From Omphalotus guepiniiformis (lineage: Eukaryota; Basidiomycota; Agaricomycetes; Agaricales; Omphalotaceae): a stretch of 64,000 bases of DNA. Made by a program: the position numbers and the translations under genes. Shown piece after piece: positions 1 through 64,000 of this stretch. The stretch is from assembly GCA_028554645.1 (NCBI GenBank), contig JAQOOI010000078.1, positions 434,001 through 498,000 on the forward strand. The letters are read 5' to 3'. The first letter of the stretch is position 1; each line of letters starts with the position of its first letter. The notes beneath the pieces are model-generated. The model did no database searches. It had not been told where the DNA came from and saw only the letters and a list, made by a program, of their open reading frames with translations.

Positions 1-2406
1 TGACCACTTCTCAACAGCTTTTTTAAAATATGTTATCGTCCCCTTCGATCCTCTCCGCGTTCACACTGGCCTGGGCTATTCGCATGTGCGCCGGCGAAAC
101 CGTTGAACATCCGACCCGCAGGGAACCATAGGGAACCGCAGGGGGAGTGGGGGGCCCGATATGGGCCGGAGTCCGACAGCCTGAGTGAGACCCCCAAATG
201 ACAGGAAAAAACCCCAACATAAGGACGGAAAGGGCGAAGAAGAAGAAGAAAGAAAGAACTTTGTACATAGAACTTGAAGAAGCTGTAGAAGGCTGTAGAG
301 TACTTGACTCGAGGTTTACAGCTTACATACTGAAGCTGAGCCTGAGGCTATTCATGTCAGCGATTGCACACCATCTTTGTGATTCTCTGTCTCTGAGTGT
401 TCTCTCCAAACTTCAAATCATGATTCACGGCTGCATTTGGTACAGTCGGAACCTCTAAGGACGCAACTTTAGCATACATACCTATATACTTGAATTTCAT
501 ACGTATATGCATAAGTAGTGCCGTTAAAAAGTATATTGATAACTAATAGAATCCCTGAGTAACAACTTACACTTCGTGATGAACAATATACCCTAATCAA
601 TTTAACATATACCATATACCCAAACGAACCTCACCCCTACTTACCCTAAGAACCTCGAACCTCGAACCTTCAAGTACCGGACGTCCGCTGAACCGCGAGT
701 GAGATGTTTATTTCATTCGATCATCAAACGTCCACCATCATCTCAAGCCTGAGAGGTGTACATGATGATAGTACGACCGTGGACCGTGGTCACATATATA
801 TGTATGTATGTATGTACTCTATCCCGTAAGTAAGTGAGCTCAGGCTGTACCTATCTATATATAATACAGCTTCGGACTCGCGGTCCAAGAATCGCTTCAC
901 GTTTGGGATATAACGGGAGGAAGCGGGAGGATCGAGGAAGGGGTGGAAAGGCAAAAAAAAAGAAGAAAAACAAAAACGAGTCGGGCTACTTAGGCCCGTA
1001 GCACATAAGCACATCCATCCATCCATACACCACTTGGCAGGCAATGGGCACTTCAACAGTTTTTCCGAATAACAACTCAATTTCCCTTCCGATTATCGAA
1101 TTCCAACTCTGACCCTTTGCACCGTTTTTGCCAGAGCCACCAGAGTCGGTGCTAACCTCGGTTTGTTTGCGCAATGTGTATTGCTAGCGGCTTCACGACG
1201 GGAGTACTTAATGCAGCACTTACTACTTGAGTAAATGATATCATGATGCGCCTGGCCGGTGACCCACCCCACCCCATCCATAGTTGGCACTTGGAACTTG
1301 GGGTCGAGATAGATGCTGATAGATGATATGTAGATCGTTGTTACGGTTTACCGCGTAGGGCGTAGAGAGATACATACATATGTACATAGATGGAGATGTT
1401 ATTTTAGCAACTTTTAGGTGCTTTTAGGTGTCGGGTGTCGGCCCTCAGGTTTGGATCTGCATGCAATTGAGGCCTTTGAGCCAATTGAGCAACCCTTTTC
1501 TTTGAGAGGGTCCACAGCACACGCCTCATTATATCGTATCGTATCAATGTCATAGGGTATGGCCCGGGCAACTGGCAGCCACCAACGCCCAAAGGGGTTT
1601 CGTATTACATTTCATACCCCCTAGAAAAAAAAATAGTGACACTGACAACCGAATATTATAGTACACATCGAACGAGTCAAGTCCGGCCAACGCAGAAAAA
1701 GAAATGTTATACGCTTTGGGGGTACTAGCTAGGAGTTTATAAACTACGCGTAGTCGGACTCGGAGTCGTAATGAAGAGGGGGTACGGAGGCGGGGGGGTG
1801 CGCGATGTCGGACAGTGGAAGAGTGGCTACTGAAGAGGGGGGGAAACGAGACAATAGGTACCAATACATGAAGTAGGGTTCTTTATACGCGAAAATATGT
1901 ATATGTACGATAATTGTTATACTGCTGTGTACGCTTGATGAATCAAAATGCCAAAAAAGAGAAAAAAAAACTGTACGTTTCAGATTCTGGAGAGGGTGTA
2001 GGTTGTAGGATGATCTGTGAAAGGAAATGCCGAGTTATGTTGTGTGTTGGTGCGATGTGTATGCGTATAAGCGTGCGTGAGGGTTTGCGTAAGTAAGAAG
2101 ATGCTTGCAAGGATGAAGAACGAAGAATGATATGTATGTAGTGATCATGAAAGAAAAAAATGCAACGGCCTATGAAAATAAAACAGCTCGAAATACCCAG
2201 ATGCGAATAACAGGAGACGTATCGGAATGAAGAATGCCCGAATGCAAGTCCGGAATTTATGATGAAAATGAGGTGGCGCAACAGGGAGAAGGAAGAACGG
2301 AAAAAAGGTCATAAACATAAGAGCAAAAAAAAAAGTCAAGTCAACGTATCAATGGGCATGGCGAATGAACTGCGAGAAGAAAGAGACAGAAAGTCCGTAA
2401 AACAAT
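1..2406. other. no gene recognised
   Basis: Open frames here are short (about 110 codons or fewer), low in complexity and unlike any family I know. The stretch holds a (TATG)n microsatellite near 797-815, several A-rich runs and AT-rich segments. It probably includes the 3' flank of the cyclin gene that ends at 2407. Confidence 0.5.
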
Positions 2407-4651
2407 CTACTGGCCAACACTCCTTCTATTCCAATAGCTATTGCGAAGCGGCGGAACATAAAGCGGCGACGATTTCTGACTTGGCGTAGGGTAAAACTGC
2501 ACCCCAGGTGGACCAGCGTTCGCAAAAGGAGCAGACTGCACCGGACTACTCTCATCATAATCACGCTCATAACCCTGCTGTTGCTGTACACTCGAGTAAT
2601 ACTGCTGATACCTCGGAGGCTCAACATTCGGAATAATCAACGCAGGTGGTGGTAGTGGCGGAGCAGTCATATGATGGTGATGGTGTTGATAATGATGAGA
2701 AGCTGTATACGGCGTACTTTCCGGCGGCCTTGTCCATACAGTGTCATGGAAGTGCGGAAGAGTGGGCGGCGCCACGGATATATGCACGTCGTTAGGACTC
2801 GTAGAAGCAGATTGGACGTTGATCGGTATAGACGGCCGAGGCTGATAGCACGGTGCAGACGAACTTGGAGGCAGTGGCTGGTGCACTCTTAAGCGAGCTT
2901 TACGCGAACGACTTTCGTCGTCCTCCATAGGAGAGCAAGCGAGAGTGTAAAAATACAAATTCTGTAAATCGGATGTTAGTCATACAAGCGGGCTGCCTGG
3001 CAGCAATGACACATACTTGAGGTACGACGCTGCGCCGCCTTTCATCCAAAGCATAAGCAGTGACGAGCGTCTCAGGAGTCGAATGACTCTTAGCGTACGA
3101 AGACCACGAAGAAGTAGACGATGGCGTGCCGGTATTCGTGTGAGTCGTAGGACGAGCAGGCGAGTCAATCGACATCTTTGAGAAAGACTGTAAACCCTCT
3201 AGCGGCGAGTACGAGCTAGAGTTAGTACCGCCAACGTTTCCAGACTCGGGTATCTGTAACGTGATCGAGACTGGTCGTTTCGAAGGAATATGGGAGAAGC
3301 TAGCAGAGGTAGGAGAGAACGCGGCCTCTGCAGTACGCTTAGCACCAGGACGCAGCGAAGGCGAGGCTTCGGAGTACGCCGGCTGAGGCGCCGGAGCGTG
3401 GGAAGCATACTGAGGGGGGAGTGAGACATACGTCCGAGTTTGCTCTGGGGACGTAGAGCGCGCACGATGGGACGAGACACGTCCGCGAGCAGTATATCGG
3501 CAAGGGGTAGTAGTGAGATGCGAAGACGGATGCCGTGACGCGCGTGCAAGAGTACGAGACTTGCGGAAATGTCGACTGTCCCTCTCCTTTGCCAGCACAA
3601 GTCCCTTCAGCAAATTGAGCCATGACTCGTACGTCGGCTTGTCGACGTAGAGATTGCAATCTACACCCATGAGAAACTCCCTCTCCATCCTATTAATCTC
3701 TGTCAGATCGATCCCTGAGACCTCCGACCAAGTCTTATTCGTATACGTGTTGCTGTGATAGTACGACGCGTCAGATGATTCAACAGCTTAAAAGAAAGTG
3801 AGACACTGACTCATCAAGGAACTTGTTGGCCATCATTAACCCAGCAACTGCTATCCGAAACTCGCTTCCAGCCTGCGCCGGCGTGAACCGGTTGCGTTCT
3901 TTGAGTCGAAAGATGTAATGAAGTGACAAGACGATAACGGATTGTGAGACTTGTGTCGTCTCGAGGAGTTTTTGCATGAAAGAAACAAAGGTAGGCGTGG
4001 CCACTAATTGAAGAGTCGTCGCGGAATTAGGTCGATTAAAAAGAGTCGATGAAGTAGGATTGGATGGTGGGGAAGGATACGAATGCGAATCTTGAGGAGG
4101 CGTAGAAAACCACAAGTAACATATCATTTCGCAAGTTTTTTCAGCAATGAAATGCGCAGAACGTTTCTGAGTAAAGTCGAGCCACTCGACCGGGAGATTC
4201 GCGTCTACGAACAAAGGCTGATGGTGTTTCGAGTAGACTGGCTCTGGGACGCGACTGCACATTTCTGAAGAGGAATAATCGACGATTGGAGGAAGGCGAG
4301 TTGGAGGAGAATAATGTGGAGGCTCGTCATCTGGAGGCGTTACTGTTGCCACATCTTGTTAGAAAACAAAGAACAAAAGCAAATGAGAAACGCACAAGGT
4401 AAAGCAGTAGACATCATATGCCGATCCGACAACTGTCTATCGAGGTAGGCTATTGGTGGCAAAGTAGTCATATTTGAAGGAGACATTTTCCTGCGCTCAA
4501 AAGTACAAGTCATAGGGGGAGTAATTGGCGTATGATGTTGAGGTTTTGGAAGACGAGAAAGGATTGAGAATTCAGGCGTTATTGAAGGGAAACTGTTCAT
4601 GGCTGCAACAGAGGGCGTCCTTGGAAGGGACTGAGGAGTATAAAAAGCCAT
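2407..4651 (-). CDS. Pho80/Pcl-like cyclin (CDK regulatory subunit)
   Basis: A four-exon gene read as 4396-4651, 3811-4354, 3017-3752 and 2407-2961, giving about 696 residues with phases that agree at every join. The second exon carries the start of the cyclin box (HFIAEKTCEMICYLWF, then SQSVIVLSLHYIFRL and AGLMMANKFLD). The third exon completes it with DNTYTNKTWSEVSGI and EREFLMGVDCNLYV, which is the Pho80/PCL cyclin signature. The rest is a long disordered Ser/Pro/His/Gln-rich C-terminal tail, as in the large PCL-type cyclins of filamentous fungi. Such cyclins activate Pho85-type kinases in phosphate, nutrient or morphogenesis control. The specific partner cannot be told from sequence. The first intron (41 nt) is unusually short, so that join is the least certain. 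The start is the first ATG in frame, before AFYTPQSLP. Confidence 0.85.
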
Positions 4652-7600
4652 AGATGAAATAATGAGTAGCAGGGGAAGATGTAGTACATATTCATATTTA
4701 AAACGGATACAAGATGGTACGGTCTCGGAGGAGGTGCAACGCTTAGACACAAACAGGGGATACGAGAGATGGCCCGTAATTTTCTTCCACTGCATATCCG
4801 CTATTTTCAAAATATTAAATTTTACTTCTCTTTTGGGTCTTCGGCACACCCGGCCAAGGGGATTCCCCAGGGATTCCCCATAGTCTTACCCTTAGCAGTT
4901 CCCTTTTACAGCCTCTTCTCCTGTTTTCTTCTGTTGATTTCATCTCCTCTTTAGGCAATCTCAAGTTATTATTATTATTCCGATTTCCTTTTTTATGTTT
5001 CGTAAGATGTCTGCAAAGCTCTCTTCTCCCAGTGCCTTTCGGATGTCAAGCTCGTCCCTATTCAACATCTCAAGTTTTTCCTATTCTCCATGATCTGGTC
5101 AACTCCTCCGTATTTTTCATCCGGATCTCATGTTTGTTTTTTTTGCCTTCCTCCTGTGTCTGGTAACCCTCTTTGTCCTCCGTAAATTCATGTCAATCTG
5201 CGCCCACTTGCCCGACGCCCCATCATATTATTATGCACGCTTGCTTCCTCCCAAATTGTGATCATTTCACCTGATTCAAATTTGGATCGGAATCTCGTCT
5301 CCCCTTCTGAACCTTTTTGTCACTTTCGGCTGTAGAATACCCACGCGCTGTCCTCTTTTTTTTTCTATTTTTTTTTTGCAACCCTTTCATCATCATCATC
5401 AATGGCCAGAACGGAAACTCTGTGGTTTCAAGCATGTCTTTCCCTAGCGGATATGGCGGATAAAGTGTTATTCTCGGACGTAACATCTTTTTTTGATTTT
5501 CCCTGCCCACTCCGTTCGCATCTCTTAAATCTTTCTTTCAAGTTTTGAGTAATTCTTGACGGTTCAGGATGTGATGATGATTCCAAGCTGCTCTCTCGGT
5601 ACACCCGTGGCGTGCTGTGTACCGTATTCCGTTCCGGAGGTCTGTCCCGAGGAACTGTCCTAAAAATTGTTTTTCTTTTTCGTTCGATCCCCATTCATAG
5701 TCTCTTCCCATGTACAGGGGTGTTTCATTCAACGCTTGGGTACTTCGCCAGGCTGCGCTATATGTCTGATAATTCTCGGTCTGCGTTCTTTCTAAATACA
5801 CATGACTTTTGTGCCCCCGTAAGTTTATCAGATTATGGGCGGTTACATGTCCCTTTGTTACTACGCCGTGTGCCTCTTGCACCACATTCCGAACCCTCAG
5901 TCTAGCCTGATCAGAGTACATTTTCCGCGTCGCGTTAGGTCGTGGAGACAGGGCAGGTTCGTATCTATCTACATTAACCATTAACATGGTCCATGTCCCA
6001 TTTGTTTTTTCTTTCTCTTCGGATTCTGAAATCATATAAAGAACTTCCATCTGATTTCCTTCCCTTTACACCGTTACAATCCGTTATTATACATCTCTTG
6101 CCGTTGACGTTAAGCTCCGTCTCGTTTCGCGATTCGAATGGAAGTTGTTCAATAAATAATGAAAAAAAGCTACTGATTGCTGACTGGCTGAATGAACTCA
6201 GTGTGAACCTTTTTTATTCTTTTCTTACTACAACAGCTCTTACAGATCCCATCGATATCAAAAGGACAACGCGCGAGCGGAAGGTAAACTCTAGCTGTAG
6301 AGACAGAATGAATCCGTCCACGTCTACCCACATCAAATTTACATGGGGGGATCGGGCACTGCGCTTCTATCTCAAGTCCACGGCCGGCGGCGGGCTTCGT
6401 CGCCTGAGAGCTGTAAGTAAAAGTAATACTAATTACAATCATCTCTCAGTGCTGTATGTACAACGTCACATTCACTGGGCTGGATTCAATGCACACGTAC
6501 ACCCTGAGAATTCTATGCCTTACTTACTAACCTTACCAGCCGTAGCGGTATCCTGGCGGTATCACTAATTCATAGCTCCAGGTCGTTCACAGAAGAATCA
6601 AGTGAAAGAAAAAGGGCATATGTATGCATACGGAAAAAAAACTAATGAGATGAACAAACGAATGAAGACGTGATGCATTATAGGGCTGTACTTGTACCAT
6701 GTACAGTTGTCTACACCTTTCATCCCAAAACGACGCCTCCTCTGAAGACGGGAACGTCATCTATAACCGCAAATTCTTCGTGAAAGAGCCAACGTCGAAG
6801 CCCAAATCGTAACGTATTAACGTGAAAAACGGGAGGTAGTGAGCGCGCATCTTGAACGTATCTAAAACAAGCTGCTGTTGTGCTACCATAACTTTTAATG
6901 CGCTTACTCGCCCCTCTCTATCTCAGCCGCCCATCTCACCAACGTTGTTAACGTGCAAAAGTACCGACTGGTACATACACGCGCCAAATCGGTTACGGTT
7001 CGGAATTCATGTGGCATGAATAAAGATGTATAGAAGGAATACCCTCTCCTCCCATCATCGTACTGTCCAATCCACATCCAAAAAAGTATACATACATCGC
7101 AAAACGCTCGCTCTTGACTCAGTTCGAAAATTGGTCCCCGAGAGGTGGGGAGGATTGCATAAACATTGACAATGCTTCGGGAGGAGCGACCCTTCAGTTT
7201 ATACGATGGGTTCAGACCGGTCAAGTGTCGCCGTACTAAGCTCGCCCCCATCATCGTGGTTGTTTCGTTGTCAGTCGGTCCCTTCCTCGACCTTCCCCTT
7301 CTCCGTCAGAAAAAGACAAAGAAAACTCCCCGAGTATACCTATATCACATCACCGCAACCGCACCGCACCACGCGTCGGATTTTATCCCATCGATCTATG
7401 TATTCAGTATTCAGTACTCAGTAGTGCCCCAAGAGAGGAATAGACTGGAATAGACCGGAAAAAAAAAGAAAAACCACACACAGCGCCCCTTCCCTCCCCA
7501 ACTAAAAAAGCATTCAAAAAGGGTATGTACTAAGATTTACACGTGCTGCTCATACTTCGCAGATGCAGTCGATTTTGAAGATTCAAGAAGGGTTGCAGGA

Positions 7601-10600
7601 GGGGGGGTCTAGACTTCCCCAAGGGTAAAGGCAGGGGTGAGATGAGCAAAGGGGGGTGAAATCATATTGAAATCTTGATGGGATGGATTGGTAGATGATG
7701 ACGATGATGGATGGATCGCGGATGGGATTGGGATGCCATCCAACCTAGTCGCTTCAGCAATCCGACAGGGCCCTGCCACGCTATGTAAATGTAAGTAAGT
7801 ACCACGCCCGCGGGTAGTCAAAGGAGAACTACTAAAAAGGAATGGATACCCCACGAAAAGAGAAGGGGGGGAACAAAAAAGAAGGGGGAAACAAAGGGAA
7901 GGATATCGGTTTTTGGGTTACCATCCCTTATGCCACGGATGGAACATTCTCAGCTCCCGAAGGTCCACAGTTCCCCAGACTGAGGTTCCAGCGCCAGTGC
8001 AACTTCGTCACACAAGATCTTTTTTGTCTGATAAGATGAAGAGATGGCGGGTAAATCAGACAATTATTCTTCAGCCGGTGCCGGGTAATTAGAAATCAAA
8101 AGAACAAGAACGAACTCACTTCTTTCTTCTTCTAGGCAAGCGCGATGCAGATGCACACGACACACCGTGACTTAGGTAGGTTACCGAACGAGGGTAAGTA
8201 TGTATGTATGTGAGTGAGTCGCGCGCATGCGAGCTAAGTACGAGTATACTGTATCAGTATGTATGTGAGCTAAGATGATCAAAGGCGGAGCCCCAAGTTA
8301 TAACTTACCGTAAACTCCAACTCAGCCCGAATCATCAAATGAAACCAAGCGGTGTAAGTGCGGCTTCTTCAGTCGTCGAAAGGGCAAATTCACATAAGTA
8401 GCAGGCGCAGAGAAGCACTCGGTGCGTTACGCATTTATGAGCAATGTTAACGAGCCTTCAGGAACCCTGTGATGCGAACGGAAAAGGTATAGAGCATTAG
8501 CGCCAGTGAAACTTCCTCGCAGTTGGCAGCTAGTGGCTCACCGCATTGAGCCCGTAAGTTTTTCGTTCCGCCACCAAGCGACCAAAGAGATACCTATCCT
8601 ATGCGCTTGATTACGGAGGTGCCATCTTCACCGGCGTGCTTGCCACTGCCAGATACGTTCATGAATCATCAGTAGGGTTCAACCGTAAGATCTTAAGAAC
8701 TAATCACTTTTACGGTCCCATTGGCACTGCTGGCTTGTTAACCGGGGGTAAGACGCCGTGACACTGGCTCTGACACAGAGAACTTTGATCCTCGCATTCG
8801 GAAACGTGAAAATTCGTGAATAACATACTTGGTAGGGTTCCACTCCTTCGAGAACATGCGAGACAAAGAGAACAGCTTTAGAACGAAAGAACAGGGGATA
8901 TGTTTTTTGGCTGCATATTTCATCCAAAACAAGATGATTCGTTGCGATGCTGGTGGCACCGGTGATTAATGATGCGATGTCATCTTTCTAGTTTTCACTC
9001 GAATACCGAATGCCGAACATAAGAAAACAGACCGACAACCGACCTTGAAAGCAATCAATAAAATTTGAGGAGGGGTTCATACATACCAGGCGACATATGT
9101 ATTACTATGACGCGGGCGGCATAACAAGTTCCGCTGACTCGGATGATGGGGTGAATTTTTTTGAGTTTGAAGAAGTGTGTCGAGATTCGAGAATGAGCAT
9201 CTCAAGGCTCGGACAAAGCCAGATCTTCCAAGTACCTTCCGTCGTTGGGCTCTGGCGAGGAACATCAAAGAAACATTCCAAAATAGGCAATGTATCTCCA
9301 CGCGGTAAATTGACGGACGGGACGACGGTCGAACCTAGGCCGGAAATCACAGCAAACTTTGGCCATCGCCGCGGAAACTGAAAATAGAAAAATTTTGCTA
9401 TGGTCACCCAAAGCAAATTTGTCAGCGGAAATACCATTCCAAATCTGGACTTAGGTAAGTTAGCAAGATGGTTAACTTAGCGGTTTCTGCTAAGTACATA
9501 CCAAACTGCTAACCTGATTTTCTACGCGAGGAATACGCGGTCACGGGGAGAGAATGATCCATAGGTCCATCTAAAATCTTATCGTTTTACGCTAGTGTTG
9601 TCATCTTCATAATATGAGCCATCTTGTTTGTCGGAGGCATTTCCCTTCTCGTCGCAAAGTAACAGCACAGACTTATCAGAACAAACACAAAAGCTCACTT
9701 GTTCAATGAGCATATACATACGTATGCGCGAGAAGACGATTTGGTGTAACGATGTGCATATGTGCATCATCCGCAACAAAATCCCCTTTGTGCAAAGTGG
9801 ATGGACAAATGGAAATTGATATGGTGCCACTGCGGTGCCACTGGACCCGGTGGAGGCTCAGCTTCTCTTGGTCTCGTCTTCATACGAATGTGATACTTTG
9901 ATTTTAGACTTTTCGTGGGGTCTCAGTATGACGAGCCTACTTACCGAACTCTGGAGGTGACTGTTGCGTCCGATGTCGCCAATGAGCGAAAAGGCTCATA
10001 CTATAGGGTACGAGATCTCTGCTCACTGATCGTTCACAGTTCGACCGATACTTATCTGACGAGACGGGGACAGGACATCAGAACCACAGAACCCAAATTT
10101 CATATGAAGGATTGCGTGACTTATAGACATTGACTATGGAAGAACTGGGTAGAACAAGATCCCTGGCAGCGCATAAGTCACTGAGGTAAATGCTGAGCAC
10201 ACGTTGAAACCACGCAAATGTTTCTTTTGGTTGCCCTTGCGAGTTGAAATTGTAATTGCTGACGACAATAGACCGGTACCGAGGCAGAGAAAACGGTCTA
10301 GCTGAGGCCATCTACCATAGCCTAGGACCCACAACGCCCACAACGATAAATGATATGTATGATAAACATCGGCTGTGCTGTCGATGTTCTTGTGCAAACA
10401 AACGCTTCCCTGCAGTGATGAATTCAAGTCAATCGGAAATCCCTCAAGGGGTTGGCGTTAGCACCTACACAGATTATTGATTATTGAGAGTAAGATTCCG
10501 GGGCTGATATGTTCGAACATCTAAAGCGAGCAGATGGGGAACGCCACTGACTGATTTGAAAAAAGAAAAACAGAAAGGGAAATTGGAACTGAAGACATAA

Positions 10601-13600
10601 ACACCCCAAAAAGAAACGACTGAAAGCGCATATACGTCGCTCACGCGACACAAAAGGAGCGTATGCATCTAGCAGGTATCTAGGACACACTGGAAGCTTG
10701 GTGCAACCCGTGGGTCTCAGTCTTGTCCATATCAGCACGTAGCCATTCGAAGCTGCGGACGTTGTCTATCATCATCGTTGCCCGCGACGAAGATGAATAC
10801 TTGGCTAGACAAGTACTAAATGTAGATTCAGCGCGCCGCACACGACGGAAGAAGAGAACAAGAAATCAACCAAATTAGATGATATCGAATCAATTCGGGT
10901 TTCCTCGCATCTTCAGTGGCAATAATATGTACATCTTTTTTTCGAAAGGGTAATGAAATGTACTTGAAGCACGTTACAAGTCAATCAGAGTGAGATGATG
11001 CTCGAGCGAACTGTGTAACTTATCAAATACTCAGCTCGAGGTACATAGCTGTCATGAAACTGAAATTTACTCACCTTTCGAATTACATCCACAGAATTGA
11101 TTCAATGATTTGATCTATCATCTCGTACCTGGGCCTGGAGAGGAGAGGGTAGTGAGAGGGTGCACTAAAATGACTCTAGTAGCATCGTGCCAACTGAGCG
11201 TCGCCGTCAAACTTGAGCTTGAGCTCCCGGTAAGATGGGCCCTGGGCATAACGGTAACCCATTCTGGATTCCTTCCCCGGGCGACAGGTACAGCAATTGC
11301 GAGTTTTCGTTTGTAAGGCCTTCCACAAGTTCCTAGGACATTTCCGCTCAGCTGTTTCACCCGTTGCGAGAAGAGATGTATACACCGTTCGTACGTGCTG
11401 AAGTAGAAGCACTCGAATCGATTCCGGATATCCTTAGACGTGTCAAGACGACGAGAGTCGCCTGTCGTGGCGGAATTCCTAGGCAATTGTAATCGCGGCC
11501 CGGAGATTTCATAATACTCCTAATTTAGCAACCCGCGTCGGCTGTCGCGTGCAACGCCTTGCCTTCGGACCATCATCCTACTTACTACTACTTTATGTAG
11601 CAGGTTTACAGATCCAGTAAGCGCTAAAGCTCATCGCGAGCATTAACTGATGCGTGTGCCTTCTTACCTACTTGCATAGATACACTTGTACTGCAAGATC
11701 CGTCAAGAATGGAATTCGAACCGCCACCGTTGAGGCCGCACAATGTGTAGAATCTCAGTATACTGTTGGCATTGCCGCGCCAAGTATGAGCTGGATCAAG
11801 TCCATCCAAATCATTCAAACAAACGGAAAGCTTTTCATCGAATGTATACGTAGACCGGGCTACTCTGGACTCTGAAGTACAAGACTTAACCCTGAGACGG
11901 AACGGGACTCGTAGTATTACGCCAGAGCTTGACACCTTCAATGTTCGAGTTTGCGGTCTCAAATTTCCGCTAGCGAAGTGAATACATGGCTTACTTCACT
12001 CATGTACCCTAGGATCGAGGTCTACGAAAGCGCTACACGCATATATGCGTACATGCATACGTGTTTACCCTGGGTTTCACCCGCACGGCGAGAATGTATG
12101 CAAGGCTTTGCCTTACCAGGCTTCGGCGGGATTACCTAGGGCTATTCGGAATCTCAAAATCGGGACGTTTCGTTTCCAGTCAAATGGACGGCTGAGCGCT
12201 TCGGGGTGCTGCGCCGTTTTGTTTCGGTCTGGTCACTTGCTGCTCCGGCATGTACGGTTTTTCATACCATGAGGCTCATGCTAGGCATACTGACAACACG
12301 AAACGAGTTGGCTGATTGCTGTCAACGGGTCAAGTCAAAGTATTTGTCTTTTCGAGCAAACTCTGACTTAGTGGTGCGGAACGGGTAGGTGTTGTACATG
12401 CATGTATGCGTGTCTGATTGGTGATGGATTGGATTAGGCTTGGGAGACTTACTGACCTTACAAGCAAGTTACATAGTGACACCTCAACTTAACCTCAACC
12501 TAATCTGGAAACAAGATTTCAATTCCAGTCTCCGTAACTCGCATCTCGAGTTCGAGTTCCGCTTTTTTTATTGGTGGAGTCTTCAACCCTCTTTGATTCT
12601 GTTCCGATTTACTTAGTACATGCTGTAAGGACAGTTTCAAAAACGTCCCAACGACCAATACTGTTATCATAATGTCCTTTTGCGTCATACAGGTTGGGAT
12701 TATGTACGTCAAGTATTCATTCACTCACTCATCATAATCATTTGTCTTACTTACCCATTTAGCTCGACCTTACCCTGCAGTGTTTGAAAGGCGAGTTGCT
12801 TATGTACTAAGTACCCACATTGTGCATTGTGACACTATATGCTACGCTACGCTACTAACACCGGTACGTTGCGTTGCCCCTCAATGCTCATTTATTAGGA
12901 ACCTGATGCACCTAGAGGGCTAGAACGCGCTTACAGCGGCACTATTCATATACATACATACTTAAGTAAGTATGTTCCGTTGAAAGAGAATCAGAAATTG
13001 GGGATTACTTAATACACGTTTCTAGCGAGGGGCGAGCGGCTACCAGCTACATATGTAACTTACCCAGCTCGCTGCTGTAGACTGTTGGACACAGGTATGA
13101 TCACTTTAGTCGTTTACCGTTTGGGTTTCCCCGTCCGCGTGTTAATTGTCAATTCAATAGAGGTCCGGAGTGCATCGCAGGATTCCTGTGTAATGTACTA
13201 CTACGGCCGATTTGACGGGGCGGGAAGGGGATTAACACATCATGATTGCACCGTTTTGTTTTGCACCAGCCCCAAGAAGCCTCAAGACCAGGTTGAGATT
13301 CGTCAGGACTGATGTCGTAATGGGAGCAGAGAATAAGGGTCACGTAGTCTGTAGACGGTAGAGTGTCTCCTCCGTCCACCGGTGAATCGTTACTGATTGG
13401 CCCCGGCGTTGAATGTGGAATGGTAAAGGTTCCATAGTGTATGCAGGGGCCTGCTGCCTGTAACTCCTGGCAGGTAAATCCCGCTGAACGTGAATCCGAA
13501 AACCTGGCCTTTGGCTTGAGTTAAGTAAACGTGACGTGGCTCTCAAGTTACCTCGAGTAATAGTGTAAGTATGTAACTATTCTAGTGCGACACAGCACGG
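4652..13600. other. 9-kb region without a recognisable gene
   Basis: No open frame here resembles a known family, and no chain of exons with good splice sites could be built. From about 4880 to 6100 the plus strand is rich in T and C, which fits a long promoter or leader for the cyclin gene on the minus strand. Further on are scattered (GTAA)n and (TATG)n runs, for example near 7793 and 8192. Lineage-specific small genes or non-coding RNAs cannot be excluded. Confidence 0.45.
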
Positions 13601-13805
13601 TGTGGTAGTATCTACCGAATACTCACTGATGCACTATATATTTTTACTTACTTACTGCCAGGTAGCATCAGCCCTTTGAAATCTATCAATGGCGCCCGTC
13701 TTGTGTGGTATTATCTACTGAGTACTCACTGATGTTCTATACATTTTTACTTACTTACTGCCAGGTAGCATCAGCCCTTTGATTTCGTATCAATGGCGCC
13801 CGTCT
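13601..13805. repeat. tandem duplication, unit about 103 bp
   Basis: Two head-to-tail copies, 13601-13701 and 13704-13805. Both contain the same core (ACTTACTTACTGCCAGGTAG, then CATCAGCCCTTTGA) and end in TCAATGGCGCCCGTCT. They differ by a few substitutions and one small indel. No coding sense is apparent. The duplication lies about 230 bp outside the left inverted repeat of the integrase/kinase element. Confidence 0.9.
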
Positions 13806-14037
13806 TTTTTCTGTCATATAACACGACCAGTATATAAGATGGATATAAATCTACTTATGGTGCAGCTACAGCCCGCGGCGGCACATTCAATCTGAATCTA
13901 GAAGGGTACCATAGTCAAAGTTGCCTAGGGGAGACTAATCTGAATCGCAAGATGGGCGCGAATCACAATGAGACCATTTGTTCCGAATATGTATGTTGTT
14001 GTTGGGATGTTAATTCCGCTCGGCGCTCAGCGCCTAT

Positions 14038-14067
14038 GGTTGGCGGAAGTCCACGGCAGACTTTTGC
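14038..14067 (+). repeat. left inverted repeat of integrase/kinase element
   Basis: Begins GGTTGGCGGAAGTCCACGGC and continues AGACTTTTGC. Its reverse complement is found at 19566-19595 with 29 of 31 aligned columns identical and two single-base indels. A chance match of this length in one window is very unlikely. Confidence 0.85.
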
Positions 14068-14248
14068 ATTCGTACTGCGGAGTCCGCTGTTCGGACGAAG
14101 GTGCCGAGCGAGCCACGTGTACTCGTATCTCAGTTCGCATGCACATTACTGACATCGAGTCTTGACTCATTGCTATCGACTGCCACAACCGTGAACTGTA
14201 TTATATCTAGCTGAAGATGTCGTGCAATAGCAAATACAATACACCTAG

Positions 14249-15899
14249 CTAAGCCTGCTTTAGGGCACTAACCATGGACGAGAAGATACTCCAGCCTGCT
14301 TTCAGCTCCAGGATAGGTTGGTGGATTGTGATGTATGCGGCCTGGGCAGCAGTGTTGAACTCCTCATCAACCCATCGCATAGCGTCCTCTCGAGAAACCG
14401 GAATCTCCCCGCGAAGTGCATCAATAACAAACTTATCTACATTTATTCGACATTCCTGGGCTCCTTGTGATTCAGGGACAGTGAAGGCGTGTCTCGGAGT
14501 AGCACCCGACATGTTTGGCTTCTTTGGCTGATATCGAATCTTGTGGTTATTCCAATATTCTACAAACTTGTCCAATTCGAGTTGAAGAATCTTGGGCCAA
14601 AGCCAGTAGAATAATGACCTGCGTGGAGTGAGTTCAGCATCATCACTGTTAGTATCACGACATAATCAACTTACACATGCACCACATCGTTGGGATTGTA
14701 GAAACCTCGTGTGTAACCTTCTCTTATAATATCTTTGGCGTTGATTCCACAGTAATCTGTGAACCAATGCCACAGACCCTCAATCGGGGTGTTGTGAACA
14801 CTACGAAGATGTTGCACTGGTGGGAACCGATCTTCGTCTAAATCAGAGGCATATGATTGCCTAGTAAGATATGTCAAAAAAGTGATGGGACATAACAGTC
14901 AGAGCTTGCATGCAGTGACATACCGCAAAGCTGTTTGGTTGGCGAAGATGTATCCAGTCTCTGATCCCTTGTCCACCACAAACGTGATAGGAATAACTGA
15001 GAAGGATTGTTAGAAATTGGTTGCGAGGCACTTTTATAGACGCACATCCGTATTGTTCAACACAGTCTAAATGAACATGGCCAATTGTTGTGGTGAGGCG
15101 ATTGTTCGGCACCACAACCAGCAGTAAAATGAAGGAGGACCACTGATCTTTAATTCCGTAGATATTGAGACCAACACCACCCATCTGTAGTGCTTGAGCG
15201 TTGAGCTTTTCATGTCCATCTGCATGATGTTGGTAATTAGGCCCAACAGCCACCAATGCAGAACGTCGGATGCGGTTGGCACCCGGAAATCGAGCTGCAA
15301 GTCCTTCGGAGCATGCTGTTGCCAGAATCTTACGGATGAAATCCCTGTGGTTGGTTAGATATAGTGCTGAATAATTAGAGTGATTTTGCGTACCTAGGAA
15401 GAGAAATGCCTTCATTACTGAGCATTGTCCCAATTGTGCCAACACCTCTTCTCTGAGCTGGATCTTCAGCTACCTTTTGAAGTACAGCAACTGTTGCGAT
15501 GTCTTCAGCAGGTGGTTTCCGAACACTAGGTACATTGTATTTTTTATTTAGCTTATGAAGCAAAGATTTCCTAGATGACGGTATTCATTAATCAATCAGA
15601 ATTACATGGAGTTGTGGAGAAGAGATGTGCTCTCAACGTTCATTGTGAGGGGATGAATCATACATTTGAATTGACTCACTTGCACTCAAAGCCTAAATCA
15701 GCACGAAGTCGCTGAAGGCGCTCCTCTACTGACAGACGCTCCTTAGCATACTGATGAAGCGCTTGTTGCATTTTCTCGTCTGAAGGGTCTAGATAGAATC
15801 AATAAAACAAAGTGCAAGCTCGAAGCAAATAGAAATGTATAACTTACAGTTCTTTCTCCCGTACTGATTTATACCTATCGGATTGTTATTGCTCATCAT
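14249..15899 (-). CDS. integrase-core (DDE) domain protein, probable transposase
   Basis: A multi-exon gene starting MMSNNNPIGINQYGRKN, followed by a short helical region (MQQALHQYAKERLSVEERL) and KSLLHKLNKKYNVPSV, a likely DNA-binding segment. The catalytic core has the DDE pattern: ADGHEKLNAQALQMGGVGL (first Asp), FVVDKGSETGYIF (second Asp) and SVHNTPIEGLWHWF (Glu). This order is typical of the integrase-core proteins abundant in agaricomycete genomes. It ends SMVSALKQA. The coding exons seen are about 15845-15899, 15688-15788, 15395-15570, 15060-15344, 14934-15010, 14675-14860 and 14249-14620. None carries a stop or frameshift, so the gene may be functional. The transposon class is not certain; it should catalyse strand transfer at the ends of its own element. 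It lies 343 bp downstream of the kinase gene. Confidence 0.85.
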
Positions 15900-16241
15900 T
15901 GAGAACAAGGGTCAGAAGAGTGTTCAAGGTCAAGGTGTACTGTGAAACGTATAACAAACGAACTTAAGAGCGAGTCAGTCAAGATTGAGGTCTTAAGTAG
16001 TGTTGCGCTTGCACTACTCGTGGTGGGGCTGACATGTGGAGGCTTGAATGAGGTAACAACTGCTTTGAAGGATGTAATATCTGTCTTTAATCTAAATCAA
16101 ACTAGGCCTTGCGGCAGTGAATGAATAATGGAGAACAGTGAAACCTTCGATTAGCACATTTTGTGTATGTTACATTTTACATATCAGCGTGCACGAAGGT
16201 AGGGTACAAGAAAGGTTACAGTGGGAATGTATGGCAGTGGC

Positions 16242-18700
16242 TCAGTCATCCTCGTCTTCATTCTCGTTTTCACCTTGATTCAGCTCCTCGTTATCTGCAG
16301 CGTGGTCAAGAGACAAAGTTTCAAGACCCAATCCAGTACAGATGTAGTCACATTTATGTTGGCTAGTAAAGGTGTCGATACCTTGACGTCCATGATCTCC
16401 GATGCCAGTGTCCCTACAAATTGTAAACATCTTGACTAACATCATTATTGGCTTAGTAGTACTCACCCTTCAATTGAGTGAGTCATGAGATCAAATAAAA
16501 TAATTGCATCCTTTCCATTCACTGGCATTGGCGAGCCTATATGCATAGTAAGTAAGTGTAACACATTACGACAAAACACAATACCTTGTATGTCAGCAAG
16601 AACACACTCCTTTTTATTTTGCTCAAAGAAGTAATGAGCAAACGCGCTCAGCGTGATTCCCGTTTTGTCCGTATGCGACGGATGAACAAGAGTTCCGCTG
16701 AACTTCTGCACGGACTTTGTGCGTCGAGGCTCAATCAACCAAAAAGCCTGGTTGATGTCTTCATGTCCGAGTCCAGAAGCCCTAGATGGAAATCCAACCT
16801 CCTGAACTAGATCTCCATCTGATACATATATATCTGGAGTATATATTAGAGTCAAACTGTGTTCCGTCAACAGAAGAAGACAACATACCATGAGCAATCT
16901 CGACGCCCTCGCGTTGAGCAAGCTCCTTGAATTGACTCAAAAGCCACCCAGTTTCCTTGAGCCGTATAAGCTCTAAGGTGAGAAATGTTTTGTTTTGTTC
17001 GGCTGTCACGGCACCGACTCCACCTGTGTTGAAGAACCGTTTCGCAACGAATAGTTTTTTGCCAAGAACGAACTAAGATACTCAGTCAATAGTGTACTGT
17101 AAAGTGAAAGTAAACAGATGGCCACCTTATAGATATACTTTGTGTTTCCAGACGAGATAACATCCTGTCCAATGAAAGCATCTTCCGCAACTTCACTGGT
17201 ACTAGTAGTCCACATGATGTCGACTCCACCATGATCCTCTGCTTGTATGACTTGTGCTTTAAGGACCTGGACAGGACTAAGTGCTGCTTCACCAGGCGGT
17301 TGACGCGGCATCCTAACGAAGGTCGACTCAAGCGGTCCTGCCATACAATAGCCATAAACATCAGACACAGAAGGTACTTTATAATTACAAACTCACCGCC
17401 CACAGCTGAACGGATTCTTTTCGAGGTTGACACTGTACTGACAGCGGAGTACAGTGAGTCACTACCTCCACGTTTATGAACTCGCTCCCCTCGTACAATT
17501 TCCTTTCTTTCCAAAAACTAGAATAAATTAATGAGATCCCAATTGCAATACTATAAGAACAGAATTCAGACCGCTGGTTTATTGATGAAGAGCTCCATTG
17601 GCAACGAAAGCCTGTCATCTTTTCTCTTCTTCTTCTTTCCATTAGCTTCACCAGGGTTGTAAAAGGAAGCTAGATCGCCAGTCATGTATCTTTGATACAC
17701 CTCACCAACTGTCATTGAGCGCGTTCCCGCAAGAAGTACCTTATTTCCAGCGAAGCGGAATTCTACTTCATCTCTAACAGAAAGAAAATGTCAACCGCAG
17801 TTTCATCCATTTGCAAATGATGACTTACTTTGTCAGCGACATTCCTTCATCTTTCTCCCACCCGACATTGAGTGTTGTAAGTGCATGGTCCAATACCTCT
17901 GACATATATACTAATACGTGAGGAACAGAGGCTACTGAGAAGCAAAGACATGAATACGGACCTGACATATAGGTGTCTGGCTCCCATGGGTGGCCCCACT
18001 GTCCACAGTTGATATCAGTCGATGCAGATTCACGCTTGGACGTGCTCTTCAAACGACATGCAACAGGAACCAGAATCTTCCCATCTGGGTTTGCAGTGGC
18101 AGCGGCGACATTTTTGGCAGCACTGAGTCCTGACGTTGTGTGCAAATGACTTGGTGCTCTATTGAACCGAGCGTCGATAGCATTCGCTCGAGCAGCGCGC
18201 GAAGCTTCAACTGCATTTTGCTGCAAAAGAGATCGCGCTGCATCTTGACGTGCTACAAACAGAAGTCATACAAATGGAAATGCGTAACATAATAATGATC
18301 TTTACCCTGCGCATCCAACTCGCGTTGAGAAGCCGTAGACACTATAGATGCTGAGTACTCCGAAACAGGTCATATCTGTATCGTTAGTCCATACCATGGT
18401 GTGGTGTATCAGCGAGAGCTTGGCATAAACCGCATGGTGTGCTGCCATCATAATGTTTTGAGGTCCCCCCACAGTCCTTGCACTGTTTCCAACACTGAAA
18501 GACAAGAGTGCACGTATTAGTACTGCAGCACCAGAAAACCAGCTTCATATACAACGTACCTTGCACTGCTCATACTCAATTGAATCAGGTTTCAGGCCTT
18601 CGAGTTTCTCGCATTTAGCGCATAGGCCTGCCTTCGTTTTGTTGTGAAAGCGTTTGAAACAGCCATCGCCTGTGTTGTTCTGGCAGATTGTTGAATCCAT
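16242..18700 (-). CDS. alpha-type (MHCK/EF2K family) protein kinase with Cys-rich N-terminus
   Basis: About twelve exons and about 610 residues. The N-terminus is a likely zinc-binding region: C-x7-C, then CAKCEKLEGL, CKCWKQCKDCGGTSKHYDG and PCGLC. A linker rich in Ala/Arg/Gln follows. The C-terminal alpha-kinase domain shows the ATP-site lysine region (GKKLFVAKRFF), ECVLADIQG, the PMPVNGKDAIILFDLMTHS segment, GDTGIGDHGRQGIDTF, and the zinc core HKCDYIC (His plus CxxxC) that holds this fold together. It ends in an acidic tail (ENENEDEDD). Alpha-kinases phosphorylate Ser/Thr, often within helices; the substrate is unknown. A splice-compatible upstream exon (MLYMALLSCYAIQREK..., ATG at 18882) could extend the N-terminus; I kept 18700. 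Together with the integrase it lies inside an inverted repeat. Confidence 0.82.
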
Positions 18701-19565
18701 CGTCAATGCTGAATTCCAGCGAGAGGGAAAAGCAAGAGTGAAAGCAGGGTGAAATTGAACCTATCCTCACCGTACAGTTTATATACCGCTTGTTGTTGCT
18801 CGAGGTCAAAAAATTTGATATCCGCTGTACGATGTTTCTCCCGTTGTATCGCGTAGCACGATAGCAAGGCCATGTAGAGCATTTCACTGCTATTGTCCAA
18901 TAAAAAGTTATTCAATGTATGCAACGGAAACCGATTAGCACGCACGCACCTTCCTCAGCATCTCCGAAAGTGTGTTGGCGTTAACAACTCCTTACATATT
19001 ACTGGCGTACTCGGTTGATTAATTGACTGAACCATAGTCCCGCCGTTTCACTTCGCTATCCTTGAGGTCACTGGACATTTATAGAGGTTGGAGAAGGTCA
19101 ACATGAAGACTCATAGCATAGGCAACATACCATTTACTACAACTCTGAGCACGCAGAAAATCCAATGATTATACAAATACATGCAACCTGAGGCTAATAT
19201 GCTTTGAGCTTATGCCTTGCCGATGTGATCCTCCTTTGCGACGTTTGCGCACTTCACATTGTCTTCAAGAATGAAGATGGCATATAGATTGACAGCTAGA
19301 GATCTCAGCGCAAAACATATCTAATGAGAAAAAATCGTTACTCACCTCAATGTAACACTCACTGGAGATGTCTATGAATGGTCAGTAGTGTGCGCCTCAA
19401 TTCTCTCACAAGCTCATGCACTCAAAGACAATACTCGGGAAGGTAAGACGTAGAGTTTATTGGTGAGGTGATGAAAGTGCCAGCAAAGCAATGCGTAAAC
19501 TCGATATCGACACGTGTCGAGTTCGATAGCCACGGTCCGGTCCGGGTAAAGGCATTTCGCTCTTC

Positions 19566-19595
19566 GCAAAGTCTGCCGTGGACTTCCCGCCAACC
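19566..19595 (-). repeat. right inverted repeat of integrase/kinase element
   Basis: Reads GCAAAGTCTGCCGTGGACTT then CCCGCCAACC on the plus strand, the reverse complement of 14038-14067 except for two single-base indels. Confidence 0.85.
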
Positions 19596-19965
19596 TCAAG
19601 CGCCCCCCCTCGGAAACTTACTCAGACTGTTGCTGTTGGTGCGTGGCCAGGCGCTGGTTCGCGAGTGATTGAGTTACTTGATGTAGGAGAACAGCCAGCT
19701 CATGATTGTCTGAATTTCTGATTTCTGATTCTGGATTTCGGTTTGAATCAAGGGACCGGGAGATGGGGGTGATTAACCGTTTTGATTACTGTGTATGGTT
19801 AAATGTTACGTATCAGTACTGTAGTCGTCTGCGGCAGGCTATGGTCCACGTTTTGGCGTTGCGAGCCCCTCAATTGCAAGGCCTCCGAAGGCTAGGCTTG
19901 ACAAAAACCTGTGATGAGCTTGAGGTCGGTCCTCTACCTCGAGCGCTCTCCTTACACTGTTGACT

Positions 19966-21222
19966 CGGAATTTCGATTGGTATGAGTCTGGAGTGCGATT
20001 GTGTTCTCGTCAATGATATTTCATACTTACACTGTGTCTTTCAAGATTGTATGGGTATTCGTTTGTTGTTGTTGGCTGAAATGTTCATCCCCCTCTCCGG
20101 ATTCAAGTAAAGTATATGGTACGACGATACACAATACACGGAGAGTCGATTGTTGAGCCCGACTAATCGCTAGCGGTACTTGTTGTACTTGTTAGCTGAG
20201 ATATCATCACTTGAGATACGTATATTATATCAAGTAAGTGTAGGTACGTACCTCTGATACAGTCCACATAAGTACCAATCACAACATCCCCTGCCCTCCG
20301 CAGAGCGCTGAGCACCGAGCACCGAGCACCGAGCTCCATGTCATCCATCACATTAGTCAATTGAGTGTAAGGGCGTACCTCTGATACATCATGTATATGA
20401 TACAGTCCACAATCACAACATCCCCTGACCTCTGCGGAGCGCTGAGCGCTGAGCACCAAGCACCGAACTCCAAGTTCCTTCAATCTCTGTACCTCCGTAT
20501 TTCGACTGGGCCACAAGTGTCCTCCATGCTCCTCCAAGGTAATACGCTGGAAGACCGTGGCAGACGAGGTTGCCGTGAGCGGCGAGGATCAGGAGCATTA
20601 TAAAAACAAGCTGGGCGAACTTGAACTCGTACTTGGCCGCGGGGACGAATCCGCTCGCTATATAATATATACTCTCACCTCCAGTGCTCGATCCTCTACC
20701 TCTCCTCAACATTGTGTGGATCGAGTTTCGACTGGTACGAGTCCGGAGGTGTGTCTCGTCAATGAGATTTCACACTTACACTGTGTCTTTGATTGTATGG
20801 ATCCTCGTTTGTTGTTTGTTGGCTGAAATTTTCACCCTCCTCTCCGAATTCAACTTGAAGTAAAGGTAGGTACGACGATACACGAATACACGAATACACG
20901 GAGAGTCGATTGTTGAGCCCAACTAATCGCTAGCGGTACTTGTTATACTTGTTAGCTGAGATATCATATTTAAATACGTACCTATTATATCATGATACAG
21001 TACGTACCTCTGATACAGTCCACATAAGTACCAATCGGCCCACAACATCCCTTTCCTCTGCGGAGCACCAACACCGAACTCCAAGTTCCTTCGATCTCTG
21101 TACCTCCGTACCCCGACTGGGCCACGAGTGTCCCCCTATGTTCCATCAGGAAGATACTGAAATAAGCTGGAAGACCGTGACAGACGAGGTTGCCGCGAGT
21201 CGCGAGGATCAGGAGCGCTATA
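19966..21222. repeat. degenerate tandem repeat, two large copies
   Basis: Copy A (about 19966-20595) and copy B (about 20722-21222) share a long ordered series of blocks: TTTCGA.TGGTA.GAGTC, CTTACACTGTGTCTTT, CGGAGAGTCGATTGTTGAGC, CTAATCGCTAGCGGTACTTG, CTCTGATACAGTCCACATAA, CTCCAAGTTCCTTC and GACAGACGAGGTTGCCG. Copy A is longer because the section with GAGCGCTGAGCACC is itself partly repeated (about 20280-20340 and 20405-20470). No open frame is conserved between copies, so this is probably non-coding repeat DNA. Confidence 0.85.
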
Positions 21223-22689
21223 AGAAGTCAGGCGGGGACGAATCCGCTCCCTACAGTATAACATACGAGTAACTATGGTTGAATATCACCTCCAGTGGTG
21301 CGCTTACGAGGTACGTACGGTACGGGATCACTTTGACCTCAAGCTGTCGTATCCTCGAGTCCGAGTTCGATTTTCTGTATACGGTACACAGTACATTTAG
21401 TCTGTCAATCGGGACGGTAGGGGATATATCTAGCTGGGATGTCGCGAAGTCAAGTAAGGTAAGGTAAGTAAGTAAATAAGTAGATGAATACATACCTTCT
21501 ACTAGATCCCTGTGATATCAAATACTTACATCGAGCCCCACCCCACCCAATCTACATAGGACCAAGGGTCTGCGTTCCTTCGAGCGAGTACAGACTATAA
21601 TCGCCGTTCGTTCGAGTTTTGAGTCCTCCGAGCCCGCTCGTATACCCAGCTTGATGTACTTCCGGAACCTTCAAACCCCTACTCTCCAAGGATACCGTTA
21701 CCCTCCCTACCCTCCCTTAACCTGTTGAACTTAAAGGTTTGTCTGCACCCCGCCGAGTACGAGTCTGGGGCTGCGTGGCACACGTCACTCGTCTTCGGGT
21801 CGATTTATTTTGGCATACGATACGATACGATACAGCGTGGTATATCTGAATCTGAGTCTCGTTATTGACTGTGTTGAAGATGATTGCTACTTAGTATCCT
21901 AGATCAAGTAGGTAAGTAGGTAAGTAAAACGATACATACATGCATGATACACATACGTGATATATGATACATAGTCCCCCAGAGCCCTAGTATCATACCA
22001 TACCTACGACTTCCCTTCAAGCACCATTCGACTCCAACCTCTCCTCTATCAAAAAGCCCTAGGTCGCCCGAGTATCCCTCCCTCTCTCCCTTGAGCCTTC
22101 TCTTACACACCCCGTTCTCTTATCGGGGACGCGCTAAGCAGTAATGTGATGTGAGTCTGTCTGACCCGGAGCTAGGACAACAGAAGGGAATGTAGAGAAG
22201 TAGACCACAAAAAGTAGGGAAGCGCGCGCGGGGCGATGGAATGACCTTAGGACTCGGGACCTGGGGGACATGACTTGGAGATGTGGGTAGGGAAAGAAGT
22301 AGTGACTGTAATACTTCAATTTGAGCTTCATAAAAGCTTTAATGAAACGTTGACGAGGTCGTTCGGCGCTCAGTGTGCACGATTAGCGAGTAGAGTTTAG
22401 ATGGTGAAAGAGCCATGCCGTGCTTTGTGTATGAGAGGTGCCGGTGAAGTTTTGAAGTAAAGTAGTAGAGGCATAAGTAGTCTAAGAGAGAAGATCTGTT
22501 CAAGTTTTTGGTTTCGAATAGTGCCAGTGAATTACGTAAACGCCTCACGTGCACCTAAGTGGCCCGGCCTCCCGTCTCCTTAACTTTAACTCACACTGTA
22601 TACACTACTCTCGAACCTCGAACGGCCCACGACACAGAACACCATCGAAACAAAACAGCACTGTATCTGTATCTGTATCATATCATCTA
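21223..22689. other. intergenic, no gene recognised
   Basis: Holds (GTAA)n and (GGTAA)n runs near 21455-21480 and 21905-21930 and a (GATAC)n run near 21815-21832. The last few hundred bases are the likely promoter and leader of the GPALPP gene. No supported coding region. Confidence 0.5.
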
Positions 22690-23872
22690 ATGAGTGAAAA
22701 CACGCGTATTGCGTCTGCCTCTGCCTCTCCGTCGTCGATAGGCCCCGAAATCCCTACGTACGCCCACCCACACACCCAACACCAACACGCGAACGATGGA
22801 GGAGGAGGGGGTACCAACGACGCAGGAGAGGAAGAAGAAGACGAAGAAGACGAAGACGACTACACACCTGCTTTACCACCCGATATGATACCTTCTTCAT
22901 CAAAATCAAAGAAGTCATCACCTCCTCCTCCACCGAAGGCGAAGAGGGTTTTAGGTCCTACGTTGCCTCCTTCCCATTCTTCCTCTTCCCGTCCCTCCCA
23001 TCCCTCCCACCCCGCCTCCTTCTCCTCTGCAGCGTCCTCCGCAGCGTCCTCCGGTGCCGCCTACGACGACTCAGACTCAGACTCGGATTCCGACATAGGA
23101 CCCAAACCCCCACCCACAAACGAACTAGAAGGAAAGGAGGGCAGAGAAGAAGACGGTGTCCGTAAATTCCTCGAAATCGAATCGCGGCGTCGTCAGAACC
23201 TCGAGGACGAAGCGAACAATAAAGGAAGGGGGACTTTAAAGAGGGAGGAGTGGATGGTTGTTCCTCCGAGTAGTGGGGATTTGTTTGCGTGTACGTGTTC
23301 ATTTCTATCTTGTGGGATGAGTTGTGTTAATTGCAATTGCAAATGCTAATCTACATCTATATCTACATGACATATCGTGTATAGCTCTAGACCCCAAAAA
23401 ACTCTCCAAACCACGTCAATTCCTCTCTTCCACCCCTTCTTCCCACTCGGCGCCTTCAAAAGGTGTATCTTCTCTATGGACCGAAACACCCGCTGAGAAA
23501 CTTCAGAGGTTAAAGGATGAGGTATCTGGTTCCAAACGACCTGCACATGTTTCTGCCTCTGCGGGGGGTGAAACGGAAGAAGAGGCAGCGAGGAAAAGAA
23601 GAAGGAAAGAGGTTGATGAGGAGATAAGGAGGGGTGTTGAGGAGTATAGGGTTAGGAATCGAGGTGGGGCGCTTGTTGATGCTTACCAAGGGAATGGGGG
23701 TAAAGCAGAAGAAAAGGGAGAAAAAGGGGAAGGAGAAGGGATTTGGGAACATGGAAGAGATATGGCTATTTCTGGGAGGTTGTTAGGTGATAGAGAGAGG
23801 GAGAAGATGATTAGAGATGCGAAGGGACTTGGGGATAGGTTTGGGAGTGGGAGTGGTGGTGGGTTTATGTAG
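22690..23872 (+). CDS. GPALPP-motif protein (DUF3752 family)
   Basis: Two exons, 22690-23290 and 23385-23872, giving 362 residues. It begins MSENTRIASASASPSSIGPE and has an acidic stretch (EEEEDEEDEDDY) followed by PALPP. It then shows the family motifs IGPxxPP (RVLGPTLPPSH, DIGPKPPP) and REEWMVVPPSSGDLFASLDP, then KLSKPRQF and SLWTETPAEKLQRL. A basic coiled region (EEEAARKRRRKEVDEE) follows, and it ends HGRDMAISGRLLGDREREK with KGLGDRFGSGSGGGFM. Members of this nuclear family are conserved in eukaryotes but their biochemical role is poorly known. An in-frame ATG upstream at about 22549 would add a low-complexity leader unlike the family, so I kept 22690. The stop codon overlaps the 3' end of the convergent deaminase gene. 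Confidence 0.88.
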
Positions 23873-25026
23873 GGTTGAATCTTGATGAGAAAGACATGGA
23901 GGCGATGCGGGATACTTCGGAGTGGGATAGACCTAGACCGAGGGGGGGTGAGGCTAGGAGGAGAGCGTATTCGGATGTTAGGGTTGTACGGAATGGGAGG
24001 GTGTCGTCTGTGCAGATTGCGATTGGGTGGTTGAGGGTTAGGTAGTGACGGATGTGGTGGGATTCGAGGGTTGGGACTGTTTTGCAGCTATTAAACGAGT
24101 TAGTTGAATAGGAATAGGAAGCTCAGGTGCACGTACAGTAAATTGGAACTAAGACAAATCTCAATAGCCATCCTCTCCTTCCTAACAATCTCTCTAAGTT
24201 CTTCATCTAAAAACGTAGCATGACCGAGTCTATCAGGTCCGAAACCGATTAAGATCCTAGTTTCTTCGTATAGATTACTACGAGATACTTCAGCGATGTG
24301 TAATGTTACACCCAACCCTGCCCCTTTGACATCACTTATGATCCTCTGGAGGATTCCCCCGTTTGTAATGAGGTCGTCGCCGGCGAGAGGATCACCGCAT
24401 AGATCGATACCGACTATACGTCGTGAATCACGTTTTAGGGAGATGGCGAGGGATGAGAGGGTCCGGAGGGTAGTGGGTGACATTCGACGATCGAGAGAGA
24501 GGATTAGGGATGCTTGGGTGGGTGGGTAGGTTTCGATTTGGGATAAGACGGTTGAGATGTAGGTTGTATAAGTCATATCGATACCTTCTCTTGGTGTCGT
24601 TCGTAGTTCGATGTAATCGCATTCTGGCCTTGCCCCCCTCTCCCCACCCTCCCCCTCCCCCTCCTTCCTTTCGGGGGGAAGAAGAAAGGACGCCAAAACA
24701 TCCTTCGTCACACGTTCAACAGCACCCACCGTACTACACAACGCATAAATCACTTTAAAAGGCGCAAAAAACCCATGTATAGAAGTTAATGAGAAGTTTT
24801 CGAATTGGGTGAGGGTGTGGGTTATTTCGGATGGTGGGAGGGATGTGTAGGGGGATTGGGGATTGTGGATTAGGTGGTAGGAATTTGATAGGGAGAGGAG
24901 GGTTTTGAGGGGGATACAACCGTTTAGGTGGGCGTGGAGTTCGGCTTTGGGGAGGTTGTGGATGAAGGAGAGGGTTTGAGGGGAGAGGGAGTTTAGGGCG
25001 AGGGTTGAAGGGGGGAGGGAGGACAT
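23865..25026 (-). CDS. adenosine deaminase-like protein (ADAL / N6-methyl-AMP deaminase type)
   Basis: Two exons, 24137-25026 and 23865-24087, joined across a 49-nt intron to give 370 residues. The metal and catalytic motifs of the adenosine/AMP deaminase fold are present: LPKAELHAHLNGC (HxH zinc ligands), TLHIAEVS (zinc His and catalytic Glu region), FGPDRLGHAT, and ICTDDTLPFRTTLTSEYALL (catalytic Asp pair). ICLSSNLLCKTVPTLESHHI spans the intron. The PKAELHAHLNG start and overall length fit the ADAL subgroup, which clears N6-methyl-AMP in the cytosol, rather than secreted ADGF. A role in classical adenosine deamination cannot be excluded. It is convergent with the GPALPP gene and the coding ends overlap by 8 bp. 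It is divergent from CHS7 across 634 bp. Confidence 0.88.
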
Positions 25027-25660
25027 GGTAGATTATTGGGAGATGGTGGATGGGTTCTATGCAGCGTTTTGTGACTCGAATTGATTCTTCTTAACACCGA
25101 GAATTCATTCATTCATTCGTGTCCGCGTGCGTATGAAACATGCGCGCGCATATAATTACATTCTCATTCACTGAAAACAACAATTACAAGGAATACATAC
25201 ATACAGTAGGTACAACGAGGAAAGGGTGGAATATCTTTACCCCCGCTGCGTAGCGTGGAACCCACCCCGTGGTAAATTCATCTTACGTAATATACTGCGC
25301 CAACCAATTACGATACGTTCTCCAACGTTGACAGCAACGACGACGACGACGACGGACGAAAGAGTCTGAGCGATACTTTTCAGAGCTGGACCGTTCGTCG
25401 TGATTACTTTGCTTGATATCCAAGTCTCTGTCTCTCTTTCTTTCTTTCTTTCTTTCGAGCATCGAATTTCCACAACGCCCAATATACTCTTGTCTCTCTT
25501 TCTTCTCTTTCTCTACCAGTGGTTCGTTCGTCTCTGTTCTTTCCTCTCATTCACTCACTCACTCATTCACTCACTTATTAACCAACACGCTCTCCCCTTC
25601 ACATTGCTTCGCTTCGTTCTGCCGCAACACTGCTTCGCTTCGCTCATCGACAGACCACAA
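25027..25660. promoter_or_regulatory. divergent promoter region of the deaminase and CHS7 genes
   Basis: A 634-bp gap between two start codons pointing outward. The CHS7 side has a strong pyrimidine tract on its coding strand (a CTTT run at about 25437-25456 and CTCACTCATTCACTCACT near 25555), typical of fungal leaders and transcription start regions. No clear TATA box was seen. Confidence 0.5.
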
Positions 25661-27191
25661 ATGGGAATCTCATTCGGTTCCTTCGATTCAATATGCCAAA
25701 CAGCAGCTCTTGTTATCTGCCCTCTTGTGGGTACTGATCAGGGTATAGAACCTACTTGTTATAGTAGGAATGTTGATATTGGTGGGACGTTGATTTTTCA
25801 ACCTTGTGGGTCGTTTTTTGAGTGTTTTACGACGTTGATGCTGATGTTGACGTTTTTGTCTTTTCCCGCCACGCTGCGTTCTGCCTTGCTCTGCACGCCA
25901 CGCCGCAACCGATGCTCTGCTTTGCTTCGCCCCCGCCCCACCTCGCTGCTTCGCTCCACCTAGCAACATGCTTCGTCCACATCGTAGCCATCGTAATGAC
26001 AATAATCATGATCCTCCACATCCGAAGTAAATACACAGCAGTAGGAAGAAAAGAAATTGTCATGTTTTTCTGGATGTACATGGCTATTGAATTATTAGCC
26101 ATGTTTCTTGATTCTGGTATTATACCTTTTTCGAATGCTGTTTATCCCGTGAGTTCCCTTTTCTCTTCATACCCTTCCTTTCCTTTCTCACTTTTTCTCC
26201 CTGCTACGCCTCGTCTCGCCTCGCTTCGTTACGCTCGCTCGCAGTGGTTCGCAGCAATCTACACAGGACTCGTCTCTTCCGCCTACTGCTGTCTCCTAAT
26301 CAACGCCTTTGTCGGTTTCCAATTCGCAGAAGACGGTACCCCTCTCTCACTCTGGCTACTCCGAATCTCCTGTCTAGCCGTATTCGGTGTATCATTCTTC
26401 ATCTCAATAGCCACCTTCAAAAACCTCGCCTCATTCACATTCACCAAACCCATTGGACTATGGATAATATACCTCATCTGGCCAATCATATGTGTTGCGA
26501 TATATGTTGTATCGCAACTTGTATTGGTATTTAGAACGCTTGAAGATCGATGGCCTTTGGGTGATATACTTTTTGGAGTTGCGTTTTGGGTGATTGGGAT
26601 GGTGTTGTTGTTTGGGTTTAGTGAGGAGATATGTGATGCGATACAGCATTATCTTGATGGGTTGTTTTTTGCGACGCTTTGTGTGCTTTTGAGTGTTATG
26701 ATGGTTTATAAGTATTGGGATAGTATTACGGTTGGTCCCCCTCTCCCACTCTCCCCCCCAAAACTCAGTTCTAATATCCGTACCTCCCCCCGTTTTTGTA
26801 GCGCGAAGATTTGGAATTCTCTGTAGGATCAAAAGCGACGGTATGGGAAGTTAAAGATCCGTTGTTATCAGGGAATAGTAATGGGATGGGAGGAGGGTAT
26901 GCATCTTCTGGTGGGAGAGGTGATTATTCGGAGGAAGATGTTGGGAGTTATTATCAGGGGCAGGGTCCGCAAGGCCAGGGGCTGCAGGGATTGCAGGGAC
27001 CGCAGGTTTTCAGTGGAGGGTATGAGAGACAGAAGACTGCGTCGCTTGTTGGGGGTGTTAGTGGGACTCAGTTGTATCAGCAGGGTGGGATGGGAGGAGG
27101 GGGAGGGGGAGGGAAGGGGTATGGAGGAGGGGGAGGAGGAGGAGGAGGAGGGAGGGGTGGGTATCCGCCTGCTGGAGCTGGAGGGTATTGA
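25661..27191 (+). CDS. CHS7: chitin synthase export chaperone (CHS7 family)
   Basis: Four exons, 25661-25805, 25964-26148, 26245-26730 and 26802-27191, giving 401 residues with consistent phases. It begins [20 protein letters not shown] with [17 protein letters not shown], the CHS7 opening, and continues [40 protein letters not shown], and [20 protein letters not shown]. About seven hydrophobic segments are present. The membrane part ends at [17 protein letters not shown], a conserved landmark. CHS7 proteins sit in the endoplasmic reticulum and help chitin synthase III leave for the cell surface. The C-terminal tail is unusually Gly-rich (runs of 7 to 10 Gly after residue 370) with Gln-Gly repeats, and is probably disordered. 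The start follows a pyrimidine-rich leader. Confidence 0.92.
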
Positions 27192-27390
27192 TTGATTGAG
27201 TGGAGGAGTGGAGGATTGGACTAGGTATATTACCCTTTTTTGTGTTTCTGTGTTTTACGTGTTGTGATGGTGTTGGTGGTGGTGTTTTTTACCTTTCTTT
27301 TTTTTTTCACTTCTTTTTAGTTGAGCTTACAGATATCAGAATACGTATTATACGTTTTATTGCATTGGTATTCGGACTGGACCTTGGGAT

Positions 27391-28560
27391 TTAATGGCAA
27401 GTCGACAATTTGGGTGGGTTGGGTAGGTGGGTTGGGTAAGTAAGTAAATGAGTGATAAGTATCATCATCGTCTTTATTGATTTGAAGGCAATTGGAAGGG
27501 GAGTTAATGAAAGCGCTAGCGTTCAAGCTTCACTGAGAGGCTCAAGTTCGATTTCAGGTTGGTTATTCAAAATCTCCTCGGGTGTGATCCCATACGAACT
27601 TTGGTATTACTAGTAAGTAAGTATGTAGGTCAAGTGAGTAAGTATACAAAACGTCAACCAAGGTCAACCAGTGCGCGTTTGCATATGCTCCGACTTTGAC
27701 TCTGAGTCGATTAACTCAGATGGTTGGTGGAGGTGGAGCGAAACGAGGGCTCTCAGGCGGTGCTACTTGAAGCCTGGCGGGAGCGCGAGGGTACGGGGAA
27801 TTTAATGGCGAGTCGACGATTTGGGGGGTGGGGTGGGATGGGTTGGGTAAGTAAATAAGTATCCTTCGTTTCAAAGTAAACGCTTATTGAACCCTATTGA
27901 ACCCCGCAGGCTCGTCTCGTCCCCTGGGAGGTTGCAATTAGAAGTGCTACAGCCTACGTAGCTTTCCAGTTCAATTTCAATTGGTTATTCAAAGTGATCC
28001 CATACGATGAATTGATGGACTTGGGTACTGGTAGGTAGGTAGGTAGGTAGGTAAGTGAGTAAGTACACAAAGCACGCACAGGTCACTGGCAGTGCGCGTT
28101 TGCATATGCTCCGACTCCTACTCCAAGTCGTCGTTGACAATGAATGATGGATCGATCGACTCAGAGCTTGGTGGAGGTGGAGCTTGGTGGAGGGTAGAGG
28201 TGAAGCGACTGAGGACTCGGAGGGTATCAGCGGTGCTACTGTACAGTCCACGGTGTGTATTCTCAGAAAGGCCAGCCGGGAAGCGAGGGTACGGGGTTGG
28301 GGTCGACGATTCGATGTTGGGTTGCCAGGTAAGTAAATAAGTGATAAGTATCAACATCGGTTTACGTCCCCTGGGACCTGGGAGGGCTGAGGCAGGCTGA
28401 GGCTGAGCGCTGAGACTTAAAGGCAATTGAAAGGGCAGTTTCTTCTACGTAGCCTTCAAGTTTGATTTCAATTGGTTATTCAAAATCCCGCCGAGAGGTG
28501 ATCCCATACTACGAACTTTGATATTTACTAGTAAGTAAGTAGGTAAGTAGGTACATGATA
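27391..28560. repeat. degenerate tandem repeat, three or more copies
   Basis: Modules recur in the same order at about 27391-27694, 27799-28115 and 28290-28560: TTAATGGCRAGTCGACRATT, GGTTATTCAAARTC with GATCCCATAC, a GTAAGTAAGT run, and the 24-bp block at 27671-27694 that is identical at 28092-28115 (GTGCGCGTTTGCATATGCTC then CGAC). Copies are roughly 400-500 bp apart and well diverged. No open frame is preserved. Confidence 0.8.
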
Positions 28561-29806
28561 GTGGTAGGTAGGTAAGTTACTAAGTATGCTGCGATACCGA
28601 GTCGTTGAATCAGTTGATGGATGGATGGATCAACTCAGCGCAGTCTCAGCTTAGGCAGAGCTTGAGGTAAAGTTTATGCGCAAGGGTCACCTACTGCTTA
28701 TTCGGCGTTGGGTGGATAAGTGATAAGTATGACAATTTGAATCTAATAGCGCGAGATTGAGTTCAAGTTCAAGCATGTTCAAACTTCAAGCTTCAAGTTC
28801 CAAGGGTACTTCAATTACTAAGGAAAAAGTTCGAAACAGGCACGAACCCTTCCTTGTCACAGCCCTCACAGCCTCCCCGACTCGGAGCAGTTGAACCGTC
28901 GCGTGAACGCTTCTTCAAAATCAGGCGGGCCACTGGTCTGACGCAGGGGCCAGGGCAAGTTACCCAAGGATACCCAGACTACTCTACAGTACACTGACCC
29001 CAGGGCCCATCATGATCATAGATTCGGAACCGGGAAACGAGGATGGGATACTGTAAGTGACTTGCTGTCAGTGCTGAAAACCTGTTACAGTGTTACTAAG
29101 ATCATGATGAATGGATGATTGATATGATTCGTTGGTATGTATCGAATGTATCAGTTGTTCAGTACTTCAGTGGCGCCGCTGGATGGTAGTGGATGGTAGT
29201 GGATGGTATGGATTGATTAGATCTTTTTTCTTGTTCCTTTTTCGAAATCAATTGGGAGAGGATTATGAGATTTTGGAGCTTATGCGAAGCATTGAAGCTT
29301 GAAGCTTGAAGCTTTGGAAGATAATTACATCATGATTCGACGACGGGTTCAATTGGACGGGAACAAGCATGGGCGGCCAAGATTCTTGCCAGTGCCAGCG
29401 GTGATATTGATTTTGCTCTTACTAAGACCTCAACTGCTTCAGCGCCTCATTGGACTCGGAAAGCATGGACACAGTGGTGGGCTCATACGCGTACTACGTA
29501 CGCATGGTATACATAGCGCAACGACACCGCATTATTTTCATTTACAATTTCAAGTCTATTTAGAGATACCGACGGGAGCGTAGTACCAGGGGTAAGTAAC
29601 TCAGTGAAGCACTGACTTCAACTTTGAAACTGACAGATCGTATCAGGACGGTAAGTACTGTACAATGGCTACGCCGTATAGATATCTCCGGTCCCCGAGA
29701 AACCTGCATTGACGCAAAGGACAAGAGGGTGTTAGTACGGGAACGGGTATTCATCATGACAGTAGGTAAGGATCTAACCAACACAAAGAAAGAGGGAAAA
29801 AAACCA

Positions 29807-29814
29807 TATAAAAA
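29807..29814 (+). promoter_or_regulatory. TATA box of first DPBB gene
   Basis: TATAAAAA lies 120 bp upstream of the ATG and is followed by CCCC. The same TATAAAAACCCC sequence stands before the tandem paralogue, supporting a shared, strong core promoter. Confidence 0.7.
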
Positions 29815-29926
29815 CCCCTCACACGTCCACTCCCAGTTCCTCATTGAGCTGGTCTCATTCATCGCAATCCAACTAAACCTTCACTGACAAATTCACGTTC
29901 TTAATCTTCACCTAACGATTCTAACG

Positions 29927-30509
29927 ATGTTCGCTCAGAAAATCGCCTACGCTATCGCTCTTGTATCCGTGCTGGCCATGTCAACTACGACGACGAGAGG
30001 TGCGACTCTAGCTGCTCGTGCCAACTCTGGTGATGGGACTTTCTATGCGACTGGACTTGGTGCTTGTGGTGTTACGAATACGGATACGGATCTTATCGCT
30101 GCTATGGCACATGCGACGTTTGATAGTTTTCCGTAAGTATTAGGCCTTTGTTTTGTGCCAGTGGTTTCGTGTTTTGCGTTTCGTTGGGTACTTACGACGA
30201 GTTGCTTTCAGTGGAGCGACTGGAAACCCAAATACGAACCCTATATGTAACAAGCAAGTTCGTGCGACCTGTACGTCCATTTAATTCCTCCTTTCCTGCC
30301 TTTTTGCATCTCTTACTTACTTACTTACCCTCCCTTCCCTTTCCCTTCCATCCCCTCTAGACCAAGGCAAATCCGTCACCGTAAAGATCACCGACAGATG
30401 TGCAGGCTGCGCAGGTCAATTCGACCTTGACTTCTCCCCTTCTGCATTCTCGAAAATCGCAGATCAAAGCGCAGGGAGAATTCATGGGGTTCAGTGGGAG
30501 TACGTCTGA
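29927..30509 (+). CDS. small secreted RlpA-like double-psi beta-barrel protein (DPBB copy 1)
   Basis: Three exons, 29927-30132, 30212-30270 and 30361-30509, giving 137 residues. An N-terminal signal peptide (MFAQKIAYAIALVSVLAMST) is followed by the DPBB domain: GDGTFYATGLGACGVTNTD, NPICNKQVRAT, VTVKITDRCAGCAGQFDLDF and GRIHGVQWEYV. The cysteines (GACG, NPIC, DRCAGC) match the expansin/RlpA-like family of small secreted fungal proteins. ITDRC and the downstream FDLDFSP are the family's most conserved points. Family members are extracellular and thought to act at or bind cell-wall polysaccharide. Lytic activity is not shown for most, and this copy has no binding module. It is a close tandem relative of the gene at 32835. 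Confidence 0.9.
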
Positions 30510-32834
30510 GCGAGTTCTTCAAGTTAGTTCAATTTGATTCGTTTGGGAGGGAGGGAACGAAGGAGTGTGTGCTTCCTTAGTTGTGTAGTACGCTCCGTTC
30601 CGAGTGTAGGAGGTTTCTTGTTGTTGTTTAATAATGTTGAATGTTATAGTGAGGTGAAGTGCTTGGAGGTTTGGCGATGTCCGAACCACTTCGACGGTCG
30701 TGGTTGGTATGTATAAGTCATTGCATAAGAAGTTGCAACTTGCACCGGACGTTCATATACTGGTGGTCTCTCATTGGAAGACATCACTACAAAGAGACAC
30801 CGTCCGAGTCCCGAGTCCCGACGCCCGAATTTTGATTGAAAGTCTGGATCTGAGGATCCAGAGCGACCTCAGGAAGTTTACCGCCACGGGCCACTTGAAG
30901 TTATTGTATGTAAGTATGTAAGTATCTAGTGTCACAGTACTTACTAGCTGTAATTTAATGAGGACGCTTTACTCAGTTAGCGCTCGGTGTACGGTGTACG
31001 GGGGTGTAAGTAAGTAACAAGTACTGTAAGTAAAAGTAACCAGTTCAAAAAGTCATTCGTGTCTGAATGTCTGGATGCCTGAATGCAGTGTCTCTGTGCT
31101 ACCTACAGCGAGAGCCATCTGGCCGGCGGCTTATGACCAGGCCCGCGTAAGGCTTACCGGGCGGCGGGAGGATCCGAGGGACGCGGAATGAGGACGGGAG
31201 GCGGAGGGGGGGAGTAGGAGAGGGAACCTGACAGTGAATATTTGAATCCTCATATTTTATCGAGGTCCGTTACGATAAAGGCGACTTCGAATGGTCAATA
31301 ATCTGTACGTACGTCTGGACTTGGCCGGCGGGACCTTGACAACTCGAGATTTGGTATGTATGGATATGTAAGCTGTAAGTACTAGTAAGTATGCAGAAAA
31401 GCACGCAATGTTGATAATCCGTCTTGTCTTTCCAAATTCCAATGCTCATTTGTATTTTGCATACTGTACACTTATGTTCCGAGTCTTTGATGATCAACTC
31501 AGAGCAGGCAGAGTCCTGCAGAGTCGGCAGAGCGCTCGGCGAATGCGAACGTTCGAACCGTCATCGGACCGTCATGCATCATGAACGAGGCTCCCCCGCC
31601 AAGACGACAAACGTGGTGATTCTTAATGATTTTACCATCTGGATTTCTGGTCCCTGGATATTCGGATTCTCGACTAAAATGCTAATGCTGTGTGGTTTGA
31701 ATGAAATTGAATCCGAGTCTGACTCGGGTCCTTCGGATGTAAGGACCTGTAAGGACAAGTTAACGCAATTGTAAGTATTGAGATACTTACTTACTTACTT
31801 ACTTAACGTTGGGGTCTACAATAAGGATTTTCAGCTTGAAGGGCCCGGGACGTAGTAAGTACGATAATCTCAAGTTCCCGTTTCATACACTCAGGCTTAG
31901 CGCATCGATAGTTGCGGCAGTAGGGCCCCTCTGGGCCTCGGACGCACCATGCGTGATTATACACGGTGTAAGGACCCAGGGAGACCACATCTTACATTGG
32001 CATTGTGTCAGTGATAGAAACGAGATGTAATCATCAGGGGATAATGCACATGTCTTATGATTCAAATTGATAATTCGTTCGTTGTACCTACAGGGATCAG
32101 CAATCTGCGTTTGATGAGTTCAAGTTTGTTATTTTCAAATTCCATCTTGAACTTTGCGGTATGCTCTTCAAAAAAGTTGAAGCTTGCTTGAACGTGAACC
32201 TTTGTTACCTTCAACAACCCATGGAAGTACTGTTCAAACTTCATAAATCCGAATTTTCGCCAGTAGAGATTTGCGATCATCGAACATCATTGACTACGAT
32301 TTTGATTTTCGTTGCTCATTATAACTCCTTTACTAGCGTGCTTCACAGCGGTAAGTATGGCTCATAGTCCATACGAGCACATACATATGGAAACCAACGC
32401 ATCGCCGCGTGGGTTTGCGGCGGCTACCTCAGTCATGCCTTATGCTGCCTTATGCTGCCTTACGCCAGCCCTCAGAGGGAGTAGGGGTAGGGTACCTAGA
32501 ACTTCAAAATCACAGATCGTATCAGGACTGAACCTGACCGACCATGAAGGCTACCAGAGGTGACCATGGTACGCAATTACGCTGTATAGATATCTCCGTA
32601 AAACTTTAACGGTCCCGGAAGTCGAAGTCTGCAGAGCAGCATAGACGCACTGATCAGGACAAGGATGTTAGGTACGACCCATGTAAGACAAACGGTATAA
32701 AAACCCCAACACTTTCAGTCAAGTAACTCAAGTCCTACCTTCACCCAAACTACCCACTGGGCCAGTCACAGTCCCAACTCCTCCTGTCATTACCTACCTA
32801 CCCTACCTCTAAGCCCACATTCTTTCTTCCAACG
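30510..32834. other. intergenic between tandem DPBB paralogues
   Basis: 30530-30730 resembles 33490-33750 downstream of copy 2, and 32510-32834 resembles the promoter of copy 1, so these are parts of the duplicated unit. The middle (about 30730-32480) has (ACTT)n runs near 31783-31805 and no supported gene. Confidence 0.55.
32696..32703 (+). promoter_or_regulatory. TATA box of second DPBB gene
   Basis: TATAAAAA, 139 bp before the ATG, followed by CCCC as in copy 1. Confidence 0.7.
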
Positions 32835-33436
32835 ATGTTCGCTCAAAAAATCTCCTACGCCATCGCTATCGCTCTTGTATCCTTCCTAGGGGCCATGACC
32901 TCGACAAGCGCGGCACCTACTACTCTAGTTGCACGCACCAACACTGGTGATGGAACTTACTTTGCACCTGGACTCGGAGCGTGTGGTATCCTAAACACTG
33001 ATGCGGATCTTATCGCTGCGGTGGCTTATGCGACGTTTGATAGTTATCCGTGAGTTTTTTTTTCGCGTTGCTTTGTTAGCTCCGAAGCTTGAAGGCTCTG
33101 GTTTGGAGGGGAAGGAGCGGATTACTTACTACGAGTTTGTTTACAGCGGAGCGACTTCAAACCCGAACTTGAACCCAATTTGTAACAAGCGAGTTCTTGC
33201 GACCTGTAAGTTCATTAACCCCTTAACACCTTAAGTACACCTTGAACACCTCCTTACTAAACCCATCCCATCCATCCTCCCTTATAGACCAAGGCAAAAA
33301 CGTAACCGTAGCCATCACCGACAGATGTGCAGGCTGCGCAGGCACATTCGACCTCGACTTTTCCCCTACTGCCTTCTCACAGCTCGCGGATCAGAGCGTA
33401 GGGAGGATTCATGGAGTTGAATGGAATTACGTCTAA
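32835..33436 (+). CDS. small secreted RlpA-like double-psi beta-barrel protein (DPBB copy 2)
   Basis: Three exons, 32835-33049, 33147-33205 and 33288-33436, giving 140 residues with exactly the intron positions of copy 1. The second and third exons have identical lengths in both. Signal peptide MFAQKISYAIAIALVSFLGA, then GDGTYFAPGLGACGILNTD, NPICNKRVLAT, AITDRCAGCAGTFDLDFSP and GRIHGVEWNYV. The role is probably extracellular, at the cell wall, as for copy 1. The pair arose by a duplication that took the promoter and 3' flank along. The paralogues differ at many residues, so the duplication is not recent or selection has driven change. Confidence 0.9.
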
Positions 33437-35964
33437 TTTTGTCTTGTCAATGGCGAGGTTCAGTTGAAGCTCAACAAATTTTTATTCATTCGTTTGATTT
33501 GTTTGTTTGTTTGTTTGGGGGAGGGACTCGGAGGAGTGCTTCCTTGGTTGTGTAGTGCTGCGCTGAGCGCTCCGTTCCGAGTGTATGTAGAAAATGTTTT
33601 ATTTATTAATTTATTGGGAGTTTTGTTGTTTAGTAGTGGGTGATGGAATATGGCATGACCGTCAATGATGACCTGGCGGTGCTTGAGACTCTGGAAGCAA
33701 TGTCCGAACCACCCGAAGAACGCGGTTGGTTGGTATAAGGCATTGCATCAGAGGTGCACCAGACGTCCCTAGACGACGCTGTACACCAGTTACTGACGAA
33801 AAACAACAAGGCCGACAGACAGTTACCACATCGGATTTCTAGGAATAGTAAATCATCAACAACCGTGGTTCTGCATACCGAACGTACCATATTTACTCAC
33901 AGAGGCACCCAAACCAGAAGACACCACGGCAGCGAATGGATATCTGAGTATCATCTCCAGCAGTGTATTATACTTTCAACGCAGGGTCGTACAAGTTCAA
34001 GTTCATATGCATACAGCAGCAGCATACTTGATAAGCACTGTGACGAATGACGAAGATGACAAAGATCATTGGATGGATCCGAGAGAGGCTTGACAACTTG
34101 AAGTTCGTTCAAGGCCTGGAGCAGGTATTGAAAGTGTGTGTATTATTATTGATATCGGATCCGAAAAGCAAAGGAAAACGCTCGATGAGTGAAGGCAGGT
34201 TTCGAACAAAGAGGCATGGCGTCGATTATGGGAACCCAGACAGCGAACGGGCACGATTTGGCGAGCAGCTTGAAGAACAATGCGAACTAAGTAGCCATAA
34301 TGGAAGATGGGTGCAATGCTTCGAAACATTCCTTCATCATCGAGCGAGGGTGACCGTGTAGGGATCATGATGAAGACTTTTAGCAATGCATCCCCGCAGG
34401 TGAGATCACGAACGACCATCACAATCATAATGAACCCAAAAAGATCATCTGCGTTGTTTCGACTGGACAGATCCGAAGTAGGTTCCTAAAGACAGGTCGG
34501 GAACTCAGCGCTCAGCGCTCAGCCCGAGTTCGGAAGAACATCAATGATGGAGTATGGAAGTACGAGCTCGCCCTTTTCTTGATTCTGAAGCCTTCCTGCC
34601 TTCCTCGTGGGGCTTGCATGACCTGTACACGTTGAACGTTGACTCCAAACTATGTACTATTGCGGCATCTTGAAGATCAAATACCGCACGGCGCGACGCG
34701 ACGAAAGACGGTGTCGGTGGAGGTTGGCGTTGGCCTATCCGCATCGCATCGCCTGGTTTTATTATAAGAATACACGTCACGTCGCACGATTCGTTCGAGT
34801 ATTTTTGAGCGCGAACTGGGAATCATGATATGTCCACTCGGAGGAACTGAGATGATATGTAGAAGTCATTGGAATAGATGATAGTTGCTTCGGCGACTAA
34901 AGTCCGTGACTCCGTGTATATCAACTGAAGATGCATCATTTCAGAAGACAGGAAGGACATGTCACATAGTACAAAGGGGTTCAAAAGTGTAAATCTCACT
35001 CGTTGCCGCGCCGTGCGGAGTATCCTAGTGTAGTTTGTACATAAGTGAAGCCGTAGGCCCACACTTCTGTGGAGACATTGTGGAGACTGACCGGGACCCT
35101 CGAGTTCAAGCTCCTTCAGGCTTCAGGCTCGTTCGCGAAGAAACAATTGACATGTCCATGTCAGAGCCCTTTACATATTTCCCTCCGATCCCTGGTTTGG
35201 TGTGTAATTCGTTGCTACGACGAGCTGCGACAGCGACAGTGAACGTTTGTTTAATAATTTGAGCTTGAGGGGGTGATAGAGATATTTAGATATTTTTAGA
35301 GTTTGAGTTTAGAGACGGTATGAGTAGACCGCCCGCGGCCGCAAGTCCGAGGCCGAGCGGGGAAGGTGAGAATACGCCGCTAAATGTTTCCTGTTTCGGA
35401 CCGAGTAGCGCCGGCGGACGCGTACGGGTTTCTGTTTCTCCCAAACGCCACTAAGTATTGCCATTTCGACAAAGGCAGCCGAGCCCCTACAGTGCCCCTA
35501 CATATCGATCTCTCTCCACAGGTACAGTTGTCAGTACTTATATCAAAGACTTATTTACGGACCAGGATCAGTGACGGGACCAGGAAGAAGAAGATGAGCA
35601 CAAGAAAGAGAATCTCGAACGGTACATAGTCGGTGGTACTATGGTATGTACATACAATTACTACATACTTACCAAAAAAACTCCACTCCAAAGGGAGGCG
35701 AGGCGCGCGCTCTGCGTTAAATTTACTCACTTTAGGAAGCAAATCTGAAATCGCGGGCATCTCAATCCGATTGTACCTAACACCGTAACAGGGTACACCT
35801 GTCACTCAGCGGTTCGACACGCCGTGGCCCGTAGGACCAAGGCTTCTCGGCGGCTTTGCTTTTCACCTCACCTCCCTCTCCTGTCCCCTTCTTTCCTTCC
35901 TTCACTTCCTTTCTTTAACCCTTCACTTGTCGTTCTTTATTTTCAACTTACTCTGACTCTTGTA
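33437..35964. other. intergenic, no gene recognised
   Basis: The first 350 bp match the 3' flank of DPBB copy 1. The rest contains no frame with family resemblance. A GC-rich patch (CCGCCCGCGGCCGC) sits near 35330, and the last 150 bp, T/C-rich (TTTCCTTCCTTCACTTCCTT), form the amylase leader. Confidence 0.5.
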
Positions 35965-38197
35965 ATGAAACGTTCGTCGTCGTTGGGGCTTTTACTTCTC
36001 GGGCTCGGGCTTGGGTTAGGTCCTGGGGCAGTCTTGAGTGCCTCCCCTGATGATTGGAGGTCGAGGTCGATTTATCAGGTACGTCGTCCGTCGTCGTCGT
36101 CGTCGCTCGTCGCGGGTGGTAAACCTCCTCATGTCATGCGCATGTCAACCGGCGAGGAGGAAGAGCGAGTCTGGAACTGTGTTGACGTGTTCATACCTTT
36201 TGTTATAGCTGGTAACCGACCGATTCGCACTGGGCAACAACACCTCACCCGAATGTGATACGGGAGCAAGAAAGTATTGTGGTGGTTCGTACCAGGGCAT
36301 CATCAATAAACTTGATTATATTCAGAGTATGGGGTTTGATGCGGTTTGGATATCTCCGATTGTTGAGAATGTTCAGGGGAGTACGGTTTATGGGGAGGCG
36401 TATCATGGGTGTGTAGAATTCTCCTCGAGTTTTTTTTTTGGGTACCCTCGTGGAGGGACCCGTTTGTTAATGGCGAGGTCTGACGACTCTTGATGGATAC
36501 TGGCCTTCGAATATCAGCAGTTTGAATACGAACTTTGGGTCTGCTGATGATCTCAAGTCTTTGGGTTCTGCTTTACATCAACGAGGGATGTACCTCATGG
36601 TTGACGTCGTCGTAAACCAGTAAGACCCCATCCTCTACTTCTTTTACGTCCTTCTCATTCTCATTCTCATTTCTCTTCCCCGCCCCCCTCTCCCTCCATC
36701 AGCTTAGTCGCAAACCCAACAAACACCTCTTCCGTCTGGCCAGAAACCTTCGACTTTTCACAACTCTATCCATTCAATGCCCAAAGCGACTACCACCCCC
36801 AATGTTTCATCACCGACTATAACAACCAGACAGACGTTGAACAATGCTGGTTAGGAGATGCTGGTCTTCCGTTGTTGGATTTAAACACGGAGGATACGAA
36901 TATGGTGCAGACGCTCAATAGTTGGATTAAAGACCTTGTTTCGGATTATAGTGTTGATGGGATACGTATTGATACGGTTAAACATATCCGACAGGATTTC
37001 TGGTCGGATTTTGCTTCTTCTGCTGGTGTTTACACTGTTGGAGAGGTAAGCACGCTGTACTCACCAAATCCGAAAGTTTAACTAATTCTGACTAAAACGC
37101 CTTTTCCTTTCCTTTCCTTGCTTCGCAGGTCCTAACAAATAACGTTTCTTACGCCTCCCCCTATACGCGTGTTCTCAGCGGTGTATTAGATTACCCAACC
37201 TACTACGCCGCTTTCAACGCATTCACCAGTTCTTCTGGTAATATCTCTGCCATTGCCGATGTTGTCACACAATCGCAGGATTCGTATCAGAGTGGTTCGT
37301 TCTTACTTGGTTCGTTTGTGGAGAATCATGATCAGCCGAGGATTCAATCTGTTACTTCTGATCAATCGGTGAATATCTGTTTTCCTGTCTTGTGTCGTTC
37401 CCTCTGTTGTGGTATCGTGGATGAATATATGCTGATGCGAATGCTGGGTTGACAGCTCGTGAAAAATGCGATGGCATGGGTGTTTGTTAATGATGGTATT
37501 CCGATTATATATTATGGTCAGGAGCAAGGGTATCAAGGAGGTAATGATCCTTCGAATCGTGAAGCGTGAGTCCGAATCGTCCATCTTCTTTTCGTACCTT
37601 GATGTGTTAACATCCGTTCCACAGTCTATGGCTCTCCGGGTTCAACACAGACAATAAACCTCTCGTGACTCACATCAAAACCCTCAACGAAGCCCGAAAG
37701 CTAGCTATTTCATCTCAAAGCAGCTTTTTAACAACAAAGGTCAATTACATTCATTCATTTCCTACCATAAACCCCTATTCTAACCAATTCCGATTTCAAC
37801 AAAGGCAACCTTCATCCCCCAATCCGACACAACGACCCTAGCCATCTCCAAACCACCCCTCCTAACCCTCCTAACAAACGGTGGTAACTCATCCTCAGCG
37901 AAATGGTCAATCCCATCATCAGCCAAGTTGTTTGGGAATAGTGAGACTGTTGTTGATATTTTGACGTGTGAGACTATGACGACGGATTCGAGTGGGGGAC
38001 TTGATGTGGAGGCGAATGAGGGTACGCCGAAGGTTATTGTGGCTGCTGAGAAGTTGAATAGTTCTGGGACGCTTTGTGCGAGTCAGGCGAAGAGTGGTGG
38101 GGGGAGTGGGAATGGGGCGGTGGGGTTGGGGATTGGGATTGGGAATGGGTTGGTTGGGGGTTTGGTTTTGATGGGGTTGGGGATGCTTTTGGTGTAA
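35965..38197 (+). CDS. alpha-amylase, GH13, probably GPI-anchored
   Basis: Eight exons: 35965-36078, 36209-about 36412, about 36487-36619, 36703-37045, 37129-37368, 37456-37565, 37625-37739 and 37805-38197. A signal peptide ([17 protein letters not shown]) precedes the GH13 barrel: [31 protein letters not shown] (spanning an intron), [10 protein letters not shown] with the nucleophile Asp, GVYTVGEV with the acid/base Glu, and FVENHDQPR with the third catalytic Asp. The end is Gly/Ser-rich followed by a hydrophobic tail ([16 protein letters not shown]), a GPI-attachment signal. Fungal amylases of this kind cleave alpha-1,4-glucans; GPI-anchored ones are linked to cell-wall alpha-glucan handling. 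The join between exons 2 and 3 is unclear: after EAYHG the expected GYW follows without a well-placed AG, and the best reading inserts a few residues. Confidence 0.88.
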
Positions 38198-38542
38198 GGT
38201 GGTGTGAGACTTGAGATTTGTGCGTGATGGGCAGTGGACGGAAGACGCGCGACTTGGACTTGTTGGACAGACATGACTAGAGTGTTGACTGACGTTGGAT
38301 TTCTAGATCATGATCGATACATTCTTTATATATATCAGGACTTTACTTAGTAGGATAAAAGTACGGACAGTAATTATTTGACGATTGTCTTCTTGGAACC
38401 TCAGCAGCTTCTGGGGTTTATGCGCTTTGAAAAGTTTTTGTCGAATCGTAGAATTTCATTGTAAATCTCCGTACAAGTTGTACATACATAAAACTTCGCC
38501 CTTATACCCAATCTGCGCCATAGATGTACATAATCGATACGA
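38198..38542. other. convergent 3' flank of amylase and nicotinamidase
   Basis: An AT-rich 345-bp spacer between two convergent stop codons, with possible polyadenylation context (ATATATATC, TACATACATAAAAC). No gene. Confidence 0.5.
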
Positions 38543-39311
38543 TTAACCAACCAACCTCCTCACCTTATCAACCTCCTCACTATCCAACCCAACAACACCC
38601 ACCCCAGCATCCCTCAACTTCCTTACCATCTCTCCCCATCCCTTCTCCCCAGGATCAACAGCCTTCGTAGCCTCCCTAACAACAAAACACCTAAACCCTT
38701 CCTCAACCGCATCAATAGCAGTACTCCCAACACAATAATCCATCGCTAACCCCACAACATAAACATCACTCACACCTACTTCCCTCAAAACACCCGATAA
38801 ACCACTACTTGATTCCTTAACAATCGGATTCCGAAAAGGAGCTTCGAACGCAGAATACATCTCTACTCTCGAATCTATACCTTTTTCGAGAACCAAATCG
38901 ACGAAACTCAAATCTAGTTCGGGGATGAGTGATGCACCGGGTGTTCCTTGCACGCAATGTGAAGGCCATAATCGAGTCGTGGAGGTTTCGTTGGGGTTGG
39001 AGGGGTTTTGGATTGTGATGAATGATTCGAAAGGTATGTTGTTTGGTGGGGGGTGGTTTGAGGCGAATGATATGTGGGTTGGGGGATGGAAATCTTTGGT
39101 TGCGATTTTGAGAGTGAATGGGAGTTTGAGGAGGTTGTTGATGATAGGTGCGATTGTGCGACCTTCTGATACTGCGAGTGACCCGTTCTGTAGTGGAATG
39201 ACCATTGAATTGGTAACTGTTTCTGTGGATTAACTATTAAGTACGTACGGGCGGACAGAAATCTTCTTGTAGGTCTACGATGATGAGGGCGGGTTTGAAC
39301 GTATCACTCAT
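38543..39311 (-). CDS. PNC1: nicotinamidase (isochorismatase-like hydrolase)
   Basis: Two exons, 39249-39311 and 38543-39187, giving 235 residues. The catalytic triad is visible: Asp in ALIIVDLQEDFCPP, Lys in KIATKDFHPPTHISF, and Cys in VVGLAMDYCVGSTA. Metal ligands fit KDFHPPTHISFASNH (Asp, His, His). NGSLAVSEGR after the intron is also typical. The enzyme turns nicotinamide into nicotinic acid for NAD salvage, and in yeast it relieves inhibition of sirtuin deacetylases. The start chosen is MSDTFKPAL; an in-frame ATG farther upstream adds residues unlike the family. It is convergent with the amylase gene. Confidence 0.92.
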
Positions 39312-39615
39312 TGGACAGATGGTGGTGGTAATAAATGGTAAAGCGCGTTGATAACGGTTCAAGCGCTCGACGTCACGCGTCTGCGCATTCTCTCCAGCAG
39401 TCAAGTTACATAGTTCAACTTCCATGGTCCAGATCACAATAAATCACGAAACGCTCGTAAATCACTTCAACATACATAAATCATACATACATCTTCCAAT
39501 TTCCGACCTTCAAACCATTATGCATTTACCTCCATTACCACACGCTGGGCCTATACCGATACATCAGTCACATCAGTCTTCCCATTCTACACTTAAAGAA
39601 CAAGAACAAAGTATC

Positions 39616-42600
39616 TCACCCAAAAGTCTCTCCGGGTGCCAAAGGCATTACAGGTGTACCTCCACCACCAGGACCACTATCAGCTCCAACAAACGGAACA
39701 GTATTACCCCACCAAGTCAGAACATTCGTTTCACCAATCTATACATACAGCCAAGCCAAAGGAATTCGTTTCACTACATTCGCATTCGGAAGTAGTTGCT
39801 TGGAAATAAGCTACGCACCGTTCCGTTCATGGGAAATTGAAGACTAGGGGGGGCAAGATATGAGCACTTTCCACACGGAACACACTTGGCATGGAACCCC
39901 CACATACCAGAAGAATATCACAATGATTCCAATCGCCACTCCAGAGTCAAGGGCAGCTGACAGAACATCTAAATTTCCACTGTGAGTTTCGAAAACATAA
40001 AAACTTGTGAATTTTTTCGCACAATTATACTTTGTCCACCAGGCAAAGTGGCGCCTGCCGACCGAACCCCAGAACTCGTTAGTTTTCTTGTTTTCGTTTT
40101 CACAAGGGTACTTGAGGATCTGAAGATTGCTCACCTCCGAATGACGTATTGGAAGATGAATCCGACGACGCTGCCGGGATGTGATGATATTAGCCAAAAA
40201 AACAAAAAAAGAACAGGCCAAGCATTCATAGGAAAGACGATACTCACGCCCAGGGAACATAGTTGATAGCAGTAGCTATGGAGTAAATAGTTAGATTCGT
40301 CAAAGATGTATCATATGGATAGACACAACGCTCTCACCTGGCGGAATAAGACCAGTTCCGTTGAAGATAACAGGGCTAGCAGATAGGGTTGAGTGAAAGT
40401 TGCGACTTGGGACCGGTAGCAATAAAAGCTCAGAACTCACAAGCTATACAAGATTATTGAGGTCAGATTCAAGTATGTATCACGGCGAAGATCAAAAGAA
40501 AGGTTGGCTTACTTGACGTATTTCATGAAACTGTTCGGGAACTTCTTGATCAGGATCCAGGCGACTAATGGCGCGAGTGCTCCAACGAGGAAGAAGAAGA
40601 CAAGGCCTATTTTCACAGTAACACCGCTTTACCAGAGAGTGAAATATGGCCGGAGGAGGATCGCTTACCGCTATAGAGGGGTCAGAAAATGCTTGAACAT
40701 CAAAATGAATAGGACTGCTGCTTACTAGTACACTTGACCCTTGGAGAACTGAAGACCAGGGCCGATCACACCTGTAAATGGAGAGAGCGTAAATCGATGA
40801 CCACAATTACATGTTATGTGCATTGCTGACCCCACTATAATATCATCAAGACCTCAATGAACAAGTACAGTTGCGTTGCTGAAAACTTACAATGATACTA
40901 GCCGTTCCAAACACCTCCGTGCTCGGGCAGATGAATCCGTCCCTAAAAAGCCATTAGCTTTACAAGGTCCTGTTCGCGACCTCATATGGGCTTACTTCTG
41001 GTCAGGAGCACAAATGTTACTGTCAGGCAAAGTAGCATTGAGATCCGGTGGTCTAAGGAAAACGTGGAAGACGCAGCAGACTCACTTGATATCTGAAAAT
41101 AACAGTGTCATTGATTCGGTAAGGAAAGTGCAAGAGAAATGACTTACTCGTGAACATCCATGCCTGGACACCAAGCTGAACCGTGCCAGCAATTATCGTA
41201 GCGAGGACTTGAGACCAAAACATTGGCTTCGGAGGAATCTTCATATAGTGACCAAGCTTGAAGTCGGACGTAAAGGTCAGTGCTTGAGCCATAGTCTAGC
41301 CATGTCCGAAAGTCAGTGAATGTTTCGAGGAGGATCGGTGTATACTGACAATGTAACCCCAGGTCTTGAACATCATCATCGCTACAGGTCGGCCAGGAAG
41401 TGCATATCTGCATCAAATGTTAGCCTCTGAATCCCGAGCGGAACTCGTAGAACATGTACCCAATAATCAATTCAGTAATAACGCTACCAATTCGTTATGA
41501 CAATAATTCTCTCAGAAAGCTTCATCATACGCTTACTTTAGCCCAACTTGTTGGTTCGTAATTGCTTGAATCATTCCAATAGGAATGACATAGGTGAAGG
41601 CTGCATAAAGGTTTCATTGAGAATATAGTCCTGAAATGGTAGGTAGAAATTCTTACATATCGCAAGCGCGAGACAGAATGCCCACACCGGCATTTCGCTG
41701 AACCGGAATATTAGCATTTGAACGGCTAACGGGAAGTAGCTTTCGCACCTTGGCCACACTTCGATACTGATGATACCCAAAACAAACATGCTTAGGAATA
41801 TCATTAGGTACCACCATTCCGGCACTGATTATGAAGATATTCATCAGAACTGCGCAATTTCAGGTAAAAGGTCAAGTGGACAGTACCTTGAGGATACCGT
41901 GCCATTAGCCGTGCATGAATATCAGGTTGTTCGTGAATTGAACGACGCGCTTGGGTCCATATTTGCTTTCGGAAAAAGAGGAAAGCGTGCATGAGCGTGG
42001 CTAGTGAATTGATAATGAGATGTAAAGAAATTGCCTGGCACTCAAGGTGAGGCACGTACCCGTAATAGAGGCGAATGACAATCCATAAGACATCGCGAAT
42101 GTCGTCCTATTGAAGATTCAGCACACAGAGTCCGCTAGCAATATTCTCAATACTGACGAGAGGAATAACGGACTGTAGTTATGATAAGCTTCGAGATTGA
42201 TTGTTGTTGAATCTTCGTTCAATATACGCGTAACATTGTAAGTTTGGCCCGTGTTGTCGTAGGAGGTTCTTGACGAGATCCTGAACATAATAGCATTAGC
42301 GCCAAATGTGTATCACCGGAGTAATGAAACTTACGGCATGAATTTTGCGAACCAGACATTCGAGAACTAGGAATGGCCTTTTAGCAGACGAGAAGTTTTG
42401 CCTTGGTATGGAATACCACATACATAAAGGACAGGGGTGAGGAACCCTGCAATTTTACATCAGGATTGGACTGGAACCACTTTGGAAATCACATACAGAA
42501 GAAGAAGACGAAACCGGCGAAGATATTTGCCTCAGCCCACCCTAGTAATGTGAACGTCAGAATGAAGTAGAAGAATAGATCGTTCCAGAAGCCCACAAGG

Positions 42601-44317
42601 TGTAGCTAGGGGAGAACCAATATACCTAGGCCAAAATGAGCGCGGGTATTAGGAAGATAATACAACAACCTACGTGATTTGGTTCCAGTCGAAGGTGATG
42701 ACTGACATGCCCTAATAGCACAAAGGTTGTCAAGGGTCATATCTGATGTTTCCGCGCTGCTTACCATGCCATGGAGATACCTTTGAGAGATAGAATATGT
42801 AAAGGACGAGAAGTGCGATCGTAGCAGTGAACTCACCCGAACAATTGAGCAACCACTAGAATTTTGTCACCGTGAGTTATTCTTTTCTTCCAAAATAGAA
42901 CAGTAGAGACTCGCCTGTGTTGTCTGGCCGAATCCATGTGACCCAAGAGAAATACGACAGAGCCTGGACTGCATCACCGTCAATACTTCAGAGAGTTGTA
43001 TGAGAAATTCCAAGAGAATGCGTACACAGGTATCCAGGGAAGAAGTCTGTAAAAAATGTGAGTATTATCACACAGACAAAAGTAGCGAAAGCATACGCAC
43101 ACCAAAAGAACGAACACAAGAAAGCATATACAAAGAACCTTTCACGACTAAGACCACCTCGGTCGCCGATTCCTGCATATTGTTGTTGGTGCAGGGTATT
43201 GAACAGTGCACAGTTCACTAGATTCGTGGGCCATATCATAGAGGGTGGGGAAACTAGGAACCGCCGTGCAACACCTCCGATAGAAAACCCGATTAACTGT
43301 GTAGACATCACGACGAACCATTGGTCTAAGCGCAGGCATTAGTCGTGTCCGATTAGAAAGAAATCAGTGCAACGTACAGCTGAAATTATAGGTTTGGTCT
43401 TGAAGTCGTATTTTAGTCAGAGATAGTCAAAGATACGAAAGGCACGTACTGTAGTATACTCTCTGGACTGCAATGATATCGGTTGCGTATGCCGATCCTG
43501 CTCCGACGGAACCCTTGGCAAAGTTCAGAGAACGTCTGACCCCCCAAATTCATATGACTACGAACCATGATCTAGCAGAAGAGCTTCATCAATATCAACA
43601 AGTTCAGTCGTTGCTGTAAACAGCCACGTACTGTAATCAATACATGTTCCTTGACTGTAAATGGACCTTGTAAAGAGAGACGCAGTCAGACAAACATACT
43701 CACATTGGGAAAGAAATGGACCTGGATTCAAAGAAATGCCAAAGACCTTCCATCGAGGAACATAGGCAGCAGCAGCCTTGCCTATGGGGAACGACAACAG
43801 CTGAGCGACCAAGGCTGTGATTGTCACCGAAGGGAACCGGAAGAAGAAGAACTGGTTCAGGCCAGGAATAATAATGGCGAAGATTATGCCGATAACCCAA
43901 GTTCTTATAGAGCTCGCTGGCATATCAGGATCATCGGTGTTTGCAACTGCAGATCTGACTTCGGGGTAAGGGCTTTCATCGTCGAATGCGATGATATGGT
44001 CCTTATCCAAGTTTGGGTCATCAAATTGCGCTCCAGTGATTTTCTGGAGGTAGAGTTAGTCACGACCTTCAAATAGGCACTACTTTTGCATAACTCACGG
44101 CGATCTTTTCTTCTAATATGTATTTCATCGGAGTGAGCGCTGACCAGGAATAAACATCACACGAGCACAACCTACCGTCAAGAGTATCTATAACTGCAGC
44201 TTCTTCGTCCACTCTGTCTTTCTCAAACGAGGGGTAAGAGGGGCCTTGGTCCTTTTCCAAAGCATTCTTGGGTGCCTGCTCTCGTTCTGTAGCCAGGATG
44301 GTATTGGATTCAGCCAT
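39616..44317 (-). CDS. small oligopeptide transporter, OPT family
   Basis: A long gene cut into many short exons. It starts MAESNTILATEREQ with an acidic cytosolic N-terminus. It then runs through the OPT membrane core: SIRTWVIGIIFAIIIPGLNQ, ITALVAQLLSFPIGK, the NPGPF signature, MIWPTNLVNCALFNTLH, RFFVYAFLCSFFWYFFPGYL, IPIGMIQAITNQQVGLNV, ALPGRPVAMMMFKTWGY and FTSDFKLGHYMKIPPK. Near the end come FVFFFLVGALAPLVAW-like and WWTKYNYVLSAALDSGVA segments. The last exon encodes WWGNTVPFVGADS and ends APGETFG, the usual C-terminus of fungal OPTs. These proton-coupled carriers import small peptides, glutathione or metal-peptide conjugates across the plasma membrane; the substrate here is unknown. Individual exon borders were not all fixed. 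Confidence 0.9.
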
Positions 44318-44861
44318 TGGAGGAGGATCCGTCTAGCCCATCGAAGCGGGGTGAAGTTTTTATACACACTTCTATAATTACATCCCGAGATAAGGGCGGA
44401 TACACATGTAGCATAGTACTGTAAAGAAATTATTTCACATCTGTTCAAGTACTCTCCAATGAAGTACTCACGTCAAAATGTCTTCCATTTATGCGGCTAC
44501 TCCAACCACCCATCGAGCTTCCTTCAAGCAATCTTCCATCGATATACAGTAGCTTTGAGAGCTTACAAATGCTACATTGGTCTACACCAGGAAAACCCTC
44601 GGTTCGTTGTCGAACCTGAGATGTTTTTGGTGCTCCGTCTCACATGAGAATGCAGCCGAATCTTCGATGTGGCCTGAGAAGGAATGAACTAGTAAGCGTA
44701 TGGTTTCAGCCACATGGTGTTGAGGTTCGCGTCACCTGCGGACAAGCAAAAATGCAGTTCCTCATAGTGAGTTCCATAGGGCGGCCGTTCAATAATTGGG
44801 ATGGCGGACCTTGAGTATCTTCTGATTCAGGCACTGTAGGAACACCTCGAAGCATCGGAAC
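44318..44861. other. promoter region of the OPT gene
   Basis: Spacer between the transporter start codon and the pogo-like relic. On the minus strand, TATAAAAACTTC (about 44355-44366) is a plausible TATA box about 45 bp upstream of the ATG. No gene seen. Confidence 0.45.
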
Positions 44862-44889
44862 TACAGTTGGGGACAATCAAACACGGTAA
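44862..44889 (+). repeat. left terminal inverted repeat of pogo-like element
   Basis: TACAGTTGGGGACAATCAAA followed by CACGGTAA; exact reverse complement of 45858-45885. Confidence 0.9.
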
Positions 44890-45501
44890 GTTTTCGGGAC
44901 CTAATTGTGGGAGGCCGGGAAGCGTCTGGAATCGACAGGAAAGCATACAGAGAGTATTTCTGAACTAGTTAAACGAGATTTCAACGGGCGGATTTGCCTC
45001 AAACTAAAATTTATTTTTTTGACCTCAAAAATTTGGCCGTTCACTAAAAAAATCGGGAAAAATCTGAAAAAGTGCGCAAACGAACGTTCTCGTTAATCTA
45101 ATGAGTTTCCCAATAAAATAAATGGGCTCAATCACGACGTGTGGTGCTGCCTAAAAAGGAAATCACCTGCAATCCGCCCGCGTCAACACCTCCGGCGTTT
45201 CTGTTTAGGGACCATGCCGTAATACACTTCCTTCCTTCCTTCCGACGAAAATTGTACAGCCAGTGTCCACTACATTTCTGCAGTCATGGGTCATCAATGC
45301 CATCCACAAAAAACGGAAGTACAACATTTCCGGCTTACTCCAGAATCAACAAAAGCTTAGTTTCCCTTCTGTTGAACAAGAAGTTTCACTGTGAAGTTAA
45401 TCCAATTGAAATGGTGGGTGTTTTAACAATTATCTTCATACAAGTGCTAACGAGCTTCATGTTATTGAGGTTTGGGTCCTTTGAAATACAGATACTGAGA
45501 A

Positions 45502-45702
45502 GTGACAAAGAAATCATTTGCTGAGGTAAAAGAAATTGAATTCCGCTACTTGAATGCATGCCCAGGAAAGGTGATTCAAAGATTCATCAACCACTCATGG
45601 TGTTTCATGAGTGCTTACCAGGCTGTCCGGTGGCAGAAGGCACACAGATCGGTTCCAGCTCGAGCCATGATGCAATTGGACACTGTACTTACTCCATCTT
45701 AG
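45502..45702 (+). pseudogene. fragment of pogo-type DDE transposase
   Basis: The frame contains GKVIQRFINHSWCFMSAYQ, then a short gap, then QKAHRSVPARAMMQLD. This resembles the C-terminal end of fungal pogo transposases (a FINRSWRFMSAYR-like segment, then a KQKxHRxVS-like segment before the end). The residues normally between these two segments are mostly missing, and upstream frames (45141-45524) do not give a recognisable catalytic core. It is a dead relic within the repeat-bounded element. Confidence 0.65.
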
Positions 45703-45857
45703 GCAAATATTTTGCATTTTTTTGGCCCAAAAATTTGGCCGTACCTAAGAACTCGTGGGAAAAACTTCGGAGGTTGATTTTTAGCATTATCTCGATGGTC
45801 TGAGTCCAGAGCCGGTATTAATTTGGCTCCGGAAGCTTTCGTCTGAGCTCAAGCAAC

Positions 45858-45885
45858 TTTACCGTGTTTGATTGTCCCCAACTGT
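45858..45885 (-). repeat. right terminal inverted repeat of pogo-like element
   Basis: Reads TTACCGTGTTTGATTGTCCC then CAACTGTA on the plus strand; exact reverse complement of the left end. Confidence 0.9.
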
Positions 45886-47257
45886 ACCACCCGGATCGAT
45901 GCAATCCCAGTGTAGCCCACAGCACATACAATAGAAGGAGTAACACCAAAAATAACAGTGGCTTTTTCTCCCTTGGCACTCTTGTGTGGGTGCAAAGGTT
46001 ATGACACTGACACGAAACGTCGGGAAACTAGCGGGCGCAAGCTTGAAAGTCCCACTATCAGGTCATAGAAAGCTCTGAACGAAAGTCGAATGCTACAGCA
46101 TGCCTGAATGTGAATGTAAGTCTGTGTATGCGAAAAACATGACAGCCAGCACTTACGTTGAAGTTACTCTAGGAGAACGGCAACAGTCATAGCGCGTTCA
46201 TCACCTTAATTGCACCATAATTCAGTCATGCTTTAGACAGGCTCGTATGCCATTATATCAGGGACGGTGATTTCGAGGAAAGCCTGATTCTATCTGAAGC
46301 TTCCGACGTAGCCACGTCCATGTCTTCCTTCTCGCCTTTCTCCCACATTGATAAGGTGACCTCTGTAGTCATTCCAGCGCATCGTCAGCCCGAGATTACC
46401 CAAGACAGGGAGTCGTTCATACCAGAGCTTGCTTGCATCACATGCGCATCTCTTAGTGTGAGGTTCCAACATGTGGATGCATTATATGCGACTCTTCCAC
46501 ACCACAAGAGCGATGATAGTTTTGCGCAATGGGAGCATTTGATGTTGATCCTACATTTCTGCGCAGATTGAGAACACTCCGATGAAACTCGATGTTCAAC
46601 GGCCCTCCTGAAACTGATCGTCCTGTAGAGTTTGATGCTACTTCGTGTGAGAATCTGTCGGGGTTTAAGAGATTTTAGATAGCATGAGAATTCGTTGCAC
46701 AGTGGATATTCACCAGGCATGGAACCGGTACGAGGAAAAGCTTCCTAAAACACAGTCCTGCAGATTACGCGACGCCGAAGCGACCGAAGCAGCGGCGATT
46801 CAAGACTACGCGCATGTATGAGCAGAAAACGATATTTTCTTGGAGATTTACTGTGGCAAATGGCACTGGTGAAAGATTCGAAAAGCAGATGGAAAGTGTC
46901 ACGTGCTCGTGATGGCGTGAGTGGATCGATTGAATGTACGGAAGTACAATAATATGTACTACATCTACAATGCAGGTCAAATGCGCAGCTTTTCATTCGA
47001 TGTCGCTCTTCTGATTTTTAGCACGCTCACGGAACACGGGCCTCATAAGAGATTGGCATATTGATTGTCCTGACGATTAATCTTACATGAATTCCGAATC
47101 GAACAGATTTCTGAAACGAGTTTTATTCTGTTATCCGTTGAGACTGCCTAAGGAAGCGCAATAAATAGGTACTTCTTAAATAGGTCGCGTCATGAGAGCA
47201 CTCCTCCGTGGCACTTCTCCTAGAAGATGTCCTGTCTTTCCCCGGAATGACTTAGGA
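45886..47257. other. intergenic, no gene recognised
   Basis: Two short open frames (near 46320 and 46745) show no family resemblance and no exon chain. The 3' flank of DPBB copy 3 lies at the right edge. Confidence 0.5.
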
Positions 47258-47861
47258 CTAGATAAATTCCCATTTGACACCGTGAATGCGGCCTTCAGAC
47301 TCAGATGCTAGCTCCTTGAAAGCCGAAGGGGAGAAGTCCAGGTCATGCATCTTGCACCCAGTACACCGGTCAGTCGCCATTACCGTGACTGACTTGCCTT
47401 TATCTATAAGTTTATCAGTAACCTGAGAGCGTGCTTGGAATGCGAAAACGTACAGGTAGCTTTGATCTTCTTCTTACAAACAGGGTTCCTAGAGTGTGTA
47501 GTTAATATGACTGGTCCAGATCACTTTCGTGAGTATCGTACTTGTTAGGGTTAGCAGTCGCTCCGCTAAAAAAATATACTCGTCAGAAAAACACTTTCTG
47601 CAGAGATGGTGCGAAGTACTCACGGATATGTATCGAAAAACAAATGAGACAGCGCAACGATGTGGTCGGAGTCCTTGTTCGTTATACCACATGAACCCAG
47701 TCCTGTACTGTAAAAGGTTCCTGTAAAGACATTAGAGATAATTTAACGAAATAGGTCAAATAAGAGATACCATCGCCAGTTCCGCCCCTATAGGTCGCAG
47801 GAATGGCAGTTGAGGCGGCAAGAGAAGCTAAGGTGAAAAGCACGGTAACTGAGAGCAACAT
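47258..47861 (-). CDS. small secreted RlpA-like double-psi beta-barrel protein (DPBB copy 3)
   Basis: Five exons, 47771-47861, 47624-47720, 47542-47565, 47454-47488 and 47258-47403, giving 130 residues. Signal peptide MLLSVTVLFTLASLAASTAI, then GTGDGTFYSTGLGSCGITNK, GATANPNKNPVCKKKIKAT (over two tiny exons), SVTVMATDRCTGCKMHDLDF and GRIHGVKWEFI. The conserved Cys are all present. Compared with copies 1 and 2 it has two extra introns: one splits the first exon, the other cuts the middle exon into 24 and 35 nt. The same two extra introns occur in copy 4, so copies 3 and 4 form a second subgroup. Function as for copy 1, extracellular and unproven. Confidence 0.9.
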
Positions 47862-48890
47862 GATTTGGCGTGAGTGTTTATCGTAAAAGCTTTGTATGAA
47901 TGAATGAACGACCGGCGCACTAGAGGAGGGATGAGACCAGCTGAAGGACAATCATGAGGCAAACTAACTTTTATAGCTGTCCTCATTTGAACGGCGCACA
48001 GCTAGACCATTAGGGACCATTAGGGACCGGGATCAAAGACAAACAAAGCATTGATTCGAAGTTGCATAACTCGGTACTTCCTGCTCTGCGCGCCCAGAGA
48101 ATCGTTGATGCATCATAACGAAAGAAGGTCCGGAGTTTGAGTTTCAGAATTCAAACGAACACGGTCAGTTGATACGTGTTCAAAAGCTCCCGATGCAGAC
48201 AACACCATCCAAATCTGTTCGTATCTCAGTGGCGCGTCCATCTGTGCGGTTCAAAGCGCGTGGTGCACTTTCAAAAGGCGACACCCAAGTCCAGAGATAT
48301 CTTGATGAGAGTTGTGATATTCATCGTGCTGTGATTTCATCGTGCAACACCATGTAGGATGAGAGCAACAGCACTATATACCAGTGGGTCTGAGTAACCG
48401 CTTCACCATGTGAGAATGCGCACCTATAACTGCCATCTAACTTTCCATAGCATGACAATGGGAAAGTTTTCAGCCAAGTTGAAAACTAAGGGATGCTTTG
48501 CTCCGCTCGAATTCAGTTTGAGGCGCCCCGATATCACATTCTGCGGGCACTAATCAGCGCTTCAGCAGTTGTAATTGTAAATAGAGTCATTGAGACATCA
48601 CATACGTGCTACCAACCTGGGCGGTGCACGTCAATTGCATCCCCGCCCATGTGTTTCAACTATTGCTGTATTATGTACCTCTTCTTGCAGAGGAAAATTC
48701 TTGTCATTTACTGTTCAACTTTATACCAGGCTTTCGTTTCATGGACAGTGAACGTTGTTTGAAAATGATCCAAGATGAAAGACTCAAAGAGAGAGCGGCT
48801 GAGAGCGGAGGCCTAAAGGCACGCTTACATAAAAGGGGCAATTACCATTCTGAGCATCCGACATATTTCCCCGCTTTCCCTCCAGCCCTC
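47862..48890. other. divergent spacer between DPBB copy 3 and the E2 gene
   Basis: No gene recognised. Contains the DPBB copy 3 promoter on the left. The right side should contain the E2 promoter, but no core element stands out. Confidence 0.5.
47968..47975 (-). promoter_or_regulatory. TATA box of DPBB copy 3
   Basis: TATAAAAG on the minus strand, 107 bp before the ATG, a spacing close to that of copies 1 and 2. Confidence 0.65.
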
Positions 48891-50640
48891 ATGTTGCTGT
48901 TGGCTCGTCGTCTCCAGCAGCTAGCAGGACGAAGGTTTCTTGCCTCTCGTCTCCATACAACATGTCAACTATGGGCATCAAGGAAAACCATACAAAAATT
49001 CAAGCTTGCAGACATTGGAGAGGGCATCACTGAGTGCGAGGTCATTAAATGGTTCGTCGAGATCCGATTCTTCGCTGCTGGTGAATACACAGCAGGAACT
49101 TGCTCATATAACTAAAAAGCTTGGTTTTTGAATGGAATGTACATCCGAAGTCTTTGGTTCAAGCATTCGATCCGTTGTGCGAAGTACAAAGTGACAAGGC
49201 CAGCGTCGAAATCACAAGTCCGTTTGATGGTGTTGTCACTGAGCTGCTTGTGAAGGAAGGCGAGGTAGCGAAAGTAGGAGAGAGTCTTTGCTTAATAGAA
49301 GTGGAGGAAGAAGCGCTCGATGATGTGGACTCCAACACCGTTGAGCCTGTAGATGTACCTGCCGCCCCCCAGCCTGTACCCTCGAAGACGGAGATCGCCT
49401 CCGAGCGCCTGGAGAATCAAGCAAGTGAATCAACGCCGCAATTAGCAAGACGCAAGCATCCCATGGATCCCACTTTCTCCCCCGAAACCGATGGTACAGG
49501 TTCTGAAGTACTAGCGACTCCTTCTGTCCGTCATTTCGCGCGCCAGAATGGCGTGGACCTTGCGAAACTTGCACCTGGAAGCGGTAAAGACGGGCGTGTA
49601 GAGAAGAAAGACGTTCAGAGTTATTTGTCTGGTGTCTCTGCTGAGCATCACCCTAGTAGGCTCGAGACGCGTCAGGACAATGAAGACGTTGTCGTAGAGC
49701 TTGGTCGAACGCGTTATGGCATGTGGAAAGCAATGGAAAAGGTAGAGTCACTTAATACTCGTACAATGCACGTTTTTAACTAGGCCACTGTTACAGAGCC
49801 TCGAGATACCGCATTTTGGGTTCGTTTTTTTTTCTTGCGTTCTTGCTTCATTCTGACACACACATCTTTCACAGATACTCCACTACACTTGACTTGACTG
49901 CCATACATAGACTCTTACCGATCCTGGACGCAAACATTCCTTCGCATTTTCTTCCACCCACTGGTTCTCCCCCGCCGCCTCTGGCAGTATCTCCCTCTTC
50001 TGTTTATCCGCCTCCACCACCACCAGAAGTTCCTGCCTCTGCGCAATACACTCGTTTGACGTACCTTCCTATCCTTCTCAAGACGCTCGCTAAATCGATG
50101 ATTGAGTGGCCGCTATTCCGAGCCTCTATCACAACTTCGTCGTCATCATCAGCACCCGCTTCTTCCAAGCCAACTCTAACCATTCGCCCACATGCTGACA
50201 TATCCATCGCTCTATCCACGCCCACAGGGCTTTACACTCCGACGATGCAGAGTGTTAACACTCATTCGATTTACACGCTCTCCTCACAATTGAAACATCT
50301 CTCACATCTCGGCCGACAGACTCCTTGTGGTCTGACCCCGAAGGAGATGCCCAAACGCGGCGGAACCCTTACCGTCTCGAATGTAGGGGCTATTGGTGCG
50401 GGCGATTTCGCCTCACCGGTCCTTGTACCTGGTGGTGGCGTTGCAATTGTGGCCATTGGGAGAGCGAAATGGGTATGGGATGTTGATCGAGGTGATGGCA
50501 GTGGCGAGAGAAGGTTGAAGGTGGGAATTAGCTGGAGTGCGGATCATAGAGTAGTGGAAGGTGCAGAATTGGCTGCTTTTGTTGAATGTTGGAGAGCATA
50601 TGTCGAGGTGCCTGAGAAGCTGCTTGGTGATTGCGTTTGA
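48891..50640 (+). CDS. branched-chain 2-oxoacid dehydrogenase E2 (lipoamide acyltransferase), mitochondrial
   Basis: Four exons, 48891-49051, 49120-49741, 49797-49819 and 49875-50640, giving 523 residues. A basic mitochondrial presequence (LARRLQQLAGRRFLASRLHT) is followed by a lipoyl domain with KFKLADIGEGITECEVIK and the lipoylated Lys in EVQSDKASVEITSPFDG. Next comes a peripheral-subunit-binding domain (ATPSVRHFARQNGVDLAKLA then GSGKDGRVEKKDV), and finally the catalytic domain (GGTLTVSNVGAIGAGDFASP, SADHRVVEGAELAAF). This order and the ITECEV motif identify the branched-chain complex core, which transfers acyl groups to CoA in Val/Leu/Ile breakdown. Two oddities: a 23-nt exon encodes most of SLEIPHFG, and the HxxxDG catalytic motif reads HRVVEG, with Glu for Asp. 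The catalytic domain also has a Pro/Ser-rich insertion near residues 310-340. Confidence 0.9.
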
Positions 50641-50937
50641 TACCATTGATTTGGAACAGGAGTGAAACTGTTGACGAATTGTGACATTACCGTGTATAGT
50701 ATTGTACAGCATGTATTATTAGACCCAGAAGAACAGAAAAACAAGTGTACCTATCTTTTCATCAAGGATTTGAAACTCGATCTCATTTCTGCACCGGTCT
50801 CCTGAAGGACGCGACCATTCCATCGAAGAGTATGTGATTTTATAAATTTATAATTTATTCCTGATCAACGAGGCCCAAAGCACAAGGGCATCGTAATATA
50901 GTCCGTAAAGCTACAGCTACCTTTCGTCGCAAAATCT

Positions 50938-52053
50938 TCACCAACCAATACGGACTGATCTAACAGCCCTATTGCTCTGTTTGTTATTACTAAGAGACCC
51001 CAATGCAGTGTGAGCTGGAATACCAGCGGTGGAAGAAGCAGAAGCAGATACCTGACTATCCGTAGAGTCATCTCCAGAATCCGTGGCATCTCCAGAATCC
51101 GTGGTATCTCCAGGATCCGTGGTATCATCCGTGGTGGATTCAGTGGGGTCAGCGGTAGCGGCCACCGAAGCCGTAGGGGAGGAGGCGGAACTTCCGCCGG
51201 TCAAGGTAGATGTCTTCTTGTCGTTATGGTCCTTCTGAAACACAGAAGACGTGGTGGGAGCGGGAGCGGGAGTAGTAGTGCTCGGGATCGTGGTGGTAGG
51301 AATAGCGCTGCTGGGACCCCCCGCAGGAGGCGAGCTCGCAGGCGCACTCGGATTACCAGAGCTACCCGAAGAGCCATCGCCATCCACAAACGTCCAAGTC
51401 ACATTGTGTATGCGACCAAGAGCCGGGTCCGCGAGCTTGTTGAAGGCGGCTGGAGAGAAGTCAAGACTGTAAGGAATATCACAGCCTCCACATCTGTCTG
51501 TGATGGCTACGACAACGGATTTTCCTTGATCTATCCAATCAATAAGTCATTTTAGTTAAATTCTAACATATGATGCAGAGTGAGTATATCCTTACATTCT
51601 GCCTTCACTTTCTTGTTACAGATCGGGTTCCTAAAGGCATCTTGTTAGATTCGATGTACTTATGAAATCCGAGATGACACAGATTCATACTTGTTAGGAT
51701 TTCCAGAATTGTCCCCGTTATGAACACTACACCAATTACTATCAGCAATGTATTTCCAAAAGATGAATTTCGATTATACTTACGCAAACTGGTCAAAGAA
51801 CTCGTGCCCTATGGCTGCAATCATATCGTTGTCGTTGTTGGTTATGCCACACGCCCCAAGTCCAGTACCGTAGAAAGTTCCTATAGTCATTATAAATTCG
51901 ATATAGGGCTACGACGTGATAGAGAAGAGCAAACATACCATCCCCAGATCCACCTGAATAACTAAGACCACTGTCTCTACCCAGATACTTGACCGGGATA
52001 GCGCGCGAAGCAGCCAATGAAGCAGCAGCAAGAATGAAAGGAATAGTGAACAT
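50938..52053 (-). CDS. secreted DPBB protein with long acidic Ser/Thr-rich tail (DPBB copy 4)
   Basis: Five exons, 51939-52053, 51784-51880, 51691-51726, 51596-51630 and 50938-51530, giving 291 residues. Signal peptide MFTIPFILAAASLAASRAI, then GTFYGTGLGACGITNNDND, NPICNKKVKAE, VVVAITDRCGGCDIPYSLDF and GRIHNVTWTFV complete an RlpA-like DPBB domain like the other three copies. Unlike them it continues for about 150 residues of Ser/Thr/Pro, then acidic TTDxGD-type repeats (DTTDPGDTTDSGDATDSGDD), probably O-glycosylated and extended. The tail does not end in a GPI-type hydrophobic segment, so how it is held in the wall, if at all, is unknown. The intron pattern matches copy 3, apart from 12 extra bases in the third exon. 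Confidence 0.88.
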
Positions 52054-53477
52054 TTTGCTTATGACAAAAGAGCGAAGTGAAGCGGTAGCAAAGTTTAGCA
52101 CTTGAATTGAGAGACGAACGATTCAGTCAGGAAGGGGTTCCGCCTGCGGACCTAGTAGAAGCAGAGGTATGAGACCGGCTGAAGATTCAACGAAGGGGCC
52201 ATCGCTGGTATTTATCCCAACGCCAAGCACAGCCGCTGTCGATGAAGCACTACAACTCCGAGGTTCAGGGATCAAAGGCAGTGCTTGATATCTGGCAATA
52301 CGGAAGTCCGGAGAGTTTCATCGTTCCATCAAGTGCATCGCCGAGATTTGCATCAATGGCTCAGAGTGCCTCAGTCGCACCGCGGTGGGGGGCGCACTGG
52401 TGCATAAGAGTGCATAAGCCGTTGGGAAGATGGCCAAAGAAATGAGCGCTGGAATAGCGCTGGGGCTAGCCTCACCATAGCGTAAAGCACTTTGGAGAGC
52501 AGCGGGGAAACTGCTTGGCTTGACACCAGATGGGTGGGGAAAACCTGGGGAAAACCCACTTGGAAGGCCAGTGCGTTCACCGTCATTGATAAAAGAAAAC
52601 ATAAGATCGACAGTTTGCTCCGAGCGGCGATGCGAATTGATGAAAACTCACTCTACGGGCTCACGAGGCTCAACACTACCAGAAGCAGTCGAGCCCGCGT
52701 TATCTGACACATCCACTACCCGTAGACACCGCCCTAGACGCCCGGTTTTTAGACCAGTGGGAAGATTGCCAGAAAAGTGGGCAATGAAGACGCTGCGAAG
52801 ACCGCTGGGAATAGCACTGGGACGTGCATCACCAGCTAGAGCGTAGATAAGCGAGTCTTACGCAGAGTCTGCCTAGAGGAGACCAGAGCGCAAAAGGACC
52901 TGAAGGGACGGGATAAATCACTTGGAAGAGCAGTGGGATGAGGGAAACACTTCGCAAACCATTGGGTTGCTTGCCACTGCCTAAGACAGGCATGCTCTCA
53001 GCTGAAGGATTGGCACGAGGAGGGCGGGGGTGATGTTCATGGTGCAGCAGAGAAAGACGAGTGGAAGACGATTTTAGTGTCCGGCACAGATGCTTGAGCG
53101 TATCACTGGAGGGACATTTGCTGAGGAGCAGACAGTACGCTCAAAGGCCTTATATCCTCTGTCTGGCGCATATAATCATACTGACGGCGAACGGGAACTT
53201 GATATTACTATACCCCATGGGTGAAGTAGCATTGAATGAATAGGACTCAAATGGCTCGCCCAACGGGTCCTCCAAAGGGCAAGAATTACGCAGCTTTGAC
53301 ATGACTATTGCATCAACAAATGCTTGAACTCGAAGTACTAATACAACACCCGGACCATTAACCACCACCGCCCTGCAGAGATACGTATATAAGAAAGTGC
53401 TGTGTATAAAATCAGAAAGTTGACTGACTTACCCTCTAAATTTCTGCAGAGCCCAAGTCCAACATTACACAAGAAAG
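52054..53477. other. intergenic with weak internal repeats
   Basis: No supported gene. Loosely repeated phrases (GGGAAGATTGCCA and GGGAAGATGGCCA; CGCTGGGAATAGC and CGCTGGAATAGC) occur between 52420 and 52960, suggesting an old, decayed repeat or gene remnant. The left 150 bp are the DPBB copy 4 promoter. Confidence 0.45.
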
Positions 53478-54603
53478 CTATCGCTTTGACTCAAAATCAT
53501 ACTTCTTCATGGCCTTTCGTTCAATAAATGACGGCCGAATCCAATAAAGTAAATGCCCGAGTCTCATCATTGGTGGCATAAAGACCATTTTTTCTCCCAG
53601 ATCCACTGCTTGTATGCACCTCCGTGCAACATCGTCCACCTTCAACCCTTGAGTGTTTGTCTTTTCTTGCTTTGCATCCGTGCCCGCCGCTTCAGAATCG
53701 GATAGAGCGTCTCTATCTACAGCCGATGCACGGAAGTCCCCTTGGACTGTACTTGGAAGCACGAAGGAGAACTCGACAGAAGGATGTTCAATTGCCAGGG
53801 ATTGATAGAGAATGAGGGATGCGCTCTTCGTTGAGCCGTATAGAGTACGCGTTGGCGCAGGGATCACGGCACCAAGAGAGGATATGAGGAGAACTGAAGG
53901 CGATTTGGAAGAGCGTTTCAGGAGAGGAATCTGGTGCAAGAGTCGGAATTTAGATCTGAAGCACGCATTGCTGGACGATTGACCGTGATGGATAAGTGCT
54001 CACCAAGGTTACTGCAGCGACTAAAGGTCCAATATAGTTGCCTCTTATTGCGGCATCCGTCACTTGAATTAGATGTTTGAGACCATCGGTGCTCGCTTCG
54101 TCATTCTGCGATGTAACGCCAGCTACTTCGAGTAGCGGCCGGGTAGCTGATACACCCGCAGCAACGACTACAGTATCAATACCTCCCCAGTCTAAGTGTC
54201 TCCAGGTTCAGTCAAAACGATCAACTTATCACCTACTGACATTCTCACCTCTTTCCAAGGTCGTCCGAAGTCGTATCATATCCTCTGCGCTGGAAATATC
54301 GGCCATAACACCCAAGAAACCAATTGTATCCCCTTCACCATCCTTAACACCACTTCGAACACTTCTACATTCCCTTAGCGCGTCATCAATCATCTTCTCT
54401 CGTCTACCAACTAAACAAATCCTTGCTCCTCGGGAGGCATACTGTTTGGCAATAACTCGGCCAATGCCACTCGATGCGCCTAAGATGACGACTCTTTCTT
54501 CTTCATACTTGATGACAGATGTACGACGAGCCCCGCGGAAGAATTTACGGATGCTGTAAAGGAGAGGAAGAACAAGGAGCAGAGTCCATGTCGGACGAGA
54601 CAT
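53478..54603 (-). CDS. membrane-anchored short-chain dehydrogenase/reductase (SDR)
   Basis: Three exons, 54249-54603, 54004-54191 and 53478-53930, giving 331 residues. A single N-terminal membrane segment (WTLLLVLPLLYSIRKFF) anchors a Rossmann domain: VVILGASSGIGRVIAKQYAS (NAD(P)-binding GxxxGxG), a basic residue pair after the second strand (LVGRREK), and GIDTVVVAAGVS. The active site shows ISSLGAV (Ser) and LYGSTKSASL (YxxxK). This resembles the single-pass SDRs of the endoplasmic reticulum or lipid-droplet group (DHRS7/11-beta-HSD-like). The substrate, probably a lipid or steroid-like ketone, cannot be told. In-frame ATGs exist upstream (54639 and beyond). I chose the one that places the membrane helix close to the N-terminus. 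Confidence 0.88.
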
Positions 54604-54771
54604 AAGACGCGTTTGCCGGCAATTAGGCCGTGGCGGCATTTGATCTATGTACATATGCAGAGAAGAAGTCCGTCGAGTAACCAAAATATGTAGTCAATTC
54701 TATCTTTGTCAACGTGTATATACAGATAGTCATAGACATGAATTTTACAGACAGAAGATTAGTGACTGCAT

Positions 54772-56659
54772 TTACAAGAACCAATCAAGAAAACTTCCTC
54801 CCCTTCGCTGATTCTTAGCACTACCACCATTATTTCCTTCTAACCAGCCCCAGAATCCTCTCCGGTCTAAAGAAGAGTCCGTATCGTCGTCTGCAGTTCC
54901 ACTGCTGCTTCCTCCATCATTCAAAGACAAACTTGAAGTAGGAGTGGCCTGGACGAAACCACCCGACGCGGTGACAGTAACAGTAACAGTGACTACGGAA
55001 GGACTCTCATCACCAGTGTCTGGATCACTGGGGTCAGCACCGTTGTCGGGGTCGCTGGGGTCAGCACCATTGTCTGGGTCACTGGGGTCAGCACCGTTGT
55101 CGGGGTCGCTGTCGGGATCGCTTGGATCAGCACCATTGTCTGGGTCGCTGGGGTCAGCACTGTTGTCTGGGTCGCTGTCTGGGTCACTGGGGTCAGCACT
55201 GTTGTCTGGGTCGCTGTCTGGGTCACTGGGGTCAGCACCATTGTCCGGGTCACTGGGGTCAGCACCGCTGTCGGGGTCGCTGTCGGGGTCGCTGGGGTCA
55301 GCACCAGTGTCGGGGTCGCTTGGATCACCACCATTGTCGGGGTCACTGGGATCACCACCATTGTCCGGGTCGCTGGGGTCACCACCATTGTCAGGATCGC
55401 TTGGATCACCACCATTGTCCGGGTCGCTTGGATCACCACCGTTGTCCGGGTCACTGGGGTCACCATTGTTGGGGTCACTGGGGTCAGAACTATTGTCGGG
55501 GTCACTAGGATCAACACCAGTGCCGGGGTCACTAGGATCACCACCATTGCCAGGGTCGCTGGGATCACTGGGATCACTGCCAGTACCAGTGGAACTAGGA
55601 TCAAAAGCACCCGTGTTTGTAGGATTTTGACCCCCAGTCCAAGTGGGATCGACGTTTAGAGTCGAAACAGGTGGATCTATCACAACACTTGTGGTGTGAG
55701 AATGCATAGGTAGACCGCTGACCTAGAAACAAGTCAAGTCAAATCAGGACCAATACATCATATGCTGAACAGGACATGACACTGACATCTGATGGACCAG
55801 GAAATCCGCTAGACACCCCTGAATGGCCAGTTATGAGTGCACCACTCGATGTATGTACCGAGGATGCAGAATGTGATGGCTTCAACGAGCCCGTTAGCAC
55901 CCCTGTCCCAGAGCTGCCAGATAGTGGTAGTACCGACGTTCCAAGATGACCGGACAAACTAGAAGGGCTCAAGCTCGTCGGCAGTGATTTGTGAGTCGTA
56001 GTTCCACCGAGACGACCGGGCACGCTAGAAGGTATCGAGCTCGTCGAAAGTGACCCGAGAGTCGAGGTCCCACTCTTGCTGATTATGGGTCCTAGCAGAG
56101 AGCTACTCGGTTTGAGAAGAGTGTTGGTAGGTTTAAGCGGGGTGGTACTCGGTTTGAGAGGGGTGTTGGTAGGTTTAAGCGGAGTGTTACTGGGTTTGAG
56201 AGGGGTGTTGGTAGGTTTGAGAGGGGTGTTACTGGGTTTAAGAGGGGTTCCAGTAGGTTTAAGCGGAGTGTTACTCGGTTTAAGAGGGGTGCCAACGGGA
56301 GGCTTCGATGGGGTCGGCGTTGGTTTCTTAGGAGGAGCAGGAGCAGGAGGAGGATTCTGCTTGGACGGGGTCGGCGTTGGGTTTTTGGGAGGAGGAGCAG
56401 GAGCAGGAGGATTCTGCTTGGGCGGGGTCGGCGTTGGTTTTTTGGGAGTGGGAGGAGCAGGAGCAGGAGCAGGAGCAGGCGGTGATTTCGGCCTGGGTAG
56501 AGAGGGACCCCTACTCTTGCCTCTGCTGCTCAAGGCGAGCGGCGCAGAACCACTGCCTGACCTCGCGACGGAGCGCTTGTCCTCAAAGTTCCCTAAGGGA
56601 GCGGCAGAAGTCATGGCTGACAGGGCCAAGACGACAGGGAGAAGAGTGGAAGTACGCAT
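54772..56659 (-). CDS. large secreted Pro-rich / DPSDPDNG-repeat protein
   Basis: Two exons, 55787-56659 and 54772-55722, giving 607 residues of strongly biased composition. A signal peptide (MRTSTLLPVVLALSAMTSAA) is followed by an APAP/PKKPTPTP-rich stretch, about a dozen NTPLKPS/TPLKPT repeats, and a Ser/Thr/Gly-rich spacer. After the intron, some twenty DPSDPDNG/DPSDPDSD units form an acidic rod. A short hydrophobic Val/Thr stretch (VVTVTVTVTASGGF) and a C-terminal module rich in Trp, Gly and Arg (GFWGWLEGNNGG, SFLDWFL) close the protein. No enzyme domain is visible. It looks like a cell-wall or matrix structural protein, perhaps heavily O-glycosylated; this is inference from composition. 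I do not recognise a named family. The long opposite-strand frames here are by-products of the repeats. Confidence 0.8.
54966..55590. repeat. coding minisatellite (DPSDPDNG units)
   Basis: Units mainly of 24-27 bp, for example GGGTCAGCACCATTGTC(T/C)GGGTC on the plus strand, with some 36-bp compound units where GGGTCGCTGTC is added. Neighbouring units are nearly identical, so copy number probably varies between strains by slippage or unequal exchange. Confidence 0.85.
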
Positions 56660-57805
56660 CACGATAAAATCTGTGTGAGAGGAGGTTGAGAGACGAGGTA
56701 AAAGTTTTCGGACCAGCCGTTAGATTGAGTTGAAGCACCGGGCTCTACTGGAGACATACTAAGTGCAGGCAAAGACTCTTTTAAAGGGTGCCAGCGTTCA
56801 TCAGGCCTTTTTTTAGACAACGGCGTGCGGTCAAGCCGGAAACTACCACGTCTTCATTGACACCAGTACGACGAAACAACACAGGTGTATCAACGGAAGG
56901 CAATGTGCCCATACCGTCCATTTAGTTTTTTCAATTGCGAAACTGTTCGTAAAGGTCAAAGATATGATCATTGTCAAGTGCCTGGTTTTAAGTTCAATGA
57001 TTGAACTTACAGGTGCGATTTTAGACTATCCAAATGAGCTACAGTACAACACCGCTATGACTCTCCAGCTGCCACACATCTGGACTGGAGGGCAGAGCGA
57101 AAACGCTACTTTGCACGCAGCTTCTGCGGAATGCACGAATGTTACGAGCGGCATGAGATAGAATAATATGAATAGTATATCTTGTTCCCGGCTTGCAGAT
57201 TGGCCTCTTGATGCCGACCATACTTCCGTTCCGTGTAGCACGGTTGGTATTGGTTCACACAAGATGAAACTGAAAACGTCGTAGAAAATCTGATCAACAA
57301 TGGCAGTGACTCCCAGAATAATTATTCACCGGTACACTCATAGAGATCGTTCGTTCCTGACGCAAAGGTTCCGGTCAGCGCCCTTCAATATTCAATGTCC
57401 TTCCAGAAACGGTTGCGATTACAGATAACGATTTGCTCGAGATTAGGACTACCAGCACCTAGCTAGCTCGACGACATTGCGGCCTGTATATGCATTGAGG
57501 TATGGCGATTTAACACTTGAACTGATAGATAGATAAATAGATGCACAGGATGTCATGATCTCCGTGCAGGCCGTTTGAGTTCATTCAATGTGTCACGGTG
57601 TCACGGTGTTACTGGTTACTCTATATTGCATCCTATCGCATCATCCAGGCATCGGATGATTCGGATCGCGTTTGTTAGAATGTCAGTCTACCTTCGCCAT
57701 CCTTCGTCCGAATAGTTTGGTTCTTCCTCTCTTTAGAGCCTAGTGCTCGCCATCGATCCCTCAAACACATCATCACAGCAAGACCTTGATCCCCTTCATC
57801 ACAAA
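56660..57805. other. divergent spacer upstream of secreted repeat protein and MET2
   Basis: No gene recognised. A short frame at about 56964-57161 has no family resemblance. A short GATA run (ATAGATAGATAAATAGAT) lies near 57528. The MET2 leader with TTCTTCCTCTCTTT lies at the right. Confidence 0.5.
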
Positions 57806-59279
57806 ATGGCTCAAAACTTGAATGCACTAATTCAACAATCATATCTTACCGTTCCAAATTTTACTCTAGAGTGCGGCGCAGAACTACATGACGTACCAGT
57901 TGCCTATAAAACATGGGGAGATCTTAACGAGGCGAGGGATAATGTCATGATAATATGTCATGCTTTCACCGGAAGTGCCGATGTAAATGATTGGTGAGGA
58001 TACATAATTGAATTGCGCTGTGAAAAAGTTGTACGAACGTTGAGTAATCCATAGGTGGGGACCTCTTATGGGCCCAGGCAAAGCTTTTGATCCAAAGCGC
58101 TTCTTCATATTCTGCGCAAATACTTTGGGATCACCTTACGGGACGGCTTCTCCAATTACTATCAACCCAGACACAGGAAGGACATACGGACCGGATTTCC
58201 CTCCAACGACAATCAGAGACGATGTGCGGTGCGTCAGCTATTCTATTTACATGACTGAATTCACTAACGTGCATTCCCTCCTGCGACTTCATAAACTTGT
58301 CCTGGACCACCTTGGTGTTTCGTCCGTAGCCGTGGTGATCGGTGGCTCTATGGGCGGTATGGCCGTCCTCGAATGGCCTCTTTGTATGCCAGCTGGATAC
58401 GTGAAACACGTCATTCCCATCGCTACCTCCGCGCGTCACTCTGCATGGTGCATCAGCTGGGGTGAAGCCCAGCGACAGAGTATCTACAGCGATCCAGGGT
58501 ACCAAGATGGTTACTATACGGCTCAACCCGCATCTGGACTTGCCGCTGCGCGAATGAGTGCACTGTTGACTTATCGTTCTCGGGATTCATTTGAGAGCCG
58601 ATTTGGCCGAAAATCGCAAGTTCAGAAGGAAAGTCGTCCGTTGACGCCTCCGGGATCGCCAAAGATTCATGCTAATGATGATGCTCGTGTCGCTCACAAC
58701 GACGGACACAGGAACTCGAAGCTTTCTTCCTCGACCATGCCGCCGCAGTCTGAACAACCCGTCAAAGCGACCTCGGCTTCTCCTAGCATTTTCTCAGCTC
58801 AATCTTATTTGCGGTACCAAGGAGACAAATTCACTGCGAGGTTCGACGCGAACTGTTACATCCATATCACACGGAAGATGGATAGTCATGATGTGTCTCG
58901 TGGTCGACGACTTGTAGACGAAAATGGCAACGAGATAGAAAGTGAATCGGTGGCGCTGGCAAGGGTACTCTCGACGCTTCCTCCGCGGGCACTAGTCATC
59001 AGTATATCCACCGATGGACTGTTCACACCCTCTGAGCAAAAGGAACTTGCAGCTCATATCCCTGATGCCGAACTGGTGACTATACAGTCTCCCGATGGGC
59101 ACGATGGATTCCTGTTGGAGTTTGAGCAGATCAACGGGCATGTTTTGCGGTTTTTGACTAGAGAGTTTCCGCAGTTCTACTCGGCGGAGGTTGAGGTTCG
59201 CGAGGAGGAAATTGAAGGATTCGATGTGAAGAAGACGAGCATATTTGGAGAGGCTGAAGCTGACATTACTCATTGGTGA
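57806..59279 (+). CDS. MET2: homoserine O-acetyltransferase
   Basis: Exon 57806-57993, then 58055-59279. It starts MAQNLNALIQQSYLTVPNFT and shows AYKTWGDLNEARDN, ICHAFTGSADVNDWWGPLMG, the nucleophile elbow VVIGGSMGGMAVLEWP (Ser), the family block SARHSAWCISWGEAQRQSIY, and the remaining triad members in ISTDGLFTPSEQ (Asp) and PDGHDGFLLE (His). The enzyme acetylates homoserine in the methionine/homocysteine pathway. A Ser/Pro-rich insertion lies after FESRFGRK, as is usual in fungi. After RDDVR the uninterrupted frame contains 19 extra residues (CVSYSIYMTEFTNVHSLLR) before LHKLVLDHLG. This 57-nt stretch begins like an intron (GTGCGT) but ends CG rather than AG, so whether it is removed is open. 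I rejected a GTG at 57743 as the start. Confidence 0.9.
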
Positions 59280-59848
59280 CGGGCACTCGCGGATTCGTGA
59301 CTCGCGGCCTAGCACTACTTAGAGAGGTGCTGACTCTTTTGAGTGTTCAGGGTGCTGCATCCCCTTGGATACTCATCTGAAAATGTAACACTGACCATCG
59401 TTCTGCCAAAAATAACAGTTTGACTTTGTCTGACTGAAGTTATGACTCGGAGATCTCGAGCCTGTGTCAGACTGCTAGGGGATGATAATGCTTCTAGCTG
59501 GATTATGTAGTTTGGGGACGAATGCCATCTGCATAGTAGCCCCATCATTTTGAACTCATGCATTACACCAAAAAGATTCTACATATACTACGCCCGTCAT
59601 CGCGACGTGGATATTATTTTAGTCCAGGGGTCAATCATGGCATTAGGTAGGGCATTAGAAATCCAGAATAGAATGAGTGAAAATACAATTGCATGAAAAA
59701 GGCGTAGATAAGAAGAAAATGCGTGAGGAGGGAATGTGGGTAGCATAGTCAAACAATATGAACCGGAAAACGAACGAACGAGCGAATGAGCGAAACAGGA
59801 CACCAAGGAGCAGATGGAAAAAAATAAACAAAGGGTCGAAAATGCTAA
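59280..59848. other. convergent 3' flank of MET2 and dhc1
   Basis: 570 bp between convergent stop codons. Read on the minus strand after the dynein stop there is no continuation of dynein sequence (no DHC linker or AAA motor motif), only T/C-rich DNA. This supports a real end of the dynein tail gene here. Confidence 0.6.
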
Positions 59849-62800
59849 TCAGAATCTTCTAGGACCACCCACAAGACCCTCTATCGAATGATGCTCCAAG
59901 TCATTCCTGGCCTTGAGGATACTGGCATGCATCTCCTTCATAGCATTACCCAACTTCACCCCAAATCGACTAAGGATATCTCGTTGCCACGCATCGTACT
60001 TGGCATTCACTCGCGCCTGCACCTGCTCATAATCAATCACACACACACCGAATGATTTCTGCGTGTCTGACGTGTCAAACGTTGACCGTGCTTTCTTGAT
60101 CTCGGTGAGAAGTTGCTGCCAGTGTGCAAGGGAGTCTCCCAGGCGATTAAAGACATATTCAGCTTCCAGGTCCCAGAGGGATTGGAACTGAAGCCATTTG
60201 GCCACGTAGTCCTTTAGTTGTTGGACTTTGGCCTCAATGAGGGAAAAGGGTCGTTCGAGGGTGTTATCGGTAAAGTGGGTGAGCTAAACGTAGTAAAAGG
60301 TTAGGACATCCAAAGACGGTGTTATAGAACTAGGCGTACGAGAGAGGTATATGTAGTCTCCGAGCTAGCGCCTGCTTGCATTTGGAGACCGATCTCATAT
60401 CGAGAACTCTGTATCCGGCGCAGTCGACATACAACGCCTATCAATGAATTTCAGTGTAATTACAGTCTTCGAGAAACAGTAATACTCACCTAGCCAGTCA
60501 TGTAACTGCTTAATCCAAGTGGCCCGTGCGTATTCTATTGGAGGGTCCAGGAAGATGAGTTGATTCTGTATCCGAATCTCATGCACGATTGGCTTGACAG
60601 TCATATTCGCCTCCATAAACTGAAAGTAAAAGGTGTCAAACGATGAACTTCACAAATGATCATACGTCGCGCACCTTCTCGTCCTTCAATCGTTTGTCAC
60701 CTCGCCTCTTGTTGGTACCATCGCGCAATGGCAACGTATCCCTTCTGGTGTCTCCGTCGTCTGTGCGGTCAAATTCTGAGCACCACACTTGAATTATCTG
60801 ACTTAACCGTTGCAAAAGGATATTTTCTATTCGCTTGTCAAGTTCCGCGACCCAATGCTCGAGGTTAGCATAGCCTTCTAAGTTCAGCCGGTCGATCTTC
60901 ACATGAACAGGACGTCATCAACATCATGGAGGACAGGTACAAAGTCGATGATAAACGTACCGCAGCTTGAATTTTCCCTAAAAGCTCAGAGAAGGCTTCG
61001 GTTGTATATGAACAAGTGGCAAGGTCTTCGACTGCACGCAGGATGTCTTTATAGAGATCGATGACGCTGTTGGTTTTATCTTGTCAAAGCATTAATTATT
61101 TGATATCATGAGAACGAACAATGCGCACTTGTAATACAGATATAACGCTGGCAAATTCCCTAACGAACTGGATGTGCCGGTTATCTCTTCCATCAGCACT
61201 GGCAACGTATCGTCCAGCATCATAATGGTTGACGAAGTGGTCCCAACGAATATTGATACCTTGAATGACATGTCAGCCTCAGGCTGGAGAAGCATTAAGA
61301 ACGAGACTCACCTTTCGATATCATCCTCTGACTCTCGTTCCTATACTCTGCCACCAGCCATTCAATCCCCTTGTTATTTTCTACCAAGTCTAGTGTCTGC
61401 CCATACGTCCTCACGGTCTCCATCAAACTAACAGCATGCGGATACACTCTCTTCGCATCCTTCGCCATGTTCGTAATCCCATGGGGTACTTGGAATCCGA
61501 GCCATAAGATGTTCCGCACCTCCTTGAACAGCGTGATGATCTGAGGGTCAAAGTTGACCGCAAGCTGAAATCCTCCGCCCCTTAGACGCACAATCTCGAA
61601 TAATCGTCCATCGACACCCATGTTCCGTCGGTTGATATCGTGCAACCAGGCTTCATAAACGGGGCGAGTATCAAGTTTCTTGCGGAAGGCACTAGACTCT
61701 GATTGAAGTTTTTGCCCCTCGGCGTATAACTCCCAGCCTTTGCCCAAAACATCTTCAACGCGCTTCATGTACGTGAGAAGCTGCCGTTCAATTTGACGAG
61801 CCCATATGATAGCACCTGCTATAGGAGGCAGATCCCGCATTTGCGACATATGGTACGCTTCGGAGGACCGATATTGAGTTTTGAACTGAAAAGCTAAGCC
61901 TCAGCGTGGAGGCTCATGACAAAGAGAGACCAGAAACTGACCTTGTCGTGGAGATGCTTAATGTCTTCTTTCACCGAATCGATGAGTTGCGTCTGATACT
62001 CTTGAATGGCACCTCGGATCTGGAATGATAGGATGAGAAATATACGCCATGGTGAGTTTACAGAGAACAAAGCATGCCTTAGGGCGCACGAAAAGTGCAT
62101 TGAACTTGGAAAACACACGGAACATTTCGTTTGCATTCCTTGCCGTCCCCAGGCGGTCCCTTAGCCGGGCTATAATCTGGTTCTCCACCCTCGAGACCCT
62201 CTCGTTATATGCGTTTTCGGCAGCCACCCAGATCTCCGTACCCTCCACCGACACATCCAAGACATCAATTCGCTTGACTACCTCATACGCTTCCTTGACT
62301 TCCTCTTCCATATCCATCCCACCAACCTCCATACCAACTGCACCCAGGCCTTTTGTCGGTCCAGTCATCACTGCCAACTGCTCGTGCTGTTTTCGCCAAT
62401 CCTTCAGGTATCGACAACGCTCTTGTAGTTTCGCGTGCGCTGGAACAACCTTAATGGGTATAAACCGCTCTGACCGCTTCCTCGTAACCTCTCGTGCAAC
62501 ATTAGTGAACTCTTTAATTTGTTCATCCCATGTCCGGAAGATATTCATGGTCTGAGAAAGAAGGCGGTCAAAGGTTTCATAAGGGGTGTAAGGAAGTCGG
62601 TGGGAGGTGAGGATACGAAGGAGCTGATCGTTGAAATCTCTTGAAATGGCTTCCACGAGAGGTAGCGCGCGGCGGATGGGGTAAGGGGAAAGACGAAGTT
62701 TTCGGTTAATATGGCTGAAAATCAACAACAGCGATTCTTGGATCTTGTCGAGGTCCGTAGCAGAAAGAAGTTCGTTGAGAGGGAAATCTTTCATGAGCTG

Positions 62801-63917
62801 ATTGTACTTGTGGACTAGGTCTGTGGCATCCTTCAAGCCTGTATCAGCAATGAAACTGACGGTGGCGTGAAAACGCTTTGCATTCCGCAAGCAGTCCATG
62901 ACCATGTTGACTTCCTCGCTCCGCAGCTGTGCTTCGATACCCTCCAGAGCACGCTCAAGACTGAGCCAGAAATTAATCTCCTGGGAAGCAGTCCCTGATG
63001 CCACATCACGAGTGAGTTTGGTCACTGCCTGAATGGATTTGATCCAAGTATTGACATGACCATGGAGAGAGTTGAGGAAGGTGCTATCGTTAAGAGTCTT
63101 TGCTGGGATATTGGATATGTTGGGTCGAGTGCCGGCAGCTTGAGCCTAAATGAACAGATATCAGCGACGAATTGATGGCAGGTATACCCTTTGAACGGAA
63201 AGGTTTGAAAGACCTACCTGTTCAACAGCTCGCTGAATGACAGGGTGAATAACGAGGTGCGTTTCGGGAATTTCGACGTTTTGTTGTAAGTGCAGAAGTG
63301 AGAGTTCTAACTCTGCAAACTTCTTCTTCGTCATTGGGATACCCATCTTTGTATCAACGTCTTTCCCTCCGCCTCGTGCACCGACGAAGGCATCAAACCA
63401 CGGTTTCACGCCATTGCTGACAACCGCATGCAGACTTTCGTAAGGCGTTTCATCCCCGCCAAAGAGATTTAGGAAGTGAAGTTGAGTGGCTAGAGGGGTC
63501 AAAGGATCGAGAGTCGGACTTCGTTTGATGATTGCAAGGGTTAGGACATGAGAGGGATGGTAGGTGAGATGAGGGGTAAGTTGATAGTTAAAAGTCGGCG
63601 GTGAATCGTCTGTTAGGCTTCATGAGTTTGATGAACACATTAGCAGTATTCATGAGCTGACCTTCCACTTCGTCTTTTGCTTTTACAACGTATATTACAC
63701 CGACCCCTTCACCTGCAAATCGCGTCACGCGTTCGTTGAATTCGTCGTCAAATAGAGTCTCAACTTCCGACGGAGCTGCTCCTATCACTGGCGGCAATAA
63801 GGCAAGCAGGTATGAGCGAAAGATGTCCGGATCGAACGAAGATACGGGTTCGGAAGGCGGAGAATCATGGTTTACCGACCCATTTGTTGTCGGCACTGGT
63901 GTCAAAGGGGGCTCCAT
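59849..63917 (-). CDS. dhc1: cytoplasmic dynein heavy chain, N-terminal tail half (split dynein, dhc1 type)
   Basis: About ten exons and roughly 1100 residues. It starts [18 protein letters not shown] and continues with DHC_N1 tail sequence: [128 protein letters not shown] and [18 protein letters not shown]. It then ends at [18 protein letters not shown]. Ordinary dynein heavy chains continue here into the linker and a six-AAA motor (over 4000 residues in all). None of that follows, and MET2 occupies the downstream DNA. Agaricomycetes are known to encode the heavy chain as two genes (dhc1 tail, dhc2 motor; shown in Schizophyllum commune), so this is the tail/dimerisation half. It should assemble with a motor half encoded elsewhere to drive minus-end microtubule transport, including nuclear migration. 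Confidence 0.9.
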
Positions 63918-64000
63918 GGCAGACTTGACGCGTTCCTGAGGCAGGTCACTGACTAGATTGGTTGAGCTCGAGTTACGACTCGATTTAGTTCTCGACCACA

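What the first reader, a model, noticed from the sequence alone, without database searches (positions are those of the whole stretch)
14038..19595. Integrase and alpha-kinase genes enclosed by one inverted repeat: a possible kinase-carrying transposon
A 30-bp inverted repeat (two single-base indels) brackets exactly two intact-looking genes in the same direction: a DDE integrase-core gene and an alpha-type protein kinase. Weaker similarity continues inside the repeats (an ACGTGT core and CGCAT on both sides). If the repeats are the element's ends, the kinase is cargo, or the kinase helps regulate transposition. Either would offer a mechanism for the spread of alpha-kinase genes in mushroom genomes. 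Seen: the repeat, the gene order and the open frames. Known: integrase-core genes are numerous in Agaricomycetes. Inferred: mobility and cargo status.
Basis: partly seen in the sequence, partly recalled or inferred. Interest (0 to 1): 0.88.

Follow-up and report, generated by a model that had tools for sequence, protein, structure and literature searches.

The report
Fungal transposon carrying an alpha-kinase gene
A stretch of fungal DNA is a genuine jumping gene that carries its own cut-and-paste enzyme together with an unusual protein kinase, and in this genome each alpha-kinase gene detected has a gene resembling that enzyme close by, so the kinase is probably part of the jumping machinery rather than a passenger.

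Summary
The inverted repeat is real and bounds a 5,564-bp DNA transposon, 14035-19598, flanked by an exact 6-bp target-site duplication, AGCGCC. It encodes a 421-aa DDE transposase (PF24764) and a 615-aa alpha-kinase (PF02816), both on the minus strand. Closely related ends bound 14 short non-autonomous copies, nearly all with 6-7 bp duplications; some are almost identical, so the family moved recently. The nearest known kind is the IS3EU/GingerRoot superfamily; rust members that carry a TET gene were reported in 2025 to hold transposase plus alpha-kinase. This element departs from the published type: ends TA..CA instead of TA..TA, genes in the same direction, no TET gene. New here: all 7 alpha-kinase loci detected in this genome lie within 3.5 kb of an integrase-like gene. 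Five are inside elements with IS3EU-like ends; two (related to each other) lie beside a diverged integrase-like gene with no ends found. Gene orientation differs between families, and kinase and transposase diverge in step across five pairs. The kinase is therefore most likely a working part of the transposon; its substrate is unknown.

The parts
14029..14034 (.). left target-site duplication AGCGCC
   Evidence: exact match to 19599-19604
14035..14064 (+). left terminal inverted repeat, begins TATGGTTGGCGG
14114..14119 (.). subterminal CACGTG, starting at nt 80 from the left end; function unknown
14249..15899 (-). DDE transposase (integrase core, PF24764), 421 aa, 7 exons: 15848-15899, 15680-15788, 15394-15570, 15046-15344, 14924-14996, 14675-14860, 14249-14618; presumed catalytic D155, D221, E264
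16242..18700 (-). alpha-kinase (PF02816), 615 aa, 12 exons: 18560-18700, 18395-18494, 18306-18341, 17962-18252, 17829-17898, 17572-17773, 17397-17517, 17126-17337, 16889-17072, 16585-16833, 16467-16536, 16242-16413; N-terminal cysteine pairs
19511..19516 (.). subterminal CACGTG, starting at nt 83 from the right end; function unknown
19569..19598 (-). right terminal inverted repeat; read inward it begins TGAGGTTGGCGGGAAG
19599..19604 (.). right target-site duplication AGCGCC

Best explanation
14035-19598 is an autonomous-looking DNA transposon of the IS3EU/GingerRoot type. Inferred from relatives: its DDE transposase recognises the roughly 30-bp ends, possibly with the CACGTG boxes about 80 bp inside, and joins them to target DNA cut with a 6-bp stagger. 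Shown: a 6-bp duplication flanks it, and closely related ends have been multiplied in short non-autonomous elements. The alpha-kinase is an inherited, selected component of the element, not a recent cargo capture. It most likely phosphorylates the transposase or a host chromatin or repair factor so that transposition occurs or escapes silencing. That last step is inferred only.
For: Exact AGCGCC duplication. 34 genome hits to the end sequence against 0 for the reversed control. 15 paired elements at 12 distinct sites: 9 exact 6-bp duplications, 1 with 5 of 6, and 2 with an exact 7-bp one read by eye. Near-identical copies, 1-6 differences per about 1 kb within three subfamilies. D221 invariant, D155 and E264 nearly so, over 20 sequences, the window's included. 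Predicted fold of the Laccaria homologue (pLDDT 88.6) finds TnsB, IstA, Mu and retroviral integrase complexes. 7 of 7 detected alpha-kinase loci lie beside an integrase-like gene, 5 of them inside elements with TA-type ends; the same integrase queries gave no hit in 48 kb from 16 loci chosen without regard to kinases. Counting from integrases found without regard to kinases, all 4 closest relatives have the kinase and 0 of 18 other PF24764 loci has one detected (Fisher 1.4e-4). Four gene arrangements keep the pair. Co-divergence r 0.99, exact Mantel 1 of 120. A Sphaerobolus gene model seems to run from a kinase C-terminus into an integrase (P0101; kinase match 15.8 bits, below the 21.3 cut-off).
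Against: The right end is TGA, not TAY as in published IS3EU. The element shares only 47 bp (87-89%) at the left and 28-32 bp at the right with the short copies, so their actual mobiliser could be a lost or unassembled relative. It is the only full copy in the assembly, and no empty site was found. No expression data. Two of the seven kinase loci (C63, C16; related to each other) have no recognised ends, and their integrase-like frames are only 18-28% identical to the queries (best E 2e-9 in a search of about 28 kb); the one scanned had no Pfam match. C73 and C60 are 97.5% identical copies, so the seven loci are about five independent lineages. For other species I know only that contig lengths agree, in 4 of 6 kinases. 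Co-divergence is also expected from plain common inheritance.
Confidence: 0.82

Rival explanations
1. The transposon is real, but the kinase is passive cargo picked up from the host genome.
For: Transposons of fungi do pick up genes: TET/JBP genes are said to be passively transferred between transposon families (PMC12730594, section 25).
Against: 7 of 7 detected kinase loci are near an integrase-like gene, linked transposases occur in separate deep branches of the transposase tree, orientations have been rearranged while the pair is kept, divergence is matched and catalytic positions are conserved.
Confidence: 0.15
2. The element is immobile or domesticated, and the short copies were moved by a different transposase with similar ends.
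For: Single copy; its ends differ from those of the short copies at several bases; two indels between its own ends.
Against: Both spliced frames are open, the presumed triad is intact and the target-site duplication is exact. Of the 15 paired ends, only this pair encloses more than 2.5 kb, and the 11 short copies tested hold no match to either protein. One single end and four more distant hits were not examined for coding sequence.
Confidence: 0.25
3. The repeats are a chance pair or two separate short elements that happen to flank host genes.
For: The end sequence is dispersed in the genome.
Against: One left-type (TAT) and one right-type (TGA) end in the right order, with an exact shared duplication outside them, and beyond the ends no match to the 11 short copies compared.
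Confidence: 0.02

Closest known systems
IS3EU / GingerRoot DNA transposons (Repbase superfamily; PMC10045372, passages seen)
   Same: DDE transposase without a conserved N-terminal HHCC motif, 6-bp duplications, left end TA, ends alignable with those of two local elements that end TACGG..CCGTA
TET+ IS3EU families of rust fungi (Kojima 2025, PMC12730594; abstract, sections 13 and 25, passages seen)
   Same: transposase plus alpha-kinase in one element, 6-bp duplication, TATGG at one end
   Different: no TET/JBP gene; transposase and kinase in the same direction, not opposite; asymmetric ends
Elements C73:94588-100252 and C60:133290-138964 of the same genome
   Same: transposase and alpha-kinase, TIR pattern, 5.7 kb
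   Different: ends TACGG..CCGTA, convergent genes, transposase about 36% identical over the C73 pieces compared
Styx of Zymoseptoria (PMC10853768, passages seen)
   Same: transposase linked to IS3EU there; DNA transposon with extra genes
   Different: in the passages seen no alpha-kinase is mentioned as an element gene

Membership tests
IS3EU/GingerRoot | 6-bp target-site duplication | tested here: met
   AGCGCC exact; of 12 distinct sites of the family 9 exact 6 bp, 1 with 5 of 6, 2 with an exact 7-bp duplication read by eye (their fixed 6-bp comparison scored 0 and 1)
IS3EU/GingerRoot | TA..TA termini (TAYGG..CCRTA in TET+ families) | tested here: not met
   left TATGG fits; the right end is TGAG here and TGAC in the 14 short copies. 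GingerRoot is reported to be mostly TA..TA and occasionally TG..CA (PMC10045372). Therefore described as a variant close to IS3EU, not filed as a canonical member
IS3EU/GingerRoot | DDE transposase core without upstream HHCC zinc motif | tested here: met
   D155, D221, E264 conserved; no invariant or nearly invariant His or Cys before residue 150 in 20 aligned sequences
IS3EU/GingerRoot | transposase groups with IS3EU/GingerRoot in a tree | tested here: inconclusive
   no Repbase sequences at hand; in a 92-row tree it lies with Agaricomycete homologues, and C73, whose element has canonical ends, is a distant row of the same tree
TET+ IS3EU of rusts | alpha-kinase gene in the element | tested here: met
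   PF02816 78.5 bits, cut-off 21.3
TET+ IS3EU of rusts | TET/JBP gene between the two genes, which face opposite ways | tested here: not met
   342 bp between the coding sequences, same strand; none of the 7 TET/JBP matches of the genome lies on a contig that holds one of the seven kinase loci
alpha-kinase | catalytic Lys, Asp-x-Gln and zinc ligands (roles recalled) | tested here: met
   K406, D537, Q539, H582, C584, C588 (numbers of the first, 619-aa model; four lower in the 615-aa model) invariant in 7 sequences, the window's included; a profile of the six homologues matches MHCK-A at 2e-11 and eEF2K at 7e-9

The most novel reading that the evidence does not exclude
In mushroom-type fungi the alpha-kinase is basically a transposon gene: a constitutive second subunit of IS3EU-type elements, needed for or licensing transposition by phosphorylation, so that the alpha-kinase expansions in fungal genomes are counts of these transposons rather than of host signalling genes.
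Probability: 0.45. Interest if true: 0.78.

Novelty: new variant of a known kind. Interest (0 to 1): 0.62.

Why it matters
A kinase kept beside a transposase through deep divergence and repeated gene rearrangement suggests a phosphorylation step in transposition; an element-encoded kinase of this sort would be unusual among eukaryotic DNA transposons (from memory, not searched). It also gives a simple, testable cause for alpha-kinase expansions in fungi: a 2015 paper calls the family highly expanded in rusts (PMC4469406, passage). With open genes, defined ends and many short substrates, the element is a convenient test system.

Tried and rejected
Chance repeat: rejected (an earlier version of this control counted palindromes, reached 22 nt and is not used). 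A first search with a pattern that allowed no indel found only the window's own left end; the pattern was used instead. A first scan for ends at C73, C60 and C71 found none because the fetched stretches were too short; longer ones gave the ends. Empty site in the same genome: none; only the two window flanks and a tandem duplicate of part of the left flank matched. The kinase structure prediction ran but had low confidence (pLDDT 44.2) and was not used. A profile search for further kinases gave nothing new. IMG/VR scans for kinase and integrase gave no relatives. C63 and C16 were searched for terminal repeats; none enclosing the genes was found, only a TACGG-like pair near C63:857 kb and a long inverted repeat around C16 that does not resemble IS3EU ends. 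I first expected C65, C63 and C16 to be host kinases without integrase; one search showed an integrase-like frame at each. A Fisher test of 7/7 against 0/18 is circular, since three of the seven integrases were found by looking beside kinases; I cite 4/4 against 0/18 instead. The 18 loci are my own grouping of the 43 matches, a search that misses diverged members (it missed the window's own transposase). The tree label test for kinase-linked rows showed no clustering (7 changes, shuffled mean 6.8): linkage occurs in several deep clades, and the neighbours of most rows are unknown. Papers: (alpha-kinase with transposon, transposase, transposable element or expansion) gave one paper, PMC12730594, in which I saw the pairing; the other papers of these lists were seen as listings, apart from passages of PMC4469406 and PMC5295586. 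Of the 35 papers that name IS3EU, 30 were listed, and of these I looked into passages of five; IS3EU is already annotated in mushroom genomes (Ganoderma, PMC8955403; Phlebopus, PMC12411881), where neither paper mentions alpha-kinase. Subscription papers are largely not held.
Full report
What is there. The window is bases 434001-498000 of contig C75 in an unnamed 42.5-Mb assembly. The 20-nt perfect core of the inverted repeat exceeds anything in 300 shuffles, where the longest was 16. The repeat is about 30 bp with two indels. Outside it stand two copies of AGCGCC. The element is therefore 14035-19598, 5,564 bp. Inside, on the minus strand, are an alpha-kinase (16242-18700, PF02816 78.5 bits, cut-off 21.3) and, 342 bp downstream, a transposase (14249-15899, PF24764 37.6 bits, cut-off 26). 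The kinase has an N-terminal cysteine-rich stretch of unknown role.

The ends mark a mobile family. A search for the end sequence with up to 3 mismatches gave 34 hits and 0 for the reversed control. Of these, 29 belong to 15 paired elements, the window element being one; its left end carries a deletion and is missed by that pattern, which is why 29 and not 30. One hit is single (C60) and four belong to a more distant end type; these five were not examined further. The 15 elements sit at 12 distinct sites, since C1, C4, C13 and C15 share one flank. Nine sites have an exact 6-bp duplication and one matches at 5 of 6. At the other two (C78 and one on C22) the fixed 6-bp comparison scored 0 and 1, but the flanks show an exact 7-bp duplication, which I read by eye. 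All 15 carry one TAT end and one TGA end, so the asymmetry is a trait of the family and not a mutation of this copy. Within three subfamilies the short copies differ by 1-6 bases in about 1 kb, so they moved recently. They share only 47 bp at the left (87-89%) and 28-32 bp at the right (91-93%) with the coding element, and the 11 of 14 that I compared hold no match to its proteins. The coding element may thus be their mobiliser or a close cousin of it. CACGTG lies at 80 and 83 nt from the two ends of the element and at 69-84 nt from the right end of the same 11 short copies, but not within 200 nt of their left ends.

The transposase. Over 20 aligned sequences, the window's included, D221 is invariant and D155 and E264 are nearly so. 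The model of the Laccaria homologue (68% identical; pLDDT 88.6) resembles the TnsB, IstA and Mu transposases and retroviral integrases, the best at E 8e-6 with low TM-scores (0.2-0.3 by the query), probably because domain arrangements differ. A sequence-profile search of solved structures found no transposase. The best 120 of 130 homologues were listed; those with an organism name are Agaricomycetes (classes recalled).

The kinase is a standing partner. The family search found 7 alpha-kinase loci in the genome, a lower bound because genes are matched exon by exon. The window pair is one. C73, C60 and C71 have an integrase relative about 400 bp from the kinase match, in convergent orientation. 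C65 has one 2.4 kb away, divergent. C63 and C16 have a diverged one 3.0-3.4 kb away on the same strand. The queries gave no hit in 48 kb from 16 loci chosen for the short copies and not for kinases. Ends were then found. C73:94588-100252 and C60:133290-138964 have TACGG..CCGTA, with a 5-bp duplication and one of 5 in 6 bases, both read by eye. C65:2707473-2713942 has TACGG ends with exact CGAGAA. C71, about 11 kb, has a TACGG/TACAG pair with 5 of 6, read by eye. C63 and C16 have none, the C63 integrase frame gave no Pfam match, and these two are the weak part of the count. C73 and C60 are 97.5% identical and C63 and C16 are related, so the seven loci stand for about five lineages. Seen from the other side, without looking at kinases first, the four closest integrase relatives (window, C73, C60, C71) all have a kinase, and 0 of 18 other PF24764 loci has one detected; the nearest on the same contig is about 209 kb away (Fisher 1.4e-4).

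Other species. Six kinase homologues were found. Four share species and contig length with an integrase homologue: Gymnopilus 271558, Lentinula 143133 and 27339, Crepidotus 128959. One, Lyophyllum, has its listed integrase on another contig, and for Panaeolus none was among the 120 listed. Same contig is not proof of adjacency. A Sphaerobolus gene model, named an alpha-type protein kinase by its source, seems to run from a kinase C-terminus (15.8 bits, below the cut-off of 21.3) into an integrase (P0101). For five pairs (window plus four) transposase and kinase identities correlate at 0.99, exact Mantel 1 of 120, and the unrooted trees agree. Common descent alone could give this, so it shows absence of swapping rather than function.

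How it compares. PMC10045372 (passages) gives IS3EU as TA..TA with usually 6-bp duplications, joined with GingerRoot in one lineage. PMC12730594 (abstract, sections 13 and 25, passages) reports TET+ IS3EU of rusts with 6-bp duplications and ends TAYGG..CCRTA, and states that all of them carry a TET gene between transposase and alpha-kinase genes, which face opposite ways. So the pairing itself is in print, and IS3EU is already annotated in mushroom genomes (PMC8955403, PMC12411881; passages). What I did not find in print with the searches is the pair without TET, the same-direction arrangement with TA..CA ends, or the observation that a genome's detected alpha-kinases all lie near integrase-like genes. 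Because TA..TA was tested and not met, I call this a variant close to IS3EU and not a canonical member.

Mechanism. Shown: ends, duplication, open frames, related mobile copies, repeated pairing. Inferred from the family: end recognition and 6-bp staggered strand transfer. Conjecture: the kinase modifies transposase or chromatin. The pair being kept while gene orientation changed argues for a working partnership, since mere inherited linkage would be expected to decay.

Noticed in passing
G000:C63:859-868 kb and C16:630-638 kb: Two loci about 65-69% alike in their longer aligned stretches, each with an alpha-kinase, a diverged integrase-like frame and a long open frame (692 and 837 codons, stop to stop); a 712-aa part of the C16 frame and the C63 integrase frame gave no Pfam match, and no terminal repeats enclosing the genes were found. 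Possibly another element type.
   Followed up: partly
G000:C65:2707473-2713942: A 6.5-kb IS3EU-type element with exact duplication CGAGAA and divergent kinase and transposase; 14 related end hits elsewhere pair by position into 7 short copies of 0.75-0.82 kb, not fetched.
   Followed up: partly
G000:C22:2422586-2425036: A short copy of the window family carrying an insert of about 1.4 kb of unknown type.
   Followed up: no
window 18703-18954: An 83-codon open frame just upstream of the kinase inside the element; could be an extra exon, a small gene or chance.
   Followed up: no
window 13600-13806: A 103-bp tandem duplication just left of the element.
   Followed up: no
window 20005-21260: A set of segments repeated about 600-760 bp apart just right of the element, mostly 86-100% alike.
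   Followed up: no
window 55007-55568 and 56104-56469: Tandem arrays with units of 27, 21/42 and 57 bp (multiples of three), as in repeats within a coding sequence.
   Followed up: no
G000:C46:181495-181911: One TET/JBP match above cut-off in the genome (six weaker ones); none is on a contig with an alpha-kinase locus.
   Followed up: no
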